Shown: piece by piece, positions 1 through 64,000 of the stretch
Layout of the letters: the number at the start of each line of letters is the position of its first letter
Numbering within the stretch: position 1 is the first letter of the stretch
Assembly (NCBI RefSeq): GCF_001592965.1
Contig: NZ_LRPC01000033.1
Span: 1-64,000 of the forward strand
Reading direction: 5' to 3'
DNA length: 64,000 nucleotides
DNA from: Roseivirga spongicola
GTDB taxonomy: Bacteria > Bacteroidota > Bacteroidia > Cytophagales > Cyclobacteriaceae
Notes under the pieces: generated by a model
What the model saw: only the letters and a program-made list of their open reading frames with translations
Told to the model about the DNA's origin: nothing
The model's database searches: none
Translations under genes and position numbers: made by a program

Positions 1-1677
1 CGTAGAACCACAGTTCAGCACCAGCACATCTTGAGGGGTGATGGTAACAGGCGTAGCACTATTCACCATTTTGGTGATGTTCTTAGTAACCACAGTAGGC
101 GCAATGTTGTCTTCTACTGTGATGGTGACAGTGGTTGTCGCAGAATTTCCAGCCTCATCACTACCAGTAAGAGTAGCAGTGTTTGACCCTAAATCGGCAC
201 AACTGAAGGTTAGCTTGTCTAATGATAGCGTTAAGTCACAATTATCGGAAGAACCGTTGTTAACATCTTCCGGAGATACATTGACTTCTCCATTTTCATC
301 TAGATACACTGTAATGTCTTTCCCGATAACGGTAGGGACAATGTTGTCTTCAATTTCAACATTGACGGTGTAGGTTGATGTTCCTGCAGTCCAAGTGATG
401 GTGGTGGTGCCAGGATTTAGAGCAACTCCAGAGAGGTTGGTTCCACTTCCGGTTGTAGCACCAGAAAGTACATATGAGGGAGTTGAGGTACAAGAAGCTG
501 ATGCAACAGGGGTGAATTCATTACCATCTATGATGTATGAGCAATCGTCTAACTCTCTAGTTACGGTACTTCCATTAGGCAGTCCGCCACCTGTTTGAGA
601 ACCAATGCTTCCTGCAAAACCAAACCAGTGGTTTTCGCCTGAAGCTTGCTCCATGGACTGCCCTACAATCTGCCCAGCAATATTATTATGGCTCGCTTTA
701 TTGATGTGAGCCTTAGGTGCTAATAGTGAGCCAATGATAGAACCGTTACCTTGGATTTTTAGGGTTGTGGTGTTAGGAAAGTTGAAAAGAATATACGGTG
801 CGACATGTTCACCTATGCCCCCTGTGTTAAATACGTTCCAGTTAAATGTACCTGGCGCGTCTACATTTACAATTAATATTCTGTTAGCACTTGGTTGATT
901 ATTGTAAGTGAAAACCGATACTTTATTTAAATCGGTTCCTGTAACATTAAGTACATTAACTCCCGTTTGCAGGTTGATTTTGACTTGATTGGGAAGGTTT
1001 ACATTACTAATTGGGTTGCCATTTGGGTTAGTCAAATTAGCATTGTTTGCCATTTGACTAATGGTATGAGCGCTAGCTTCAAACTGAGCGAAGGCAGCAT
1101 TGAAGTCTATAAGGTTTGCCTCAAAGATGGGATTGTTTTGCGCACTTACACCAAGCTGTTGAGCATTGGCTTGTAAATGAAGCCTCGGTGTACTGTTGTA
1201 GTTATTGTCTTTAGTGATTCTGATCGGAGAGTAAGCCCCGTTCTGGTCTGTATACCATGCCTTTGATCCGTTGGGATTGCCAATTTTAACATAGCCATTA
1301 TTGTTCACCTGCAGAGAGTTGCCGCTTCTATAGTCAACCATTCCGCCAACTACTAGTGTAACTGGCACCCCGCCAACTTTGAAGCTGCCTTTACTGTTAA
1401 CAGATACTTGGTAGCTTCCATCAATTATGAGGTTTCCGCCAAGCGCCACAGCCCCTTCGGTTTCATTATTTTTTAGCTTCAGGTCGTTCTTTACGAAGAC
1501 GTTGAAACCCAACGCTGGATCGAATGGATTAGCAATAGACGCACTAGCTCCTAGGCCAAATAGGTCACAATTGGCAGACTGTGCTTGAGCTTGAATGCTC
1601 AGTGTTGGCAATGCGCAAAGGCATGCAATAGCAAAAATTAGTAGGTGTCTCTTAAACCCACCAATAGGTTGTTTCAT
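1..1677 (-). CDS. Secreted choice-of-anchor A / HYR-like domain protein, partial
   Basis: The minus-strand frame is open from an ATG at 1677 to the window edge (559 codons), so the C-terminus is missing. It starts with a signal peptide (hydrophobic core after KQPIGGFKRH, ending near SIQAQAQ). Residues of about 30-340 match the choice-of-anchor A pattern: FNVFVKNDLKL, EGAVALGGNL, a central helix around AFAQFEASAH, and the block from NWNVFN through GSLLAPKA to HWFGFAG. Then come at least two immunoglobulin-like HYR-type repeats, with VEIEDNIVPTV and VEDNIAPTVV as linkers and paired Cys in NCDL and FSCADLG. Family knowledge points to a large cell-surface or secreted, possibly adhesive protein sorted by a C-terminal signal. 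That C-terminus is outside the window, so the sorting route is inferred. A TATATTTG promoter lies about 145 bases upstream. Confidence 0.85.
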   Translation of the reverse strand, partial: MKQPIGGFKRHLLIFAIACLCALPTLSIQAQAQSANCDLFGLGASASIANPFDPALGFNVFVKNDLKLKNNETEGAVALGGNLIIDGSYQVSVNSKGSFKVGGVPVTLVVGGMVDYRSGNSLQVNNNGYVKIGNPNGSKAWYTDQNGAYSPIRITKDNNYNSTPRLHLQANAQQLGVSAQNNPIFEANLIDFNAAFAQFEASAHTISQMANNANLTNPNGNPISNVNLPNQVKINLQTGVNVLNVTGTDLNKVSVFTYNNQPSANRILIVNVDAPGTFNWNVFNTGGIGEHVAPYILFNFPNTTTLKIQGNGSIIGSLLAPKAHINKASHNNIAGQIVGQSMEQASGENHWFGFAGSIGSQTGGGLPNGSTVTRELDDCSYIIDGNEFTPVASASCTSTPSYVLSGATTGSGTNLSGVALNPGTTTITWTAGTSTYTVNVEIEDNIVPTVIGKDITVYLDENGEVNVSPEDVNNGSSDNCDLTLSLDKLTFSCADLGSNTATLTGSDEAGNSATTTVTITVEDNIAPTVVTKNITKMVNSATPVTITPQDVLVLNCGST

Positions 1678-1821
1678 CACTCTCGTGTTTTGGTCAAAGA
1701 TGTAGTTAGCTTGGATTCACCTAATACTTGCCTCAGATTAAGACTACACCTTGTTAAAGACCACATTTACGTGTGATTCTAGAAACTAGGTTTAGGTGAT
1801 AGGATTTCTGTGAAAGGCATA

Positions 1822-1829
1822 CAAATATA
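1822..1829 (-). promoter_or_regulatory. Putative Bacteroidota -7 promoter element (TATATTTG)
   Basis: On the minus strand the bases read TATATTTG, an exact match to TAnnTTTG. It lies about 145 bases before the ATG of the choice-of-anchor A gene, which would give that gene a fairly long leader. No convincing -33 TTTG was found. Confidence 0.4.
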
Positions 1830-1932
1830 CATAAATATGTATTTCACACACATTTATACGCTGTTTAATTTACCAGAAGGCACTGGTAATCAAGAAGGTT
1901 AAGCAGCTTTGACCTAGCGAGGAGTTGTAAAA

Positions 1933-2214
1933 TTAGAGCTCCAAACAGTTGGTCAGTTTTGTAACCTTTTGCTTACAAGTGTTGGATCCTAATTCCTTAA
2001 GCTTAGCGGCTCTCCATATAAGATTGCCATTTACCTCACTAGTTGTACCTACATCAATGCACATCTTGTGAGTACCTGACAAACCATTCCCAAAACCAAT
2101 CAAGTCCGTGATGAATGCTTTGTGCTTATCGTCTGTCTGAAAACCCGGAACAATGCCACCTGTACTCAAATGAGCGGGGAAGGTTTTTATAGTCGGAGTT
2201 TCAGTTAGTTGCAT
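1933..2214 (-). CDS. Hypothetical small protein (uncertain)
   Basis: ATG-started frame of 93 codons with no recognised domain, no signal peptide and no membrane segment. It has three Cys (KMCIDV, NTCKQK, TNCLEL). It lies 25 bases downstream of the MscS-domain gene on the same strand and could be its operon partner. The frame is open and the composition is protein-like, but I see no family or clear ribosome binding signal, so it may be spurious. It could also be the remnant of a larger gene. Confidence 0.35.
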   Translation of the reverse strand: MQLTETPTIKTFPAHLSTGGIVPGFQTDDKHKAFITDLIGFGNGLSGTHKMCIDVGTTSEVNGNLIWRAAKLKELGSNTCKQKVTKLTNCLEL

Positions 2215-2239
2215 TAAAAAATATATTAAGCCTACCTTA

Positions 2240-2785
2240 CTAGGCTGTCAGTAAATTTCTTTGTGGTGTTTTTTCTGTTTCTAGGCTTATGCCTTTGCTT
2301 GCTAAGTATTCTTTCAATGAAAACTCCGTTTCAGCATCAGCCTCCAAATATTTCTCTATAGTGCACCAAGCTTTAATACCTAACACCACATGTTTATCCT
2401 TAATGCGTTTCGCAAAAACACGTGGAGCTGGAGTTTTTAATAAGCTATTATTCCTGTCTAGATAGTCTCTAATGAATTGCTTCACTAAACTCATATTGTT
2501 AGAAATCTCAATAGAAACATTAACATCTAGGTTGACAATGTTCTTATGACTGAGGTTGTGAAGTTCACCAGTATAGATTAGTGTATTGGCTATTTCAACT
2601 GGTTCGCCATCCATATTTTTTAAAATAGTCTTTTTGTAGCCAGTGTGTTCTACTGAGCCAACTTGACCGTTTATCTCTATAAAGTCTCCTTTTTTAATTG
2701 GGCTGAAAACACGGATGAGTAACCCGCTTATCATGTTGAAAGCAGGGTAGAGTGTTTGTTTGGTTTTTCTTATCAACTGACCCAT
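2240..2785 (-). CDS. Short MscS-type mechanosensitive channel domain protein, N-terminus missing
   Basis: The frame encodes the MscS pore-end helix and cytoplasmic beta domain. AFNMISGLLIRVFSPIKKGD matches the TM3b-to-beta junction, and GQVGSVEHTG plus a LIYTGELHNLS block match the beta-domain core. The normal two to three N-terminal membrane helices are absent. An in-frame TAA lies at 2822-2824, just before a possible TTG start at 2818. I chose the ATG at 2785 (181 residues). Upstream there are only about 150 bases before the VOC gene, too few for the missing helices. It is either a minimal soluble or single-helix relative or the surviving 3' part of a broken channel gene. Confidence 0.65.
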   Translation of the reverse strand: MGQLIRKTKQTLYPAFNMISGLLIRVFSPIKKGDFIEINGQVGSVEHTGYKKTILKNMDGEPVEIANTLIYTGELHNLSHKNIVNLDVNVSIEISNNMSLVKQFIRDYLDRNNSLLKTPAPRVFAKRIKDKHVVLGIKAWCTIEKYLEADAETEFSLKEYLASKGISLETEKTPQRNLLTA

Positions 2786-2937
2786 AGTTGTTAGATTGAT
2801 TTGGGTGTTGAACCCCAATCCTTATACCAACTACGTGTTTTACCTATTTGACCCTACCAACGGCAGAAAAAAATATTTGAAATACATAAAATTATTCCCG
2901 AAGTGGGAAATGAGTCCTGATGTTGGAGACCCAATTG

Positions 2938-3276
2938 CTAGTGCTGGTCCATCAAGATTTGATTGCCATCGGGATCTTTCAGCATGATGTAGGCTAGGCC
3001 AGTATTGGTTTCATCACATTCATTATCAATTTGGACACCTTCGACTTTTAGCGATTTTTGAATGGACCTGACATTAGGAGGGTTGAAGGTGATGACATTT
3101 TCAGGGAACATATCTTGAAACAGACCAATCTGGGTTTCTCCATTTTTAAGCATCAACCATTTTTGGTCAATTCCCCCACAATCGGGTACTGGTTCGAATC
3201 CTAATTTTTGATAAAAAGCAAGAGAAGCGGAAATGTCTTTAACCGCTAAAGCGAGGTAGTTTTGGCCTAAGTTCAT
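2938..3276 (-). CDS. VOC (glyoxalase/bleomycin-resistance fold) family protein
   Basis: This 112-residue protein has the single-module vicinal oxygen chelate pattern. It starts with NYLALAVKDISASLAFYQKLGF and ends with a strand ending in MLKDPDGNQILMDQ. Members are metal-dependent dioxygenases, isomerases or drug-binding proteins. The substrate cannot be told from sequence. It sits 45 bases downstream of the RidA gene on the same strand and may be co-transcribed with the RidA-GNAT-PepP group. Confidence 0.85.
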   Translation of the reverse strand: MNLGQNYLALAVKDISASLAFYQKLGFEPVPDCGGIDQKWLMLKNGETQIGLFQDMFPENVITFNPPNVRSIQKSLKVEGVQIDNECDETNTGLAYIMLKDPDGNQILMDQH

Positions 3277-3321
3277 GATGGGTAGTTGAAAGTGACATCA
3301 TGAATATAGTTAATAGCTATT

Positions 3322-3735
3322 TTAAATTGTGGCTATGCACTTCAATTCAATGGCAATGGGAGTTGGTAGGGAGCTGATTTCGACTGTGGTTCTACAGGGT
3401 TGATTGTCTTTGAAATATTCAGCATAGATTTTATTGTAGGTGGGGAAGTCGTCTTTCATATTGGTAAGAAAAACGGTTACATCTATCAGTTTATCCCAGC
3501 TACTGCCAGAGGCTTCAAGAATTAGTCGGACATTCTTGAAAACTGAGTGGCATTGTTCGGCAATGTCGTAGGAGATGATTTCTCCGTTTTCAGAAAGCTC
3601 AACGCCAGGGATTTTCTTTGTACCTTTTTCTCTAGGCCCTACCCCGGAAAGGAAAAGCAGATTGCCTACTTTTCTAGAGTGTGGATAGAGTCCAACTGGT
3701 TCTGGGGCCTCATTGCTGTTAAATGCTTCACTCAT
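3322..3735 (-). CDS. RidA family protein, aminomuconate-deaminase-like
   Basis: 137 residues with the YjgF/YER057c/UK114 fold. GLYPHSRKVGNLLFLSG is the N-terminal block. The conserved arginine of the active cleft is in PCRTTVEISSLP, followed by a terminal IELKC strand. RidA proteins hydrolyse reactive enamine/imine intermediates. The NEAPEPVGLYPHSRKVG opening resembles 2-aminomuconate deaminases of kynurenine breakdown more than housekeeping RidA, but no other pathway gene is present. It overlaps the end of the GNAT gene by four bases (ATGA), which indicates translational coupling. Confidence 0.87.
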   Translation of the reverse strand: MSEAFNSNEAPEPVGLYPHSRKVGNLLFLSGVGPREKGTKKIPGVELSENGEIISYDIAEQCHSVFKNVRLILEASGSSWDKLIDVTVFLTNMKDDFPTYNKIYAEYFKDNQPCRTTVEISSLPTPIAIELKCIATI

Positions 3736-4166
3736 TTCAAATCCTTTATCAGTTCAATACGATAGTTTTCTATCTCGTCTTTCGGTTTTACATTGTATAT
3801 CTGAAAACCATTATTGATGGCAAAAGTGAGCATAGCCTTGTGTCGGTTCAAGGTTTTAAAGCGAATGGCACTGAAACCATTTTCCAGTGCCCACTTTTCT
3901 TGAAAGTCTGCCATTTTCTTAGCCAGACCCATTTTTCTATATTTTGGAATTACCCCGCCCAGCCAACTGTATAGGGTGCCATCTTCAAACCTATCGTAGG
4001 CTATTTTGCAGCCCACAGGTTTTTCTTCTACCCATGCTATGGCGATGAGCTTCGGTTTATTGGCCATTCTTTCCACATAATGATCGGTAGAAAGCAATGG
4101 GTCAAACTCGGGTAGTCCTCTTAGAACTTCCAAAGCTTCAGAAAAACTACCCTCGCGAATTTCCAT
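3732..4166 (-). CDS. GNAT family N-acetyltransferase
   Basis: 144 residues. The acetyl-CoA binding motif A is visible as GGVIPKYRKMGLAKKMADFQ, which fits the V-x-P-x-x-R/K-x-x-G-x-A loop. The N-terminus has the usual substrate region (EALEVLRGLPEFD), and the C-terminal strand reads NNGFQIYNVKP. It would transfer acetyl from acetyl-CoA to an amine on an unknown acceptor. It sits two bases downstream of pepP and overlaps the RidA start, so all three are probably one transcript. Confidence 0.85.
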   Translation of the reverse strand: MEIREGSFSEALEVLRGLPEFDPLLSTDHYVERMANKPKLIAIAWVEEKPVGCKIAYDRFEDGTLYSWLGGVIPKYRKMGLAKKMADFQEKWALENGFSAIRFKTLNRHKAMLTFAINNGFQIYNVKPKDEIENYRIELIKDLK

Positions 4167-4168
4167 TT

Positions 4169-5458
4169 TTATGAATTCATGATTTCTTCAATCTCCTCAG
4201 CCTCAATAGGAATGTTCCTCATCAGGTTGAAGTGACCGTCTTCAGTAATTTGGATGTCATCTTCCAAACGAATACCAATCCCTTCATTAGGAATGTAAAT
4301 GCCTGGTTCAATGGTGAACACCATGCCTGGTTTGAATTCGGTGTAAATACTGGCAACATCGTGAACATCTAGCCCTATGTGGTGTGAAGTTCCGTGCATA
4401 AAGTACTTCTTGTAGGCAGGCCAGTTAGGGTCTTCGTTCTTAACATCTGTTTGATCTAATAAACCAAGCCCTATTAATTCGCTAGTCATAATTTTACCAA
4501 CCTCTTTATGGTATTCAGGAATACTATTTCCTGGAGTGAGAATGGCATTTGCCTCGTTTTTCACTCTTAAAACCGCATCGTAAACTTCTCTTTGTCTTTT
4601 GGTGAATCGGCCATTAACCGGAATGGTACGGGTCATGTCTGCATTGTAGTTGGCGTATTCGGCCCCAACATCAAGAAGCATTAAATCACCATCTTTCAAC
4701 TGAGCTTTGTTTTCGATGTAATGAAGTACGCAAGCATTACCGCCACCAGCTATAATTGGGGTGTAAGCAAAGCCTTTAGATTTATTTCTGATGAATTCAT
4801 GTAAGAATTCTGCCTCAACTTCGTATTCCCAAGTGCCAGGTTTAGTGAATTTCAGAACTCTTCTGAAGGCTTTTTCAGTTATGTTACAAGCCTCTTGCAT
4901 CAACTCAATTTCCCTAGGCTCCTTAACTGTCCGCAGGTCATAAATTTCAGGTGCGAGACGCTCATACTCATAATTAGGATAAGTATTTCGGATCCATTTA
5001 CTGAAGCGGTCGCTGCGAGTTTCTACTTCTGTTGAATTTCTGATGTGCTCATTGTGATAAAGGTAAATATGCTCACATTCAGCCAAGATAGTCTTGAGGG
5101 TTAGCTCAAATTTATCGTTCCAAAGAATGGTCTGAACACCTGAAGTTTCTTGGGCTTCTTCTTCGGTGTACTTGTGGCCTTCCCACACCGCAATATGTTC
5201 ATTGGTTTCACGAAGGAAAAGCACCTCCTTAAATCTATCGTCTGGGAAGTCGGGGGCTATGATTAGGGTAGATTCTTCCTGATCAATACCTGAAAGATAA
5301 AGCATGTTGCTATTCTGTCTGAATGCCATGGTGCCATCTGCATTAGTTGGCATAATATCGTTAGAGCAGACAATTACAGCCGAGTTTGGCTTTAGTCTGG
5401 CTTTCAGTTTTTCCCTGTTTTTAATGAAAAGGTCTTTACCGATGTGTTCGTATCTCAT
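4169..5458 (-). CDS. pepP: Xaa-Pro aminopeptidase (aminopeptidase P, M24B)
   Basis: The enzyme removes the N-terminal residue from peptides with proline in position two. The C-terminal pita-bread domain shows all five metal ligands of M24 enzymes: Asp in LLDVGAEY, Asp in NADMTRTIP, His in HGTSHHIGLDVHD, Glu in TIEPGIYI and Glu in GIRLEDDI. The N-terminal domain (about residues 1-170) is the AMP_N type, with NSNMLYLSGID. A longer reading to 5530 exists, but MRYEHIGKDLF at 5458 is the natural family start and gives 429 residues. No signal peptide is present, so it is cytoplasmic. It is the first gene of a PepP-GNAT-RidA operon. Confidence 0.95.
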   Translation of the reverse strand: MRYEHIGKDLFIKNREKLKARLKPNSAVIVCSNDIMPTNADGTMAFRQNSNMLYLSGIDQEESTLIIAPDFPDDRFKEVLFLRETNEHIAVWEGHKYTEEEAQETSGVQTILWNDKFELTLKTILAECEHIYLYHNEHIRNSTEVETRSDRFSKWIRNTYPNYEYERLAPEIYDLRTVKEPREIELMQEACNITEKAFRRVLKFTKPGTWEYEVEAEFLHEFIRNKSKGFAYTPIIAGGGNACVLHYIENKAQLKDGDLMLLDVGAEYANYNADMTRTIPVNGRFTKRQREVYDAVLRVKNEANAILTPGNSIPEYHKEVGKIMTSELIGLGLLDQTDVKNEDPNWPAYKKYFMHGTSHHIGLDVHDVASIYTEFKPGMVFTIEPGIYIPNEGIGIRLEDDIQITEDGHFNLMRNIPIEAEEIEEIMNS

Positions 5459-5619
5459 AAGCTCATTTTCGTTTGTAGCGAAGTAAACAGGAAACAATGA
5501 GAAATTAAAGGGAAGTGTGATGAGACTCAACTAAGAACTAAATTCTTCATTCATTCATCGGTTAACGATTTTTTTAGTTGTGGTCTAGATTGACTAATTT
5601 GAAACGTCAATAGATATGC

Positions 5620-6735
5620 ATGAACTCATCCAATTTGATCAAAACTCTATGCGTCCTTATTGCGCTGACATCCCTCTCATGTACTAGAGGCCAAAGGGAA
5701 GTTAAAATCGAAATATCTTTAGAAGCTCTTGAAGTAGAAGGTAGGTTGCTTAATGCTGAGGCTCTGGATATTTCTGAAGAGCATTTAATGATGGCGTTTA
5801 ACCTGTTGGTTGTTGGAGACAAGCTGGTTATTTGTAAGCCTTTTGCTCAGCCAAATTATTTTGAGGTCTACAATGTTAAATCGTTAGAATACCTTGGTGG
5901 CTTCATTAAGCAAGGTGGTGGTCCTGGAGAGTTTGCTGGAGTTTTAAGATCAACAATAGCTTCTCAAAAGGAACACAGGGTCGGGTTTATTGCCAAGGAT
6001 ATGGGGCGAAGTTATTATGAGTTCGATATTGACTCTGCATTGAAGGAACAAGGATACCTTACGAAAGAAATAGCTGAACTTGATGTGTTCGGGTTGAATA
6101 GAACGGAGAGGAACAATCAAGGTGAGTTTGTTTCATTAAGTCTTAGTTCTCCAAATCGGATAGTGGTTTTTGATCGAGAGGGACAAAATCCGAGAGGGTA
6201 TTTCAAATATCCTTTTCAAGACGAACAGTCCGAACTTAGAACAGAAGCTTTTGGAATGGCTTATCAAGCATTCACGGTTAGAAATTTCAGTGATAATAGG
6301 CTTGGTGTTTTTACCATGAATATGCCAAACTGGGATATCATATCATTCAATCAGCCAGAACCTGAGTTAGTGGCTTCACATCATTTAGGAATGGGACAGT
6401 TTAAAGACTTATCTGAAATTAAAGAGAAGAGCAGAACCTACGGTGTGGCTTATTCATCTCAGAATAAGGAAGGATTTTTAGATGTGACGGCCAATGATGA
6501 ATATATCTATGCTCTGTATTCTGGAAAGAACTTTGAGGGCCATGGTGATGATAAGGATTTTTCTAAAAAAGTAGTTGTTCTAAACTGGGAGGGAGAAATA
6601 GTGGATAGGTTGCTTTTGGAGTATGACACTAAGATTATTTCTGTAGACCAAGAGGGGCGCTACCTATATTCAATAGTTGAACAACTCAATAAAATTGAAG
6701 TAGTACGCTACAACCTGAAATCAGTAATCGACTAG
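5620..6735 (+). CDS. BF3164-like six-bladed beta-propeller lipoprotein
   Basis: 371 residues starting with a lipoprotein signal, with the lipid-modified Cys in ALTSLSC (about residue 21). The mature part resembles BF3164/TolB-like propeller lipoproteins of Bacteroidota: GGFIKQGGGPGEF is the typical G-x-GPGEF turn after the first blade. The role of this family is not established. It is assumed to sit at the outer membrane or periplasm. It converges on and overlaps the family 9 glycosyltransferase gene by 15 bases. The window has a second member at 39620-40825. Confidence 0.8.
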   Translation: MNSSNLIKTLCVLIALTSLSCTRGQREVKIEISLEALEVEGRLLNAEALDISEEHLMMAFNLLVVGDKLVICKPFAQPNYFEVYNVKSLEYLGGFIKQGGGPGEFAGVLRSTIASQKEHRVGFIAKDMGRSYYEFDIDSALKEQGYLTKEIAELDVFGLNRTERNNQGEFVSLSLSSPNRIVVFDREGQNPRGYFKYPFQDEQSELRTEAFGMAYQAFTVRNFSDNRLGVFTMNMPNWDIISFNQPEPELVASHHLGMGQFKDLSEIKEKSRTYGVAYSSQNKEGFLDVTANDEYIYALYSGKNFEGHGDDKDFSKKVVVLNWEGEIVDRLLLEYDTKIISVDQEGRYLYSIVEQLNKIEVVRYNLKSVID

Positions 6736-7722
6736 TTTTAGAAGTTGGTTTTTCTCAATCTCAAGCCCACACTTAAAGTGCCCTTTTGGGCAAGCCTTTT
6801 TACCATGTAATCCGCAAGGCCTACAGGCCAAAGGTTTTTGAATTTGAATAACTCTTGAATCATCCGAAAGCGGTCCAAAGCCAAATTCTGGAATAGTAGA
6901 ACAGAAAATCGCAGCGGTCGGAGCGTTCATGGCACTGGCTAAATGCATTGGAGCGCTGTCATTCACGTAGTTCATTTGGGCATCGTGCATTAAGGCTGCA
7001 GATTCCAAAAGGCTAAGTTTTCCGCAAAGGTTATGAGCATTCGAGTTGCCACTTTTTTCTATAATTTCATCGCAAAGAGCCTTGTCTGTTGGTGCGCCAA
7101 GCGCATAAATGAGACCATCGAACTTGGTTTCTGCCAAAAACTCAATCCACTTTTCCTTTGGGTATTGTTTAGTAAACCAAACAGATGCAGGAGCAAAACA
7201 GATAAACTGATCTGTTTTTAGTTTCCTTGCTTTATCAAAATCTTCTGCAGATGGATAAAGCTTTGGCTTTGCCGGATGCTCATCGGTAAACTCAGCTATT
7301 AGATTATGATTGCGTTCTATCTCGTGGCTTCTATTATTGATCAGATGAAGTACTTTTTTATTGAAAGCCCAGCTGAATGGGTTCTTGTCAAACCCTACTT
7401 TGATTTTAGCCCTTGAGAAAGCGGTAAGAAAGCCAGAATTGGCAAAGCGCTGAATGTTTACTACTAAATCATACTGTTCAGAGCGAATGGCTTTCAGCAA
7501 CTTCAGTAGGTTTTTATACTTGCCTGCTTTCTTGTCCCAGACCAGTGTTTGGTTCAAGAAAGGATGGTTTTTTACCAAGCCTTCGTTCCCCTTTCTAACC
7601 AAAAAGTCGAGTTGAGCTTGCGGATAATACTGATGAAGTTTTTCTAAAACTCCAGTGGCTAAAATTACATCACCAATAAAAGCGGTTTGAATAACCAGTA
7701 TTTTCTGAAAGGGCTTAGTCAT
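6721..7722 (-). CDS. Glycosyltransferase family 9 (heptosyltransferase-like)
   Basis: 333 residues. The N-terminus has KILVIQTAFIGDVILATGVL, the family 9 signature, and the C-terminal half has the nucleotide-sugar site around NDSAPMHLASAMNAPTAAIF. The end carries a Cys-rich block (CRPCGLHGKKACP) common in Bacteroidota members. These enzymes add heptose or a similar sugar to the LPS core at the inner membrane. The hldD gene at 60589-61554 makes the matching ADP-heptose donor, which supports but does not prove the substrate. A TATCTTTG promoter lies eight bases before the ATG. Confidence 0.92.
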   Translation of the reverse strand: MTKPFQKILVIQTAFIGDVILATGVLEKLHQYYPQAQLDFLVRKGNEGLVKNHPFLNQTLVWDKKAGKYKNLLKLLKAIRSEQYDLVVNIQRFANSGFLTAFSRAKIKVGFDKNPFSWAFNKKVLHLINNRSHEIERNHNLIAEFTDEHPAKPKLYPSAEDFDKARKLKTDQFICFAPASVWFTKQYPKEKWIEFLAETKFDGLIYALGAPTDKALCDEIIEKSGNSNAHNLCGKLSLLESAALMHDAQMNYVNDSAPMHLASAMNAPTAAIFCSTIPEFGFGPLSDDSRVIQIQKPLACRPCGLHGKKACPKGHFKCGLEIEKNQLLKLVDY

Positions 7723-7730
7723 AGGGCCAG

Positions 7731-7738
7731 CAAAGATA
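7731..7738 (-). promoter_or_regulatory. Putative -7 promoter element (TATCTTTG)
   Basis: Exact TAnnTTTG match on the minus strand, ending eight bases before the glycosyltransferase ATG, so the transcript would have almost no leader. Confidence 0.6.
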
Positions 7739-7755
7739 TAGGAATCAGTTTACAT

Positions 7756-7833
7756 CGTCATTCTAATACAAATGCGAATCTGTCCGTTTGATATGGAGAT
7801 TCCTCCCGATAGCTATCGGGACGGGAATGACAG
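7756..7833. repeat. 78-base palindromic repeat element (MITE/REP-like), copy 1
   Basis: The element starts CGTCATTC and ends GAATGACAG. It contains a perfect inner palindrome TCCCGATAGCTATCGGGA. A same-length relative lies at 44060-44137 and a half-copy in the other orientation at 14598-14635. It sits between two divergently transcribed genes. Confidence 0.7.
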
Positions 7834-7892
7834 TAGGAGGAAGGGGAAGATATCTTACATGTAAAGTGTTCTTATTCTGCTCAATAAAGCCT

Positions 7893-7900
7893 TAACTTTG
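7893..7900 (+). promoter_or_regulatory. Putative -7 promoter element (TAACTTTG)
   Basis: Exact TAnnTTTG match ending 18 bases before the ATG at 7919. It probably drives the M16 peptidase, O-methyltransferase and MltD-like gene set. Confidence 0.6.
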
Positions 7901-7918
7901 CCCGTTCGAAGGAAGGCG

Positions 7919-9154
7919 ATGGTCGATTACAATCTTATTTCATTACCCAACGGCATTAGAGTAATTCATAAAGAGGTTCCAAGTACTAAAATTGTGCATT
8001 GCGGATTTATTTTGGATATCGGTAGCCGAGACGAGTCAGAAGAGCAGGCTGGAATTGCTCACTTTTGGGAGCACATGGCTTTTAAAGGAACTAAGAAGAG
8101 AAAGGCTTTTCACATTCTCAATAAACTAGACTCTGTTGGCGGGGAGCTGAATGCCTATACCACCAAAGAGAAAATATGCTTCTATGCATCGGCATTGGAT
8201 AAGCACATGGAAAGCGCCTTCGAGTTATTGAAAGACATTACGTTCGATTCCATTTTTCCAGAAAAGCAGATTGAAAATGAGCGCGGGGTAATTCTAGAAG
8301 AGATGTCTCTCTACCACGATAATCCTGAAGATGCTATTCAAGATGAGTTCGATCGAGTCATTTTCAAAGATCACCCTCTAGGCCAGAACATTCTTGGAAC
8401 ACCAGAAAGTGTTAGGTCTTTCCATAGAGCAGATTTTCAAGGGTTTTTAAAAGCCAACCTTAATACAGAGCGCGTTATTTTCTCTTGTGTGGGTAATGTG
8501 TCTTTCAAGAAAGTACAGCGCTTGGCCGAAAAGCATTTTGGTGAGATACCAAAAATTGAAGCTGCCAGAATTAGAAAACCCTTTGCTGAATACACTCCTG
8601 AAAAGGAAATTATAAGAAGAAATATCTCTCAAGCGCATTGTGCTATTGGAGCAACGGGCTACCCATTGACCAGCAAAAAGAGACTCCCGCTTTTTATGTT
8701 GATCAATATTCTTGGAGGCCCAGGCATGAATTCTAGGTTGAACTTGGCCTTACGCGAGAAGTATGGTTTTGTGTATAATGTAGAAGCCAGTTACCACCCA
8801 TTTGCAGATACAGGTCTCTTTGCCATTTACTTCGGTACAGAGCAAAGCCAAGTAGAGCGTAGCCACAGAATCATAGCTAGAGAGCTCAAAATGCTGAAGG
8901 AAAAACCGCTTGGTGTCATGCAGTTGCACAAAGCCAAAGAGCAGTTGGTAGGTCAATTGGCCATGGCAGAAGAGAATAATGCGAGCCTGATGCTCATGTT
9001 AGGTAAAAGCATTCTAGACTTAAATAGAGTAGATAGTCTTGAAGATGTTTTCGATAGAATCCGAAAAGTTAGTAGTTCCGATTTAATGGATATTGCCAAT
9101 GAAATGTTCGATGCACAGCGATTAAGTTACCTCACCTTTTTACCACAGAACTAA
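7919..9154 (+). CDS. M16 family zinc metallopeptidase (pitrilysin-like)
   Basis: 411 residues in a single M16 half with both usual domains. The inverted zinc motif HxxEH is His48-Phe-Trp-Glu51-His52, and the third ligand is the Glu pair in VILEEMS near residue 127, the expected spacing. The C-terminal substrate-clamp domain has a GGPGMNSRLNLALREK block. Processing-peptidase-type members cleave peptides or signal fragments. No signal peptide is visible. I chose ATG 7919 over the TTG at 7898, which overlaps the promoter. Its stop overlaps the start of the next gene (TAATG). Confidence 0.93.
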   Translation: MVDYNLISLPNGIRVIHKEVPSTKIVHCGFILDIGSRDESEEQAGIAHFWEHMAFKGTKKRKAFHILNKLDSVGGELNAYTTKEKICFYASALDKHMESAFELLKDITFDSIFPEKQIENERGVILEEMSLYHDNPEDAIQDEFDRVIFKDHPLGQNILGTPESVRSFHRADFQGFLKANLNTERVIFSCVGNVSFKKVQRLAEKHFGEIPKIEAARIRKPFAEYTPEKEIIRRNISQAHCAIGATGYPLTSKKRLPLFMLINILGGPGMNSRLNLALREKYGFVYNVEASYHPFADTGLFAIYFGTEQSQVERSHRIIARELKMLKEKPLGVMQLHKAKEQLVGQLAMAEENNASLMLMLGKSILDLNRVDSLEDVFDRIRKVSSSDLMDIANEMFDAQRLSYLTFLPQN

Positions 9155-9798
9155 TGGAGTTTATTCCTGAAGATATTCAAAAGTACGTTGAAGAACACTC
9201 TGGAAAAGAATCGGAGCTGCTTTCTAAACTAGATAGAGAAACACATCAGAAGGTACTCATGCCAAGAATGCTTTCTGGTCATTTGCAGGGGCGAGTGTTA
9301 TCTATGGTTTCTCACATGATGAAGCCTAGCCGAATTCTCGAGATTGGAACATACACAGGTTACTCTGCTATCTGCTTGGCTGAAGGGCTTGCCGAGGGTG
9401 GAAAGCTCATTACTCTAGACAAGAATGAGGAAATTGAAGAAATGGTAAGAGGCTATTTCGAAGAAGCCGGTCTGTCAGATCAGATCGATTACCGAATTGG
9501 CAATGCCATGGACTTAATCCCTGATATTGAGGGGCCTTTCGATTTAGTTTTCATAGATGCGGATAAGAAAAATTATCTGAATTACTTTAACTTAGTCATT
9601 GAAAAGGTTCGGATAGGAGGCTTTATCATTGCCGATAATGTATTGTGGAGTGGTAAGGTGGTTCAAACCGAAAAGAAAATTGATACCGATACGCAAGCAA
9701 TTCTCGACTACAATCGTTCCATGGAAGAAGATGACAGAGTTGAGAACGTTTTATTACCCATCAGAGATGGCCTCATGGTGGTAAGAAGAAAACAGTGA
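9154..9798 (+). CDS. Class I SAM-dependent O-methyltransferase
   Basis: 214 residues of the catechol/caffeoyl-CoA O-methyltransferase-like family. The SAM-binding motif I is ILEIGTYTGYSAICLA. The metal and substrate region is DLVFIDADKKNYLNYF, and the following strand is GGFIIADNVLWSG. The acceptor is unknown. The ATG overlaps the previous stop, and its own stop overlaps the GTG of the following gene by four bases, so the three genes are translationally coupled. Confidence 0.92.
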   Translation: MEFIPEDIQKYVEEHSGKESELLSKLDRETHQKVLMPRMLSGHLQGRVLSMVSHMMKPSRILEIGTYTGYSAICLAEGLAEGGKLITLDKNEEIEEMVRGYFEEAGLSDQIDYRIGNAMDLIPDIEGPFDLVFIDADKKNYLNYFNLVIEKVRIGGFIIADNVLWSGKVVQTEKKIDTDTQAILDYNRSMEEDDRVENVLLPIRDGLMVVRRKQ

Positions 9799-11687
9799 GA
9801 AAGACATTCACCGCACTACTCATTCTCCTGCTGGCTTCGTTACGCTTACTAGCGCAAGCCCCAATCACTGTCCCCAATGAAATGGAGTTTGCTGGCGTTA
9901 AGCTGAAGATTACAGCAGATGCCCGTAAAGAAATTGAGGAAACACTAGACCTGCTTACCCGCAGCCAATATCACTTTCAAATACTTGTAGATCGCTCAAG
10001 GCTATATATGCCTTATGTTGAGCAAGTGCTAAAGCAAGAGGGTATTCCAGAAGATTTTAAATACCTACCTATTCAGGAGAGTCAGTTTATTTCAGACGCA
10101 GTCTCTACTTCCAATGCCGTAGGCTTTTGGCAGTTTAAAAAGGCTTCAGCTCAAGAACTCGGGCTTCGTGTAGATAATGTGGTAGATGAACGAAAGCACA
10201 TTATAACCGCAACCATTGGAGCAACCAAATACTTCAAAAGGAGCAATTTCGTGTTCGATAACTGGGTGCTTTCTCTTCAATCTTACTTGCAAGGGCTAAC
10301 CGGTACGCAGAGGTCGGTTGATGATAAATTGTATGGCGCCAAGTCAATGACCATCAACGGGAAGACACACTGGTATGTGAAGAAGTTTTTGGCGCATTAT
10401 CTGGCTTTCCAAGATTATGTGGGCAGTGGTAAATACCGAGACGATTTTAGTTTACATAATTATGAAGGAAGGGGAAAGACCCTTCGTCAGGTAAGTTCAG
10501 CTACTAACACCAATTATGAAGAGCTCAAAGACTATAACAAGTGGCTGAATCAGTCGAAAATTCCTGACGATAAGTCTTATATGGTTTTTTACCCTGACCC
10601 GAAGAGAAACCATAGTCCGGTGGTTGCTTCTTCAGGAGATAAACCTAAATCTTCTGGAACTTCTACTTCTTCTTCGGGCTCATCTAAAACTACCAGTAGC
10701 TCCAACACTTCAAGCGGTCAATCAAACGAAAGATCCATGCGCTTCAGGCCAATTGCTGGCAATGTGGGCGCTTTTCCTAGAATAAAAGGTAATACAAACA
10801 TGGCGTATGAGCCAGGGCAAATTGAGTTGAACGGTATTCCGGCAATTCGTGCAAAACAAAACGAAAGTCTACAAACCCTTTCTCGAAGAACAGGGGTGAA
10901 AATAAAACGCCTTAGGAAGTTCAACGACATTGGTGAAAGAGGAAATGTTCGTGCAGATAAGTACTACTACCTCAAGAATAAAAAGAACAAGGGTAAGGTG
11001 CATTATCACATTGTTCAGCCAGGGGAAACTCTTTGGTCCATTTCACAAGATTACGGTATTAAGCAGAAAAAGCTGATGCACAAAAACCGCATGAGAGACA
11101 GCGAGCAACTGAAGGTGGGGAGGGTGCTCTGGTTAAGATTTATTCGCCCAAAAGATATTCCTGTAGAGTATAGCAATGTGCTTCAGCCTCAAACTACTCA
11201 AGCGGCATCTCAGCAAGTTTCAGTTGAGCCAGAGAAAACCATAGAGCAACGGGTTGAAAGACCTCGAACTGTAGAGGTTCCTTTAAAGGATGACAACGAA
11301 GTCTTTATTGAGCCAACTCCACTAAGGCGATTGGAAAATACAGCCACCGATACGGTAATCACTCATAAGGTGAAGTATCAAGAAACCTTCTTTGCTGTTT
11401 CTAAAGAGTACGGAGTAGAAATAGATGAAATATTGGAGTGGAATAACCTACAAGTAACCAATGGCCTTCAGATAGGGCAAGAGCTCAAATTAATGGTGCC
11501 GAAAACTCGATTTAAAACGGCTGAACCCAAAAATGAGGTAATAACTCACGAAGTTCAAAAAGGGGAAACTATGTGGGCAATATCTAGAAAATATGGCGTT
11601 GAAGTCGAAGACTTAAAGATGTGGAACAACAAGGCAGATAACACCCTGTCTTTGGGCGAAAAGTTGATTATTCGTAAACCAAATTAG
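9795..11687 (+). CDS. MltD-like lytic murein transglycosylase with LysM repeats
   Basis: 630 residues from a GTG start. There is a signal peptide (LLILLLASLRLLAQA), then a GH23 soluble-lytic-transglycosylase domain at about 70-200 with the catalytic Glu95 in PIQESQF and the GFWQFKKASAQELGL block. A Ser/Thr-rich linker follows near residues 280-310. After it come three clear LysM modules (HIVQPGETLWSISQDYG, THKVKYQETFFAVSKEYG, THEVQKGETMWAISRKYG) and a weaker one near residue 355 (NESLQTLSRRTG). It would cleave glycan strands in the periplasm while LysM holds peptidoglycan. It is the last gene of the M16-OMT operon. Confidence 0.93.
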   Translation: MRKTFTALLILLLASLRLLAQAPITVPNEMEFAGVKLKITADARKEIEETLDLLTRSQYHFQILVDRSRLYMPYVEQVLKQEGIPEDFKYLPIQESQFISDAVSTSNAVGFWQFKKASAQELGLRVDNVVDERKHIITATIGATKYFKRSNFVFDNWVLSLQSYLQGLTGTQRSVDDKLYGAKSMTINGKTHWYVKKFLAHYLAFQDYVGSGKYRDDFSLHNYEGRGKTLRQVSSATNTNYEELKDYNKWLNQSKIPDDKSYMVFYPDPKRNHSPVVASSGDKPKSSGTSTSSSGSSKTTSSSNTSSGQSNERSMRFRPIAGNVGAFPRIKGNTNMAYEPGQIELNGIPAIRAKQNESLQTLSRRTGVKIKRLRKFNDIGERGNVRADKYYYLKNKKNKGKVHYHIVQPGETLWSISQDYGIKQKKLMHKNRMRDSEQLKVGRVLWLRFIRPKDIPVEYSNVLQPQTTQAASQQVSVEPEKTIEQRVERPRTVEVPLKDDNEVFIEPTPLRRLENTATDTVITHKVKYQETFFAVSKEYGVEIDEILEWNNLQVTNGLQIGQELKLMVPKTRFKTAEPKNEVITHEVQKGETMWAISRKYGVEVEDLKMWNNKADNTLSLGEKLIIRKPN

Positions 11688-11747
11688 ATTTAACTCACCA
11701 GTGGTCAAAAAGCCGCTGCTATTTTTCAGCCCTTTAATTTACTCCAT

Positions 11748-11755
11748 TACATTTG
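11748..11755 (+). promoter_or_regulatory. Putative -7 promoter element (TACATTTG)
   Basis: Exact TAnnTTTG match, 16 bases before the ATG of the DUF3078 gene. Confidence 0.6.
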
Positions 11756-11771
11756 CAGCAGATTTTTAGGA

Positions 11772-12719
11772 ATGTTTCAAAAGACTCTTCTATTTCTTTC
11801 CTTCTTTCTTTGTTTTCACTTGGCTTGGGCACAAGAACAAGAAGCCGATTCTACACTTTTGCCTCGTCCAGAGATCATTAACCCTGAAGACACTATTACT
11901 TATTGGAAAAATGGTGGAAACTTCAACCTAAATATCCAGCAGGTAGGGCTTACCAACTGGGCAGCCGGAGGTAGTTCTTCTTTGGCTATTGGAGGCATTG
12001 TAGAAGGTTTTACCAACTACGAGAGAGAAGAGGTGGTCTGGGAAAATAAGCTCAAGATTGGTTACGGTATTATCAGAAACGGAGATAACTCTAATCGCTT
12101 TGAGAAAACGGATGATGCAGTTATTTTGAACTCTAAGTATAGCCAGAAAATGAGTCAGGAAATACTGATGACAGCCACTATCAACTTTAGGACTCAAATG
12201 GATGAAGGGGTGAAGTTGGAAACGGTTTCTGGCCAATCTGAAAAGAGAAGAGTACTCATCTCAGACTTTATGGCGCCAGGTTACCTTCAGGCTTCGCTAG
12301 GTTTAACCTATAAGCCCACAGATTGGGGGTTAACAGCTACGTTGGCACCCTTTGCTGGTCGATTTACATTTGTTCTGAATGACTCTTTAGCAACAGCAGG
12401 GTCTTTTGGTGTGGCAGCCGGTGAAAGGATTAGATCTGAGGCTGGTATTTCGCTCATAGGTTCTTTCAAGAAAACTCTGATGAAGAATGTAGAGTTTGAA
12501 ACCAATTACAACTTCTTCTCAAACTATGAGAAATTCCCGAATACAGTAGTAAACGTAGAAGCAAGCCTAAACCTAAAAGTGAATGACTTTATACAGTCAA
12601 AAATTAATACCCAGCTTATTTATGACGATGATGTTAAAGTCACTCGGTCTGATGGTACACGGGGTAGGGATATTCAGCTCAAGAATGTAATCACGGTTGG
12701 CTTTATTCTGAAGTTTTAG
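11772..12719 (+). CDS. DUF3078 family secreted/outer-membrane protein
   Basis: 315 residues with a signal peptide ending near LAWAQEQ. The DUF3078 hallmark follows: YWKNGGNFNLNIQQVGLTNW and AAGGSSSLAIGG. Alternating hydrophobic strands to the end, with a terminal aromatic (VGFILKF), suggest an outer-membrane beta barrel. Function is unknown in the family. It has its own promoter and converges on dnaX, where the stop codons overlap. Confidence 0.88.
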   Translation: MFQKTLLFLSFFLCFHLAWAQEQEADSTLLPRPEIINPEDTITYWKNGGNFNLNIQQVGLTNWAAGGSSSLAIGGIVEGFTNYEREEVVWENKLKIGYGIIRNGDNSNRFEKTDDAVILNSKYSQKMSQEILMTATINFRTQMDEGVKLETVSGQSEKRRVLISDFMAPGYLQASLGLTYKPTDWGLTATLAPFAGRFTFVLNDSLATAGSFGVAAGERIRSEAGISLIGSFKKTLMKNVEFETNYNFFSNYEKFPNTVVNVEASLNLKVNDFIQSKINTQLIYDDDVKVTRSDGTRGRDIQLKNVITVGFILKF

Positions 12720-14520
12720 AACTCTGGGTCTAGCCCAAGCTTTTCTTGAAGATCACGCAGGGCAGGGTATTTTGATTTAAGATGCTCAAACTTCTCTCTG
12801 TCGGTGTAAAGCATTCTGCCTTTTTCAATTTGCCTTATTTCTGAACTGATTGTCACGTTGTCGTTGGCTAATCCGTCTCTTAGAAATTGAAGTAAATCTG
12901 CTCTAAAGCGTTCAAAAGTAGGTTCTAAGGCCTCGTTGGCAATTGGGATAATCACATGTTTATCTTTGAGAGTATAAGGCTCTTTTAAGATGAGTAGCTC
13001 ATGCTGGAGGCCTCTTTTCTCACGTTCCTCTACAAACTTATTATAAACTTCATCGAGTTGTTCTGCAGTAAAAGGAGTTTCTCTCAGGGTGCCAACCACT
13101 ACTTCTTCCTCTTCGGTATCATCTTCCACTGGCTTTTGCATAGCGGCCTTCAAAGAGTTAAGGTCGGAGGGAATGGCCATGGTTTTACCCGATCCTGGCC
13201 TTCTAACCTTTCTGGTGGTGAGTTGTGCTACTGGCTGAGTTTCTTCTGAAGCCGCAGGTGCTGGTGGAGGAGCGGGAGAGCTAGGTTCTGGATCTTGAGT
13301 AGGTTGAGTTTTGGTTTCAACCTTTGGTTCAGGTTCAGTTTTCGACTCTGCAGCTGGAGTAGTTTCTTTCTTTTCGGCTTCTGACTTCTTAGATTCAGAC
13401 TGCTCTAGAATTTTTTTTTTGATGAGTCGTCCAAAACGCTCACATCAGCCAGTTGAAGGGCAGTTGTTAGGTGCGCCATCTTCAATAGTGCTAGCTCTAC
13501 ATGTAAGCGCTGGTTTTTACTTCCTTTATACTGAATATCGCACTGGTTGGCAATATTTAAAGCAGTAAGCAGGAAAGACATCGGAACTGCGTTCGACTGT
13601 GTTTGGTACTTAGCTTTTACCACATCAGAAACCTCTAATAACTGAATGGTAGCATTGTCTTTGCTTACCATGAGGTCACGGAAATGGCTGCTTAGCCCGA
13701 TTATGAAGTTATGACCATCAAAACCCTTTTTCAGAATCTCATCGAAGATCAATAAAGTTTCGGTGGTGTTTTGAGCCATTAAAGCCTCAGTCATTCTGAA
13801 GTAATAATCATAATCCAGGATGTGCAGGTTTTCTATAGTAGCTGCGTAGGTAACCTTTTTTCCATGTGAGAATGTCACAATAAGGTCGAAAAGAGAAAGT
13901 GCATCTCTCATGGCACCGTCAGCCTTTTGACCAATTAGGTTAAGCGCTTCATCTTCAGCTTCAATACCTTCCTTCTCAGCAATCATTTTCAACTGACCTG
14001 AGATATCACTCACCTCAATTCTGTTGAAGTCGAAAATCTGACAACGAGAAAGAATGGTAGGAATTACCTTGTGCTTCTCGGTAGTTGCTAGAATAAAGAT
14101 GGCGTAAGAAGGCGGCTCTTCTAGGGTCTTCAAAAACGCGTTGAAGGCCTGATTCGAAAGCATGTGAACCTCATCTATGATGTATACCTTATACTTGCCT
14201 TGCTGCGGAGGATAGCGCACCTGATCGATCAGGTTTCGGATATCATCTACGGAGTTATTAGAGGCAGCATCGAGCTCATAGATATTGAAAGAATCGTTGC
14301 CTAAAAGCGGATTGTCAATGGATTGTTCGTTGATTAATCGGGCCACAATTCTGGCGCAGGTAGTTTTACCAACCCCTCTTGGACCACAGAAAAGCAGTGC
14401 CTGAGCTAACTGCTCATTGTCAATTGCATTTTTAAGGGTAGTAGTAATGTGCTCTTGACCTACAACTTCCTCAAAACCAACCGGCCTATATTTCCGTGCC
14501 GAGACAACGAATTTTTCCAT
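12716..14520 (-). CDS. dnaX: DNA polymerase III subunits gamma/tau, with internal frame change
   Basis: The clamp-loader ATPase is encoded from ATG 14520. Visible motifs are Walker A (GPRGVGKTTC), Walker B (VYIIDEVHML), sensor 1 (LATTEKHKV) and the oligomerisation domain, ending near residue 363. Frame 0 then reads DDSSKKKF and stops at 13405, giving a 371-residue gamma-like protein. The -1 frame continues unbroken from the A10 run through an acidic, Pro-rich linker (from ILEQSESKKSEAE) to the tau C-terminal domain ending LGLDPEF at 12716. A shift at the run gives 601 residues, the usual tau length. The tau end is clearly coding, so I annotate one gene with a programmed frame change. A sequencing error in the homopolymer is the main alternative. 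Confidence 0.9.
13411..13420 (-). promoter_or_regulatory. A10 slippery run in dnaX (frameshift or transcription slippage site)
   Basis: Ten consecutive A on the coding strand lie six bases before the frame 0 TAG at 13405-13407, exactly where the clamp-loader core ends. One extra A, two lost A, or a -1 ribosomal slip leads into the open tau frame. E. coli uses a -1 frameshift at A AAA AAG and Thermus thermophilus uses slippage on an A run in the same gene. Confidence 0.75.
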
Positions 14521-14597
14521 TGCCGCAAGATATAAATCTTGACCTATAAGTTCGAAGTTCTAGGTTCAAAGTTTAATAAAAAAACAACTCTCAGCCC

Positions 14598-14635
14598 CGT
14601 CATTCCCGTACCGATAGCTATTGGGAGCGATTCCT
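14598..14635. repeat. Half-copy of the palindromic repeat element, copy 2
   Basis: Starts CGTCATTCCC and carries the degenerate palindrome CCGATAGCTATTGGG. It matches the right half of the element at 7756-7833 in reverse orientation. The other half is not recognisable. Confidence 0.6.
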
Positions 14636-14704
14636 ATCCGGCTTCTGACAAACTGCTTATAGGAAAAACCATTAAGTGCGCGGAGCCCGAAAAGGCTGGT
14701 TTGG

Positions 14705-15375
14705 TTTCCCATCTTGAGCGCAGCCGAAAAATCAACCAAGGTTTTTCAGGTAGCCCTCTACGCTTCGGTTGGGGTAGAAAAGAGTAGCTTTCCCTTTTTT
14801 CATCTCGACTCTATGCAGAGATCGGCCAAGTGAGATCATAAGGAAGCTCTTAAGGTTGTAGCAGAGCATTAGTAGGGCAATGCCGCTCCTCTGGAGCTAG
14901 GATCACATTCCAGCGAGTCTGGTTATGACATTTCGCTCGTATCGAGGTCAATGGCTCGATTAAGTTTTGGCTACAGAGTAGCCTAATGTCATAATCATGG
15001 GTACAAACTGATATTAGCTTCGTAGAAGCGGTATGCTTTGTTTTCCATCTTGAGCACAGCCGAAAAATCAACCAGGGCTTTTCAGGTAGCCCTCTACGCT
15101 TCGGTTGGGGTAGAAAAGAGTAGCTTTCCCTTTTTCCATCTCGACTCTATGGAGAGATCAGCCAAGTGAGATCATTGGGAGCTCTTAAGGCTGTAGCAGG
15201 CTATTAGTAAGATGATGTCGCTCCTCTGGAGCTAGGATCACATTCCAGCGAGTCTGGTTATGACATTTCGCTCGTACCGAGCTAATTGCTTGGTGAAGTT
15301 TTGGCTACAGAGTAGCCTAATGTTATAACGTTAGGTAGGCACTAATATGAGCTTCGTAGAAGCGGTATCTCTTTT
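14705..15375. repeat. Tandem duplication of a ~335-base non-coding unit rich in hairpins
   Basis: Unit 1 is at about 14705-15040 and unit 2 at about 15041-15375, with an offset of 334-336 bases and high identity. Both contain short hairpins: GCTCCTCTGGAGC, GGCTACAGAGTAGCC and GCTTCGTAGAAGC. The short frames within (for example 14850-15071 minus) are not conserved as proteins between the copies, so I treat the stretch as non-coding. The rest of the 14521-15386 gap holds only the half repeat at 14598. Confidence 0.8.
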
Positions 15376-15386
15376 CCCATCGACCT

Positions 15387-16163
15387 CTAAATATCCATAT
15401 GAGGATATCTTGCTCTGATAAGCATAAAGAAACCGTAGGCTACTAACCCTAAGCCAATGAATGAAAACACGACTGTTCCCAATGTGTTTTGGAGCCAAGA
15501 AAAGGCCTCCTTAGTTCCCCCAGCTTCATAGGGGTTTAGAAAATAGGCTGCTCTAAAGATCAAAAAGGCAATGATGGCAAATACAATGGCTCTTGCACTG
15601 AAACCAATGCGTGCTACTCTGGTCAGTACTTTTCTCCCAGTCTCATTTAGCTTATCATCACTGATTTTCTTTTTATGGAGCTTGGACCAACCGATGGTAG
15701 CATCGAAAATGGCTCGACCTAAAATGCTGGCAGAAACAATGTAAAGCATAGCTCGTCCATAAGGCAAGTCTAATACTTGTTCAATAAGTAAAGAGGTTTG
15801 TTGGTTGTCTGTATTGCCCCTAAGAAAAATTTTAAAGGCTGAAAAGGTAATGAGACTGTACATAAATCCGCCAAGAAAAAATCCTGCTCTAACGCCTAGT
15901 CCTCTTAGATCATTTCCCCAATCGTCAGTGCCCTTAATGGCTTGGTAAAATCTGTATAGCGAATAGGCGCCAAGGCCAACGCCTACAGCCACCAGTAGTA
16001 TTTTACCAAAGGCCTGCTGAGAAATAAAGAGCAGTACATCGGTGCTGTCAGCTTTTTGACCCATTCCAAAAATGGTAAAGGCCGCTAAAATACCCATAAG
16101 TATATAGACAATGCCTTTAGTGCCGAGTCCTGCTTGAGCAAGTATTGTGGTTGTTTTGGCCAT
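15387..16163 (-). CDS. DUF1206 family membrane protein
   Basis: 258 residues with about six membrane helices arranged as three repeats of two. The repeated opening is visible: QAGLGTKGIVYILMGILA near the start, GVRAGFFLGGFMYSL in the middle and RIGFSARAIVFAIIAFL at the third. This is the DUF1206 pattern. The family's function is unknown. It is transcribed away from ssrA. Confidence 0.9.
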   Translation of the reverse strand: MAKTTTILAQAGLGTKGIVYILMGILAAFTIFGMGQKADSTDVLLFISQQAFGKILLVAVGVGLGAYSLYRFYQAIKGTDDWGNDLRGLGVRAGFFLGGFMYSLITFSAFKIFLRGNTDNQQTSLLIEQVLDLPYGRAMLYIVSASILGRAIFDATIGWSKLHKKKISDDKLNETGRKVLTRVARIGFSARAIVFAIIAFLIFRAAYFLNPYEAGGTKEAFSWLQNTLGTVVFSFIGLGLVAYGFFMLIRARYPHMDI

Positions 16164-16392
16164 TCTATTGACTATTGAAATATCGTTTAAAAAATCTAAT
16201 ACCTATTGCTGAAGGCGATTAGTTAAACTCAATAATGTTGAATTAAAACCTTAGATGTGAGATTAACTTCATTCTTGATTCATTTGTTCTTGAGTCTGTA
16301 TATGTTAACAATGAAGCTGACATGAGTAAATGGCAGCTTATAATATGGTTTGCACAGTTTTAAAGAATGCTAGTTTGGAACAAAAAAGCCCT

Positions 16393-16400
16393 TACATTTG
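16393..16400 (+). promoter_or_regulatory. Putative ssrA promoter (-7 TACATTTG)
   Basis: Exact TAnnTTTG match 56 bases before the mature 5' end of tmRNA, leaving a short 5' precursor for processing. A TTTG at 16374-16377 could be the -33 box, but its spacing is short. Confidence 0.55.
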
Positions 16401-16456
16401 TAGTCCTTTTGCGTAAGGCAAACTTGTTCCGAACATCTTTCGGAGCTATAACATAT

Positions 16457-16825
16457 GGGGCCGACTGGAATTGACAGTATGTGCAATGCGAGTGTAAGCA
16501 TGCAGGGAGTTGTTAGTATTTCCCTTAAATAAAACTTTCATCCTTTTAATTGGCGAAAGACAATACGCCCTTGCTGCCTAATTAGTATTAGATAGCAATG
16601 TGTCTCTCTCACCCCCTCGTTCTGCCGGGTGGGAATATGAGACATCATCATGCAGAACTAGCGTAAGTGGTTGTCGTGACATTTGCGCAAAATTAATCGC
16701 GGATAAGGTTTGGATTAGGGTGGTTGCTGTCCTTAACAAACTCGAAAATTAATCAGCGAATAAGCATGTAGAAGGCACTTAGTGTTCCTTATCTGGACGA
16801 GGGTTCGAATCCCTCCGGCTCCACC
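16457..16825 (+). ncRNA. ssrA: Transfer-messenger RNA (tmRNA)
   Basis: The 5' end GGGGCCG pairs with the 3' CGGCTCC (one G-U pair) to form the acceptor stem. The T-arm GGTTCGAATCC is at 16802-16812, and an ACC end follows to which CCA is completed. The tag reading frame at 16552-16581 encodes GERQYALAA and a TAA stop, the expected Bacteroidota-type tag. About 369 bases is the normal size. The RNA rescues stalled ribosomes and marks the product for proteases such as ClpXP, whose genes are at the other end of this window. Confidence 0.96.
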
Positions 16826-16826
16826 T

Positions 16827-16862
16827 AAGCCCTCCGAAGCTTTAGCGCAGGAGGGCTTTTAT
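16827..16862 (+). terminator. Rho-independent terminator of ssrA
   Basis: AAGCCCTCC pairs with GGAGGGCTT across a 14-base loop and is followed by TTTTATT. It lies directly after the tmRNA 3' end. Confidence 0.85.
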
Positions 16863-17120
16863 TATCACCTAAGCTTCAGGGAAGGTGGATTTATCTCATG
16901 CAGGGCTTCGGTCGAGGCCTCAACCGGATACTTGGTTCCAATTTCAGCCTCTGGATAACAAGCCTCTTTGGGTTTCAATATTTTCCGCTAAAGCTTAAGC
17001 CACCGGGCATTAAGAATGCATTACAAAACTTTCTTATTTTGAATGATGCATACAGTTTACATACTACTTTGCTGAGATAGTAAGTACTACACGAGCGACA
17101 CATTAAATTTTGAAAACAGG

Positions 17121-19766
17121 TTAAAGTCTTATCCTTGTTTGACTCTGAATGCGCTGCTCAATTTCTTGATAGATAGGAACAGGTACATTTTCGCGAACTT
17201 CTAAAGTCACAGCCAAGCCATATTTCACCAGTTGCTTTTTGAGTCCTCCGGCATCTTCTTTACAGTTGACGTTAATTTTTAAATCTGTACCATCAATGTA
17301 GTATCCAACTTCATCATCTTCTAATATATGGTGCTGGATTGTGCCTCTGCGGGCGATTCGGAAGCCTGCGTTAGAATTCCTAAAATGAATAGGTTCATCT
17401 GGTCTTCTATCACGGTCATAAGTCAGGTTGTTAAAATAAAGGGCCGCTTGACGATATTTGGCTGTATTGAAGTTTAGAGGCGAAAGCCAGGCAAGGGTTA
17501 CAGCCAGTCTTTTTTTGTATCTACCCTGATTCAGAATATTTGGGAGTGGAAAGGTGTATTCGTGGCCAGTATCTTTCTTGATCTCACCAAACCCTAATAG
17601 CGTTACACGTTGATCGGTACAATAGAGTATCCTGTTTGCATCGGTTGTACCATAGCCGAGATAACTACAGATATGATCTTTTACATTATTGATCTGTGGG
17701 TCGGAAGACAAAACACTGTGTAGAATGTCTCCCGAGCCATCCCAGCTTGTGCCGTGCGCAAGCAGTGCTTTGAGTAATACCGGAAAGTACACTTCGCTAA
17801 TTTGTCTTTCGGGAGGCAATTCGGTATTGATATCATCGAGTACTTCGTGCAGTTGAACGGCCAACCTTGTGGTAAGTGCAGCTGCGTTACTGGTGCCTGC
17901 GGTATAAGCGGTTCTTGTGAGGTCCGCGGCACTACCGGGAGTTGCAATTCTTTGACCCGGACCTGCAGCAGTGTAGCTGAAGGGTGCCACCTTTAGCGTA
18001 GTTGTATTGTTCCTGCTACGAACAATATCCACCCGGTAGGGTAGTCGGCCACCTGCATTAAGAATGTCAGGCTTGATGGCTTTGTGATAGCCTAATCCAA
18101 TTCGACTATAAGCTGCAAGAATGTTGCTGCTATCGAAAAGCGGAAAATTGGCGGCTGCTCCAAGGTTTAGCTCCTGATCACTATAGGATGCCCCTACAGT
18201 AAGTCCATTGATTGCCTCTGATGGTGTAAGAATTTTTCGAGCTTGCAGGTTGGAATTCTTAATGGTTTCAAAGATCAGGCTACGTTTTCTCTCATCTGGA
18301 AGTGCCTGAAATTCTTCAGGCCGCATATCAAGCATAATTTCTTCTGTCCAGTTGCCAGCACTTACTATGAAAAGGACATTGTATTTTACACTCAGCCAAT
18401 CGAGCAACTTGGCCCAAGCACTGATATTGATATGAAAAGGGCGAACGGGGTCTCCAATAGAAAGGTTTATAACCTTTACATTGGGTGTCACGGCTGCTTC
18501 ACCATGCTCACCTTCAAACATTCGCTTTACAGCACGGTGTATAAGGTCGATAGGAAGGCGATTGGTTGGTACGAGCTCGGAGCGCGCTTCACCTGGCATT
18601 GTAGCCTGAGGATGCATTATCGGACGAACATACAGGGATCGGCTTAGCTGTAAATTTTGGTCGTCATCCAAATCTCCATTAATAATAAGGGAAGCCATTG
18701 CAGTACCATGAAGCATTTCCGTTGCTTCGTACTTACTCAAATAGTCTTCTGGGTCATCAACTACTAGCTTACCTTTAACTGACGTGTGATTTGCAAATGG
18801 GTAACCGTCCAACAGGGCAGCAACAGGAGGAAGGTCACTAACTTGGTTCTCTGTTTCTGCAATCTCCGGCAAATCTTCATCTATATCGGTCGGGCCACCC
18901 GTGACTTGTCCCACTGGCCGAAAGTGCATAACCTGTTCACATTGTAGAAAGGCCACGTTAGATTGTTCGGAAAGATCGTTGAATGTCAATGCCGGGGCTT
19001 CTGCAATCAACGCGTGGTATTGAATTTCGTCAAGGATAACCTCTGAGCCCTGAATGATACGGCCTTCATTTCGCTGTAATAATCCTTCTATCTGGGTACG
19101 GCTATCTCTTTGTTCTTGCCTGTTTGAACGGTGAAAAAGTTCAATCTCAAAAGGAACCATTGGATTTCCGAACTCTGCATAATCATTTATGTAATTTTCA
19201 AAGCCAGTGTCTCTTAGACGATCTTGAATACTATAAGGGCGTATGTCCTTTAGTGCCGCAAAAACATCACGGAATTTAGCAATACCGCCAGCAATCCGGC
19301 CGGCCGGTGACCGTTCCCAAGTATCATTTTTATAATGTTCCCAAAGTCGCTGGAGTTGACTCAGGGCTTCCTGATTGGTCATTATTAAGAATAGCTGCCC
19401 TGTTAAGTCGCCCTCCTGTCGTTGATTCTCCTGATCTAAACGGTGGAAGTCATCATCTGATTCAAAAACATCTTCCAGCTCTGCTAGAAATTCCAGCTCT
19501 GGAACTTTTTTTACTGCATTAAAAAAGTTTGTAACGGTTCCAATGAACTCTAACACCAGGACCATTTCTGGAGCTGTTCCTACAACATTCTGTTGTAAGA
19601 ACACACGTTTATTTTCCAATGCCTCTGCTAGCAGAGTGAATCGACCTTCAATTCGCTCTACTTGTCGGCCATGTCCTGGTTTGTTATTTCGGCCAAAGCC
19701 CGGATTTAGAGGGGTTCGGTCAACTTCGCTTGGTTTCGGAAATATTAGAAGGGGTTTGTTTGACAT
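17121..19766 (-). CDS. ietS: Subtilisin-like serine protease, IetS-type (IetAS defence system)
   Basis: 881 residues. The S8 triad is visible: Asp320 in ALLDGYPF, His353 in LHGTAMAS and Ser626 in AGTSNAAA. An oxyanion-type Asn may be in SAGNWTE. About 300 N-terminal residues precede the catalytic domain and about 230 follow, including a beta-rich end. There is no signal peptide, so it acts in the cytoplasm. The start lies inside the 3' end of the AAA ATPase gene (47-base overlap). A cytoplasmic subtilase coupled to an AAA ATPase is the layout of IetAS, reported as an anti-phage system and earlier linked to plasmid incompatibility. The naming rests on architecture and gene order. How the protease is triggered is unknown. 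Confidence 0.85.
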   Translation of the reverse strand: MSNKPLLIFPKPSEVDRTPLNPGFGRNNKPGHGRQVERIEGRFTLLAEALENKRVFLQQNVVGTAPEMVLVLEFIGTVTNFFNAVKKVPELEFLAELEDVFESDDDFHRLDQENQRQEGDLTGQLFLIMTNQEALSQLQRLWEHYKNDTWERSPAGRIAGGIAKFRDVFAALKDIRPYSIQDRLRDTGFENYINDYAEFGNPMVPFEIELFHRSNRQEQRDSRTQIEGLLQRNEGRIIQGSEVILDEIQYHALIAEAPALTFNDLSEQSNVAFLQCEQVMHFRPVGQVTGGPTDIDEDLPEIAETENQVSDLPPVAALLDGYPFANHTSVKGKLVVDDPEDYLSKYEATEMLHGTAMASLIINGDLDDDQNLQLSRSLYVRPIMHPQATMPGEARSELVPTNRLPIDLIHRAVKRMFEGEHGEAAVTPNVKVINLSIGDPVRPFHINISAWAKLLDWLSVKYNVLFIVSAGNWTEEIMLDMRPEEFQALPDERKRSLIFETIKNSNLQARKILTPSEAINGLTVGASYSDQELNLGAAANFPLFDSSNILAAYSRIGLGYHKAIKPDILNAGGRLPYRVDIVRSRNNTTTLKVAPFSYTAAGPGQRIATPGSAADLTRTAYTAGTSNAAALTTRLAVQLHEVLDDINTELPPERQISEVYFPVLLKALLAHGTSWDGSGDILHSVLSSDPQINNVKDHICSYLGYGTTDANRILYCTDQRVTLLGFGEIKKDTGHEYTFPLPNILNQGRYKKRLAVTLAWLSPLNFNTAKYRQAALYFNNLTYDRDRRPDEPIHFRNSNAGFRIARRGTIQHHILEDDEVGYYIDGTDLKINVNCKEDAGGLKKQLVKYGLAVTLEVRENVPVPIYQEIEQRIQSQTRIRL

Positions 19767-20748
19767 GTGTTATTTGTGTTTTGACAGCTAGCTCGTCCAA
19801 ACAATCTTGTACTACCTCTTTGATATTGGCTTCAGGTAGTCTTAGTACATATTTGCGCTGAACATCAAGGCAAAACTCCTCAACTTCGGCAAAACTCAAA
19901 CCTTTAAGTTTGGAAGCTAAAGTTTTAGGAGAGTAGCCAAAAGCTGTATCTATCCGGCTTTCAAATTTCTCAATAAAACGAGTGATCATTTTTATGTCTG
20001 GCAGGTTGAGCTGTAATCGCACTTGAAATCTTCGCCAGACTGCACGATCCAACAATTCTGGATGATTGGTAGCGCCAATGCTGATTACATAGCTGGGAAG
20101 GTTGTCAATTTGAAATAACAAAGAGCTTACAACACGCTTTATTTCACCTGTTTCATGCTCGTCACCTCGTTCCTTTCCGATAGAGTCAAACTCGTCAAAG
20201 AACAAAACACATTCTTGGGTCTTTATGAAGTCAAAAAGCTTTTTGAGGCGAGAGGCTGTTTCCCCTAAGTAGCTCCCAATTATTCCGTCATAGCGAACGA
20301 TATAAAAAGGAACCATTAGTTCGTGTGCAATAGCTTCAGCCAAAGAAGTTTTACCATTGCCTGGAGCGCCTATTGTAAGTAAGGTATGCCTTGGTTCTAA
20401 GTTGTAGGTCTTTAAAACGTCCCTTCTATGATGTTCCTGCACAAAATTGTAAACTGATTTGATCGTATCTTCATCCAAGATTAATTCGCTTAGACTTTTA
20501 GTAGGACGGACATTTAGCAAGAAACTATCTAGACTGAGTGAACCTGTGTTACCGTTAACATGGTGTTGATAGCCATTCTTGTTGACTGGTCTGAACTGAT
20601 CTATCCTATCTTGTAATTGATTGGCCAGAACGTGATGATTTTTTTTCCGTTCTTCTGCAATAATTGATTCAACAACCTTTTTATATAGTTGGTTATCACC
20701 TTTATTGATTGCACCTACAAGTTTTATTAACAGATCAGCTTTCGCCAT
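19720..20748 (-). CDS. ietA: AAA+ ATPase, IetA-type (IetAS defence system)
   Basis: 342 residues. A helical N-terminal region of about 90 residues (ADLLIKLVGAINKGDNQLYK) is followed by a classic AAA domain: Walker A GAPGNGKTS near residue 130, pore-loop-like YDGIIGSYLGET, Walker B LFFDEFDS near 183, sensor 1 GATNHPE and arginine finger in AVWRRF. The fold is of the FtsH/katanin-like type used to remodel proteins. It is the first gene of the pair and overlaps ietS by 47 bases. It probably controls or feeds the protease. No promoter match was seen in the 149 bases upstream. Confidence 0.85.
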   Translation of the reverse strand: MAKADLLIKLVGAINKGDNQLYKKVVESIIAEERKKNHHVLANQLQDRIDQFRPVNKNGYQHHVNGNTGSLSLDSFLLNVRPTKSLSELILDEDTIKSVYNFVQEHHRRDVLKTYNLEPRHTLLTIGAPGNGKTSLAEAIAHELMVPFYIVRYDGIIGSYLGETASRLKKLFDFIKTQECVLFFDEFDSIGKERGDEHETGEIKRVVSSLLFQIDNLPSYVISIGATNHPELLDRAVWRRFQVRLQLNLPDIKMITRFIEKFESRIDTAFGYSPKTLASKLKGLSFAEVEEFCLDVQRKYVLRLPEANIKEVVQDCLDELAVKTQITHVKQTPSNISETKRS

Positions 20749-20897
20749 TTTTATCTTTCTATAATTTCAAAATTACCATACTTTTTTGGCTTTCATAGTA
20801 TTTTAAACCCTTATTCAGATGTTGATTGAGTGGTCTTTATTCATTATTTCTATGGGTAGAACTTGCTTGTTTATTAGCTTATTTTAGGGAGTTATCA

Positions 20898-23078
20898 TTA
20901 ATCCACTCTCTTCCATTCCGTCATGGCAATTCTTACTTCTCCAAAGGTATACTCATCACCTAATTGGCTTTTGATTTCTGTTAAGGTGGTGGTTTCTGGG
21001 GTAATTAGGCTGAGGATGTTTTTAAGCTTTTGGTCATCTACCAAATCGGTGGCTTTTACTTCTCCAGTTTCAATGTACTTAGAAAGATGGCCTTCAATAG
21101 TGGAAGACACTAGCCCTCTTTCTTCTGCAATTTCTTCTACGGTTTTACCTTGCTTATACAACTCAAAGCTTACTTCGGCCGTTGGTGTTTTGTCTTTCTT
21201 TTTCTCGGTTTTGGGAATAATTACCTCTTTTAGTACATCTTGAATATCTTGCTTAGTGAGGGTTTTACCTTCGGCCATAAACTGAATAAACAGATTGGCC
21301 CTAAGCATAGCCATTTGTTTGCTAAAGAGTTGTTCGTGAAGTTCTTTCAGCTCCTTTCGATAGGCTTTGAGTCTAGTCTTGTCTTTCAGGTTCTTATCGT
21401 GCGCCTTAATGGAGTCTAATGCGTTGGTCAAAATTGCAGAGAAATACCCTTTTGCTTTTTCAACCCTTTCGGCTAAAAGCTTCATGTCCCCTTGCTTATG
21501 AATGATAGAGTAAGCCTGGCCTTGAAAGCTTTTTCCTACCTGAACCATGTCTAAAATTGGCTTGGCTTGCTCATTCGTCCACTCAGAAAATTGCTGCTTA
21601 AGCGATCTGTTCTCCTGCTTGTCGAAGCTAAACACATGTGCCCTGAATATTCGCGCCAGCTCCTCAAAATTAAAGTGTTTAGAAATGAGTTGGTAGAGGT
21701 AATCGCTGCGGTCTTTGGTAAGTCTATTGTTGAGCTCTTCCTTGCTTGGTCGGTTTTCCGCAAACTCCTTCATCGACCTTGAAATATCGAAGCCCTCTTG
21801 CGGGATTTTTGAGGAAAGTACCAGTCCGTTGAGTGAGGTAAGTCTGGAAAGCGCTACATAAACCTGACCTTGAGTAAAAGCTCCTGAAAGGTCTAAAATG
21901 GCCTTTTCGAAGGTAAGCCCTTGGCTTTTATGCACTGTAACTGCCCAGGCTAACTTAATGGGGAAATGGGTGAAACTCCCCAGTATTTTCTCATCTATCT
22001 CATTGGTGTTTTTGTTTAACGAGTAGCGTTTGTTTTCCCAAGTATATTGTGGAACGGCCACTTCATTACCATCACCGAATTTCACCTTGATAGTCCCTGA
22101 ACTTATGGAGGAAATATGCCCGATTTTACCATTGAAGAATTGGGCTTCGCCAGAAGGGTCATTCTTAATGAACATTACCTGAGCCCCTTCCTTAACAACT
22201 AACGTTTCGGGGATGGGGTAGGAGTTTTCGGGAAAATCGCCTGTAATTTCTGCCTGGAAAGAATGACTCTTAGCTTCTAGAGCCTGAAGTCGTTCATTAT
22301 TAATGTTGTCAGCCTTTCTGTTGTGGGTTGTCAGGTGAATAAAACCATCAGATTCTTGTTCATTAAAATTGGGTTTGTAGTACCCGTTCAAAAACTCAAT
22401 ATCGGCATGGGTCTGAGTATTTTCTCTGAACCTGTTGAGTATTGAGATGAACTGATCATCGCTCTGGCGGTAAATTTTCTCTAGTTCAACATGAATAAGT
22501 GGTTGGTTGCCGAGGGCCTTAGCTTCAAAGAAGAAAGACGATTTGTAATGTGATTTCAGAACATTCCATTCATTGTCTTTTACTACTGGCGGAAGCTGAA
22601 GCAAATCGCCAATAAATAGCAATTGAGCCCCTCCAAACGGAACGTCTTTTCGCTTCCTCAAATACCGAAGCATATGGTCGATGCAGTCTAGTAAATCGGC
22701 TCTCAGCATACTCACTTCATCAATGATGAGTAGCTCCATTTCTCTAATCAGTTGGCGCTTAGTTGCATTGAAACGAAGCCCTGAAAACAAGTTGTAAAGG
22801 GTGGTGACCTGTGCGTTTACATCGGGCGGAATTACTCTTTCTGGAATAAACGCACCAAAAGGAAGCTGTAATAAGGAATGCAATGTAACTCCTTGAGCAT
22901 TGATAGCCGCAATGCCAGTAGGAGCTGCAACAATAGTTTTTTTGTGAGTGTGTTCAACTATGTATTTGAGGAAGGTGGTTTTGCCTGTTCCGGCCTTTCC
23001 GGTTAGGAAAACATGCCTGTCGGTAGTATTGATGAACTCTGCTGTGAGTTTGGCTATGTCGCTCAATTCATGGCGCAT
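20898..23078 (-). CDS. Pif1/RecD-like superfamily 1B helicase with C-terminal helix-turn-helix
   Basis: 726 residues. Helicase motif I is LTGKAGTGKTTFLKY, motif II is LLIIDEVSML, motif III is LLFIGDLLQLPP, and motifs V-VI lie around AVTVHKSQGLTF and YVALSRL. The last ~100 residues form a helix-turn-helix of the type attached to RecQ (YKQGKTVEEIAEERGL). It unwinds DNA 5' to 3' in the Pif1 family, in replication or repair. It lies 149 bases upstream of ietA on the same strand and is probably a chromosomal gene rather than part of the defence pair, because similar helicases are common in the phylum. Confidence 0.92.
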   Translation of the reverse strand: MRHELSDIAKLTAEFINTTDRHVFLTGKAGTGKTTFLKYIVEHTHKKTIVAAPTGIAAINAQGVTLHSLLQLPFGAFIPERVIPPDVNAQVTTLYNLFSGLRFNATKRQLIREMELLIIDEVSMLRADLLDCIDHMLRYLRKRKDVPFGGAQLLFIGDLLQLPPVVKDNEWNVLKSHYKSSFFFEAKALGNQPLIHVELEKIYRQSDDQFISILNRFRENTQTHADIEFLNGYYKPNFNEQESDGFIHLTTHNRKADNINNERLQALEAKSHSFQAEITGDFPENSYPIPETLVVKEGAQVMFIKNDPSGEAQFFNGKIGHISSISSGTIKVKFGDGNEVAVPQYTWENKRYSLNKNTNEIDEKILGSFTHFPIKLAWAVTVHKSQGLTFEKAILDLSGAFTQGQVYVALSRLTSLNGLVLSSKIPQEGFDISRSMKEFAENRPSKEELNNRLTKDRSDYLYQLISKHFNFEELARIFRAHVFSFDKQENRSLKQQFSEWTNEQAKPILDMVQVGKSFQGQAYSIIHKQGDMKLLAERVEKAKGYFSAILTNALDSIKAHDKNLKDKTRLKAYRKELKELHEQLFSKQMAMLRANLFIQFMAEGKTLTKQDIQDVLKEVIIPKTEKKKDKTPTAEVSFELYKQGKTVEEIAEERGLVSSTIEGHLSKYIETGEVKATDLVDDQKLKNILSLITPETTTLTEIKSQLGDEYTFGEVRIAMTEWKRVD

Positions 23079-23258
23079 ATGTTTATTATTTTGAGCGATG
23101 CTTCATGATAGAAACATCTTGGTTAATCACCGAAAGTGGGTTTCGGCATAAATTCTACACTACAAATATGATAAAGAACTTGAGCCTAATGGCAATGAGC
23201 ATGGTATTTCTGAACTATTTTGGCTGTTATCATCTATATAGTTAGCCATTAACTCCAT

Positions 23259-23266
23259 TACCTTTG
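23259..23266 (+). promoter_or_regulatory. Putative -7 promoter element (TACCTTTG)
   Basis: Exact TAnnTTTG match with only four bases between it and the ATG at 23271. This implies a leaderless transcript and supports that small gene. Confidence 0.65.
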
Positions 23267-23270
23267 TACT

Positions 23271-23516
23271 ATGAAGTGTTCGACAGGGAAATACCAATAT
23301 ATGTCTCAAGACTTGGCTGAAACCGCCCTGATTGACCAGCACATCTATAAAGGCTTTCTTCCTCATGAAGGGCCTCAGAATGTCTACGAGTGCGATATCT
23401 GCGGTTACTGGCACCTTACCTCTAAAAATGCCGAGCAAAACCCGAGGCTGACAGAAATGATAGAGTCTGGGGAGATGAAGCGCAAACAAGATGCGCAGCG
23501 CTGGGAGCGATTCTAA
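23271..23516 (+). CDS. Small conserved-type hypothetical protein with CDICGYWH motif
   Basis: 81 residues. A CxxC-type pair is in YECDICGYWHLTS and could bind a metal. The rest is charged, with no signal or membrane segment. The strong promoter placed four bases before the ATG is the main reason to call it real. A 109-codon frame on the other strand covers the same bases and is rejected. Function not recognised. Confidence 0.7.
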   Translation: MKCSTGKYQYMSQDLAETALIDQHIYKGFLPHEGPQNVYECDICGYWHLTSKNAEQNPRLTEMIESGEMKRKQDAQRWERF

Positions 23517-23579
23517 CTAATATTCTACAAAAGTTGATATAATCTTTATTTTCGTGCTCAGTTTTGAAATTCATTAAGC

Positions 23580-24401
23580 ATGAGAAAATTTCTCTTCCTA
23601 GTAGGTTTAGTTGCTGTTCTTTCTGTTTGTGCACAAGACTCTAAAAGCACAGCTGCAGCCAATGTTACCGTTATAGAAACTCCACTTCATTTTCCTAGAA
23701 TGGAAAGAGAGCGTCAAATAAGAGTTTACCTTCCTCCTAACTACTCGAGCACAAAGAAAGATTACGAAGTGCTTTATATGCACGATGGTCAAAACCTGTT
23801 TGATGATGCGACTTCTTTTGCTGGAGAATGGGGTGTAGATGAAGTGTTGAATGACCTTTACAAGTCTCATGGCCTGGAACTTATTGTTGTGGGAGTAGAC
23901 AATGGGGCAGAACACAGAACGCAAGAAATGGCTGGATGGGACCATGAAAAGTATGGTAAGGCAGAAGGCAATGAATACATGAACTTCATTGTTCGTGTGG
24001 TAAAACCTTACATAGACAAAAAGTACAGAACCTTACCTTCTTGGGAGCACACAGGAATAATGGGAGGCTCAATGGGCGGACTTATCTCACATTACGCTAT
24101 GTTCCAGTATGCTGGGTATTTCAGTAAAGCAGGAATTTTCTCTCCAAGTTATTGGTATAGCGAAGGAGCTTTTGAACAAGTGAAAGGGTTCAAACTATCT
24201 TCTGATGTTAAATTCTTCTTCTACATGGGTGGAAAGGAAGGGCCAATGATGATGGATAGCTATAATCGCATGCTCGCCCTGTTTAAGGAACAAGGCTATG
24301 CCGATCAAATGACCTCTAAGATTAACCCTAAAGGCGAGCACAACGAACGTTTTTGGAGAGCAGAGCTGAAAGAAGCCTTACTTTGGCTGTACGACAAGTA
24401 G
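23580..24401 (+). CDS. Secreted alpha/beta-hydrolase esterase (esterase D family)
   Basis: 273 residues with a signal sequence ending near VLSVCAQ. The Cys is not in a good lipobox, so lipid attachment is doubtful. The nucleophile elbow is GIMGGSMGGLIS, the catalytic His is likely in GEHNERFW, and YMHDGQNLFD near the start is typical of enterobactin-esterase-like and YbbA-type hydrolases. It would hydrolyse an ester in the periplasm; the substrate is unknown. Confidence 0.88.
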   Translation: MRKFLFLVGLVAVLSVCAQDSKSTAAANVTVIETPLHFPRMERERQIRVYLPPNYSSTKKDYEVLYMHDGQNLFDDATSFAGEWGVDEVLNDLYKSHGLELIVVGVDNGAEHRTQEMAGWDHEKYGKAEGNEYMNFIVRVVKPYIDKKYRTLPSWEHTGIMGGSMGGLISHYAMFQYAGYFSKAGIFSPSYWYSEGAFEQVKGFKLSSDVKFFFYMGGKEGPMMMDSYNRMLALFKEQGYADQMTSKINPKGEHNERFWRAELKEALLWLYDK

Positions 24402-24431
24402 TTTTTGGTTTACTAGCCCCCGATTAACTGC

Positions 24432-24439
24432 TATATTTG
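24432..24439 (+). promoter_or_regulatory. Putative -7 promoter element (TATATTTG)
   Basis: Exact TAnnTTTG match, 17 bases before the ATG of the first LpxL-like acyltransferase. Confidence 0.6.
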
Positions 24440-24456
24440 CGCAGAATTAATTCCCT

Positions 24457-25338
24457 ATGATTTTTAAAATCATTTCCCTGCTTCCTCAACGGTTGGTGTA
24501 CCTGATAGCCGATTTTCTCTGGTTTCTCGGATTTCAAGTGTTTGGCTACAGGAGATCGATCATTCGCGACAATATTAGAACCTGCTTTCCTGAGTTTACC
24601 GAAAAGGAGGTGAAGAAAACGGCTAATCAATTTGGTAGACAGTTTTTGTATGTTTTGGGAGAGGCTATTTACGCCTATCGTTTTACCGAAGAGGACTGGA
24701 AAGAACGAGTTGAGATGAGGGGTTCGGAAAAGGTGAGAGGGTACATAGAACAAGGAAAAACCGTTCTGGTTGCCTATGGTCATATGACCAATTGGGAGTG
24801 GCCCTTTCTATCTATGGGGAGTTTACTCAATGTGCCTATAGAGTTTCTTTACAGGCCAATGGAAAATAATGGAGTAGATAAGTCGCTATTGACCTTCAGA
24901 GAGAAGCATGGTGGAACTGGTCTACCTAAAGACAAGGCCATCAGACATATTCTGAAGCATAAAGATAAACCTCGGGTTATAGGTATTATTGGAGATCAGA
25001 TACCTTCAAGAGGAACAGATAAACAATGGTTAGGTTTCTTCGATAAAGAAACCGCCTTTTATCAGGGTTCTGAAAAAATTGCGATTGCTACTCAAAGTCC
25101 AGTGTTTTTTATGGAAGTCTTGAGAACAGGTCGCGGGAGATATCAATGTACATTTCATGAGATTGCCACTCCGCCTTATTCCAAAAAGCATACAGGTATT
25201 ATTAAATCTTATGCCCAACATTTGGAGCAGAATATAAGAAAGCAACCTGAAGGATATTTATGGTCTCACCGAAGGTGGAAGTATACCAAAGCTGAAGACC
25301 CAACCATTAACGAACAGGCCAAATCAGGAGAGAACTAA
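24457..25338 (+). CDS. LpxL/HtrB-like lipid A acyltransferase, paralogue 1
   Basis: 293 residues of the lysophospholipid acyltransferase superfamily, LpxL branch. An N-terminal hydrophobic stretch anchors it to the inner membrane, and RRSIIRDNIRTCFPE is the family N-terminal block. The catalytic H-x4-E motif is GHMTNWEW, and GDQIPS is the following conserved loop. It would add a secondary acyl chain to lipid A. It shares the operon with a second copy 40 bases downstream. Confidence 0.92.
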   Translation: MIFKIISLLPQRLVYLIADFLWFLGFQVFGYRRSIIRDNIRTCFPEFTEKEVKKTANQFGRQFLYVLGEAIYAYRFTEEDWKERVEMRGSEKVRGYIEQGKTVLVAYGHMTNWEWPFLSMGSLLNVPIEFLYRPMENNGVDKSLLTFREKHGGTGLPKDKAIRHILKHKDKPRVIGIIGDQIPSRGTDKQWLGFFDKETAFYQGSEKIAIATQSPVFFMEVLRTGRGRYQCTFHEIATPPYSKKHTGIIKSYAQHLEQNIRKQPEGYLWSHRRWKYTKAEDPTINEQAKSGEN

Positions 25339-25378
25339 GCCCATCCTTTAATGGTTAATAAACACCACTTTTAACACG

Positions 25379-26242
25379 ATGATTTTTGTAAAAATTGCTT
25401 CTTGGCTGCCGTTTTGGTGGATTTATTTCTGGTTCAGAATGACGGCCTATTTTGCATTTTATGTGCTTAAATACAGAAGAGGTGTTGTTCATGAGAATAT
25501 CAAGAAATCATTTCCAGACCTGAGCGATGAAGATAGGTTGAAGATAGAAAAGCAATTTTATCTTCAATTTATGGAGGTTTTTGCTGAGTTCACCAAGTCA
25601 TACTCTTTCAAGAAAAAGGATTGGGAACATCGCTGTAAGTTAATCAACCCAGAAGTACTGCAGGCTCACTTAAGTAAGGGCGAACCTATTTTGTTGCTAT
25701 CGGGCCATGTGGCCAACTGGGAGTGGCCTGCACATGCAATAAGTCAGCAGATAGGATATCCTATGGAGTTCCTTTTTAAGTCGATTAAGAAAGAGTCTTA
25801 TCAAGGCATTATGCACAAACTCCGCACTAGGCATGGAGGCTTGCCAATACCTAAAGACACTGCTTTAAGGGAGATAATAAAAAGGAAAAATGTACCTAGG
25901 GTGATTGGTATGATAGCTGATCAGATACCGAGTATGGGCACGGAAAAGCGCTGGGTCAACTTTCTCAACCAAGAGTCTGCCTTTTATGTAGGAGCAGAGA
26001 AAATAGCTAGTTCTGTCAATTACCCTGTTTACTTTTCCGATACGGTACGAGTATCTAAAGGGCATTATGAAGTGACTTTTAGACCGATAGCACAGCCGCC
26101 TTACTCTAAATCACCGGCAGTAATTGAAAAGTATGCCCAGCTTTTAGAAGAAGCCATCAACCGAAATCCGGCAGATTATCTCTGGTCTCACAAACGCTGG
26201 AAATACAACAGACAGCAAGCAGATACTGCTTCCAATCAATAA
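25379..26242 (+). CDS. LpxL/HtrB-like lipid A acyltransferase, paralogue 2
   Basis: 287 residues, the same family as the gene just upstream. The catalytic motif is GHVANWEW and the loop is ADQIPSMGTEKRW. The C-terminal SHKRWKY matches SHRRWKY of the first copy. The divergence suggests an old duplication with different acyl or position specificity rather than redundancy. It ends three bases before the convergent permease gene. Confidence 0.92.
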   Translation: MIFVKIASWLPFWWIYFWFRMTAYFAFYVLKYRRGVVHENIKKSFPDLSDEDRLKIEKQFYLQFMEVFAEFTKSYSFKKKDWEHRCKLINPEVLQAHLSKGEPILLLSGHVANWEWPAHAISQQIGYPMEFLFKSIKKESYQGIMHKLRTRHGGLPIPKDTALREIIKRKNVPRVIGMIADQIPSMGTEKRWVNFLNQESAFYVGAEKIASSVNYPVYFSDTVRVSKGHYEVTFRPIAQPPYSKSPAVIEKYAQLLEEAINRNPADYLWSHKRWKYNRQQADTASNQ

Positions 26243-26245
26243 GAA

Positions 26246-28744
26246 TTATTCGTCTCGTAAAACTTCCGTAGGGTTTTGTCTTGCTGCATTGAACGAGTGT
26301 ACTCCAATAGTTAGCCAAGCTATTATTATTGATGCCACTCCAACAAGCACAAATACCCAGACCTCAATTGGGGTTGAATAGGCAAAGTTGGAGAGCCAGT
26401 TTTTGGTGAAGAAATAGGCCAATGGGCTGGCTATTACAATAGAAATAATAATCAGAATTGAGAATTCTCTAGTGAAAGAACTTATGATCTGTTGAGCTGT
26501 GGCTCCGAGTACTTTTCTTATACCAAGCTCCTTTTTCCTTTGCTCAGCAGCAAATGCTGAAAGCCCAAATAGACCAAGACAGGCAATGGTTAAGGCCATC
26601 ACCGTAAAGATGTTCAGAATCTGGCCCATTCTCTGTTCAGTTCTAAAGTTTGCTTCGAACATCTGATCCATGAATGAGTATTCGAAAGGAATGGTGGCAT
26701 CTACTTCCTTCACGCTTTCTTCAATACTTTTAAGGCTATTTTCCAACGAAGATTTACTAGCCACAATTTGATTGTTCAGCCTAACGGATAGGTAGTTGTT
26801 GCTGTGCTTCCACATGATGTCGTTCTCCTGATGAATGAGGAGGAGTGGGCCTATTTCATAACGAACACTGTTATGGTTGAAGTTTTCCACTACCCCAATT
26901 ACCTCAAAGAGGGCCTCGTTGCTATTAGGGAAGGTAATATGTTGGCCAATGGGCGAATTGTCTGGGTCAATCGGGTACTCCCAACCAAGCACTCTAACAG
27001 CCTCTTCATTCAGTATTACTTTGCGCTGGTCAGTGCCTCTGGTTTTGTCAAAGTTTCTACCTGCCAGAAAATTTAGGTCTAGCAAATCGATATACTCTTC
27101 GTTACTTCTGATCCTGTTCAATGTCACCACCTCGGTGTCGGGGCCGTAAGCTTTGTATTTGTCCTCATTCCAAACATTGGGTGGAATAAGATCAGATATA
27201 CCGGCCTGTTCAATTGCCGAATTGGCAACAAGCATATCTTGAAGCGTTTGCTGCTGCTCGTTAGTTAGCATTTCCATATTATGGACTTGCAAAATGTTTT
27301 CTGTGTTGAACCCCAAATTTACGTTGGAAACATAATTGAGCTGTTTCTGCACAAAGAAGGTAGCTATAATTAGCGCTACGGAAATAGTGAATTGAACCAC
27401 TACAAGAGTGTTCCTTAGCATGCTTCCTTTAAAACCAGAGCTTAATTTTCCTTTGAGTACTTTCATAGGGCTGAAGGATGATAGATAGAAGGCTGGATAG
27501 CTTCCGGCAGCCACGCCTAGTATAATTATAAAAGCAGCCACTAGCCCGATAGCATTTGGGTTGGTGGCGTATTCATAAAGACTCAATTCTGTATTGGCCA
27601 CTAGGTTGAAACCATCTAAAGAGATTTCGGTGACCACTAAAGCTATTACTGTACTTACGGCAACATATAAAACCGATTCAAAGATAAACTGCTGAATAAG
27701 TGTTCTTTTCTCCGATCCCAGAACTTTTCTAATACCCACTTCTTTGGCTCTGTTAGCCGATTTGGCTGTAGAAAGGTTCATAAAATTGATGCTGCATAAG
27801 AGTAGAATAAGTCCGCCTACAGCTGAAAAAATCTGGATATATAGAATGTTGCCGCTAGGGCCAATGCGGTTACCCGAAGGTGGAGAGTACACATAAACTT
27901 CGCTTAAGGGCTGCAGTTCTAGAGTCCAAGCTTTGTCTTTGGTATATTCTGCATAGCTCTGGCCAAAAACATTTTGTATTTCTTGTTCTGCCCATTTTGG
28001 AGGAATAGACTGGATTTTTTGCTCAAGCTGCTCAATGTTCACCCCATCGGCCACTAAACCATAGGTTACAAAGGTTGTCCAGATCCACTGATGCTGTCTT
28101 CGCTTTATATCATCAAATGAAGTCATGGAAAGCAACATGTCGAACTGTATATGTGAATTGGTTGGAATACTTTCTAGAACAGCCGTTACACGGAATGCTT
28201 TGACATCCGTTCCCTGATTTACCAAAAGTGTTTTTCCTATGGCTTCTTCTGTACCAAAGTACTTAGTGGCAGTTTCTTCAGTGACCACCACGTTACCCGG
28301 TAGCTCCAGAGCTGTTTCTAAGCTTCCATTTCTGGCCTTAAAGTCAAATATTTCAAAGAAGTTCTGCTCTGCAACAAATGCTTTACTTTCTGTAAACGAA
28401 ACAGGGTTGCCGGTATCCGGTCTGTAGCTTACTGCCATTTCCCCTGGCGTATGAACTCTGGTTACTTCTTCAAACTCGGGCACATCAGACCTTAATGCAA
28501 TAGCTAAATTCGGACCAGTGGAGGCGAAGGGCTCATTCCAGTCTCCCCAGATCATGGGCTGGTTCACTCTATAAATTCTATCTCCCTGGCTATGGAAGTT
28601 GTCATAGCTGTACTGGTTCATCACGTACAGCGCGATTATTACCGTGGCGGTAATACCTATGGTTAGCCCAAGTATATTGAGGATAGCGAATTGTTTGTGG
28701 CGAATGGCGTTGCGCCAAGCAATTGTGAACATGGTTCTAAGCAT
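26246..28744 (-). CDS. FtsX/MacB-like ABC transporter permease
   Basis: 832 residues in two halves of the MacB_PCD + FtsX type. There is a membrane helix at the start (LNILGLTIGITATVIIALY), a large periplasmic domain to about 290, three helices with the coupling motif AKEVGIRKVLGSEKR, a second periplasmic domain, then the second FtsX block with KKELGIRKVLGATAQQ and the last three helices. Such permeases act with a separate ATPase in export or mechanotransmission. No ATPase gene is next to it. The stand-alone arrangement is common in Bacteroidota. Confidence 0.93.
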   Translation of the reverse strand: MLRTMFTIAWRNAIRHKQFAILNILGLTIGITATVIIALYVMNQYSYDNFHSQGDRIYRVNQPMIWGDWNEPFASTGPNLAIALRSDVPEFEEVTRVHTPGEMAVSYRPDTGNPVSFTESKAFVAEQNFFEIFDFKARNGSLETALELPGNVVVTEETATKYFGTEEAIGKTLLVNQGTDVKAFRVTAVLESIPTNSHIQFDMLLSMTSFDDIKRRQHQWIWTTFVTYGLVADGVNIEQLEQKIQSIPPKWAEQEIQNVFGQSYAEYTKDKAWTLELQPLSEVYVYSPPSGNRIGPSGNILYIQIFSAVGGLILLLCSINFMNLSTAKSANRAKEVGIRKVLGSEKRTLIQQFIFESVLYVAVSTVIALVVTEISLDGFNLVANTELSLYEYATNPNAIGLVAAFIIILGVAAGSYPAFYLSSFSPMKVLKGKLSSGFKGSMLRNTLVVVQFTISVALIIATFFVQKQLNYVSNVNLGFNTENILQVHNMEMLTNEQQQTLQDMLVANSAIEQAGISDLIPPNVWNEDKYKAYGPDTEVVTLNRIRSNEEYIDLLDLNFLAGRNFDKTRGTDQRKVILNEEAVRVLGWEYPIDPDNSPIGQHITFPNSNEALFEVIGVVENFNHNSVRYEIGPLLLIHQENDIMWKHSNNYLSVRLNNQIVASKSSLENSLKSIEESVKEVDATIPFEYSFMDQMFEANFRTEQRMGQILNIFTVMALTIACLGLFGLSAFAAEQRKKELGIRKVLGATAQQIISSFTREFSILIIISIVIASPLAYFFTKNWLSNFAYSTPIEVWVFVLVGVASIIIAWLTIGVHSFNAARQNPTEVLRDE

Positions 28745-28793
28745 AGCTGAATTTAATAAGTTCGGCTTTTGCTAGCCAAGGAATATGCCAAAG

Positions 28794-28826
28794 AAAAACA
28801 GGCCTAAATAACTGATTTAGGCCTGT
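28794..28826 (-). terminator. Rho-independent terminator after the redoxin gene cluster
   Basis: A perfect 12-base stem (ACAGGCCTAAAT / ATTTAGGCCTGT) with a five-base loop is followed on the minus strand by TTTTT. It lies 61 bases after the stop of the redoxin gene ending at 28888. Confidence 0.85.
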
Positions 28827-28887
28827 TGGAAATTGTATGTCGTATTAAAATGTTCTTACAAGGACGATGGTGTTCGCTGGCGGTCGG

Positions 28888-29850
28888 TTAATTGACTTTG
28901 TGTTTTTCCAATGCACGTTCCAGTTTGTTGTCTTTTGCTCCTTGCCATCTCTCTAAGATGATGCCTTCTGGAGATATTAAATAGTGGGTGGGTAGCACCT
29001 GAATTCCATACTTGGCAAAAATCTCTTTTTTGTTTTCAGCTTTCCAAAGTACAGGCCAAGGCAAGTTAATGTCTCTTTGTTCAGCCATTTTCCTCCAACG
29101 TTCGTGAGAAAAATCTTCATTGATAGTTAATACTTGAAGATTCTCATACTTTTCTAATGACTTAACCATATTGGGGTATTCTACCCAACACCAACCACAA
29201 CCAGTTCCTGCAAAATCGAGAAGAATGTATTTGCCTCTTAAGTCTTCGGTTGATGTTTGCTGATCATCAATAGTTGATGCGATAAAGTCCATCATTGGAT
29301 CTCCCTCTTTTAGTCTTTCAGATACATCTAAACCCAGTAATGAAATGTTGTATTTGGCTAAGTCGTTAGTTTTAGGGTTAGACATGGCCAGTAGCCGTTT
29401 TTGATCTTCTGGAAGTAGCCTGTCACTACTGCTTGCTAAGTAGGACTGGGCCATTTTAGTCTTAATATTTTCTTCTAGAATCTTGGCTCGTTCTTCTTTT
29501 GGGGCTTTTACTATCTGCTGCCACAAATCTTCTGCGGGTGACCCTTGAACATCTATTCCATTTTTAAAGCCAGATTTAGAGATGGTCACCGTAATATCAT
29601 TATTGTCTATCCACAACGATTTAAACCTAGACTTATAAATGATGGCCATGGATTCAGGGCCTACCAGTTTCCTAACTATTGTAACTTCTTCTTTTTCTGT
29701 CGGAAGCAAAAACTGACCTTCACTAAAGGATATTGATAATTGATCTTTTGTCTTAAAGCCATCAAGTTTAAAGGTTAACCTTAAAGAATCTTGAGCGGTA
29801 AGATTAAAGGACAACAAGCAAAATGCTAAGAGGGTAAGTGTTTTTTTCAT
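28888..29850 (-). CDS. Periplasmic TlpA/redoxin-like protein with CGWC motif, paralogue 1
   Basis: 320 residues with a signal peptide ending near LTAQDS. The N-terminal ~120 residues are beta-rich (EGQFLLPTEKEEVTIVRK), then a helical linker. A thioredoxin-fold domain begins at about 195. The redox site is GTGCGWCWVEYP, where the usual WCGPC is replaced by C-G-W-C, and the cis-proline is in VLPTHYL. It would reduce or shuffle disulfides or act in stress response in the periplasm. It is the product of a tandem duplication with the next gene. Confidence 0.85.
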   Translation of the reverse strand: MKKTLTLLAFCLLSFNLTAQDSLRLTFKLDGFKTKDQLSISFSEGQFLLPTEKEEVTIVRKLVGPESMAIIYKSRFKSLWIDNNDITVTISKSGFKNGIDVQGSPAEDLWQQIVKAPKEERAKILEENIKTKMAQSYLASSSDRLLPEDQKRLLAMSNPKTNDLAKYNISLLGLDVSERLKEGDPMMDFIASTIDDQQTSTEDLRGKYILLDFAGTGCGWCWVEYPNMVKSLEKYENLQVLTINEDFSHERWRKMAEQRDINLPWPVLWKAENKKEIFAKYGIQVLPTHYLISPEGIILERWQGAKDNKLERALEKHKVN

Positions 29851-29910
29851 GTTTTGTCTATTTTGAGTTTATGGCTGCTTTGTGTGCTCTTAATGTTGAA
29901 AGGCAGTCAA

Positions 29911-30870
29911 TCAGTTAACTTTGTGCTGCTCTAGCTTCCTAATTAGCTTTTCAACTTTACCAGCTTGCCATCTATCTAGGATTGTTCCATCTGGAGAGAT
30001 TAGGTAATAAGTGGGTAGCACGTTGATTCCATATCTGTCAATGATTTCCTGTTTATTCTCTGCTTTCCAAAGTACTGGCCATGGTAATTCAATATTCCGT
30101 TGTGTGGCTATTTTTTGCCATTGTGAATGCCTAAAGTCTAGGTTGAATGTAAATGTCTGCAGGTTTTTGTAATTAACTAATGTTTTAGACATCTCAGGAT
30201 ACTCTACCCAACACCAGCCGCAATTAGTGCCGGCAAAATCAAGCAGAATGAATTTGCCTCTTAAGTCTTTGGTTGAGGTTTGCTGATCATCAATAGTTGA
30301 TGCGATAAAGTCCATCATTGGGTCTCCTTCTTTGAGTCTATTAGACATATCATAAGCCATTAAAAGATCATACTTGGCTAAGTCTTTGGTTTTAGAGTTA
30401 GACATGGCAAGCAGTCGTTCTTGATCTTCTGGAAGTAGCCTGTCACTACTCCTTGCTAAGTAGGACTGAGCCATTTTAGTATTAATGTTTTCTGCTAATA
30501 GCTCGGCTCGTTTTTCTTTTGGGGCTTTTACTATCTGCTGCCACAAATCTTCTGCGGGTGACCCTTGAACATCTATTCCATTTTTAAAGCCAGATTTAGA
30601 GATGGTTACTGTTATATCATTATTATCTATCCAAAAAGATCGAAGCCTAGACTTATAAATTATGGCCATAGGTTCTGGATTTTCCAGCTTTCTAACTATT
30701 GTAAGCTCTTCTTTCTCTGAAGGAAGTGAAAACCGACCTTCACTATATTCAATGGATAATTGATCTTTTGCCTTGAAGCCTTCAAGTTTAAAGGTTAGTC
30801 TTAAAGAATCTTGAGCGGTAAGATTTAAGGACAACAAGCAAAATGCTAAGAGGGTAAGTGTTTTTTTCAT
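29911..30870 (-). CDS. Periplasmic TlpA/redoxin-like protein with CGWC motif, paralogue 2
   Basis: 319 residues, nearly the same architecture as the gene downstream. Redox site GTNCGWCWVEYP and cis-proline VLPTYYL. Long stretches are identical at DNA level (for example around 30250-30320 versus 29230-29300), and the bases just upstream of both ATGs are the same, so the duplication included the leader. The C-terminal domains have diverged more than the N-terminal ones, as if under different selection. Confidence 0.85.
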   Translation of the reverse strand: MKKTLTLLAFCLLSLNLTAQDSLRLTFKLEGFKAKDQLSIEYSEGRFSLPSEKEELTIVRKLENPEPMAIIYKSRLRSFWIDNNDITVTISKSGFKNGIDVQGSPAEDLWQQIVKAPKEKRAELLAENINTKMAQSYLARSSDRLLPEDQERLLAMSNSKTKDLAKYDLLMAYDMSNRLKEGDPMMDFIASTIDDQQTSTKDLRGKFILLDFAGTNCGWCWVEYPEMSKTLVNYKNLQTFTFNLDFRHSQWQKIATQRNIELPWPVLWKAENKQEIIDRYGINVLPTYYLISPDGTILDRWQAGKVEKLIRKLEQHKVN

Positions 30871-30904
30871 GTTTTGTCTATTTTGAGTTTAGGGAGTGTC
30901 TTTT

Positions 30905-31351
30905 TCAATTCTTGCAACTGTTGAAGAAGGGGTGATTTGGGTTTTCCTTTTGTATTGAAAGCCTGTCTTTTTTTGAGCCCTTTAAATAAGCCTGAAACAT
31001 AGTGTTGCTCGAGGAGCCAGTGAGGCTCGTTTTTCTTCTAAATCTTCGTCTTTCTAATTTAACCACGTTTTTACCCGGGTCTATATAAATCTCCTTCCAG
31101 TGCGATTTAAAGAATAGTCTATTGGGTTTTCTTATGAGGATGATCCCTCGTTTCGGTTCATTAATGTCCATTTGAATGGTTTGTACCTCAGTAGATGGAT
31201 CTATTTTATAACTGCCTCCATCATGAAACTTTATACTAACCTTGTCTTCTGGCTTGAAACCATTAGAATGAATCTCAAGAGTAGTGTTTTGTGCGTTTAA
31301 AGCAATTTGAAGTGTAAAAAGAGAGAGAATGGAGAGGAGTAGCTTTTTCAT
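30905..31351 (-). CDS. Secreted protein matching only the N-terminal domain of the redoxin paralogues
   Basis: 148 residues with a signal peptide (LLLSILSLFTLQIALNAQ) and a beta-rich domain like residues 20-130 of the two downstream redoxins (LEIHSNGFKPEDKVSIKFHDGG versus their FKLDGFKTKDQLSISFSEG). It then ends (NHPFFNSCKN) with no thioredoxin domain. Only 34 bases separate it from the next gene, so the missing part is deleted rather than frameshifted. It may be a stand-alone domain or a remnant. Confidence 0.65.
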   Translation of the reverse strand: MKKLLLSILSLFTLQIALNAQNTTLEIHSNGFKPEDKVSIKFHDGGSYKIDPSTEVQTIQMDINEPKRGIILIRKPNRLFFKSHWKEIYIDPGKNVVKLERRRFRRKTSLTGSSSNTMFQAYLKGSKKDRLSIQKENPNHPFFNSCKN

Positions 31352-31383
31352 GTGTTAGTTGTTTGAGTACAAAAATTAACAAA

Positions 31384-31417
31384 AAAAATGCCAAACCCTT
31401 ATAGGGCTGGCATTTTT
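31384..31417 (-). terminator. Bidirectional-type hairpin terminator after htpG
   Basis: AAAAATGCCA pairs with TGGCATTTTT, with an inner CCC/GGG pairing, giving U-runs on both strands. It lies 20 bases after the htpG stop and separates htpG from the downstream secreted gene. Confidence 0.8.
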
Positions 31418-31436
31418 AAAAAAGCTTGTAAGTAAA

Positions 31437-33329
31437 CTACTTACCTAGTAATTCAGTACTTCTCTTGATAAAGTCAGTTAAAGCTTTGCCTTCTAGCAAA
31501 CCTTGAGAAAGCATAGCTAAGTCAACCGCCTGCTTGGCAAGACCCTGCTTTGCATCGTCTGCTTCAGACTTCAAGATTTTGTCAGCTAATGGGTGGTTAC
31601 CGTTCACGGAAACATCGTATGTATCTGGCATGGCACCGAACATGTTGAATCCGCCACCACCAGTAGCTTGCATCTCCTTCATTCTGCGCATAAACTCAGA
31701 CATTGTGATAGTTACCGGGGCATCAGATGGAGAAAGTGCTTCAACTTCAACCTTGAAGTTTTCATTGCCGATAGACTTAGAGAATACTTCTTTCAAGCTT
31801 TCTTTTTGCTCGTCAGAAAGTACTAACTCTCTCTTTTCGTCTTTATCAATCAGTTTGTTCAGGTTATCAGAGTCTACACGCTTGATTTGTGTTTTCTCCA
31901 ACTTGCTTTCCATATGGTTAATGAAGTGGCTATCGATTGGAGAATCGAATACAAGAACATCATAACCTTTATCAATAGCAGAAGAAATGAAGGCATCTTG
32001 CTTGGCTGGGTTGTTAGCATATAGCCAAACTTTGTTGCCGTCTTTATCGGTTTGGTTGGCTTCTATTTGAGCTTCGTATTCTTTTAAGGTGAAGCACTTG
32101 CCTTCCGTATTTTTCACCAAAGCATAGTCAGTCGCTTTTTCGTAGAACTTCTCTTCTGAGATCATTCCATACTTCACAAAAAGCCCGATATCATCCCACT
32201 TCTTCTCGTAAGATTCTCTCTCTTTCTTAAAGAGTTCGCCCAACTTATCTGCTACTTTTTTGGTGATGTAGGTGTTGATTTTCTTCACATTGCCATCAGA
32301 CTGTAGGTAAGAACGAGATACGTTCAACGGGATGTCTGGTGAGTCAATGATACCGTGGAGTAACATCAAGAATTCAGGAACAACGTCTTTCACCTCATCG
32401 GTAATAAATACCTGGCGAGAGTAAAGCTGAATCTTGTTCTTCTGCATTTCGAAGTCGTTCTTCAACTTAGGGAAGTAAAGAATTCCGGTTAGTTCGAACG
32501 GATAGTCAACATTCAAATGAATCCAGAACAACGGATCTTCAGAGAATGGGTAAAGCTCTTTGTAGAATTTTAGGTAGTCTTCGTCAGTCAGATCTGAAGG
32601 CGACTTGGTCCAGATAGGAGCGGTGTTGTTAATGATGTTATCTTTCTTAACCGTTTTCCACTTCTTCTTACCCTCTTTGTCTTCGCCATCTTCTACAGAC
32701 TCTTCTTTCTCTCCGAATTTTACTTCGATAGGAAGGAATTTAGCATACTTGTCAAGGATGCCCTGAATTCTGCTTTCTTCTAAGAATTCTTCGGAATCTT
32801 CGTTTACGTGGAGGGTAATGGTTGTACCTCTAGTTTTTCTCTTTCCTTCTTTGATTTCGAATTCTGTGCTACCGTCACAAATCCACTTCGCTGGCTCAGC
32901 ACCTTCTTGGTAGCTCAAAGAGTCAATTTCAACTTTGCCGGCAACCATAAAGGCAGAGTAGAAGCCCAGACCGAACTTACCAATGATCTCTTTGGCGTCT
33001 CCAGCATCTTTAAACTTCTCAACAAACTCAGTAGCTCCTGAAAAAGCAATCTGGTTGATGTACTTTTTAATTTCTTCGGCTGTCATACCAATACCAGCAT
33101 CTTTGATGGTAATGGTCTTCTTCTTTTTGTTTACCTCAACTTCTACTCTGGTTTCACCTAAGTCGCCAGTGTATTCGCCAAGTGAGGCTAGCCTTTTAAT
33201 TTTTTGTGTAGCGTCTACCGCGTTCGAGACTAATTCTCTCAAGAAGATCTCATGATCTGAGTAGAGGAACTTCTTAATGATCGGGAATATGTTCTCGGTA
33301 TGTATCGAGATTGTACCTTTCTCTTGCAT
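31437..33329 (-). CDS. htpG: Molecular chaperone HtpG (Hsp90)
   Basis: 630 residues. The ATP-binding N-domain shows FLRELVSNAVDATQK, the metal/ATP loop KDAGIGMT and the lid glycine motif GKFGLGFYSAFMV. The middle domain has the catalytic-loop arginine in NVSRSYLQ, and the C-terminal dimer domain is complete. There is a charged linker near 210-235 (EESVEDGEDKEGKKKW). Cytoplasmic ATP-dependent chaperone. It stands alone and ends at a strong terminator. Confidence 0.98.
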   Translation of the reverse strand: MQEKGTISIHTENIFPIIKKFLYSDHEIFLRELVSNAVDATQKIKRLASLGEYTGDLGETRVEVEVNKKKKTITIKDAGIGMTAEEIKKYINQIAFSGATEFVEKFKDAGDAKEIIGKFGLGFYSAFMVAGKVEIDSLSYQEGAEPAKWICDGSTEFEIKEGKRKTRGTTITLHVNEDSEEFLEESRIQGILDKYAKFLPIEVKFGEKEESVEDGEDKEGKKKWKTVKKDNIINNTAPIWTKSPSDLTDEDYLKFYKELYPFSEDPLFWIHLNVDYPFELTGILYFPKLKNDFEMQKNKIQLYSRQVFITDEVKDVVPEFLMLLHGIIDSPDIPLNVSRSYLQSDGNVKKINTYITKKVADKLGELFKKERESYEKKWDDIGLFVKYGMISEEKFYEKATDYALVKNTEGKCFTLKEYEAQIEANQTDKDGNKVWLYANNPAKQDAFISSAIDKGYDVLVFDSPIDSHFINHMESKLEKTQIKRVDSDNLNKLIDKDEKRELVLSDEQKESLKEVFSKSIGNENFKVEVEALSPSDAPVTITMSEFMRRMKEMQATGGGGFNMFGAMPDTYDVSVNGNHPLADKILKSEADDAKQGLAKQAVDLAMLSQGLLEGKALTDFIKRSTELLGK

Positions 33330-33562
33330 AACGTTCTGTCAGTTGTTTTTTGCGATGCCTAAAACTCAAAGTCCATACCAAGGCAAAAAGAGTGACAGCC
33401 TGACAGTTTAAGCTTCCTGACTTAGTGAAATTATGGCGACACTACTTTTTTTGACATTACAACTATTTGTTTTTTGGGGGTGTCTTGAAGATGAATTGTT
33501 AAAATAAAGTGTAAAATTCGACCGTTCGTTTATCCGGACTGTTGAATTAAAATTGAAAGAGA

Positions 33563-34090
33563 ATGAAAAAGTGGATAGCAGGCTTAGTGTTGTTGAGTTT
33601 TATGGGGTGTTTAGGTGATGATGATTTTCCTGAATATAACCCTGCAGAGCAATTGGAAATTGATATTGCGGCAATAGATCAGCACTTGGAAGAAAAGAAT
33701 TTAACTGCCGTTGTAGATGAGCAAAGCGGAATCAGATATTTGTTGCTAGAAGACGGAAATACCACTGAAGCTACTGACGGTGATGTGGTAGATGTTGATT
33801 ACGAGTTATATAATTTTGAAGATGAGCTACTGGATACGAGTATTGAAAGTGTTGCTCAAGACGGTGGTATTCATGATGCGGATAGAGATTATGAGCCATT
33901 GAGATTTACCATAGGCACAAATGGAATTATCCCTGGCTTTCAACGTTCGGCAGTGCTCCTTACAGAGGGAGGCAAGGGAGACTTTTATATTCCTTCAGTT
34001 TGGTGTTACCAGAACTATGGCTCAGGCAAAATTGCACCGAATGAGAACTTAAGGTTCGTCATAAAACTTGTTAAAGTTAATCCTGAGTAG
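33563..34090 (+). CDS. FKBP-type peptidyl-prolyl isomerase lipoprotein
   Basis: 175 residues. The lipobox is LSFMGC (Cys at 16). One FKBP domain follows: DGDVVDVDYELY, FTIGTNGIIPGFQRSAVLL and the last strand LRFVIKLVKV. The IPGF and Y/Y-type pocket residues are kept, except that the flap is unusual (SVWCYQNYGSG instead of the common P-x-x-LAYG). It would catalyse proline isomerisation of envelope proteins in the periplasm. Confidence 0.9.
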   Translation: MKKWIAGLVLLSFMGCLGDDDFPEYNPAEQLEIDIAAIDQHLEEKNLTAVVDEQSGIRYLLLEDGNTTEATDGDVVDVDYELYNFEDELLDTSIESVAQDGGIHDADRDYEPLRFTIGTNGIIPGFQRSAVLLTEGGKGDFYIPSVWCYQNYGSGKIAPNENLRFVIKLVKVNPE

Positions 34091-34160
34091 ATACCAAGGT
34101 GTTGTTATTGTTGTAAGTTAAAGGCTTAGAAATTTCTTTAACTTATAACATAACTTATTC

Positions 34161-34775
34161 ATGAAAAAACACATATCAGTACTAGTATTCATCTTTTTGT
34201 TCTTCTCAGGATCGATTCTAGCTTAAGACGGAGCTAGAAAGCCTTTGCAACTTGAAATAGCTTTAAGTCCTTTTTCAGCCGCTCAATCGGAGCAATTAGA
34301 ATCGGCCATTGTGCTTGGCTTGACAGGAGATATTTCTAATAGATTTCAATGGGGCGTAGATTTTTACGCAAAACGAAGAACACGTGCCTTGAATGTTGGT
34401 GATGGCGTAATTGAGGTTCATTCTGAACCTCAAGGACAGAGAACCTACGATATAAACTCCTCATTTAGTCTCTCAGGGCGTTACTACTTCGCTAAAGATA
34501 AATTTGCTGGTCATTATGCTATGTTTAGGGTTCATAATGTTTGGGCAAAGTCTTATCAGGCTACAGACGGCCAGGGCGGTTCTGCTGATCGAAGGTTTCT
34601 TCCAATGCACGGAATATACTATGGTTACAGAGTAGAAGCTAAGAGTTTGTTTTTTGATGTTGCTGCTGGAGTTATTCCACATCAACTTCAGATCAATCAG
34701 GTAAGGCCAAATAGGCAAGCCGTGGTGGCAATGAGAATGACCATGGGCTTCATAATTCCGTTTAAGGTTAAATAG
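34161..34775 (+). pseudogene. Outer-membrane/secreted barrel-like protein interrupted by a stop at codon 22
   Basis: From ATG 34161 the frame encodes a clean signal peptide (MKKHISVLVFIFLFFSGSIL then A). A TAA at 34224-34226 follows, and the same frame continues open for 183 more codons to 34775. Reading the TAA as CAA gives A-Q-D at the expected cleavage site, so a single C-to-T change explains the break. The mature part has amphipathic strands (GRYYFAKDKFAGHYAMFRV) like a small beta-barrel protein. A TTG at 34245 could start a shortened protein, but it would have no signal. Confidence 0.75.
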
Positions 34776-34816
34776 TCAAAGGATAATGAGTAACTTTATG
34801 GATAAACCAATAAACC

Positions 34817-34978
34817 ATGGAGCTACTTATTATCTTAACCTGCGTTATATTTATTCTTATTTTCACTTTGGCTATACTTTATGTACTCAAGAGCTTTGTT
34901 AACTCAAGTGTACGAGCTAATGAAGCCTTGCTAGCAGAGCTAAGGGAAATAAAAGAAGTTTTGCAGCAGAAGGGGTAG
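34817..34978 (+). CDS. Small single-helix membrane protein, 53 residues
   Basis: ATG at 34817 to TAG at 34976-34978. The N-terminal half is one membrane helix (ELLIILTCVIFILIFTLAIL). The C-terminal half is a charged, probably coiled-coil helix (ANEALLAELREIKEVLQQKG). The near-promoter TAACTTTA lies about 19 bases upstream. The clean two-part design argues for a real small protein. It ends one base before the convergent DUF4293 gene. Function unknown. Confidence 0.65.
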   Translation: MELLIILTCVIFILIFTLAILYVLKSFVNSSVRANEALLAELREIKEVLQQKG

Positions 34979-34979
34979 A

Positions 34980-35474
34980 TTATCTGATTCTATCTACACT
35001 TTTTACCAACTTCTCGTCTTTACGGATAAAACGGTTAGCTATGATGTTTAGAATCATGGCGCCAGCTGGTAAATAAAAGCCGAATGAAATAACGCCCTGT
35101 CCCTCAATGAGTCCTTCGTATTGATATATCTTGTAATAAGAAACACCTAAAGTTGAAGCCATAACTAGTGCGTTTAGTGCACCAAGTTTCATTTGGTTTA
35201 GCCTGTTTTTAAATTGAAGGGCTGAGAATATTGCAATTAAGGCAGCAACAATAGTAAGTGCGCCAATGTACCAAGTAGCATCTTCTCTGATCAATGTGTC
35301 GTCAGATAGGTTACTTATGGTTCCTGCAGTATCAATTACCTTTAACTTCATGGAGGTAAGGGTTACCACAGTCTCCTGATCAACACTTTGTTCGCCCCAA
35401 ATGTAGTACGCATTGGTCATTCCCATTAAAATGGCTACTCCTAGAAGAAATAAAGTTTGTATACGTTGGATCAT
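34980..35474 (-). CDS. DUF4293 family membrane protein
   Basis: 164 residues with four membrane helices and the family start MIQRIQTLFLLGVAIL. The loop between helices 1 and 2 is periplasmic and acidic, and the end is basic (RFIRKDEKLVKSVDR). DUF4293 is found almost only in Bacteroidota and has no assigned role. A TATATTTG promoter lies 16 bases upstream. Confidence 0.88.
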   Translation of the reverse strand: MIQRIQTLFLLGVAILMGMTNAYYIWGEQSVDQETVVTLTSMKLKVIDTAGTISNLSDDTLIREDATWYIGALTIVAALIAIFSALQFKNRLNQMKLGALNALVMASTLGVSYYKIYQYEGLIEGQGVISFGFYLPAGAMILNIIANRFIRKDEKLVKSVDRIR

Positions 35475-35490
35475 CTTACTTGATTTTGCG

Positions 35491-35498
35491 CAAATATA
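35491..35498 (-). promoter_or_regulatory. Putative -7 promoter element (TATATTTG)
   Basis: Exact TAnnTTTG match on the minus strand, 16 bases before the DUF4293 ATG. Confidence 0.6.
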
Positions 35499-35611
35499 GT
35501 AAACCCATTTACGAATGCTCCTTTTGAATGTCGATTTAAACAGTGCTCCTTTTCCTGCATGGATTAAATTGAGTTAATTCGCACTGGCAAAATTGAATTG
35601 GCTAAACCTCT

Positions 35612-36355
35612 ATGCGCTATTTTCTTGATATTTCTTACAACGGTGCGGCTTATCATGGCTGGCAAAGACAGGCCAATGCTCTAACCGTTCAGCAAGAAAT
35701 AGAAGAGGGGCTTTCCAGAATATTAGGCGCTCAGATTGGTATTACAGGCAGTGGTAGAACAGATACAGGTGTTCATGCCAGGAAGCAAATAGCGCATTTC
35801 GATGCAGAAACTGAGCTTCCAGAAAGTCAGATTCAGTACAAGCTGAATGGCCTGCTGCCCGATGAAGTGGCTATTAACAGCTGTCGTAAAGTTCAGCCAG
35901 AGGCTCATGCACGTTTCGATGCTCAAGAGAGAGGTTATCATTATTTTATTCATCAAAAGAAGACTCCTTTTCTAGTGGGACAGAGCTACTATTTCAGCCA
36001 TTCCTTAAATGTGGAACGAATGAATGAGGCTGCCCAGAAGCTACTCGGTAGGCAAGATTTTGAAAGCTTTAGCAGGGTGAAAACTGAAGTGAATAACTTC
36101 TTTTGTGAAATATTGACAGCCAACTGGTATTGCGAGAACGATCAGCTAATTTTTAACGTTAGGGCAAACAGGTTTTTGCGCGGAATGGTGAGAGCCTTGG
36201 TTGGAACGTTATTGGAAGTGGGCAGAGGGAAACTTACTGTGGAAGATTTTGTTACTATCATTGCTGCAAAGAACAGAACAAAAGCGGGTAGGGCTGTGCC
36301 TCCTCATGGACTGTACCTTTCGGAGGTTAACTATTCAGAAGAGATTTACTTATAG
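35612..36355 (+). CDS. truA: tRNA pseudouridine(38-40) synthase TruA
   Basis: 247 residues. The catalytic Asp is in GSGRTDTGVHA, the N-terminal block is YNGAAYHGWQRQ, and the RFLRGMVRALVGTLLEVGRG helix of the active site is complete. It converts uridines 38-40 of the tRNA anticodon arm to pseudouridine. The next gene starts two bases after its stop. Confidence 0.97.
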   Translation: MRYFLDISYNGAAYHGWQRQANALTVQQEIEEGLSRILGAQIGITGSGRTDTGVHARKQIAHFDAETELPESQIQYKLNGLLPDEVAINSCRKVQPEAHARFDAQERGYHYFIHQKKTPFLVGQSYYFSHSLNVERMNEAAQKLLGRQDFESFSRVKTEVNNFFCEILTANWYCENDQLIFNVRANRFLRGMVRALVGTLLEVGRGKLTVEDFVTIIAAKNRTKAGRAVPPHGLYLSEVNYSEEIYL

Positions 36356-36357
36356 CA

Positions 36358-38136
36358 TTGGAAAAGGAAAAGGCTAAAGTTAAGAGTGGAAATGTTGTAG
36401 ACTTTAAAGTGTTGAAGCGATTGTTTCAATACGCAAAGCCTTACATAAAGCAGTTTTATCTGCTAGTATTCCTGACCATATTTTTGGCCATACTAACCCC
36501 TATTAGACCAATTCTGGTTCAAAAGGCCATAGATGAATATGTGCCGAATGGAGATTATGATGGATTGGTTTTAATGATAACCATTCTCATCGGTCACCTT
36601 ATTGTATTAGCTGTAGTGCAATATTCGCATACTTATCTTTCGGGTTGGGTAGGCCAAACCATTATAAAGGATATTCGAACAAAGCTCTTTAATCACTTAA
36701 TAAGGTTAAAACTCAAATTCTTCGATAAAACACCAATAGGAAGACTAGTAACCAGAAATGTTTCGGACATTGAAACGCTTTCTAACGTCTTTAGTGAAGG
36801 TATTGCCGCCCTGATTGGCGACTTGCTTCAGCTGGTTTTCTTGATGGGCTTTATGTTCTATTTAGACTGGAAACTGACTTTAGTAAGTTTATCTACCTTA
36901 CCACTTCTTATTTTTAGCACCTATGTTTTCAAGGAGAAGATTAAGGTTACTTTTAATGAGGTCAGAAACGCTGTTTCCAATTTAAACTCCTTTGTACAGG
37001 AGCATGTAACAGGAATGAACATTGTCCAGATTTTTAACGCAGAAAAGCGAGAGATGGACAAGTTCAAGGAAATTAACAGAGAACATGAAAAGGCGCATAT
37101 TCGCTCCGTACTTTACTATTCTATCTATTTCCCTGTTGCAGAGATTATTCAAGCTATTGCCATAGGTATGGCAGTATGGTATGGCGCTAGAGAGATTTTG
37201 GTAGACGCTAGTGTTGGTCCAGGAGTGATCATTGCCTTTATCATGTACATTCAGATGTTCTTCCGTCCCATCCGAATGATTGCCGATAGGTTCAACACCC
37301 TTCAGATGGGGATTGTGAGCTCGAACAGAATTTTCGATCTATTAGATAATGATGAACACATGGCCGATGAAGGTGAATATGCACCTGAGGAAATCAAAGG
37401 CGAAGTTGAGTTCAAAAATGTCTGGTTTGCTTACAATGAGGAGGAATATGTGCTAAAGGATATTTCGTTCAAGGTGAAAGAGGGTGAAACCATAGCGCTT
37501 GTCGGAGCCACCGGAGCAGGGAAGTCTTCAGTCATTAATCTACTGTCGCGATTCTATGAAATCAACAAAGGTGATATTCTGGTAGATGGTGTAAACCTGA
37601 AAGAATATGATTTAGGAGCTCTTAGGAGTCATATCGGTGTAGTTCAGCAAGATGTCTTTTTGTATTCCGATACCATCAGGCACAATATTACACTAGGTAA
37701 CCCCGATATTACAGATGATAAAATAGCTGCTGCTGCCGATTTGGTCGGAGTGAAGAAAATTATCGACCGCTTGCCCAACGGTTATGATTATAACGTGATG
37801 GAGAGAGGTTCAACCCTTTCTGTAGGTCAGCGACAGTTGATATCCTTCGTACGGGCCATGGTCTACGATCCGAAGATCATTGTGTTAGACGAAGCCACAT
37901 CTTCAGTTGATACAGAAACAGAAGAGCTTATTCAAGGGGCAATTGAGGTTTTAATGAAAGGGAGAACATCCATAGTTATTGCTCACAGACTTTCAACCAT
38001 TCAGGGTGCCGATAAAATTATAGTGTTAGATAAAGGAGAAATTAAAGAAGTAGGAACACACCAAGAGTTATTGGATAAAGATGGTTTCTATTCTAAGTTG
38101 TATAACATGCAATACAAAGAAGTAGCAGCAATATGA
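36358..38136 (+). CDS. ABC exporter, MsbA-like (fused permease-ATPase)
   Basis: 592 residues from a TTG start two bases after truA. Six membrane helices lie in residues 20-310. The nucleotide domain has Walker A GATGAGKSS, Q-loop GVVQQDVFLYSD, signature LSVGQRQL (where LSGGQ is usual), Walker B IIVLDEATSSVD and H-loop IAHRLST. It works as a dimer exporting lipids, peptides or drugs across the inner membrane. MsbA-type flipping of lipid A is possible but unproven. Confidence 0.93.
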   Translation: MEKEKAKVKSGNVVDFKVLKRLFQYAKPYIKQFYLLVFLTIFLAILTPIRPILVQKAIDEYVPNGDYDGLVLMITILIGHLIVLAVVQYSHTYLSGWVGQTIIKDIRTKLFNHLIRLKLKFFDKTPIGRLVTRNVSDIETLSNVFSEGIAALIGDLLQLVFLMGFMFYLDWKLTLVSLSTLPLLIFSTYVFKEKIKVTFNEVRNAVSNLNSFVQEHVTGMNIVQIFNAEKREMDKFKEINREHEKAHIRSVLYYSIYFPVAEIIQAIAIGMAVWYGAREILVDASVGPGVIIAFIMYIQMFFRPIRMIADRFNTLQMGIVSSNRIFDLLDNDEHMADEGEYAPEEIKGEVEFKNVWFAYNEEEYVLKDISFKVKEGETIALVGATGAGKSSVINLLSRFYEINKGDILVDGVNLKEYDLGALRSHIGVVQQDVFLYSDTIRHNITLGNPDITDDKIAAAADLVGVKKIIDRLPNGYDYNVMERGSTLSVGQRQLISFVRAMVYDPKIIVLDEATSSVDTETEELIQGAIEVLMKGRTSIVIAHRLSTIQGADKIIVLDKGEIKEVGTHQELLDKDGFYSKLYNMQYKEVAAI

Positions 38137-38657
38137 GTAAGAAAGGAAAGATAATCACTGGGCTTGTAGCCTTTATTATAATAATTGGTGGCTATGTGTA
38201 TTTAGGTGGGTTAAATAACATTGACTATACCATAGAGACGGTTTCAGACTACAATTTGGTAGGGGTTCACTTTCTGGGTGATGGAGATAGTCCGGAAATA
38301 GAGGAGGCCTATGTTGAAGCCCGTGAATACGTTCTTTCTGGAGAGTTAGACGGTGTGCTTACTTTGGTTCATTACAATGATTCTACTTTAGAAGATGAGC
38401 AGTTAAAGCTGTTTATTGGAGTTACCCTAGCATCAGGCACCTCAGATTTGCCAGCGAATTATCAAAGATTGACAATACCAGCAACAAATGCGGCTAGGGC
38501 TAAAATAGAAGGCCACAACAGCATAATGCCTAGTCCTTCTACTATTGAGTCTAGGCTTAGAGAAACAGCGGAAAAAGCACGACTTGAACTTCAAGACTTT
38601 ACAATAGAGCAATATATTTCTGAGAACCTGTTGGTGATAGATATGCCAGTGAAATAA
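38133..38657 (+). CDS. Membrane-anchored protein with GyrI-like effector-binding domain (tentative)
   Basis: 174 residues. One N-terminal helix (IITGLVAFIIIIGGYVYLG) anchors it. The rest resembles the GyrI/SOUL-like fold, with alternating strands and the block SDLPANYQRLTIPATNAARA, but identity is weak, so this is tentative. It overlaps the exporter gene by four bases (ATGA), so the two are coupled and it may regulate or assist the exporter. Confidence 0.6.
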   Translation: MSKKGKIITGLVAFIIIIGGYVYLGGLNNIDYTIETVSDYNLVGVHFLGDGDSPEIEEAYVEAREYVLSGELDGVLTLVHYNDSTLEDEQLKLFIGVTLASGTSDLPANYQRLTIPATNAARAKIEGHNSIMPSPSTIESRLRETAEKARLELQDFTIEQYISENLLVIDMPVK

Positions 38658-38670
38658 GGGGGTCAGTCGA

Positions 38671-38999
38671 TCAGTGATCAGAAATCAGTGATGGGTTCAG
38701 AATCTCCTCAATTCTTCCAGTTCCAATTAGAGTTGAGCCTTCCAGAAAATCAAAGCTCATGCCTACCTGTAGTTTACCGACAAAATATGCCGGACTCATA
38801 ATTGTAATTTTAGCCAGAACTGTCTCTCCAGGTGAAACTGACCCCTGACCAATATATTCTTGATGACCTGAAGTTTGCATTTCATCAAAAGGAAAACGAA
38901 TACCAGGCCTATAGCCATTGTGCGCCTCTGTAGTTCGGCCACCCTCTTCAGAGGCTCTGAATTCAGTTCAGCTAAGAAGTCATATTGTGCGTGATTCAT
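38671..38999 (-). pseudogene. EF-Tu-like domain protein, frameshifted
   Basis: From ATG 38999 the frame reads MNHAQYDFLAEL. The family then expects E-F-x-x-x-E-E-G-G-R, but this frame reads NSEPLKRVAEL. The -1 frame holds EFRASEEGGRTTEAHNGYRP and continues unbroken as RPGIRFPFDEMQTSGHQEY and PGETVLAKI to the stop at 38671. One missing G near 38963-38967 explains the break. The intact protein would be a ~110-residue EF-Tu domain-2/3-like protein common in Bacteroidota. Inverted 12-base repeats flank it. Confidence 0.7.
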
Positions 39000-39035
39000 T
39001 TTGATTCCTGATCTACCGTTCAGCTGATTTCTGAT
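38677..39035. repeat. 12-base inverted repeats (ATCAGAAATCAG) bracketing the EF-Tu-like pseudogene
   Basis: ATCAGAAATCAG is at 38677-38688 and its exact reverse complement CTGATTTCTGAT at 39024-39035. The left arm contributes to the stop of the pseudogene and the right arm lies 25 bases before its start. Confidence 0.6.
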
Positions 39036-39059
39036 TTCTAATGACAATTGACCATTTTC

Positions 39060-39590
39060 CTAATTCTCCAATTCCCTATAGCTGTGCGAGAGCATAGAAA
39101 GCACGTTGCCAAAATGCTCAATTTGCTCCATGGTTTCATCCGGCACTTGCTTGCCATTCATTCTTGCTAAGAGAAGACCGAAAACTCCATTAAGGCAGGC
39201 TTGAACAGGGTTGTTGACTAAGCCTTCAGAAGCTTGAATACTTTCTCTTAAAGCTGGTCTGGCAGCATTGAATATAGTTTGGTAATCTTCATTTTCAACC
39301 AAAAGCTTCATGCTGAGGTCTGAGAGTTTTTGCACTTCACCCTGAACGTAAGAAAGGTGCCCTTCCTGCTCAAGTCCTTCAGACTTCATTTGGCCAATTA
39401 CTTCTTGATACCAATTCAGCTCATCCTCTCTTTTCTCCTCACTCATTTTTTCGTCAGGAATATTTCCGAACACATGGATTTTGATTTTCTCAATGTCGAA
39501 ATCAAAGTTCCTAATCAGTAATTCTGTTTGGTACATATAAATAATGTACTCAGAGATGTTTTCCTGTTTTTTCTTGTCGGCCAAAAGCAT
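39060..39590 (-). CDS. DUF4924 family protein
   Basis: 176 residues, fully helical and soluble. It opens with KKQENISEYIIYMYQTELLIRN, the DUF4924 pattern, and ends with a GNVLSMLSHSYREL helix. It is known only as a conserved Bacteroidota protein without an assigned role. A TATTTTTG promoter sits four bases before the ATG, so the mRNA is probably leaderless. Confidence 0.85.
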   Translation of the reverse strand: MLLADKKKQENISEYIIYMYQTELLIRNFDFDIEKIKIHVFGNIPDEKMSEEKREDELNWYQEVIGQMKSEGLEQEGHLSYVQGEVQKLSDLSMKLLVENEDYQTIFNAARPALRESIQASEGLVNNPVQACLNGVFGLLLARMNGKQVPDETMEQIEHFGNVLSMLSHSYRELEN

Positions 39591-39594
39591 GCTG

Positions 39595-39602
39595 CAAAAA
39601 TA
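39595..39602 (-). promoter_or_regulatory. Putative -7 promoter element (TATTTTTG)
   Basis: Exact TAnnTTTG match on the minus strand with four bases between it and the DUF4924 ATG. Confidence 0.65.
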
Positions 39603-39619
39603 GGCTACTCAGGAATAAA

Positions 39620-40825
39620 TCACTCCTTTAAATCCACAATCATTACAACAGGATTATCATCAGGTTTCATTTCACCCAGTTTTTTCAGCCTTTCAGGTAG
39701 TTGAGCTGCTTTTTCTGGGTTTTCTTTGAACCAAGCAAGAACATCTGGTGCTTCCATATAACCAACTAGTTGGTTATTGTCTGTCGCATATTGCGGAACA
39801 AAGGGGAGGAAATTGTCTAGGTCATTGACAAAGCCATGCATTTCGGTTCGGCCAATATCAGATAACAATGTTTCGCCAGTTTCTCTGCTGAAAATTCCAT
39901 TGAAAGTTTGGCCTTTGGTGGTTAGCTGGAAGAAAATATGTTGTTGGGTTATGTCAATTACTGAAGGTTGGAGGAAGTTAGCTCTAGATTCCAATGTTGG
40001 GTACTTGGTCTTATCCTCGTAAGGGATGCTCTGATTTTTGCTGTCAAATATCAGGTGAGCGGAAAGAGTATCATCAGAAACATAAAATAGTGTGTCATTA
40101 TAGGCTTCCTCGAAATAGACATTGCCTCTGTCTCTATAAAACCGTCCCTCATCTGTATCGAATGAAATACCCAAAGATAGATCGTGTATGCATGACTGAT
40201 GATTTGGGAATGTTTTTAGAATTTTTCCTTGGCTATCGAAAATCGTGAGTTTGTTTTTTTGATTACACGTTGGGTTTGCATTGTAGCCAACAAAGAGGTT
40301 GTCTGATAATTTGCTAAAGCCCATGATGTAGTTTTCGTCTGTAGGAATTTCAAATTCTCCTGTTTTTTCTCCTGAAGAGTTGAGTTGCCATATTAACGAA
40401 GGCTTTTTAGCAACATAAAAGACTTCATCTTCTTCATTAAATTCGAGGGACTTCTTGGTGCTCAAATATTCATTAGGGCCTTCGCCATAGCCTCTTATCT
40501 CCTCTATAAATTTTCCTGATTTCTTATCGAAGGTGTAGATCTGTCGGAACGCGATAGATATGATTTTGTCATCTGCCAAGTAGAAGCTAGGATAGTTTCC
40601 AACCAGCGACTTTTCAACAGTTTCTAAAGGGATATACTCAATGGACTCAGCAAAAGTACTTAGTGAAACTTCAGTGCGGTTATCATAGGCTTCAACTAAA
40701 TCAATGGTTGGCAAACTAGAGCCATTAGCTTTTTTTTCGGTGCCAGAGCTGCAAGAAGAGGAGATAAGAAATAGTGTGAAAAAGCCAGATATGGCTGTTT
40801 GCATGCTAAGTTTGAGTCTTTTCAT
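39620..40825 (-). CDS. Six-bladed beta-propeller (BF3164-like) lipoprotein
   Basis: The start at ATG 40825 gives 401 residues and puts a lipobox LISSSC right after the hydrophobic core. A longer reading to 40867 adds a non-signal tail and is not favoured. FAESIEYIPLET and IRGYGEGPNEYLS are the family hallmarks. It is a distant relative of the propeller lipoprotein at 5620-6735. Role unknown, assumed at the cell surface or periplasm. Confidence 0.85.
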   Translation of the reverse strand: MKRLKLSMQTAISGFFTLFLISSSCSSGTEKKANGSSLPTIDLVEAYDNRTEVSLSTFAESIEYIPLETVEKSLVGNYPSFYLADDKIISIAFRQIYTFDKKSGKFIEEIRGYGEGPNEYLSTKKSLEFNEEDEVFYVAKKPSLIWQLNSSGEKTGEFEIPTDENYIMGFSKLSDNLFVGYNANPTCNQKNKLTIFDSQGKILKTFPNHQSCIHDLSLGISFDTDEGRFYRDRGNVYFEEAYNDTLFYVSDDTLSAHLIFDSKNQSIPYEDKTKYPTLESRANFLQPSVIDITQQHIFFQLTTKGQTFNGIFSRETGETLLSDIGRTEMHGFVNDLDNFLPFVPQYATDNNQLVGYMEAPDVLAWFKENPEKAAQLPERLKKLGEMKPDDNPVVMIVDLKE

Positions 40826-40935
40826 TGGTTTTGGTTGGTGCGGATAATGAATTGCATTCAATATCAAACAATTAAGTTATTGCCTTTGTACAAATATTGC
40901 ACCAATCAAGAGAATTGAATTGCATCACTTTTTTC

Positions 40936-40943
40936 TATTTTTG
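40936..40943 (+). promoter_or_regulatory. Putative lepA promoter (-7 TATTTTTG)
   Basis: Exact TAnnTTTG match, 19 bases before the chosen lepA ATG. It also shows that the longer reading from 40897 is not translated. Confidence 0.6.
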
Positions 40944-40962
40944 CGGTTCGTTTAAGAGGTAT

Positions 40963-42750
40963 ATGGAGAGAATTCGGAATTTCTGCATTATTGCGCACAT
41001 CGACCACGGTAAAAGTACCTTGGCCGATAGACTATTGCAGCACACAGGTACTGTAGCTGATCGCGATATGCAAGAGCAGTTGTTGGATGATATGGATTTG
41101 GAGCGTGAGCGTGGTATTACCATCAAATCGCACGCCATCCAAATGAATTATAATTATAAAGGAGAAGAGTACGTGCTCAACCTGATAGACACTCCAGGTC
41201 ACGTAGACTTTTCTTATGAGGTTTCACGTTCCATTGCGGCCTGTGAAGGCGCATTGCTCATTGTAGATGCATCGCAAGGGGTAGAGGCTCAAACCATTTC
41301 CAACCTCTATTTAGCTTTGGAGCACGATTTGGAGATTATTCCGGTGCTCAACAAAATAGACCTTCCGGGTGCCATGCCAGAAGAAATGACCGACCAAGTA
41401 GTTGAATTACTTGGTTGCGATAGAGAAGATGTAATTCTAGCGAGCGGTAAAGCTGGTATTGGAATCGATGAAATCCTCGAAGCCATCATTGAAAAAATTC
41501 CTGCGCCACAAGGAGATCCTGAAGAGCCACTTCAGGCCATGATTTTCGATTCGGTTTTCAATTCATTCAGAGGTATTGAAGTAATCTTCCGTGTTTTCAA
41601 CGGAAGCATTAAAAAAGGAGATAAGGTGAAATTCGTAAATACGGGTAAAACCTATGATGCTGATGAAATTGGTATTCTCAAGCTCAAGCAGTCTCCTCAA
41701 CAAGAAATTAAAGCAGGTAATGTAGGTTACCTCATCTCGGGTATCAAGGTGGCCAAAGAGGTAAAAGTGGGTGATACCATTACGCATGTAGATAAGCCAA
41801 CCCAGAGAATGGTAAAAGGCTTTGAAGATGTAAAGCCTATGGTGTTTGCAGGTATCTACCCAGTAGATACACAAGACTTTGAAGAGCTCAGAGCTTCAAT
41901 GGAGAAGCTTCAGTTGAATGATGCATCCCTGGTTTGGGAGCCAGAAACCTCTGCTGCACTTGGTTTTGGTTTCCGTTGCGGATTCTTAGGAATGCTTCAC
42001 TTAGAAATTGTTCAAGAACGTCTCGAAAGAGAGTTCGACATGACTGTTATTACCACAGTTCCCTCGGTTCAGTTTCATGCCATTATGAACGATGGTGAAG
42101 TAAGGAAAATCAATGCACCTTCTGAAATGCCAGATTCTAATAAGATGGCACATATGGAAGAACCAATTATTCGTGCTCAGATTATCTCTAAGGCAGAGTA
42201 TGTAGGCGGAATCATGGGGCTGTGTATGGACAAGAGGGGAATTCTGAAAAATCAGGTTTATCTGACCTCCGACAGGGTTGAGTTATCATTCGAGATTCCG
42301 TTGGCAGAGATTGTATTCGACTTCTTCGATAAGCTAAAAACCATTTCTAGAGGTTATGCCTCATTAGATTATGAACTGATTGGTTTCAGACAATCGAACT
42401 TAGTAAAGCTCGATATTCAGTTGAATGGTGACAAGGTAGATGCACTTTCTGCTATTGTTCACCGAGATAAGGCTTACGAGTGGGGTAAGAGGCTGTGTGA
42501 AAAATTGAAAGAACTGATTCCAAGACAAATGTTTGAGATTGCAGTTCAAGCATCTATCGGAACAAAAATCATTGCTAGAGAAACCGTGAAAGCAATGCGT
42601 AAGAACGTATTGGCTAAGTGTTACGGTGGTGATATTTCCAGAAAGCGTAAGCTTTTGGAGAAACAGAAAAAAGGTAAGAAAAGAATGCGCCAAGTAGGTA
42701 ATGTGGAGATTCCACAAGAGGCTTTCATGGCGGTACTTAAGTTAGATTAA
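40963..42750 (+). CDS. lepA: Elongation factor 4 (LepA)
   Basis: 595 residues. GTPase motifs: G1 [10 protein letters not shown]3 DTPGHVDF, G4 NKIDLP. The unique C-terminal LepA domain ends with [17 protein letters not shown] and [10 protein letters not shown]. It acts on the ribosome, promoting back-translocation or initiation-stage fidelity. The start was moved to ATG 40963 because [16 protein letters not shown] is the normal family beginning. Confidence 0.98.
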
Positions 42751-42759
42751 TGGTTACTG

Positions 42760-43153
42760 GTGCTCAGTGCACAGGAGATGGAGAATAAAGACTATACGGA
42801 CTTAGATGTTTGGAAAGAAGCTAGGAAACTGGTCTCTGGAATCTATTCTTTGGTCAAGTCTTTTCCTGAAGATGAGAAGTATGCATTGACAAGCCAGTTA
42901 AAAAGAGCTGCAATATCAGTTCCCTCAAATATTGCGGAAGGAATTGGTAGGCAGCACAAAAACGAGAGGATTCAATTTTTATATATTTCAAGAGGATCAC
43001 TATATGAAATAGAAACCCAATTGTTTTTGGCCTTGGATCAATCTTTTCTTTCAGAAGAAAGTTTGAAAGATATTTTAGACCAGATAACAAGTTGCAAGAA
43101 ACTCATTCAGGGGTACATCAATTATCTTAAGAAGTAACCTGAGCACTGAGCAC
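42760..43153. repeat. Terminal inverted repeats around the four-helix-bundle gene
   Basis: GTGCTCAGTGCACAGG at 42760-42775 is the reverse complement of CCTGAGCACTGAGCAC at 43138-43153 with one mismatch in 16. Weaker matching extends about seven bases outward. The pair sits tightly around one gene, like the ends of a small mobile unit. Confidence 0.7.
42778..43137 (+). CDS. Four-helix-bundle protein (23S rRNA intervening-sequence protein family)
   Basis: 119 residues from ATG 42778, preceded by AGGAG. Family blocks are DLDVWKEARKLV, ALTSQLKRAAISVPSNIAEG and the GSLYEIETQLFLA helix. The family includes proteins encoded in 23S rRNA insertions and the Avd partner of retroelements. Here it sits between lepA and folD, not in rRNA, and it lies inside 16-base inverted repeats. 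The role of this branch is unknown, possibly nucleic-acid binding. Confidence 0.9.
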   Translation: MENKDYTDLDVWKEARKLVSGIYSLVKSFPEDEKYALTSQLKRAAISVPSNIAEGIGRQHKNERIQFLYISRGSLYEIETQLFLALDQSFLSEESLKDILDQITSCKKLIQGYINYLKK

Positions 43154-43168
43154 TAATAACAGAGTACT

Positions 43169-44044
43169 ATGAAATTATTAGACGGAAAAGCCACAGCCCA
43201 ATCTATTAAAGATGAATTGGCAGAGAAGGTAAATGAAATCAAGGCCAAAGGTGGTAAAGTACCACATCTTGCTGCTGTTTTAGTGGGCGAAGATGGCGCT
43301 AGCAAAACCTACGTAAATGCTAAGGTTAAGGCTTGTGAGGCCATTGGTTTTGGTTCTACTCTTATTCACTTGCCAGAAGAAACTTCAGAAGAAGAAGTGA
43401 TGGCTACTGTAGATCGGTTGAATAACGATGCTGATATTGACGGTTTTATCGTACAAGTGCCTCTTCCGAAGCAGATAGACGAGCAAAAAGTTGTGGAGGC
43501 CATCCTTCCTGAAAAAGATGTTGATGGTTTTCATCCAGCGAACCTAGGTAAGATGCTACTCGATTTGCCTACGCTCCTTCCAGCAACTCCAAAGGGTATG
43601 ATGCTCTTGTTAGAAAGAAATGGCATTGATACTTCTGGTAAGCACTGCGTGGTAATAGGCAGAAGCCATACTGTCGGTACGCCCATCAGTGTGTTGATGA
43701 GTAGAAATTCGAATCCAGGAAATGCAACAGTAACGCTTTGCCATAGCAGAACTCAGAATTTGGCCGAGATTACCCGTCAAGCAGATATTCTAATTGTGGC
43801 TATTGGAAGAGAAGGCTTTGTTACGGAAGAAATGGTGAAGGAAGGTGCCATCGTAATCGATGTCGGAATTCACAGAGTTCCTTCAGATAAAACTAAATCT
43901 GGCTTTAAGTTGAAGGGCGATGTAAGGTTCGATGAAGTAGCACCTAAGTGTAGCTACATCACGCCAGTTCCGGGCGGAGTAGGGCCAATGACCATCGCTT
44001 CACTGCTTTGGAATACCTACTTAGCCAATCAGAAATTAGTTTAA
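43169..44044 (+). CDS. folD: Bifunctional methylenetetrahydrofolate dehydrogenase/cyclohydrolase
   Basis: 291 residues. The catalytic Lys-containing block is [13 protein letters not shown]. The folate-site blocks [10 protein letters not shown] and EKDVDGFH are present, as is the NADP fold with [11 protein letters not shown] and the ending [13 protein letters not shown]. It interconverts methylene-, methenyl- and formyl-tetrahydrofolate in one-carbon metabolism. Confidence 0.98.
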
Positions 44045-44059
44045 TTAATACTCTTCGGT

Positions 44060-44137
44060 CGTCATTTCCGCGTAGGCGGGAATTTCCTCAATGAGAGATT
44101 CCCTCCCGAAAGCTTTCGGGACAGGTCGGAGATGACG
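44060..44137. repeat. 78-base palindromic repeat element (MITE/REP-like), copy 3
   Basis: Begins CGTCATTTCC and ends GGAGATGACG. Inside are GCGTAGGCGGGAA and the palindrome CTCCCGAAAGCTTTCGGGAC, matching the core position of the copy at 7756-7833. Both copies are 78 bases long. It lies between folD and queE. Confidence 0.75.
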
Positions 44138-44194
44138 TTCTAAAAGAGATTCGATAATGAAGCAGTTTCAACTACCTGCTATAAAAAATTGATT

Positions 44195-44824
44195 ATGACA
44201 GAAAACAAGCAAGTGGCCGAACTCAACGGCAAGCTTCCTATTATGGAAGCGTTTTATACCATTCAGGGTGAAGGGCATTTCACCGGAAATTCAGCATACT
44301 TTGTTAGACTAGGCGGTTGCGATGTTGGCTGCGTTTGGTGCGATGTAAAAGATAGCTGGGACGCTGAAAAGTGGCCGGCTCAGTCAATCGGTGAGATTGT
44401 TGCAGGCGCCAAGCAATACAAAAGCAAATTAGTGGTTGTTACTGGAGGAGAACCTCTTATGTACAATCTAGATAGTCTAACCGAGTCGCTGAGGAGCGAA
44501 GGCTTCCATGCCAATATTGAAACGTCTGGAGCTCATCCGCTCAGCGGAACATGGGATTGGTTGTGTTTCTCGCCCAAGAAATTCATGAAACCCAGGCAGG
44601 AGTTTTATGAGACTGCAGATGAGCTAAAGGTGGTTATCTATAATAAGAGTGATTTTAAGTGGGCAGAAGAACATGCAGCTAAAATCAGGCCCGAGTGTTT
44701 GCTCTATCTTCAACCAGAATGGGATAAGTCTGAAAAGATGTTGCCAGAAATAATTGAGTACGTAAAAGACAACCCTCGCTGGAAAATTTCGCTACAAACA
44801 CATAAGTTTATGCAGATCCCGTAA
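44195..44824 (+). CDS. queE: 7-carboxy-7-deazaguanine synthase (radical SAM)
   Basis: 209 residues. The cluster-binding cysteines are in RLGGCDVGCVWCDVK, a Cx3Cx2C variant normal for Bacteroidota QueE. EAFYTIQGEGHFTG and VVTGGEPLMY (GGE SAM motif) are present. It makes the deazaguanine core of queuosine. The enzyme that would feed it, QueD, may be the one at 62111-62530, although that protein looks PTPS-like. ATG 44195 was chosen over TTG 44189. The next gene begins three bases after the stop. Confidence 0.95.
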   Translation: MTENKQVAELNGKLPIMEAFYTIQGEGHFTGNSAYFVRLGGCDVGCVWCDVKDSWDAEKWPAQSIGEIVAGAKQYKSKLVVVTGGEPLMYNLDSLTESLRSEGFHANIETSGAHPLSGTWDWLCFSPKKFMKPRQEFYETADELKVVIYNKSDFKWAEEHAAKIRPECLLYLQPEWDKSEKMLPEIIEYVKDNPRWKISLQTHKFMQIP

Positions 44825-44827
44825 GTA

Positions 44828-46690
44828 TTGAGAGTACTATATTTGATATCATTTCTACTTCTAACACTGACCACGCTGGCGCAGGAAGAACTTCATACTA
44901 GAAGGTCAAAACTGGCAGAGGCTTACACTGAAGCTAAAGGCCTAGTGGATGTTGGTAATCTGTTTAAGTCTGAAGAGATTCTCAAAGACATCCTGAAAAA
45001 GGATGAGAGCTTCGATGAGGCTATCTTATTACTGCATGAAATTCATATCAAGAGAGATCAGCCTGAAAGAGCGAACGCCATTATCTCAAACTATTCAAAG
45101 GAAGTAGAGCCGAGGTTCCTTAATCGCCTTTTGGTGATTCAAGCTAATTATCATTATCAGCTAGGAGAGTATGAGCAGGCTAGAAAATTGCTGAGTAATG
45201 TCAATTCGCCAGTTTATCAAATAGGGAGTGAAAGAGTCACCTTTTTAAAAGAGTCAATAGAGTTTTCAATTAAGCAGTTGGAAAGACCTCTGGATGTAGA
45301 CTTTGAAAAGCTGCCTAATCCTTTAAACCAGTTCGAACAGCAGTACTTTCCTTCAGCTACAGTAGATGGTAGAATTGTTTTTACCATTCGTGATAGATTA
45401 GGTAGGGGCGATGAAGATTTATATACCTCTTATTATCATAATGAGTCAGTATGGTCTGAGCCGGTAAGTCTTTCTGATCAAATTAATTCAGAAAGAAATG
45501 AAGGCGCTGCTTCAATTTCTGCCGATGGTAGAACATTAGTCTTCACAAGCTGCAATAGACCCGATAATATTGGGAGCTGCGATCTGTATGTTTCCTATTT
45601 CAGAAATGATACCTGGACTAAGCCCTTGTTGTTTGGCCCAGAGGTAAATAGCACAGAATGGGATTCACAACCTTCCCTCACAGCTAATGGGAAAACGCTT
45701 TATTTCGTAAGCATGCGAGAGGGTGGTTTGGGTAAACAAGACATTTGGGTGAGCGAAAAGGTTGGGGATAACTGGTCGCCAGCGGTTAATCTTGGTCCAG
45801 AGATCAATACAGTAGAAGATGATTGCTCCCCGTTCATTTACCTAGATGGTAAAACGCTGATTTTTTCTACCCGAGGAAGGGTCGGAATGGGGGGGTATGA
45901 CTTATTCAAATCAATTCGTCAAGAAAGAGGATGGACAAGACCAGAGAATTTAGGTTCGCCTATTAATAATGCCTTCGATCAGATAGGCTACTGTATATCG
46001 GCAGACCAATGGGCTTACTTCAGCTCAAGTAATGCCACAGGGAGAATTTTTCTACAGAGATTTAAAGTGCCAGACCAAATTGTTCCGAACGTTAAGTTGA
46101 AGTTTGAAGAGCCTTTAGCGTATGGAAGGGTAGTAGACGCAGTGTCACTTGAACCGTTATCTGCAGACGTGTTCTTTATTTATGATAGTGATACCATTTC
46201 GAGGTTATCTAATGAAAATGGCCAGTTTTTACTTACTGAGGAGCTGAATTACTCTCAGCTATTGGCTATGAAAAGGGGATATAGAAATTCAGTACTTAGT
46301 AAACAGAAGTTTTTGAGCGACTCTACAATCAGGCTTCAACCATTCCAAGAAGGTGAAAGTCTCTTACAAGAACCTATTCTATTTGATTTTGATAGCTATA
46401 AACTCAGAGAAGAAGTATACCGAGAGTTAGACAGACTCGCAGCACTTGTAAGCGAGCACCCAGAATTACAAATTGAAATACAAGGCTATACCGATTCTGT
46501 TGGGAGTAGTGAATACAATCAAACACTCTCTGAAAAACGTGCCAAGTCGGTCTATGATTATCTAGTAAGAAAGATAGGTCGAACAGAAAATTTGTCTTAC
46601 CAAGGCTATGGGGAGATTTTACAAAACGATCTTGATTTACCCTTAAATGACAGGAAGGTGACAATTATTACACGAACGGTTGTTAGGTAA
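44828..46690 (+). CDS. OmpA-family protein with TPR and PD40 repeats
   Basis: 620 residues from a TTG start three bases after queE. Signal peptide to about TTLAQEE, then TPR-like helices (about 25-150) and WD40-like PD40 repeats: FPSATVDGRIVFTI, ASISADGRTLVFTS, PSLTANGKTLYFVS, PFIYLDGKTLIFST. A short carboxypeptidase-regulatory-like domain follows. The OmpA peptidoglycan-binding domain begins with PILFDFDSYKLR and carries IEIQGYTDSVGS. It likely links the outer membrane to peptidoglycan and resembles PorE/gliding-associated proteins, although membership in that machinery is not shown. Confidence 0.93.
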   Translation: MRVLYLISFLLLTLTTLAQEELHTRRSKLAEAYTEAKGLVDVGNLFKSEEILKDILKKDESFDEAILLLHEIHIKRDQPERANAIISNYSKEVEPRFLNRLLVIQANYHYQLGEYEQARKLLSNVNSPVYQIGSERVTFLKESIEFSIKQLERPLDVDFEKLPNPLNQFEQQYFPSATVDGRIVFTIRDRLGRGDEDLYTSYYHNESVWSEPVSLSDQINSERNEGAASISADGRTLVFTSCNRPDNIGSCDLYVSYFRNDTWTKPLLFGPEVNSTEWDSQPSLTANGKTLYFVSMREGGLGKQDIWVSEKVGDNWSPAVNLGPEINTVEDDCSPFIYLDGKTLIFSTRGRVGMGGYDLFKSIRQERGWTRPENLGSPINNAFDQIGYCISADQWAYFSSSNATGRIFLQRFKVPDQIVPNVKLKFEEPLAYGRVVDAVSLEPLSADVFFIYDSDTISRLSNENGQFLLTEELNYSQLLAMKRGYRNSVLSKQKFLSDSTIRLQPFQEGESLLQEPILFDFDSYKLREEVYRELDRLAALVSEHPELQIEIQGYTDSVGSSEYNQTLSEKRAKSVYDYLVRKIGRTENLSYQGYGEILQNDLDLPLNDRKVTIITRTVVR

Positions 46691-46791
46691 AACCCTCTGA
46701 GAGTCAGTATTTAAGGCATTTGCTTCACGTTGATTTTCATAAAAAGCAATTCTCATAACAGTATTTTTGTTGGTTTAGAGCGTTCTAAGGC

Positions 46792-46799
46792 TATTTTTG
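46792..46799 (+). promoter_or_regulatory. Putative promoter of the first SusCD locus (-7 TATTTTTG)
   Basis: Exact TAnnTTTG match about 143 bases before the SusC ATG, leaving a long leader. A second match, TATTTTTG at 46762-46769, could also work. Confidence 0.5.
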
Positions 46800-46942
46800 C
46801 CGTTTCATATTAAGAGCAAATTTATCTAAACAATCTTGTTCACTTTTGAGTAAGGTGCTGGTTGAGATGAATTGTTCCACTAAACAAGGATTAATTCTTA
46901 ATCACTATTTATAAACTATTGTATAACTAAACTAACAAGAAA

Positions 46943-49900
46943 ATGAAGAGAATTTCATTGGCTTTAATGTCTCTGATGCTGTTCTTATTGTCTGGGGTGG
47001 CTTATGGCCAATCTAGGACAGTAACGGGTACGGTGATCGGAGAAGATGATGGCCTCGCTTTACCTCAGGTGAGTATCTTTATCAAAGGTACTACCCAAGG
47101 TACGTCTACGGACTTTGATGGGAAGTACAGTATAGAAGTTCCTAGCGGGGAGTCTGTACTTGTTTACCGCTTCTTAGGTTACGTAATCAAAGAAGTAACA
47201 GTTGGTAACCAAACGGTTATCAACGTAAGCTTAACACCAGATGCTACAACACTTGGGGAGGTCGTTGTAACCGGTTACGGTGTTGAAAGAAAAAGAGAGA
47301 TTACAGGCTCCATTGCTTCACTAGGTGGTGAAAAGATCAAGAACATGCCTATGCAGAGTTTCGATAGAGCTCTTCAAGGTCGTGCTGCTGGGGTTTTGGT
47401 TCAGAGTAGCAACGGTGTTCCTGGTGGAGCTCTTAGAGTAAGAGTAAGAGGTCAAGGATCTATCAACGCGGGTAACGAACCATTATATATCGTTGATGGA
47501 GTTCAAATGAACACAGCGAATGCTTCATCAAACCTTTCTACTAACCCATTAGCTTCAATTAACCCAAATGACATTGAGTCAATGGAGATTTTGAAAGATG
47601 CAGCTGCCTCCATCTACGGTTCTCAGGCGGCAAATGGTGTTGTTCTTATTACAACTAAGAAAGGTAAGTCTGGTGCAACTAAAATCAACTTTAATACTTA
47701 TACAGGTTGGGTAACGCCAGTAAGACAAGTTGATATGATGAATACTCAGGAGTTCATTAATTTCAGACTAGACCAAAGAAGAAATTACTACACTAGATTC
47801 AGTGCAGATCCTGATCTGTTAGAGGGTTTATCTAGAAGAAATGCATTGTCTGGTATTACGGCTGACCAATTCCCTGCATTAAATTTGAGTAATACTCAAT
47901 TGGGTCAGTTGCCACAGTCTGAGTTTGATGACTTTGTGAATGGTCTCCCAACTTATGACTGGCAAAGCGAAATTTTCTCTGAAACTGGAAGAATTTCTAA
48001 CTATGAGTTAAGCTTATCTGGAGGTAATGAGAAGACAAGATTCTATATCTCTGGTTCTTATAACAGCCAAGAGGGACAAATTAGAAAGTTCGACTTTGAA
48101 AGAGGAACTCTAAGGTTGAACTTGGATACAGATGTTTCTGATAAGTTGACTATTGAAACGAAATTGAACGTGAGTGCTATTGGACAGTCAGGGACAATTT
48201 TGAGTGGTTCATTCTTTGAAAATCCAACGTTCTCAGGACTATTAGTTCTTCCGTTTAACCCAATATTTGATGAGACAGAAGCTACAGGTTACAATGAGCC
48301 TTTGGCAGGTATTCTTGCAGAAAATCCTGTTAAATCGTTACAGTTAAACGAAAGAACAACTAACACTAAGCAGGTATCTGCTAATATGGCATTCAACTAC
48401 AGAATTGCAGATAACTTAAGATTCAGATCTTATTATGGTGTTGATTATAGAGGCTTAACTGAGAATAGATATACCGATCCAAGATCATTCGGTGGTCGTA
48501 ACACAGATGGTTCAGCTTATGCTCAATTCAACGAAAACGTGAACTTCATCTCAACACAACAGTTGAATTATGACTTAGATATCAACCCAGATAATAAGTT
48601 GAATATTTTATTGGCTGCTGAATATAGAGAGGAAATTAATGAAGGTTTCTCTGCGAATGCACAGACTTTCCCTACTCCTCAATTCAGAACTATTCAATCT
48701 GCTGCTGAACCAACTGGTGCTGGTGGGTTTTACACCACTTGGAGAAATGCTGGTGTGTTCACTAATGTTAAGTATAGCTTAAAGGATAAGTACTTCTTTA
48801 ACGGTACGTTAAGATACGATGGTTCTTCTCGATTTGGTGTTGATCAAAGATGGGGTCTATTCCCTTCAATCGGAGCTTCGTGGTTGATCAGTGAAGAAGA
48901 CTTCTTGTCGACTAGCGGTGCTTTATCAGAACTGAAACTGAGAGCAAGCTACGGTACTGCTGGTAACAACCGTATTGGTAACTTCGATTCTAGAGGATTG
49001 GTGTCTTCTGCAGGTGCTGGTAACTACCTAAACCTTCCAGGTTTGACTATTTCTGGTTTGGCAAACAACAGATTGTCTTGGGAAACTCAAACTACTTTGA
49101 ACATTGGTACGGATTATTCATTCTTCGATGGAAGAATCAATGGTAGTATTGATGCCTATAGAAGACTTTCAACTGACTTATTGTTAAATAGAAATCTTCC
49201 TTCTACTTCGGGATATGGTTCGATTACTGAAAACGTAGGAGAGTTAGAGAATAGAGGTATAGAGTTCAGCGTTAACACTGTAAACTATGACAAAGGTGGC
49301 TTGACTTGGAGTACTAGCTTTAACATAGCTTTCCAAGATCAGGAATTGTTGGCCTTATTCCCAGGTGAAACCAATAATGGTTCAGCCACACAAGTTGGTT
49401 TGCCACTAAACGTATGGTATAACTGGGATTGGGCTGGTGTAAACCCTGCTAACGGTAGACCATTCTACTATGATAGAGATGGAAACTTAACTTACAATCC
49501 TCAAAACGGATCTAGCATTGGTGATGAGAATGATGATAGAAAAGTTTTAGGTAATACTAACAGTAGCTTCTTTGGAGGTCTGACAAATACTGTTTCTTAT
49601 AAAGGATTTACTTTGGACTTCTTGTTCCAGTATGATTATGGAAAAGATGGTACTGATGGTACTGGTGGTTTCTCTTATGATCCATATGAGGCAAGACTGA
49701 ATCTATACACTAGAACTAGTGATTTAGTATGGAGACAGCCAGGTGATGTTACTAGTTTCCCTAGACCAAACATTACGGCTGAACCAGGTGCAGTTGGAGT
49801 AGGTACTGCAAGAGCTTTGCAAGATTTATCTTACATCAGACTAAAACAAGTTACTCTATCTTACAACTTCCCTCAGTCTATGTTGTCAAACATGTTCTTG

Positions 49901-50047
49901 GATAATGCAAGAGTATATGTTCAAGGAATTAACCTATTGACCTTCACAAATTACACAGGTCTAGATCCAGAATTTACTGGTGGTAGCTCTACTGGAGTAT
50001 TCCCTCCAAGTAAGAATGTAACTGTAGGAGTTGAATTTGGATTTTAA
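46943..50047 (+). CDS. SusC/RagA-family TonB-dependent transporter 1
   Basis: 1034 residues. Signal peptide ending near GVAYGQS. The carboxypeptidase-like regulatory domain has TVTGTVIGEDDGLALPQVSI and FDGKYSIEVPSG. The plug domain has ALQGRAAGVLVQSSNGVPGG, EPLYIVDGVQM and KDAAASIYGSQAANGVVLIT. A 22-strand barrel follows, ending VTVGVEFGF. It imports a ligand bound by the SusD partner 12 bases downstream. The ligand is unknown and no CAZyme genes are near. Confidence 0.96.
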   Translation: MKRISLALMSLMLFLLSGVAYGQSRTVTGTVIGEDDGLALPQVSIFIKGTTQGTSTDFDGKYSIEVPSGESVLVYRFLGYVIKEVTVGNQTVINVSLTPDATTLGEVVVTGYGVERKREITGSIASLGGEKIKNMPMQSFDRALQGRAAGVLVQSSNGVPGGALRVRVRGQGSINAGNEPLYIVDGVQMNTANASSNLSTNPLASINPNDIESMEILKDAAASIYGSQAANGVVLITTKKGKSGATKINFNTYTGWVTPVRQVDMMNTQEFINFRLDQRRNYYTRFSADPDLLEGLSRRNALSGITADQFPALNLSNTQLGQLPQSEFDDFVNGLPTYDWQSEIFSETGRISNYELSLSGGNEKTRFYISGSYNSQEGQIRKFDFERGTLRLNLDTDVSDKLTIETKLNVSAIGQSGTILSGSFFENPTFSGLLVLPFNPIFDETEATGYNEPLAGILAENPVKSLQLNERTTNTKQVSANMAFNYRIADNLRFRSYYGVDYRGLTENRYTDPRSFGGRNTDGSAYAQFNENVNFISTQQLNYDLDINPDNKLNILLAAEYREEINEGFSANAQTFPTPQFRTIQSAAEPTGAGGFYTTWRNAGVFTNVKYSLKDKYFFNGTLRYDGSSRFGVDQRWGLFPSIGASWLISEEDFLSTSGALSELKLRASYGTAGNNRIGNFDSRGLVSSAGAGNYLNLPGLTISGLANNRLSWETQTTLNIGTDYSFFDGRINGSIDAYRRLSTDLLLNRNLPSTSGYGSITENVGELENRGIEFSVNTVNYDKGGLTWSTSFNIAFQDQELLALFPGETNNGSATQVGLPLNVWYNWDWAGVNPANGRPFYYDRDGNLTYNPQNGSSIGDENDDRKVLGNTNSSFFGGLTNTVSYKGFTLDFLFQYDYGKDGTDGTGGFSYDPYEARLNLYTRTSDLVWRQPGDVTSFPRPNITAEPGAVGVGTARALQDLSYIRLKQVTLSYNFPQSMLSNMFLDNARVYVQGINLLTFTNYTGLDPEFTGGSSTGVFPPSKNVTVGVEFGF

Positions 50048-50059
50048 TAATCGAATGAT

Positions 50060-51472
50060 ATGAAAAAATATTTTATAACTACACTTTGCTTAATAGCTAT
50101 TCTAGCCACTTCGTGTTCAGATTTGCTAGAAACAGAGCCAAGACAATCTGTCTCTATTGACGGTGCGTTAGAATCACCAGATGTGCTTAATGCACTCTTG
50201 ATTGATGTTTACAATAGTTTTCAAGGGGGCGGAACCCTTGGTAGTGAGTGGATTGTTGTGCCAGAAGTAATGGCCGATAACTTTACTTTCAATAATAATA
50301 GAGGTACCTATAATGGTCAGTACAACAATGTGTTAAGATCACACCTTACTGCGTGGGAAGTATATGGTTATTTGCTTCAACTAAACGTGGTTATTGAAGG
50401 TGGGGCTGTTTTAGATGATAACACTTTGGGTGAGGCATATGCGTTGAGAGCATTAGGTTATTTGTACCTAATGAATACTTATGCTTACATGCCTACTGCA
50501 ATTGTTGGCTCACAAAACAAGGGTGGTGTACCTTTGATTACTGAGGCTGTTTTAGATCTTGCTGACGTAACTCTGCCTGCAAGAGCTAGTATTGATGAGG
50601 TTTATGACTTCATGTTGGCAGATGTAGCTCAAGCGATTAGTCTAATGGATAACTCTAGATCTAACGCTAGGTTTACTCAAGCGGGTGCTCAAGCCTTAGG
50701 TTCAAGAATTGCGCTTTATGCTGGAGAGTATGCTTTAAGTGTACAATATGCTCAGGCTGCTATCGATGCAGGTACAGCGTCTCTTTCAACCAGAGATAAC
50801 TACGTGAGTGATTGGGCTCAGTTTCAGCATCCAGAGGCTATTTGGTATCTAGAGTATCAGTCGAACGAGAATCAAGGACCAAATACTTCTGTAATGTCAA
50901 TTTATATTACTGACGGAACTGTGATCACTCCAGATTATAGAGGAAATGGTGATTTCACTCCAGCTCAAGAAGTGTTAGACCTATTAGGTCCAACCGATGT
51001 TCGTAATGGTTTAATTGAAGAGGTTCAAACCTCTAATCTACCTAACCCTGTAGGAACTCCAGAGCTTAAAAAGTATATAGATAATGGCGGACAGGGTAAC
51101 CTTACGAATATTCCGATCTTCAGAATTTCAGAGATGTATTTGAATATTGCTGAGGCCGAAGCTAGATTAGGTAATACTCTACAGGCTCAGGCTGCACTTC
51201 AGACATTGAAGAGAAGATCAGTTTCCCCGACTTATATTGTCACTAATACTGGTCAAGACCTTATCGATGAAATTTTGGTAGAGAGAAGACTAGAACTATT
51301 AGGAGAAGGTCATAGATTCTTTGATCTAAAGAGATTAGGAATGGATATTGATAAGAGCGCAGTTGATTTGACTGGTGAAGTTATCAGTTTCGATGATGCT
51401 AGAATTTTGGCTCCTCTTCCGAGTGGTGACTTGGAATTGAATCCTAATCTTGAGAACAATTTTGGTTACTAA
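50060..51472 (+). CDS. SusD/RagB-family nutrient-binding lipoprotein 1
   Basis: 470 residues. Lipobox ILATSC. The TPR-like SusD helices include ALRALGYLYLMNTYAYMP, GAQALGSRIALYAGEYA, the late block FRISEMYLNIAEAEARLG and the ending LVERRLELLGEGHRFFDLKRLG. It sits on the cell surface as the lid of the upstream SusC channel. Confidence 0.95.
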   Translation: MKKYFITTLCLIAILATSCSDLLETEPRQSVSIDGALESPDVLNALLIDVYNSFQGGGTLGSEWIVVPEVMADNFTFNNNRGTYNGQYNNVLRSHLTAWEVYGYLLQLNVVIEGGAVLDDNTLGEAYALRALGYLYLMNTYAYMPTAIVGSQNKGGVPLITEAVLDLADVTLPARASIDEVYDFMLADVAQAISLMDNSRSNARFTQAGAQALGSRIALYAGEYALSVQYAQAAIDAGTASLSTRDNYVSDWAQFQHPEAIWYLEYQSNENQGPNTSVMSIYITDGTVITPDYRGNGDFTPAQEVLDLLGPTDVRNGLIEEVQTSNLPNPVGTPELKKYIDNGGQGNLTNIPIFRISEMYLNIAEAEARLGNTLQAQAALQTLKRRSVSPTYIVTNTGQDLIDEILVERRLELLGEGHRFFDLKRLGMDIDKSAVDLTGEVISFDDARILAPLPSGDLELNPNLENNFGY

Positions 51473-51484
51473 AATTTAGAAAAG

Positions 51485-51952
51485 ATGAAAATGATGAATT
51501 TCAGAATATTTCTATTCGCAGCATTAATATGTACCGCATTAACTTCTTGCTTTGAAGATGATGATGAAGTGTATAAATATGACGGTCCTGCAGTTGTAGA
51601 GTTTGATCAAGCAACATTAACTACAGGAAGTTATACCAGAAGTGTAGAATCAGGAGATGGTACAATCTCTGAGCAGGTGAATTTGGTTTCTCCACATTTG
51701 AGTTCGGATCAAGTGATTAACTTCTCTGTTGATGCAGCTAATAGTACTGCCGTTGAAGGAACTCACTACTCTACTACTGGCCAGTTTACAATTCCTGCAA
51801 ATACTAGTTTTGGAGATGCAACTGTTGAAATTTTGAACGGTGCTATCCCTGCTGGCGAGACAAGGACATTGGTATTAGTTTTAGAGGGTAACGATGTTGT
51901 CGGTGTGTCCGAGAACTATAAATCTATTACTATTAGTATTAGCCCTAATTAA
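51485..51952 (+). CDS. Surface lipoprotein with Calx-beta/DUF4843-like domain
   Basis: 155 residues. Lipobox TALTSC followed by an acidic FEDDDEVY stretch, which is like a lipoprotein export signal. The mature domain is beta-rich, with VNFSV-type and TVEGTHY-type blocks (here AVEGTHYSTTG and TVEILNGAIPAG), seen in Calx-beta and DUF4843 proteins. It takes the SusE place behind SusCD and probably helps bind ligand at the surface. A terminator follows. Confidence 0.75.
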   Translation: MKMMNFRIFLFAALICTALTSCFEDDDEVYKYDGPAVVEFDQATLTTGSYTRSVESGDGTISEQVNLVSPHLSSDQVINFSVDAANSTAVEGTHYSTTGQFTIPANTSFGDATVEILNGAIPAGETRTLVLVLEGNDVVGVSENYKSITISISPN

Positions 51953-51958
51953 TATTGG

Positions 51959-51987
51959 AAAGGGAGTGCCTTGGCACTCCCTTTTTA
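51959..51987 (+). terminator. Rho-independent terminator of the first SusCD locus
   Basis: AAAGGGAGTGCC pairs perfectly with GGCACTCCCTTT across a two-base TT spacer (so the closing pairs open to form the loop), followed by TTTT. It lies six bases after the last stop of the SusCD-lipoprotein set. Confidence 0.9.
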
Positions 51988-52016
51988 TTTGTCTAATTTA
52001 GAATGTAACGAATCAA

Positions 52017-52724
52017 ATGAAAAAAGTAATAATAATGTTATTGGTAGTCTGTTCGTTCCACACGTTGGACGCTCAGCAAGATTCTTGGGACGAGAATTTT
52101 AACAACAGTTCATTTATTCGGAATACAACAATAGAGAGCAAAGATTTTATAGGCTCTCCGTTCTTATTAGACAATTGTGTCAAAGGTGAAATAAGGTTTG
52201 CAGATGGCACGGTGAAATCCAATGTTTGCATAAATCTAGACTTGTATCAAAAAGAGGTTGTACTAAAGCTTTCGGAGTCTGAAGAGAATTATGGGCTTTC
52301 ACTTCGTTTAGATGACGTTAAAGAGATACAGCTAGAATCTAAACCATTAAAGGGGACTACATCAAACCGAAGATTTATAACCGTATCAGAAGCACAATTT
52401 GCTGAATCTCCCTCTGAAAAACTCTTTGTTTATGAGGTGTTTGGCCCAACAGATAGGCTAATTGCTTTTTCTAGCTGTGAGCTTCTAGAACCAGAAGTAG
52501 GGGGCTACTCAACTCGAGATAGAGCAGAATTTAAAAAGGGTACAGACTACTATCTGATGAATGAAGACTCTAAATATGAATTCTTTAATTTCAGTAAAAG
52601 ACGATTGAAAAAGTTATTGGGCGAATCTAAATATACTCGAGTGGTTGATTTATTAGAGAGTCAGAATAAGTCATTGAAAACACCTCAAGATTTGGCTTGG
52701 GCCATCTCTAACATTGAGAACTAA
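52017..52724 (+). CDS. Secreted hypothetical protein
   Basis: 235 residues with a signal peptide (KKVIIMLLVVCSFHTLDAQ). The middle is beta-rich (IRFADGTVKSNVCINLDLYQ) and the end is helical and charged (FSKRRLKKLLGESKYTRVVDLL). It has four Cys, counting one in the signal. I recognise no family. It follows the SusCD terminator by about 30 bases with no clear promoter and is not evidently part of that operon. Confidence 0.7.
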   Translation: MKKVIIMLLVVCSFHTLDAQQDSWDENFNNSSFIRNTTIESKDFIGSPFLLDNCVKGEIRFADGTVKSNVCINLDLYQKEVVLKLSESEENYGLSLRLDDVKEIQLESKPLKGTTSNRRFITVSEAQFAESPSEKLFVYEVFGPTDRLIAFSSCELLEPEVGGYSTRDRAEFKKGTDYYLMNEDSKYEFFNFSKRRLKKLLGESKYTRVVDLLESQNKSLKTPQDLAWAISNIEN

Positions 52725-53350
52725 ACTTTATCTCCTATTCCATGGACACTCCAAGATTCAAGCTAATTTCAACGGAAGATCCATTGGAAAATGTATTGAA
52801 TATATACAATTTTTACCCGACATATTAATTTATCAAAATGCATCATTGTTGCGTTAATCCTTCTGGTATTGGTTGTTAGCTGGTTTTTTTTTGGTGTGAT
52901 CGGTTTTTTTTGTTCAGAAGGCCTGCCAAATAATATTCTGATTTTAACTCTTCCCAATTTCTGTCCAAGTTTTCCATTCCTCCCAATTATATTCAAGCTA
53001 TCTCAAGCGTGCTTTTGTTGAGTTACCAAGGGGTTGAAGGCCTAAAAATAGAGCCTGTTGTTAACAATATTTAACTTTTATCTATTAATGTATACGGTGA
53101 AGTATCATCCTCCCCTTCTTCCTGTAGTTGTTTTGGCCATGTAATCTCCAGAATTAGTTTACCCTTATTCTGCCGAATAAAATTTTAATTTGTATTCCCT
53201 TCTGGCCATTCGGACAGAAAAGCGTCCGCTCATCCGTCAATTGATTAGGGTCAATTTGTAATACCAATATTATTTTTTGACCAACTTTTATTTTATGTTT
53301 GGTGTGCTAAACAAACTTTTTTATCAACTATTAAACTAAAAACGAAAGCA
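52725..53350 (+). other. 626-base intergenic region upstream of the second SusCD locus
   Basis: AT-rich, no credible gene. It has runs of T (52884-52910), a hairpin GGACAGAAAAGCGTCC at 53213-53228, and a near-promoter TATTATTTTTTG at about 53268-53279, whose spacing is off by one from TAnnTTTG. The short minus-strand frame at 52769-52996 has no protein-like features. It probably holds the promoter and leader of the SusC gene at 53351. Confidence 0.4.
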
Positions 53351-56300
53351 ATGAAGAGAGTTTTACTGACTATTCTTTCGTGCGCGCTTTTCCTCGTATC
53401 GAGTATGGCGTTCGCGCAAGATCGAACAGTTTCAGGTAAGGTGACCGGAACAGATGATGGTCTTCCTTTGCCACAAGTAAACATTCTGATTAAAGGTACT
53501 ACTAATGGTACTTTTACTGACATGGATGGTAATTACAGTCTAACAGTACCTTCAGGTTCTACGTTAATCTTTAGATATTTGGGTTATGTAACCCAAGAAA
53601 TCTTGGTTAACAGTCAAACTGTTGTAAACGTGCAGCTTGCCCCAGACGCTACTTCACTTGGTGAGGTGGTTGTAACTGGTGTTGCCGTTGGAACGGATAA
53701 GAAAAACTTAGGTTTCGGACTGTCTCAAGTGAAGAATGAGCAGATTTCAGCTGTACCAGCACTAGATGCTTCTAATACTCTTAGAGGTAAAGTTGCTGGT
53801 ATTACTATTGTACAAAGTCAAGGTGACGGTGGTGCTTCAGTATCATTAAGAGGTGCAAAATCTGTTTTTGGAAACATTTCTCCACTAATTATTGTGGATG
53901 GTATCTTAACTCAGCAAAACCTTAGTGATATCAATACTGATGATATTGAGTCTATTGAGGTTATCAAAGGAGCGGCAGCATCTTCATTATATGGATCTTT
54001 GGCCGCAGGTGGTGTAATTCAAATCCGTACTAAAAGAGGTGCTCAAGGTAAAGAAGGTATTAGAATTCAATACAGAGGTGAGTATGGTATCTCAGAAGTT
54101 GAAAACGTACACCCGACAGCATCAACACACCCATTCAAAATTTTACCAAACGGTGATTTTGATCTAACTTCTGGTTCTAGAGAGTTAACTGATGACGGTA
54201 CTTGGAATCCTTATCCATCTTATAATGATAACTTTGGAAACTTAATTTCTAAGCAACCTTATTACATGAACTTAGTTTCAGTTCAGAACTCTCTGGAGAA
54301 TTATTCATTCTACATGTCGGCTCAACACCAGACAAAAGGAATGATCTCTGAAGTGTTGGACCCTGAGGAAAGATTGAACGTTCGTATGAACTTTGACATC
54401 TTCCCATCAGAAAAGTTTACAGCTAAGATCAGTACTTCTTACCAACAAAACACTTTGACTCCTGTGTCTAGAGGTGGTCAAGGAACATTCTTCTCAGATG
54501 CACTTCTTGTAGAACCTTTTATTGATTTTACCGAGAGAGACGAAGATGGTGATTATGCCGTTTTCCCTACAGGATTCGATGTGGTGAACTCGAATGTTGC
54601 AAATCCACTTTATCAGTATGAAAACTGGGAGTATGACGATACGAATGAAAGGTTTGTAGTAGGTTTGGATTTAAGATATCAATTGACTGACAATATTTCA
54701 TTTAATGTAACTCAGTCTATCGATAAGTTTAATAGCTACAGCAAGAGATATTATCCTAAAGGATATAAAACAGCTACTCCTAATGCAACTTTGAATAACG
54801 GTAACTATTCTATTTCAAATAATAGAGAGTCATATTCTGTTACTTCTGCTCAAATGAACTTTAATAAGAAGTTTGGCGATTTCAATGTGAGTGCTACAAC
54901 TAAGTTCTTACATGAGTATAATTTCGAAGATGGATTCAACGCTAATGGTAGAGAGCTTGTTACAAATGGTGTTTACGATCTAGGTGCATTGAGTCAAGAT
55001 AACAGAAACATTGGTTCTTATCAGAGAGAGACAGTTTCTAAGAATGCTTTCTTAAGTACTGATGTAATCTGGAAAGACAAATTAATCTTCAACGGTCTAG
55101 TAAGACGCGATGGATCATCAAGATTTGGTGAGGAAGAAAGATGGCAGACGTTTGGTAGAGTGTCTTTAGCCTACAGAATTACTCAAGATTATGATCTTCC
55201 AATCTTTGATGAGTTGAAGGTGAGAGCTTCTTACGGTTCAGCTGGTAGAAGACCTACTTGGAGAGCTCAATATGAGACATTCTCTGTTAGTTCTTCAGGT
55301 ATCTCAGGATCAGTACTTGGAAACGCCAACCTTATTCCTGCAGTTAACAAGGAATTGGAAATTGGTATAGATGGTGAGTTCCTTAACAGATTCGATTTCC
55401 AAATTAACTATGCTAGCTCAGTAGTAGAGAATGATTTCATTCAAAGAAGATTGTCTGCTGTAACTGGTTACAATACTCAGTTTCAAAACTTAGGTGCTGT
55501 TGAATCAACAGCTTTTGAGTTCCAAATGGGAGCAGAGGTTATGAATAAGTCAAACTTCAGATGGGATGCTAATATGACTTTCGATATCATCAGAAGTGAG
55601 ATTACTGACTTAGCTGGTATTCCTCCATTCACTAATGGCTATTATAGAGTTGAGACTGGTGAGCCAGTAGGTACATTCTATGGTAACAAATTAATTACAA
55701 GCCTTGACCAATTGGAGACAGATGGTAGTGGTAACGTAATTAATGCATGGAATGCTGATGGTATTCCTTTGAGTGAGTTTAGTGTAAATAACCTTGGGTA
55801 TGTTGTATTGACTGATGACATTGGTACTCCTCAAGAAACCGCATTCTATTTCAACGATCCAGATAATAGAGGAGCTAAACTTCAGACTATTATTGGTGAT
55901 AGAAACCCTGACTTTAAAGTAGGATTGTCTAATACTTTAACATTCTTCAACAACCTTCAGTTATATTTCTTAATTGACTGGAAACAAGGTGGAGACAAGT
56001 ATAATGCTACAAACCAGTATCTATATTTTAATACTAGAGCTGCAGACCAAGAAGAGTATGCAAGACTTGGGCATCACACTAACTTCTCTATCAGTGCTAA
56101 CTCTTTGTATAATGGTAACTTACCTGCTAGTCACTTTATCGAGGACGGAACATTTGTGAAGATCAGAGAGTTAAGTATGTCATATACTTTCAAGAACCCT
56201 GTTTCTTTTGTAGAAGATGTTCGTTTGTCTTTAATTGGTCGTAACCTTCTAACCTTCTCAAACTACGGTGGATTTGATCCAGAAGGTTATGATGAGAACT

Positions 56301-56353
56301 TCGACTTCCCACTATACAGAAACTACACTGTTTCTTTACAGATTAGGTTTTAA
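53351..56353 (+). CDS. SusC/RagA-family TonB-dependent transporter 2
   Basis: 1000 residues. Signal peptide ending near SSMAFAQD. The regulatory domain is very like that of the first SusC (TVSGKVTGTDDGLPLPQVNI, MDGNYSLTVPSG), but the plug differs: ALDASNTLRGKVAGITIVQS, SVSLRGAKSVFGN, PLIIVDGILT, IKGAAASSLYGSLAAGGVIQI. The barrel ends YTVSLQIRF. The shared N-terminus and different barrel suggest a separate ligand. Confidence 0.96.
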   Translation: MKRVLLTILSCALFLVSSMAFAQDRTVSGKVTGTDDGLPLPQVNILIKGTTNGTFTDMDGNYSLTVPSGSTLIFRYLGYVTQEILVNSQTVVNVQLAPDATSLGEVVVTGVAVGTDKKNLGFGLSQVKNEQISAVPALDASNTLRGKVAGITIVQSQGDGGASVSLRGAKSVFGNISPLIIVDGILTQQNLSDINTDDIESIEVIKGAAASSLYGSLAAGGVIQIRTKRGAQGKEGIRIQYRGEYGISEVENVHPTASTHPFKILPNGDFDLTSGSRELTDDGTWNPYPSYNDNFGNLISKQPYYMNLVSVQNSLENYSFYMSAQHQTKGMISEVLDPEERLNVRMNFDIFPSEKFTAKISTSYQQNTLTPVSRGGQGTFFSDALLVEPFIDFTERDEDGDYAVFPTGFDVVNSNVANPLYQYENWEYDDTNERFVVGLDLRYQLTDNISFNVTQSIDKFNSYSKRYYPKGYKTATPNATLNNGNYSISNNRESYSVTSAQMNFNKKFGDFNVSATTKFLHEYNFEDGFNANGRELVTNGVYDLGALSQDNRNIGSYQRETVSKNAFLSTDVIWKDKLIFNGLVRRDGSSRFGEEERWQTFGRVSLAYRITQDYDLPIFDELKVRASYGSAGRRPTWRAQYETFSVSSSGISGSVLGNANLIPAVNKELEIGIDGEFLNRFDFQINYASSVVENDFIQRRLSAVTGYNTQFQNLGAVESTAFEFQMGAEVMNKSNFRWDANMTFDIIRSEITDLAGIPPFTNGYYRVETGEPVGTFYGNKLITSLDQLETDGSGNVINAWNADGIPLSEFSVNNLGYVVLTDDIGTPQETAFYFNDPDNRGAKLQTIIGDRNPDFKVGLSNTLTFFNNLQLYFLIDWKQGGDKYNATNQYLYFNTRAADQEEYARLGHHTNFSISANSLYNGNLPASHFIEDGTFVKIRELSMSYTFKNPVSFVEDVRLSLIGRNLLTFSNYGGFDPEGYDENFDFPLYRNYTVSLQIRF

Positions 56354-56386
56354 TCCTAAATAATGAACTTTAAACTATATCGAAAT

Positions 56387-57865
56387 ATGAAAAATTTTAA
56401 ACTTTTATTAGCCTCAATGCTAATAATGATCTTGGCCTTCACTTCATGTGAAGACCTAGAGGTGGAGAATTTAAATGAGCCAGATAGAGCGAGAGCCCTT
56501 AGTGATCCTGGAGATTTGATCTCTTTGATGAAGTCAGGTACCTTGGACTCTTATTGGGGTATTACAACCTCTTGGGGAACACATTTTCACTTGATGGCAG
56601 ATCAGATTACTACTACTAATAAGTCCCGTCAGTTTTGGGATTTTGCAGAAGAGCCTAGATTAAGACTTCAGAATGATCCTAATTATGGGGGGCTAGGTGC
56701 TCTAACTTCTCCATGGAGTAATCTAAACTCTGCTGTTGTATCTTCAAATGCTGTATTGTCTTACATTAATGATGGCAACACTTTTGTTGATGAAAATGAT
56801 AATGATATTACTAAGCAAATGGAAGCTGGAGCGTTATTCGCAAAAGGTTTTGCTCAAGGGTATCTTGGAGTCATTTTTGATAAGGCATACATTGTAGATT
56901 TTGATTCTGATTTAGGTAATTTAGAACTACAGCCTTACACTGCTCTCATAGATGAGGGTATAGCAAACATGCAGGCTGGTTTGGCAGCGGCTAATGCAGC
57001 TCCAAATTTCAAGTATGATTTGATGGTGAATGTTGATATGGACATTACCGAGTTTACTAAGTATGCTAACTCAATGTTGGCTAGAATTGCGTCTCAAGAA
57101 GCAAGAACTTCTGCTGAGGCTGCAACTCTTGATTGGAATCAGATTTTAACTTGGGCTAACAATGGTTTTACTGAAGATTTCTACATCGAAACATCTCCAG
57201 GAAACTGGTTTAATTCAACCATCGATTGGGCTGGTTATGTGTTGAATTCTGGTGCAGGTTATTTACCAACAGACCTTAAGGTTGCACACCTAGCTGATCC
57301 TGTGAATATCCCTCAAGTTTATCCTGCTACTGGTGTATTAGACCAAGCGGATTCTCCTGATGCTAGATTTGAGCAGTACTTTACTTATACCACTGACTTT
57401 GGGTATTTACGACCTGAGCGTAATAGAGGTATCTTTAGTAACTGGTACAATTCAAGGTTCATGACTAATAATACAATGTCAGAAGCTGGTGACCAAAACC
57501 CTCAATTCTTACTAGCAGAGATTCAAATGCTAAAAGCTGAAGCCAATATGAGATTAGGTAATAACGTTGCTGCGGCAGCTGCTATTAATAATTCTCCTAG
57601 AACATCAGTTGGTGGATTAGATCCTGTTTTACCTACAGATGATTTGACTTACATTCTTCACTATGAGTATTCTATAGAATTGGATTTAGCCGCAGGTTCA
57701 ACTACACAATGGGCTTTCATGAGAAGAAATGATCTTCTACAAGAAGGTACTCCGTTTATGTTCCCAATTCCAGCAACGGAATTAGAGGCTACAGGTCTTG
57801 AGCTATACTCTTTCGGAGGAATAGGTCAAGAAGGTGGAGCCGTTGGAAACGGTTGGAAGAATTAA
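56387..57865 (+). CDS. SusD/RagB-family lipoprotein 2
   Basis: 492 residues from the ATG at 56387, which begins a proper lipoprotein signal (LLLASMLIMILAFTSC). A start at 56363 would add eight residues. NLNEPDRARALSDPGDLISL opens the mature part, and YALIDEGIANMQAGL-type helices and FLLAEIQMLKAEANMRLG are SusD hallmarks. It partners the upstream SusC. The next gene starts one base after its stop. Confidence 0.93.
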   Translation: MKNFKLLLASMLIMILAFTSCEDLEVENLNEPDRARALSDPGDLISLMKSGTLDSYWGITTSWGTHFHLMADQITTTNKSRQFWDFAEEPRLRLQNDPNYGGLGALTSPWSNLNSAVVSSNAVLSYINDGNTFVDENDNDITKQMEAGALFAKGFAQGYLGVIFDKAYIVDFDSDLGNLELQPYTALIDEGIANMQAGLAAANAAPNFKYDLMVNVDMDITEFTKYANSMLARIASQEARTSAEAATLDWNQILTWANNGFTEDFYIETSPGNWFNSTIDWAGYVLNSGAGYLPTDLKVAHLADPVNIPQVYPATGVLDQADSPDARFEQYFTYTTDFGYLRPERNRGIFSNWYNSRFMTNNTMSEAGDQNPQFLLAEIQMLKAEANMRLGNNVAAAAAINNSPRTSVGGLDPVLPTDDLTYILHYEYSIELDLAAGSTTQWAFMRRNDLLQEGTPFMFPIPATELEATGLELYSFGGIGQEGGAVGNGWKN

Positions 57866-57866
57866 G

Positions 57867-58412
57867 ATGACAATTAGTGTTTTTTTGACACTCAATTTTT
57901 GGATATTAGAAAGAAAGATAACTGCGGTTATCTTTCTTTTTATATTCGCATTTGGTTCTACAGCTTGTGTTGAAAGGGAAAGAGATTTAAAGCTTGATAC
58001 CTTTGAGTTTCTTGAAGGAAATGAAGTTGCCATCCAGTTTGATGAACTACATGTATATCCCATGAATTCCTTCTTTTTCTTAGACGAGAACCAGATTCAG
58101 CACTCAGCTGGTTATAACAATGATCCTATTATTTCAAATGGAGTGATACAAATATCTCCCACAGCATCTGTTATAGGGACAAACCAATCTGGCGGATTAA
58201 TTATTAAGGATATTAATTTTCAAGAAATAGGGGTGAGCCTAAAAGAGGGACTAGAGGCTTTTAATGAGGCTTTAGGAGAAGAAAGATATATTTTTCGAAA
58301 TGAAAACATGCTAACAACCACAGGTAGGCTTTTCATTTCTAGAACAGATAATGAGCCTATTAGAATCCGAATTCCAAGAGCCTACCCCATTATTGTAGAT
58401 ATTATTAGATAA
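57867..58412 (+). CDS. Cassette protein A1: unknown lipoprotein
   Basis: 181 residues. An N-terminal hydrophobic stretch with lipobox FGSTAC (Cys near residue 34) suggests an export lipoprotein. No known family. It is homologous to the gene at 59145-59636: both have an FDEL/FDQL-x-x-Y block before an FFF/FFY-[LI]-D strand, and both end with IRIPRAYPIIVDI / LRIPKEYPLFVER. It lies one base after SusD2 and seven bases before the GIN-domain gene, so it is part of the second SusCD operon. Start 57867 was chosen because the longer reading lies inside susD. Confidence 0.7.
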   Translation: MTISVFLTLNFWILERKITAVIFLFIFAFGSTACVERERDLKLDTFEFLEGNEVAIQFDELHVYPMNSFFFLDENQIQHSAGYNNDPIISNGVIQISPTASVIGTNQSGGLIIKDINFQEIGVSLKEGLEAFNEALGEERYIFRNENMLTTTGRLFISRTDNEPIRIRIPRAYPIIVDIIR

Positions 58413-58419
58413 ATAGACC

Positions 58420-59139
58420 ATGAAATACCTAATTATATTCGTTTTACTTTTTGCGTCATATTCTATTCGGGCACAAACCGATTTTGAAAAAATTGATCTA
58501 CCCGGCCTTAAGTCGGTTCATGTTGACACGAACATTAAGGTAATCTTAATTGCATCTCCTGCTAACTATCTTTCTTTTGCAAAGGATGATAATGCTCGTT
58601 ACATTCGATATTCATATAGAGGTGGGGAGCTTAGGGTTTCTAAAGATGAGCGAATTGACGATGCCAAAGAGATAACTGTTTATTTGTACTTTACTTCTTT
58701 TGAAGAATTACGTGTAGATGGAAGTAGCGTTGTCTCTAGTTTGTCTATTATAGAGCAAAAGGATTTTAGAATCATTACTTCTGGAAATGCTACCGTTGAT
58801 GTGAGACTTGAATTAAAATCACTTACTGTTTCCACAAATGGTAACTCTAGAGTTACGGCTAGGGGTAACACGGTGAATGAAAAAGTAGAAGCAGATGGTA
58901 CTTCAATGTTCAGAGGGGATGACTTGGTAGCTCAGACAGTCATACTGAACTTGAGAGGGACTGGCAGCGTCTACGTGTGGTCGGATAAAGAAATAAAAGG
59001 TAGAGCTACTGCAGGTACCGAGATTTATTATAGAGGCATACCAGCCAGGATAAGAATTAACAGTGTTGTTGCTTTACCGGGTGCTAGCTTACCGTATAAG
59101 TTGGTGCACTTGGATGGAGGTGATATGAGAAGAAATTAG
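58420..59139 (+). CDS. Cassette protein B1: GIN-domain (DUF2807) secreted protein
   Basis: 239 residues. Signal peptide ending SIRAQT. The DUF2807 head GIN domain follows (right-handed beta helix expected), with LPGLKSVHVDTNIKVIL, ELRVDGSSVVSS, LTVSTNGNSRVTARGNTV and the GTGSVYVWSDKEIKG turn. It is homologous to the gene at 59763-60518. It may be a surface adhesion or binding domain, as the family name suggests. Function not shown. Confidence 0.85.
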   Translation: MKYLIIFVLLFASYSIRAQTDFEKIDLPGLKSVHVDTNIKVILIASPANYLSFAKDDNARYIRYSYRGGELRVSKDERIDDAKEITVYLYFTSFEELRVDGSSVVSSLSIIEQKDFRIITSGNATVDVRLELKSLTVSTNGNSRVTARGNTVNEKVEADGTSMFRGDDLVAQTVILNLRGTGSVYVWSDKEIKGRATAGTEIYYRGIPARIRINSVVALPGASLPYKLVHLDGGDMRRN

Positions 59140-59144
59140 TGATT

Positions 59145-59636
59145 ATGATGAGCATAGTGAGATTTTACTTCGTTTTTATAGTGTTGGTAAGTGTTTTTTC
59201 TTGTCAATCAAAAAATGCTGAGTTTGATGTAATTAAAGGTCAAGAATTGGTTATCGAATTTGATCAGTTAGCAACTTATTCTACTAGTGATTTCTTCTAT
59301 ATTGATGATTATAAGATACTTCATGAACTAAGGTTTGATTCAAAGGAGGTCGTTACTGATGAACAGGTGCTGATTCAGCCAACTGACTATCTGTTTTTTG
59401 CTACCGATGATGGTGATAGAAAAACGCAAAAAACGTCTGCTTTTGAAATGTGTTACAACTTAGGAGTTTCTCTGCTACAGATTAAGGACGATAACGGGAA
59501 TAGTATTTATCGCATAAAGAACCTGCCTGCATGGAAGGTCACAGGGAAGTTAACTTTAGTGCGGGAGGATGGCAAAGATATTGTGTTACGCATTCCAAAA
59601 GAGTACCCTTTGTTCGTAGAACGACAAAGTGATTAA
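59145..59636 (+). CDS. Cassette protein A2: unknown lipoprotein, paralogue of A1
   Basis: 163 residues from ATG 59145 (a GTG at 59139 overlapping the previous stop is the alternative). Lipobox VSVFSC. It shows the same layout as A1: LVIEFDQLATYSTSDFFYID early and LRIPKEYPLFVER at the end. No recognised family. Five bases separate it from the B1 stop, so it stays in the operon. Confidence 0.7.
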   Translation: MMSIVRFYFVFIVLVSVFSCQSKNAEFDVIKGQELVIEFDQLATYSTSDFFYIDDYKILHELRFDSKEVVTDEQVLIQPTDYLFFATDDGDRKTQKTSAFEMCYNLGVSLLQIKDDNGNSIYRIKNLPAWKVTGKLTLVREDGKDIVLRIPKEYPLFVERQSD

Positions 59637-59762
59637 GGACTGTTTTTAATCTTCGATTAGTCAATGTATTGGGCGTATTGATTATTCTAGTATCGGTATG
59701 GATTTATATTGATACCACAGCGGTTTTTGGGCAGGGTTATTGTTCATAATCAAAAAAGTAAA

Positions 59763-60518
59763 ATGATTATGGCAATAAATATGTATAGAGTTTCTTTGAT
59801 GATATCAGTCATTTTAGTTTCTGCTTTATCAATTAGAGCTCAGGAATTAAGCAACAAACTGGAGACACCTGGTTTAACTAGTATTAAAAGCTCGGGTTCA
59901 GCAGAGGTGGTTCTGATCCCTTCTAATATAGAGTATGTTAGTTTTGAGGATACAGCGGAGAAGCTTATCTATAACGTAGTTTATAAACATAAAACCTTAC
60001 ATATTAATTCACCGGGTGACAATGACGGCCAAAAACCTTTTAAGGTGTTTGTTTACTCAAACAATATTAAGGAGGTTGAATTGAGAGAAGGGTCTTACTT
60101 AACATCTCCAGTAGAGCTATCTTATTCACATCTTAAATTGATAGCAAAAGAGTCATCAAGGATCGATATGCGGATCAAATCTAGCTCAGTATCAATATGG
60201 CAGTTCGACAATAGTGTGGTTAGGTTGCAAGGAGAAACAGTTCGGCTAACACTGAACATGGAAAGTTCTAGTGTTTTCAGAGGGGATGTATTAAAGACCG
60301 ATCACTTTATGCCAGACATAACAGGAACATCTAAGTCATACATTCATGTCGAGAGGGAAATTAATGGCACTGCAGCTAATGGTACAGGCATATTTTACAC
60401 TGGAGACCCTAGAAGAATTAGGTTGAGTGGACAAATAGGAGGGTTTGCAGATGGTGTTACTACAGGCTTAGTCAAGCTAGATTTGAAGAACCCTAGTATA
60501 GAAGTAAGAAACTATTAA
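59763..60518 (+). CDS. Cassette protein B2: GIN-domain-like secreted protein, paralogue of B1
   Basis: 251 residues from ATG 59763 (further ATG codons at 59769 and 59781 are possible). Signal peptide ending SIRAQE, exactly as in B1. The beta-helix repeats are less regular. Shared points are LETPGLTSIKSSGSAEVVLI, SSSVFRGDVLKTD (B1: GTSMFRGDDLVAQ) and GTAANGTGIFYTGDPRRIRL (B1: GRATAGTEIYYRGIPARIRI). It closes the duplicated cassette. Confidence 0.8.
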   Translation: MIMAINMYRVSLMISVILVSALSIRAQELSNKLETPGLTSIKSSGSAEVVLIPSNIEYVSFEDTAEKLIYNVVYKHKTLHINSPGDNDGQKPFKVFVYSNNIKEVELREGSYLTSPVELSYSHLKLIAKESSRIDMRIKSSSVSIWQFDNSVVRLQGETVRLTLNMESSSVFRGDVLKTDHFMPDITGTSKSYIHVEREINGTAANGTGIFYTGDPRRIRLSGQIGGFADGVTTGLVKLDLKNPSIEVRNY

Positions 60519-60564
60519 TGTAAAGTCATTTCGTAAATGAAATGCTCCCTTCAGCTCTATTCGT

Positions 60565-60572
60565 TATTTTTG
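60565..60572 (+). promoter_or_regulatory. Putative hldD promoter (-7 TATTTTTG)
   Basis: Exact TAnnTTTG match, 16 bases before the hldD ATG. It separates hldD from the SusCD operon. Confidence 0.6.
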
Positions 60573-60588
60573 TTCAAAAATACGAGGT

Positions 60589-61554
60589 ATGATAGTAGTT
60601 ACAGGAGCGGCTGGTTTTATTGCTAGTGCTTTAGTCTCTAAGTTAAATTCGGAGGGCTTTAACAATATTGTTCTGGTTGACGATTTCTCTTTTGAGGAAA
60701 AGAACCTGAACTTGGAGGGGAAGAATTATGTGGATAGAGTTGAAAGAGAGTCTTTTTTCGACTGGCTTGATTCGAATGGTAATAGGGTAGAATTCATTTT
60801 TCATCTAGGTGCGAGAACTAATACAGCTGAATTTGATCATAGCCTTCTGACGAAGCTTAATATTGATTACTCCAAAATGGTTTGGAAGTACTGTATTAAG
60901 TATCAAATACCTTTGGTTTATGCCTCCTCTGCAGCCACTTATGGCGATGGTAACAATGGTTACAAAGACGATATAAATGCATTAGGCAATCTAGAGCCTT
61001 TAAACCCTTATGGTTGGTCTAAAAATGAATTTGATAAATGGGTTATAGATCAAAAGGAACAACCTTTCTTTTGGGCGGGGTTGAAGTTTTTTAATGTTTA
61101 TGGTCCTAATGAGTATCATAAGGGAAGAATGGCTTCGGTTGTATATCATACCTTCAATCAGGTAAAGCATACTGGCGAAATGAAGCTATTTAAATCACAT
61201 AATTCATCATATCAACATGGTGAACAGTTGAGGGATTTTGTATATGTAAAGGATGTGGTTGAAGTATGTTTTTTTCTTATGAATCATCGTAAGAATTCTT
61301 CAATTTATAATTTAGGTTCTGGAGAAGCGCGGACCTTTTTGGATTTGGCCAAAGCAACCTTCAATGGAATGGGAGTAGATGAGAATATTTCTTTTATTGA
61401 TATTCCGGAAGATATTAGAGATAAATACCAGTATTATACACAAGCAGATATGTCTAAGTTAAAGTCTATTGGCTACAGCAAGGAGTTTACCTCTCTAGAA
61501 GATGGAGTTTCTGATTATGTGAAAAATTATTTAGTTCAGAATAAATATTATTGA
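60589..61554 (+). CDS. hldD: ADP-glyceromanno-heptose 6-epimerase
   Basis: 321 residues of the extended SDR type. NADP site VTGAAGFIASALVSKL, family blocks HLGARTNTAE and ASSAATYGDG, catalytic Tyr/Lys in PYGWSKNEFD, and KFFNVYGPNEYHKGRMASV. It inverts C6 of ADP-D-glycero-D-manno-heptose to give the donor for LPS core heptose. The GT9 gene at 6721-7722 may use it. The next gene begins one base after the stop. Confidence 0.96.
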   Translation: MIVVTGAAGFIASALVSKLNSEGFNNIVLVDDFSFEEKNLNLEGKNYVDRVERESFFDWLDSNGNRVEFIFHLGARTNTAEFDHSLLTKLNIDYSKMVWKYCIKYQIPLVYASSAATYGDGNNGYKDDINALGNLEPLNPYGWSKNEFDKWVIDQKEQPFFWAGLKFFNVYGPNEYHKGRMASVVYHTFNQVKHTGEMKLFKSHNSSYQHGEQLRDFVYVKDVVEVCFFLMNHRKNSSIYNLGSGEARTFLDLAKATFNGMGVDENISFIDIPEDIRDKYQYYTQADMSKLKSIGYSKEFTSLEDGVSDYVKNYLVQNKYY

Positions 61555-61555
61555 T

Positions 61556-62008
61556 ATGCGATTAGCACTGACGTCTGTTTTATTTCTAGTAATGTCAATC
61601 CATGCTTTTGGACAAAAGCAGGAGATGAGAGCGGATCAAGCTGTAGTTTCTGACACTACGGTCTTCTTTTATGCCTGGTATAAGTTTGTAGATGGTCCTT
61701 ACGTACTCACCGGAATTGATTCTATGAAGACGAAAAAGAGTAGTTATGAGAAGGACTTACTAAAGCTAAACGAGACCAATAAGATAAGAGTATTGAATGC
61801 TGGAAAAACTAAGACACGAAATAAGTATGTGGTTCCAAGTGTTGATGCAAAATCGGATCTTTTGGAAGTAGCCCCTAACCTTCAGCAAATAAGAAATAGG
61901 TTGGATGCCTTTCTCAGGCAGAACAAGGGTAATGTTGTTAATTTAGACGCATTTAAGTTCAAAAAGCCAACAGAAAGTCTTTCAAGAAGAGCAGTGGATT
62001 ACAAATAG
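61556..62008 (+). CDS. Secreted hypothetical protein
   Basis: 150 residues. Signal peptide to FGQKQE. The rest is basic and has a YAWYKFVDGPYVLTG block. No known family. It is one base after hldD, so it is co-transcribed, but no functional link can be drawn from sequence. Confidence 0.65.
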   Translation: MRLALTSVLFLVMSIHAFGQKQEMRADQAVVSDTTVFFYAWYKFVDGPYVLTGIDSMKTKKSSYEKDLLKLNETNKIRVLNAGKTKTRNKYVVPSVDAKSDLLEVAPNLQQIRNRLDAFLRQNKGNVVNLDAFKFKKPTESLSRRAVDYK

Positions 62009-62084
62009 AGCTTTAAATAAGAGCTCCCATTCTTTTATGACTAAACGATTTTCAATTCGCATTGCTTCATGAGAAGTAACCCTT

Positions 62085-62092
62085 TATCTTTG
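62085..62092 (+). promoter_or_regulatory. Putative -7 promoter element (TATCTTTG)
   Basis: Exact TAnnTTTG match, 18 bases before the ATG of the PTPS/QueD-family gene. Confidence 0.6.
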
Positions 62093-62110
62093 CAGCCAAT
62101 TTGAAAATCA

Positions 62111-62530
62111 ATGGTTTACGTCAGTAGAAAGGAACATTTCAATGCAGCACACAAGCTTTACAACCCTAATTGGAGTGAAGAAAAGAATGTAGAGGTGTTT
62201 GGGCCTTGTGCCAATGCCAATTGGCATGGTCATAACTTTGAGCTGATAACTACAGTAAAAGGCCAGCCAGATGCTGAAACCGGTTTTGTGGTTGATCTAA
62301 AGCAACTTTCCAATCTTATTAGAGCAGAGGTTATAGATAAACTTGATCATAGAAACCTCAATGTAGATGTTGACTTTATGGAAGGGAAAATGGCAAGTTG
62401 CGAAAATTTAGTAATGGAAATCTGGAAGATTTTAGCCCCTCGCGTAGCAGAGATAACCCCTCAGGGGCAACTGCATTCTCTAAAGCTCTATGAAACCCCA
62501 AGAAACTTTGTTGAGTATTTCGGGGAATAA
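62111..62530 (+). CDS. 6-pyruvoyl-tetrahydropterin synthase / QueD family protein
   Basis: 139 residues of the T-fold. The zinc histidines are in EHFNAAH and HGH. The catalytic Cys lies in GPCANANWHGHNF, that is C-x5-HGH as in animal-type PTPS, whereas QueD normally has C-x3-HGH. The partner residues LDHRNLN and YETPRNFVEY are present. It may make 6-pyruvoyl-tetrahydropterin or serve as QueD for queuosine. QueE is encoded at 44195 in this window, but the motif spacing argues for a PTPS-like or broad-specificity enzyme. Confidence 0.9.
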   Translation: MVYVSRKEHFNAAHKLYNPNWSEEKNVEVFGPCANANWHGHNFELITTVKGQPDAETGFVVDLKQLSNLIRAEVIDKLDHRNLNVDVDFMEGKMASCENLVMEIWKILAPRVAEITPQGQLHSLKLYETPRNFVEYFGE

Positions 62531-62603
62531 TAGCTCCAATAAACTTAACCTCTTAACGAGATCTTAAGTCGGTTTAATCGATCATCGAACATCGAACATT
62601 CAA

Positions 62604-63830
62604 TTACGCCACCTTAAGTTTCTTGAATTTCGACTTCTCGAACTTCTCTTGTGCGTATTTTCGGTTGATGGTTAGCTCATGAGTATTCTTGTCAGACGGT
62701 AGTTCAAACATGGCATCCGTCATAATGGCTTCACAGATAGATCTAAGTCCTCTGGCACCAAGCTTAAACTCAAGTGCTTTTTGTACTATGTAATCTAATG
62801 CATCGTCCTCAAACACAACTTTCTTCTCTTCCATATCGAAGAGTTTGGTGTATTGCTTAATCAAAGCATTTTTCGGAGCAGTAAGAATGTTCTTAAGAAT
62901 TTCTGGATTAAGCGGATTAAGATGAGTTACTATAGGTAAGCGACCGATTAGTTCAGGTATCAGACCAAAGTTCTTTAAATCTTGAGCATTTACATATTGA
63001 TGCAAATTGTCTTTATCTACCAACATTTGCTCGTCCTTAGCAACAGAGAAGCCAAGTGGTTGAGTGTTTAATCTGTTGGCTATATGTCTAGCAATTCCAT
63101 CGAATGCCCCACCACAAATAAATAGTATGTTGTCAGTGTTTACCGATATCATCTTTTGGTCCGGATGTTTTCTTCCACCTTGTGGCGGTACATTCACTGC
63201 GGTTCCTTCCAAAAGCTTTAAAAGAGCTTGCTGAACACCTTCTCCACTCACATCTCTGGTAATGGATGGGTTGTCAGACTTTCTAGCAATCTTATCAATC
63301 TCATCAATGTAAATGATACCACGTTCGGCAGATTCTACATCGTAATTAGCCGACTGTAAAAGTCTAGTTAGAATACTCTCAACGTCTTCACCAACATATC
63401 CAGCCTCTGTAAGAACAGTGGCATCTGCTATACAGAAAGGAACCTGTAAAATTTTTGCTAAGGTTTTAGCAATGTAGGTTTTACCAGTACCGGTTTCTCC
63501 AACCATAATGATGTTGGACTTTTCAATCACAACATCATCATCGTTAGACTTTTGGATCAATCGCTTGTAGTGATTGTACACGGCAACGGAGATTACCTTC
63601 TTCGCCTCATCCTGACCCACCACATATTGGTCGAGATACTTCTTCATCTCAACTGGTTTAATCAGATTGAATTTTGGTGACTCCTCAGAAGACTTAGTTT
63701 TTAATTCTTCTGAAAGTATTTGGTTGGCTTGTGTAATACAATGATTACAGATATGAGCATGTATGCCCGAAATCATTAAGTCAACGTCTTTTTTGTTGCG
63801 TCCGCAAAACGAACAAGTAACCTCTGCCAT
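62604..63830 (-). CDS. clpX: ATP-dependent Clp protease ATP-binding subunit ClpX
   Basis: 408 residues. N-terminal C4 zinc finger (CSFCGR ... HICNHC), Walker [15 protein letters not shown], Walker [13 protein letters not shown], pore loop YVGEDVES, sensor 2 LGARGLRSI. It unfolds tagged substrates, including those marked by tmRNA, for ClpP. clpP lies five bases upstream on the same strand, the usual clpP-clpX order. Confidence 0.98.
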
Positions 63831-63835
63831 GAGCT

Positions 63836-64000
63836 TTATTTTTTAGTGAGTACTTCGTCAATAAGACCGTACTCTTTGGCCTCAGCCGCACGCATCCAAT
63901 AGTCTCTATCAGAGTCTCTTTCTATTTTGTCGTAAGGCTGGCCAGTGTGTTTAGCTAAAATATCGTATAAATCTTTTCTCAACTCTTGCATTTGCTTAAG
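63836..64000 (-). CDS. clpP: ClpP protease proteolytic subunit, C-terminal end (partial)
   Basis: The last 54 codons of a minus-strand frame running off the window: [46 protein letters not shown] and a stop at 63836. It matches the C-terminal helices of ClpP (the DRDxxMxAxEAxxYGLID block). The catalytic Ser and His are outside the window. It is the upstream gene of the clpP-clpX operon. Confidence 0.95.

Follow-up and report, generated by a model that had tools for sequence, protein, structure and literature searches.

Does a replication gene whose reading frame breaks at a homopolymer make one product, two, or none that works? The question arises at the dnaX gene of Roseivirga spongicola, which lies in the window, the 64,000-nucleotide stretch of contig NZ_LRPC01000033.1 that was analysed here. 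A simple ORF caller would report only a short DnaX at this place, while the split in the frame is genus-wide and the gene most likely functions and has two products.

Organization of the dnaX Locus

The gene is encoded on the minus strand with its ATG at 14520. Frame 0 (13405..14520, minus strand) encodes the clamp-loader core, a short, gamma-like product of 371 residues with matches to TIGR02397 (dnaX_nterm, E 2.6e-115), PF13177, PF22608, and PF12169. At the junction the coding strand reads GAC GAC TCA TCA AAA AAA AAA TTC TAG, in which a putative slippery run of 10 A's (A10; 13411..13420, minus strand) begins at codon position 3 of frame 0. The TAG that ends gamma (13405..13407, minus strand) is one codon (TTC), or 3 nt, past the run. 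The third frame, +1, is closed 13 nt past the run by a TGA (13395..13397, minus strand) that was read by eye. In the −1 frame no stop follows the run until the TAA at 12716-12718. This continuation (12716..13411, minus strand) comprises a linker and the tau C-terminal domain, 231 codons and the stop, and together with 370 residues of the core it gives a protein of 601 residues. The gene is a two-ORF arrangement, with the core and the tau C-terminus in adjoining ORFs that are −1 apart and have the poly-A at their junction.

When searched alone, the −1 tail matches PRK14971 (DNA polymerase III gamma/tau) at profile positions 395-612 of 614 (E 1.9e-21, 76.6 bits), a score far below the whole-protein cut-off of 685, as is expected for part of a protein; a Pfam search with the tail was without a match. 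The sequence-only reading had described a frame 0 that ends at TAG 13405 after the core (DDSSKKKF), an A10 run, and a −1 frame open to 12716 with a tau C-terminus, for products of 371 and 601 residues. The coordinates, the stop, the run length, and both sizes are correct, and the ORF and the PRK14971 match agree with the tau assignment.

The Junction within the Genus

A frameshift mutation or an assembly error, that is, a continuous tau gene minus one A, could produce such a picture, in that one extra A unites core and tail and homopolymer indels are common. Runs of at least 10 A's or T's occupy seven distinct places in the 4.48 Mb genome (nine overlapping hits), of which dnaX is one and two are runs of eleven. 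We searched 19 genomes of the genus for dnaX; 18 were matched, and all 18 have A10 with tau in the −1 frame. Because the same A10 and −1 tau recur in 18/18, the run in the window is not a sequencing error, and both sequencing error and recent mutation are ruled out. The layout is, in addition, common to 155 of the 274 run-bearing genes described below. Mutation or misassembly is thus refuted for the genus and extremely improbable overall, even if A9 members with tau at +1 in g29, g63, and Flavobacterium could be such cases. The reverse logic proposed for this gene, in which frame 0 gives gamma and a shift gives tau, is true of the window's gene and of the 18 matched genomes, and we regard the former as most likely a real, conserved, programmed two-product gene.

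When codons of the C-terminal domain were compared with those of seven congeners, the third position of the −1 frame changed most in every pair, with changes at positions 1, 2, and 3 ranging from 39, 18, and 93 against L018 to 62, 54, and 89 against L012. This excess fits a translated −1 frame. Amino-acid-changing codons outnumber synonymous ones in six of the seven pairs, which indicates that the domain evolves fast and that the constraint on it is moderate. The comparison was confined to codons of the C-terminal domain because the linker aligns badly and contains many indels that are not of three, so that little was gained from a gapped nucleotide alignment of the entire tail to four congeners. 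The genome that holds the window has another coding-strand A10 (L234, G000:C1:881187-881196), in a frame of 254 codons, stop to stop, that is continuous through the run; its product may be a LiaF-type membrane protein.

Relation to Known dnaX Systems

In the portions available to us, Antonov et al. (2013, PMC3711429) describe 17 dnaX genes, drawn from 12 genera, that are split into two ORFs and depend on a shift to make tau. Ten A's are present in nine of the 17, for which transcriptional realignment is suggested and whose species are given in the supplement. The window's gene shares with this reverse type the two adjoining ORFs, the DNA-level −1 shift for tau, and the A10 of those nine, and we see no structural difference from the genes as described in those portions; theirs is a set of 17 genes from 12 genera, ours a phylum sample with mixed phases. 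Conservation in relatives, a trait of the reverse type, is found here in 18/18 matched genomes of the genus. Because a reverse type with 10 A's was published in 2013 (PMC3711429), the layout of the window's dnaX was already known. A second paper (PMC5009743), in its available text, discusses reversed dnaX as ribosomal frameshifting, reports stimulators like those of Escherichia coli for one reversed candidate, that of Chlorobium phaeobacteroides, and foresees that a single nucleotide can reverse the roles of gamma and tau.

The available accounts of the two classical systems frame the comparison. In Thermus thermophilus, transcriptional slippage occurs on an A9, with tau in frame 0 and gamma arising by slippage (PMC1088944, PMC5009743). 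The window's gene has in common with it a poly-A of at least nine, near stops in both non-tau frames (here at 3 and 13 nt), and two products from one gene, as predicted here, whereas frame 0 encodes tau there and gamma here; the Thermus-like phase is found in 114 of 274 run-bearing relatives. In E. coli, a −1 ribosomal frameshift at A_AAA_AAG, a 7-base site with a Shine-Dalgarno (SD) element and a stem-loop, gives gamma (PMC3711429, PMC5009743). Shared with E. coli are an A-rich slip site and one gene whose products, here predicted, differ by the tau C-terminus; in contrast, the shift makes gamma there, and the SD element, the stem-loop, and A_AAA_AAG are all absent at the window's dnaX.

Among the literature matches listed, PMC3711429 and PMC5009743 were the only works on reverse-type dnaX, and PMC12421855 names dnaX in a reference only. 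We found no published account, again among the matches listed and with most subscription journals outside the search, of the phylum-wide extent, the near-fixed run length, the missing length of 8, or the repeated switching described below.

The A Run across Bacteroidota

The dnaX loci were drawn from the genus, from the family (188 of 196 genomes matched), from the phylum (146 of 148 matched), and from 80 named contigs, the 80 top-ranking among at least 594 stretches, with titles or classes in Bacteroidota where named. Among the matches listed, the family reading covers 6 genomes of the genus and 105 others of the 188 matched, and the phylum reading covers 110 of the 146; the sampling is tilted toward the window's family. 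There were 312 loci with a core match, and removal of four duplicates and of L186 and L197, which are too short, leaves 306 distinct loci. The dropped L186 has an A13 run. Another PF13177 match in the window's genome (L001) has no core match and was not used. The longest A run was taken in a span that starts 30 nt ahead of the core end and extends 330 nt beyond it. Counts over these loci are not independent, since the loci are related; counts with one gene per genus agree.

The longest junction run is 10 in 219 of the 306 loci, 9 in 39, 11 in 17, 7 in two, and 6 or fewer in 29, and a run of 8 was found in none of the 306. As a gauge of chance in the same genes, the longest A run inside the core reaches 9 in one gene and 8 in six others, and that in the 600 nt past the junction run reaches 9 in four genes and 8 in 33. 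The 275 genes with 9-11 A's include L137, whose run lies 277 nt past the core end and may be unrelated. The sequence-only reading had advised a comparison with related dnaX genes; in most of the relatives read here the run and the near stops are kept, and the emphasis of that reading on the position of the run at the core's end holds in them as well. In high-GC genes (n = 22), Lys is encoded by AAG in 192 of 262 core codons, yet the run is pure A. Assembly errors may account for some of the odd run lengths.

The run is present in 122/122 loci of the family (genus included), in 30/31 of the other loci of its class, in the one other locus of its order (1/1), in 51/73 from other classes of the phylum, and in 70 of the 78 named loci; of the eight run-less named loci, seven are labelled Bacteroidales. 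L120 (G142) was kept out of these counts and of the frame classes. Its tau-like frame seems to change twice, to −1 after an A10 and back to frame 0 near an A7 about 100 nt past the run, probably because of an assembly indel in a fragmented genome. Five loci with titles Bacteroides, Bacteroidales, and Bacteroidaceae (L167, L171, L195, L201, and L203) read through in one frame and lack a junction A run, which suggests that they no longer make gamma by slippage. In L178, a Bacteroidales MAG, frame 0 ends at 383 residues and tau is in +1 with no A run, which could mean a different shift site, an error of assembly, or a defective gene.

Closure of the Non-Tau Frames

If tau alone mattered, the other two frames would need no stop. 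In 269 of 274 genes a stop lies within 45 nt in each of the two non-tau frames, against about 105 expected from shuffling the next 60 codons; by class, the counts are 153/155 with tau at −1, 111/114 with tau at 0, and 5/5 with tau at +1 (59.2, 43.7, and 2.3 in shuffles). Within 30 nt, both frames stop in 153/155 and 101/114 of the first two classes, compared with 36.6 and 27.2 in codon shuffles. The +1 frame taken singly stops within this distance in 153/155 (101.5 expected) and 101/114 (44.5 expected). With one gene per genus and tau at −1, a stop within 30 nt is found in frame 0 in 74/74 (30.0 expected) and in +1 in 72/74 (47.5 expected). From these near stops we conclude that the site looks built to end translation fast in two frames and to continue it in one.

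A run that merely rescues tau from a drifting frame, a tolerated defect with a functionless gamma, is an explanation that we consider improbable. It is in keeping with the frequent switches of the tau frame, with the continuous, run-less frames of several Bacteroidales, and with the absence of the run from 22/73 loci of other classes. Continuous-frame genes, however, need no rescue, yet they keep the run and the closed alternative frames. Run-less genes close these frames less tightly: measured from 50 nt past the core end (n = 30), the median distance is 95 nt to the +1 stop and 126 nt to the −1 stop, versus 14 and 3 in run-bearing genes, but the run-less loci are richer in G+C (median 0.53 vs 0.42), which lengthens open frames.

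Switching of the Tau Frame

In the 274 classed run-bearing genes tau is at −1 in 155, at 0 in 114, and at +1 in five, and the run starts at phases 2, 1, and 0 in 150, 89, and 36 of the 275. Relatives with an ordinary continuous frame and no run had been named as what would speak against a programmed site. The first part is borne out, in that 114 of 274 have tau in frame 0; the second is not, since those 114 keep the run and the near stops. They look like the same device with the phase alone different, and the frames, the run, and the stops are both conserved and interchangeable among relatives.

On a FastTree phylogeny of core proteins, parsimony requires a minimum of 33 changes of the tau frame, 39 of run length, and 50 of flank phase, where 30 label shuffles give means of 91, 53.5, and 103.5; these minima come from a single tree that carries no branch-support values. 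Run length is tied only weakly to kinship on this tree. Among the 38 genera represented by at least two rows, 8 mix frames, for example, A10/−1 and A11/0 in g37 and A10/0 and A10/−1 in Aquimarina. Two of the genes with tau at +1 have an A10 (L158 and L217); the other three have an A9, one each in g29, g63, and Flavobacterium, beside A10/−1 congeners, and may be indels. Seven genes have an A11 and tau nonetheless at −1, for which 12 A's are needed (L118, L147, L188, L190, L208, L231, and L232), indicating that run length and flanking phase vary independently.

We somewhat favor a reading of these data in which a near-fixed run (9-11, mostly 10) would be kept phylum-wide for its role in slippage, and the coded phase of tau would drift around it. 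With the frame provided by slippage, tau could move among 0, −1, and rarely +1, as it has at least 33 times, and which of the two is the "frameshift product" would be about neutral. Gamma would then be conserved in the phylum and would have disappeared together with the run from some Bacteroidales and from other classes. Follow-up is best directed at the comparative series. Nature has supplied genes with A9, A10, or A11, with tau at 0, −1, or +1, and with the run lost, so that both the need for the two clamp-loader forms and the way in which a cell sets their ratio become testable.

Slippage Mechanism and Stimulatory Signals

We propose that the A10 is probably a programmed slippage site that yields two clamp-loader subunits from one gene, mainly by slippage of RNA polymerase. 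RNA polymerase would slip on the A10 to give mRNAs with differing numbers of A's. Transcripts with 10 A's would stop at the adjoining TAG and give the 371-residue gamma; those with one more A, or with any count in the same frame, would join core and tail in the 601-residue tau; and those in the third frame would stop 13 nt past the run, for a gamma-like product. From comparative sequence data we infer the predominance of transcription in this slippage, its rate, and the making and use of both products. RNA polymerase slippage can give rise to all three frames, and it is the mechanism suggested by a run that has 9-11 A's and never 8, that occurs in any phase, and that is followed by stops in both remaining frames.

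Programmed −1 ribosomal frameshifting on an A_AAA_AAA within the run would give tau of the same sequence from a uniform A10 mRNA, and we consider it unlikely as the main route, though a ribosomal contribution may exist, above all where the run ends AAA AAG. For a ribosomal shift to −1 a heptamer of seven A's is sufficient, and such a shift does not reach the +1 frame. The window's dnaX contains the heptamer, but 9-11 A's are kept and 8 are absent where 7 would be enough, and the third frame is closed as well. The tau frames can be read both ways. Tau is at −1 or 0 in all but five of the 274, as ribosomal shifting would have it, and this rarity of +1 means that the device is not indifferent to frame; it is compatible with ribosomal shifting to −1 or with a surplus of single-A insertions. 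Those five genes, however, are beyond the reach of a single −1 shift, which favors polymerase slippage. The available text of PMC5009743 treats the reversed type as ribosomal.

The stimulators known from ribosomal sites are likewise divided. In the window's gene the heptamer is A_AAA_AAA followed by TTC, and an in-phase A_AAA_AAG is absent. The 30 nt before the run contain no AGGA, GGAG, or GAGG, and an SD stimulator was rejected for this gene, yet such elements are enriched to some degree among relatives: SD-like tetramers are found within the 20-21 nt before the run in 110/274 genes versus 69.7 in codon shuffles and 16 in a fixed interval 120-140 nt upstream, and AGGAG in 18 versus 1. No stable stem-loop was found in the 70 nt past the window's run, which folds worse than 200 shuffles (z +1.97). 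With 70 genes sampled per class, downstream folding has a mean z of −0.28 and −0.35, against 0.03 and −0.02 in controls (45 nt taken 200 nt further on), and z is below −2 in 4% and 10% of genes versus 1% and 4% of controls. With folding slightly more stable than shuffles and no strong hairpin on average, a stem-loop stimulator was rejected as a general feature. In Flavobacterium-type members, the run ends as an in-phase AAA AAG, in line with ribosomal shifting.
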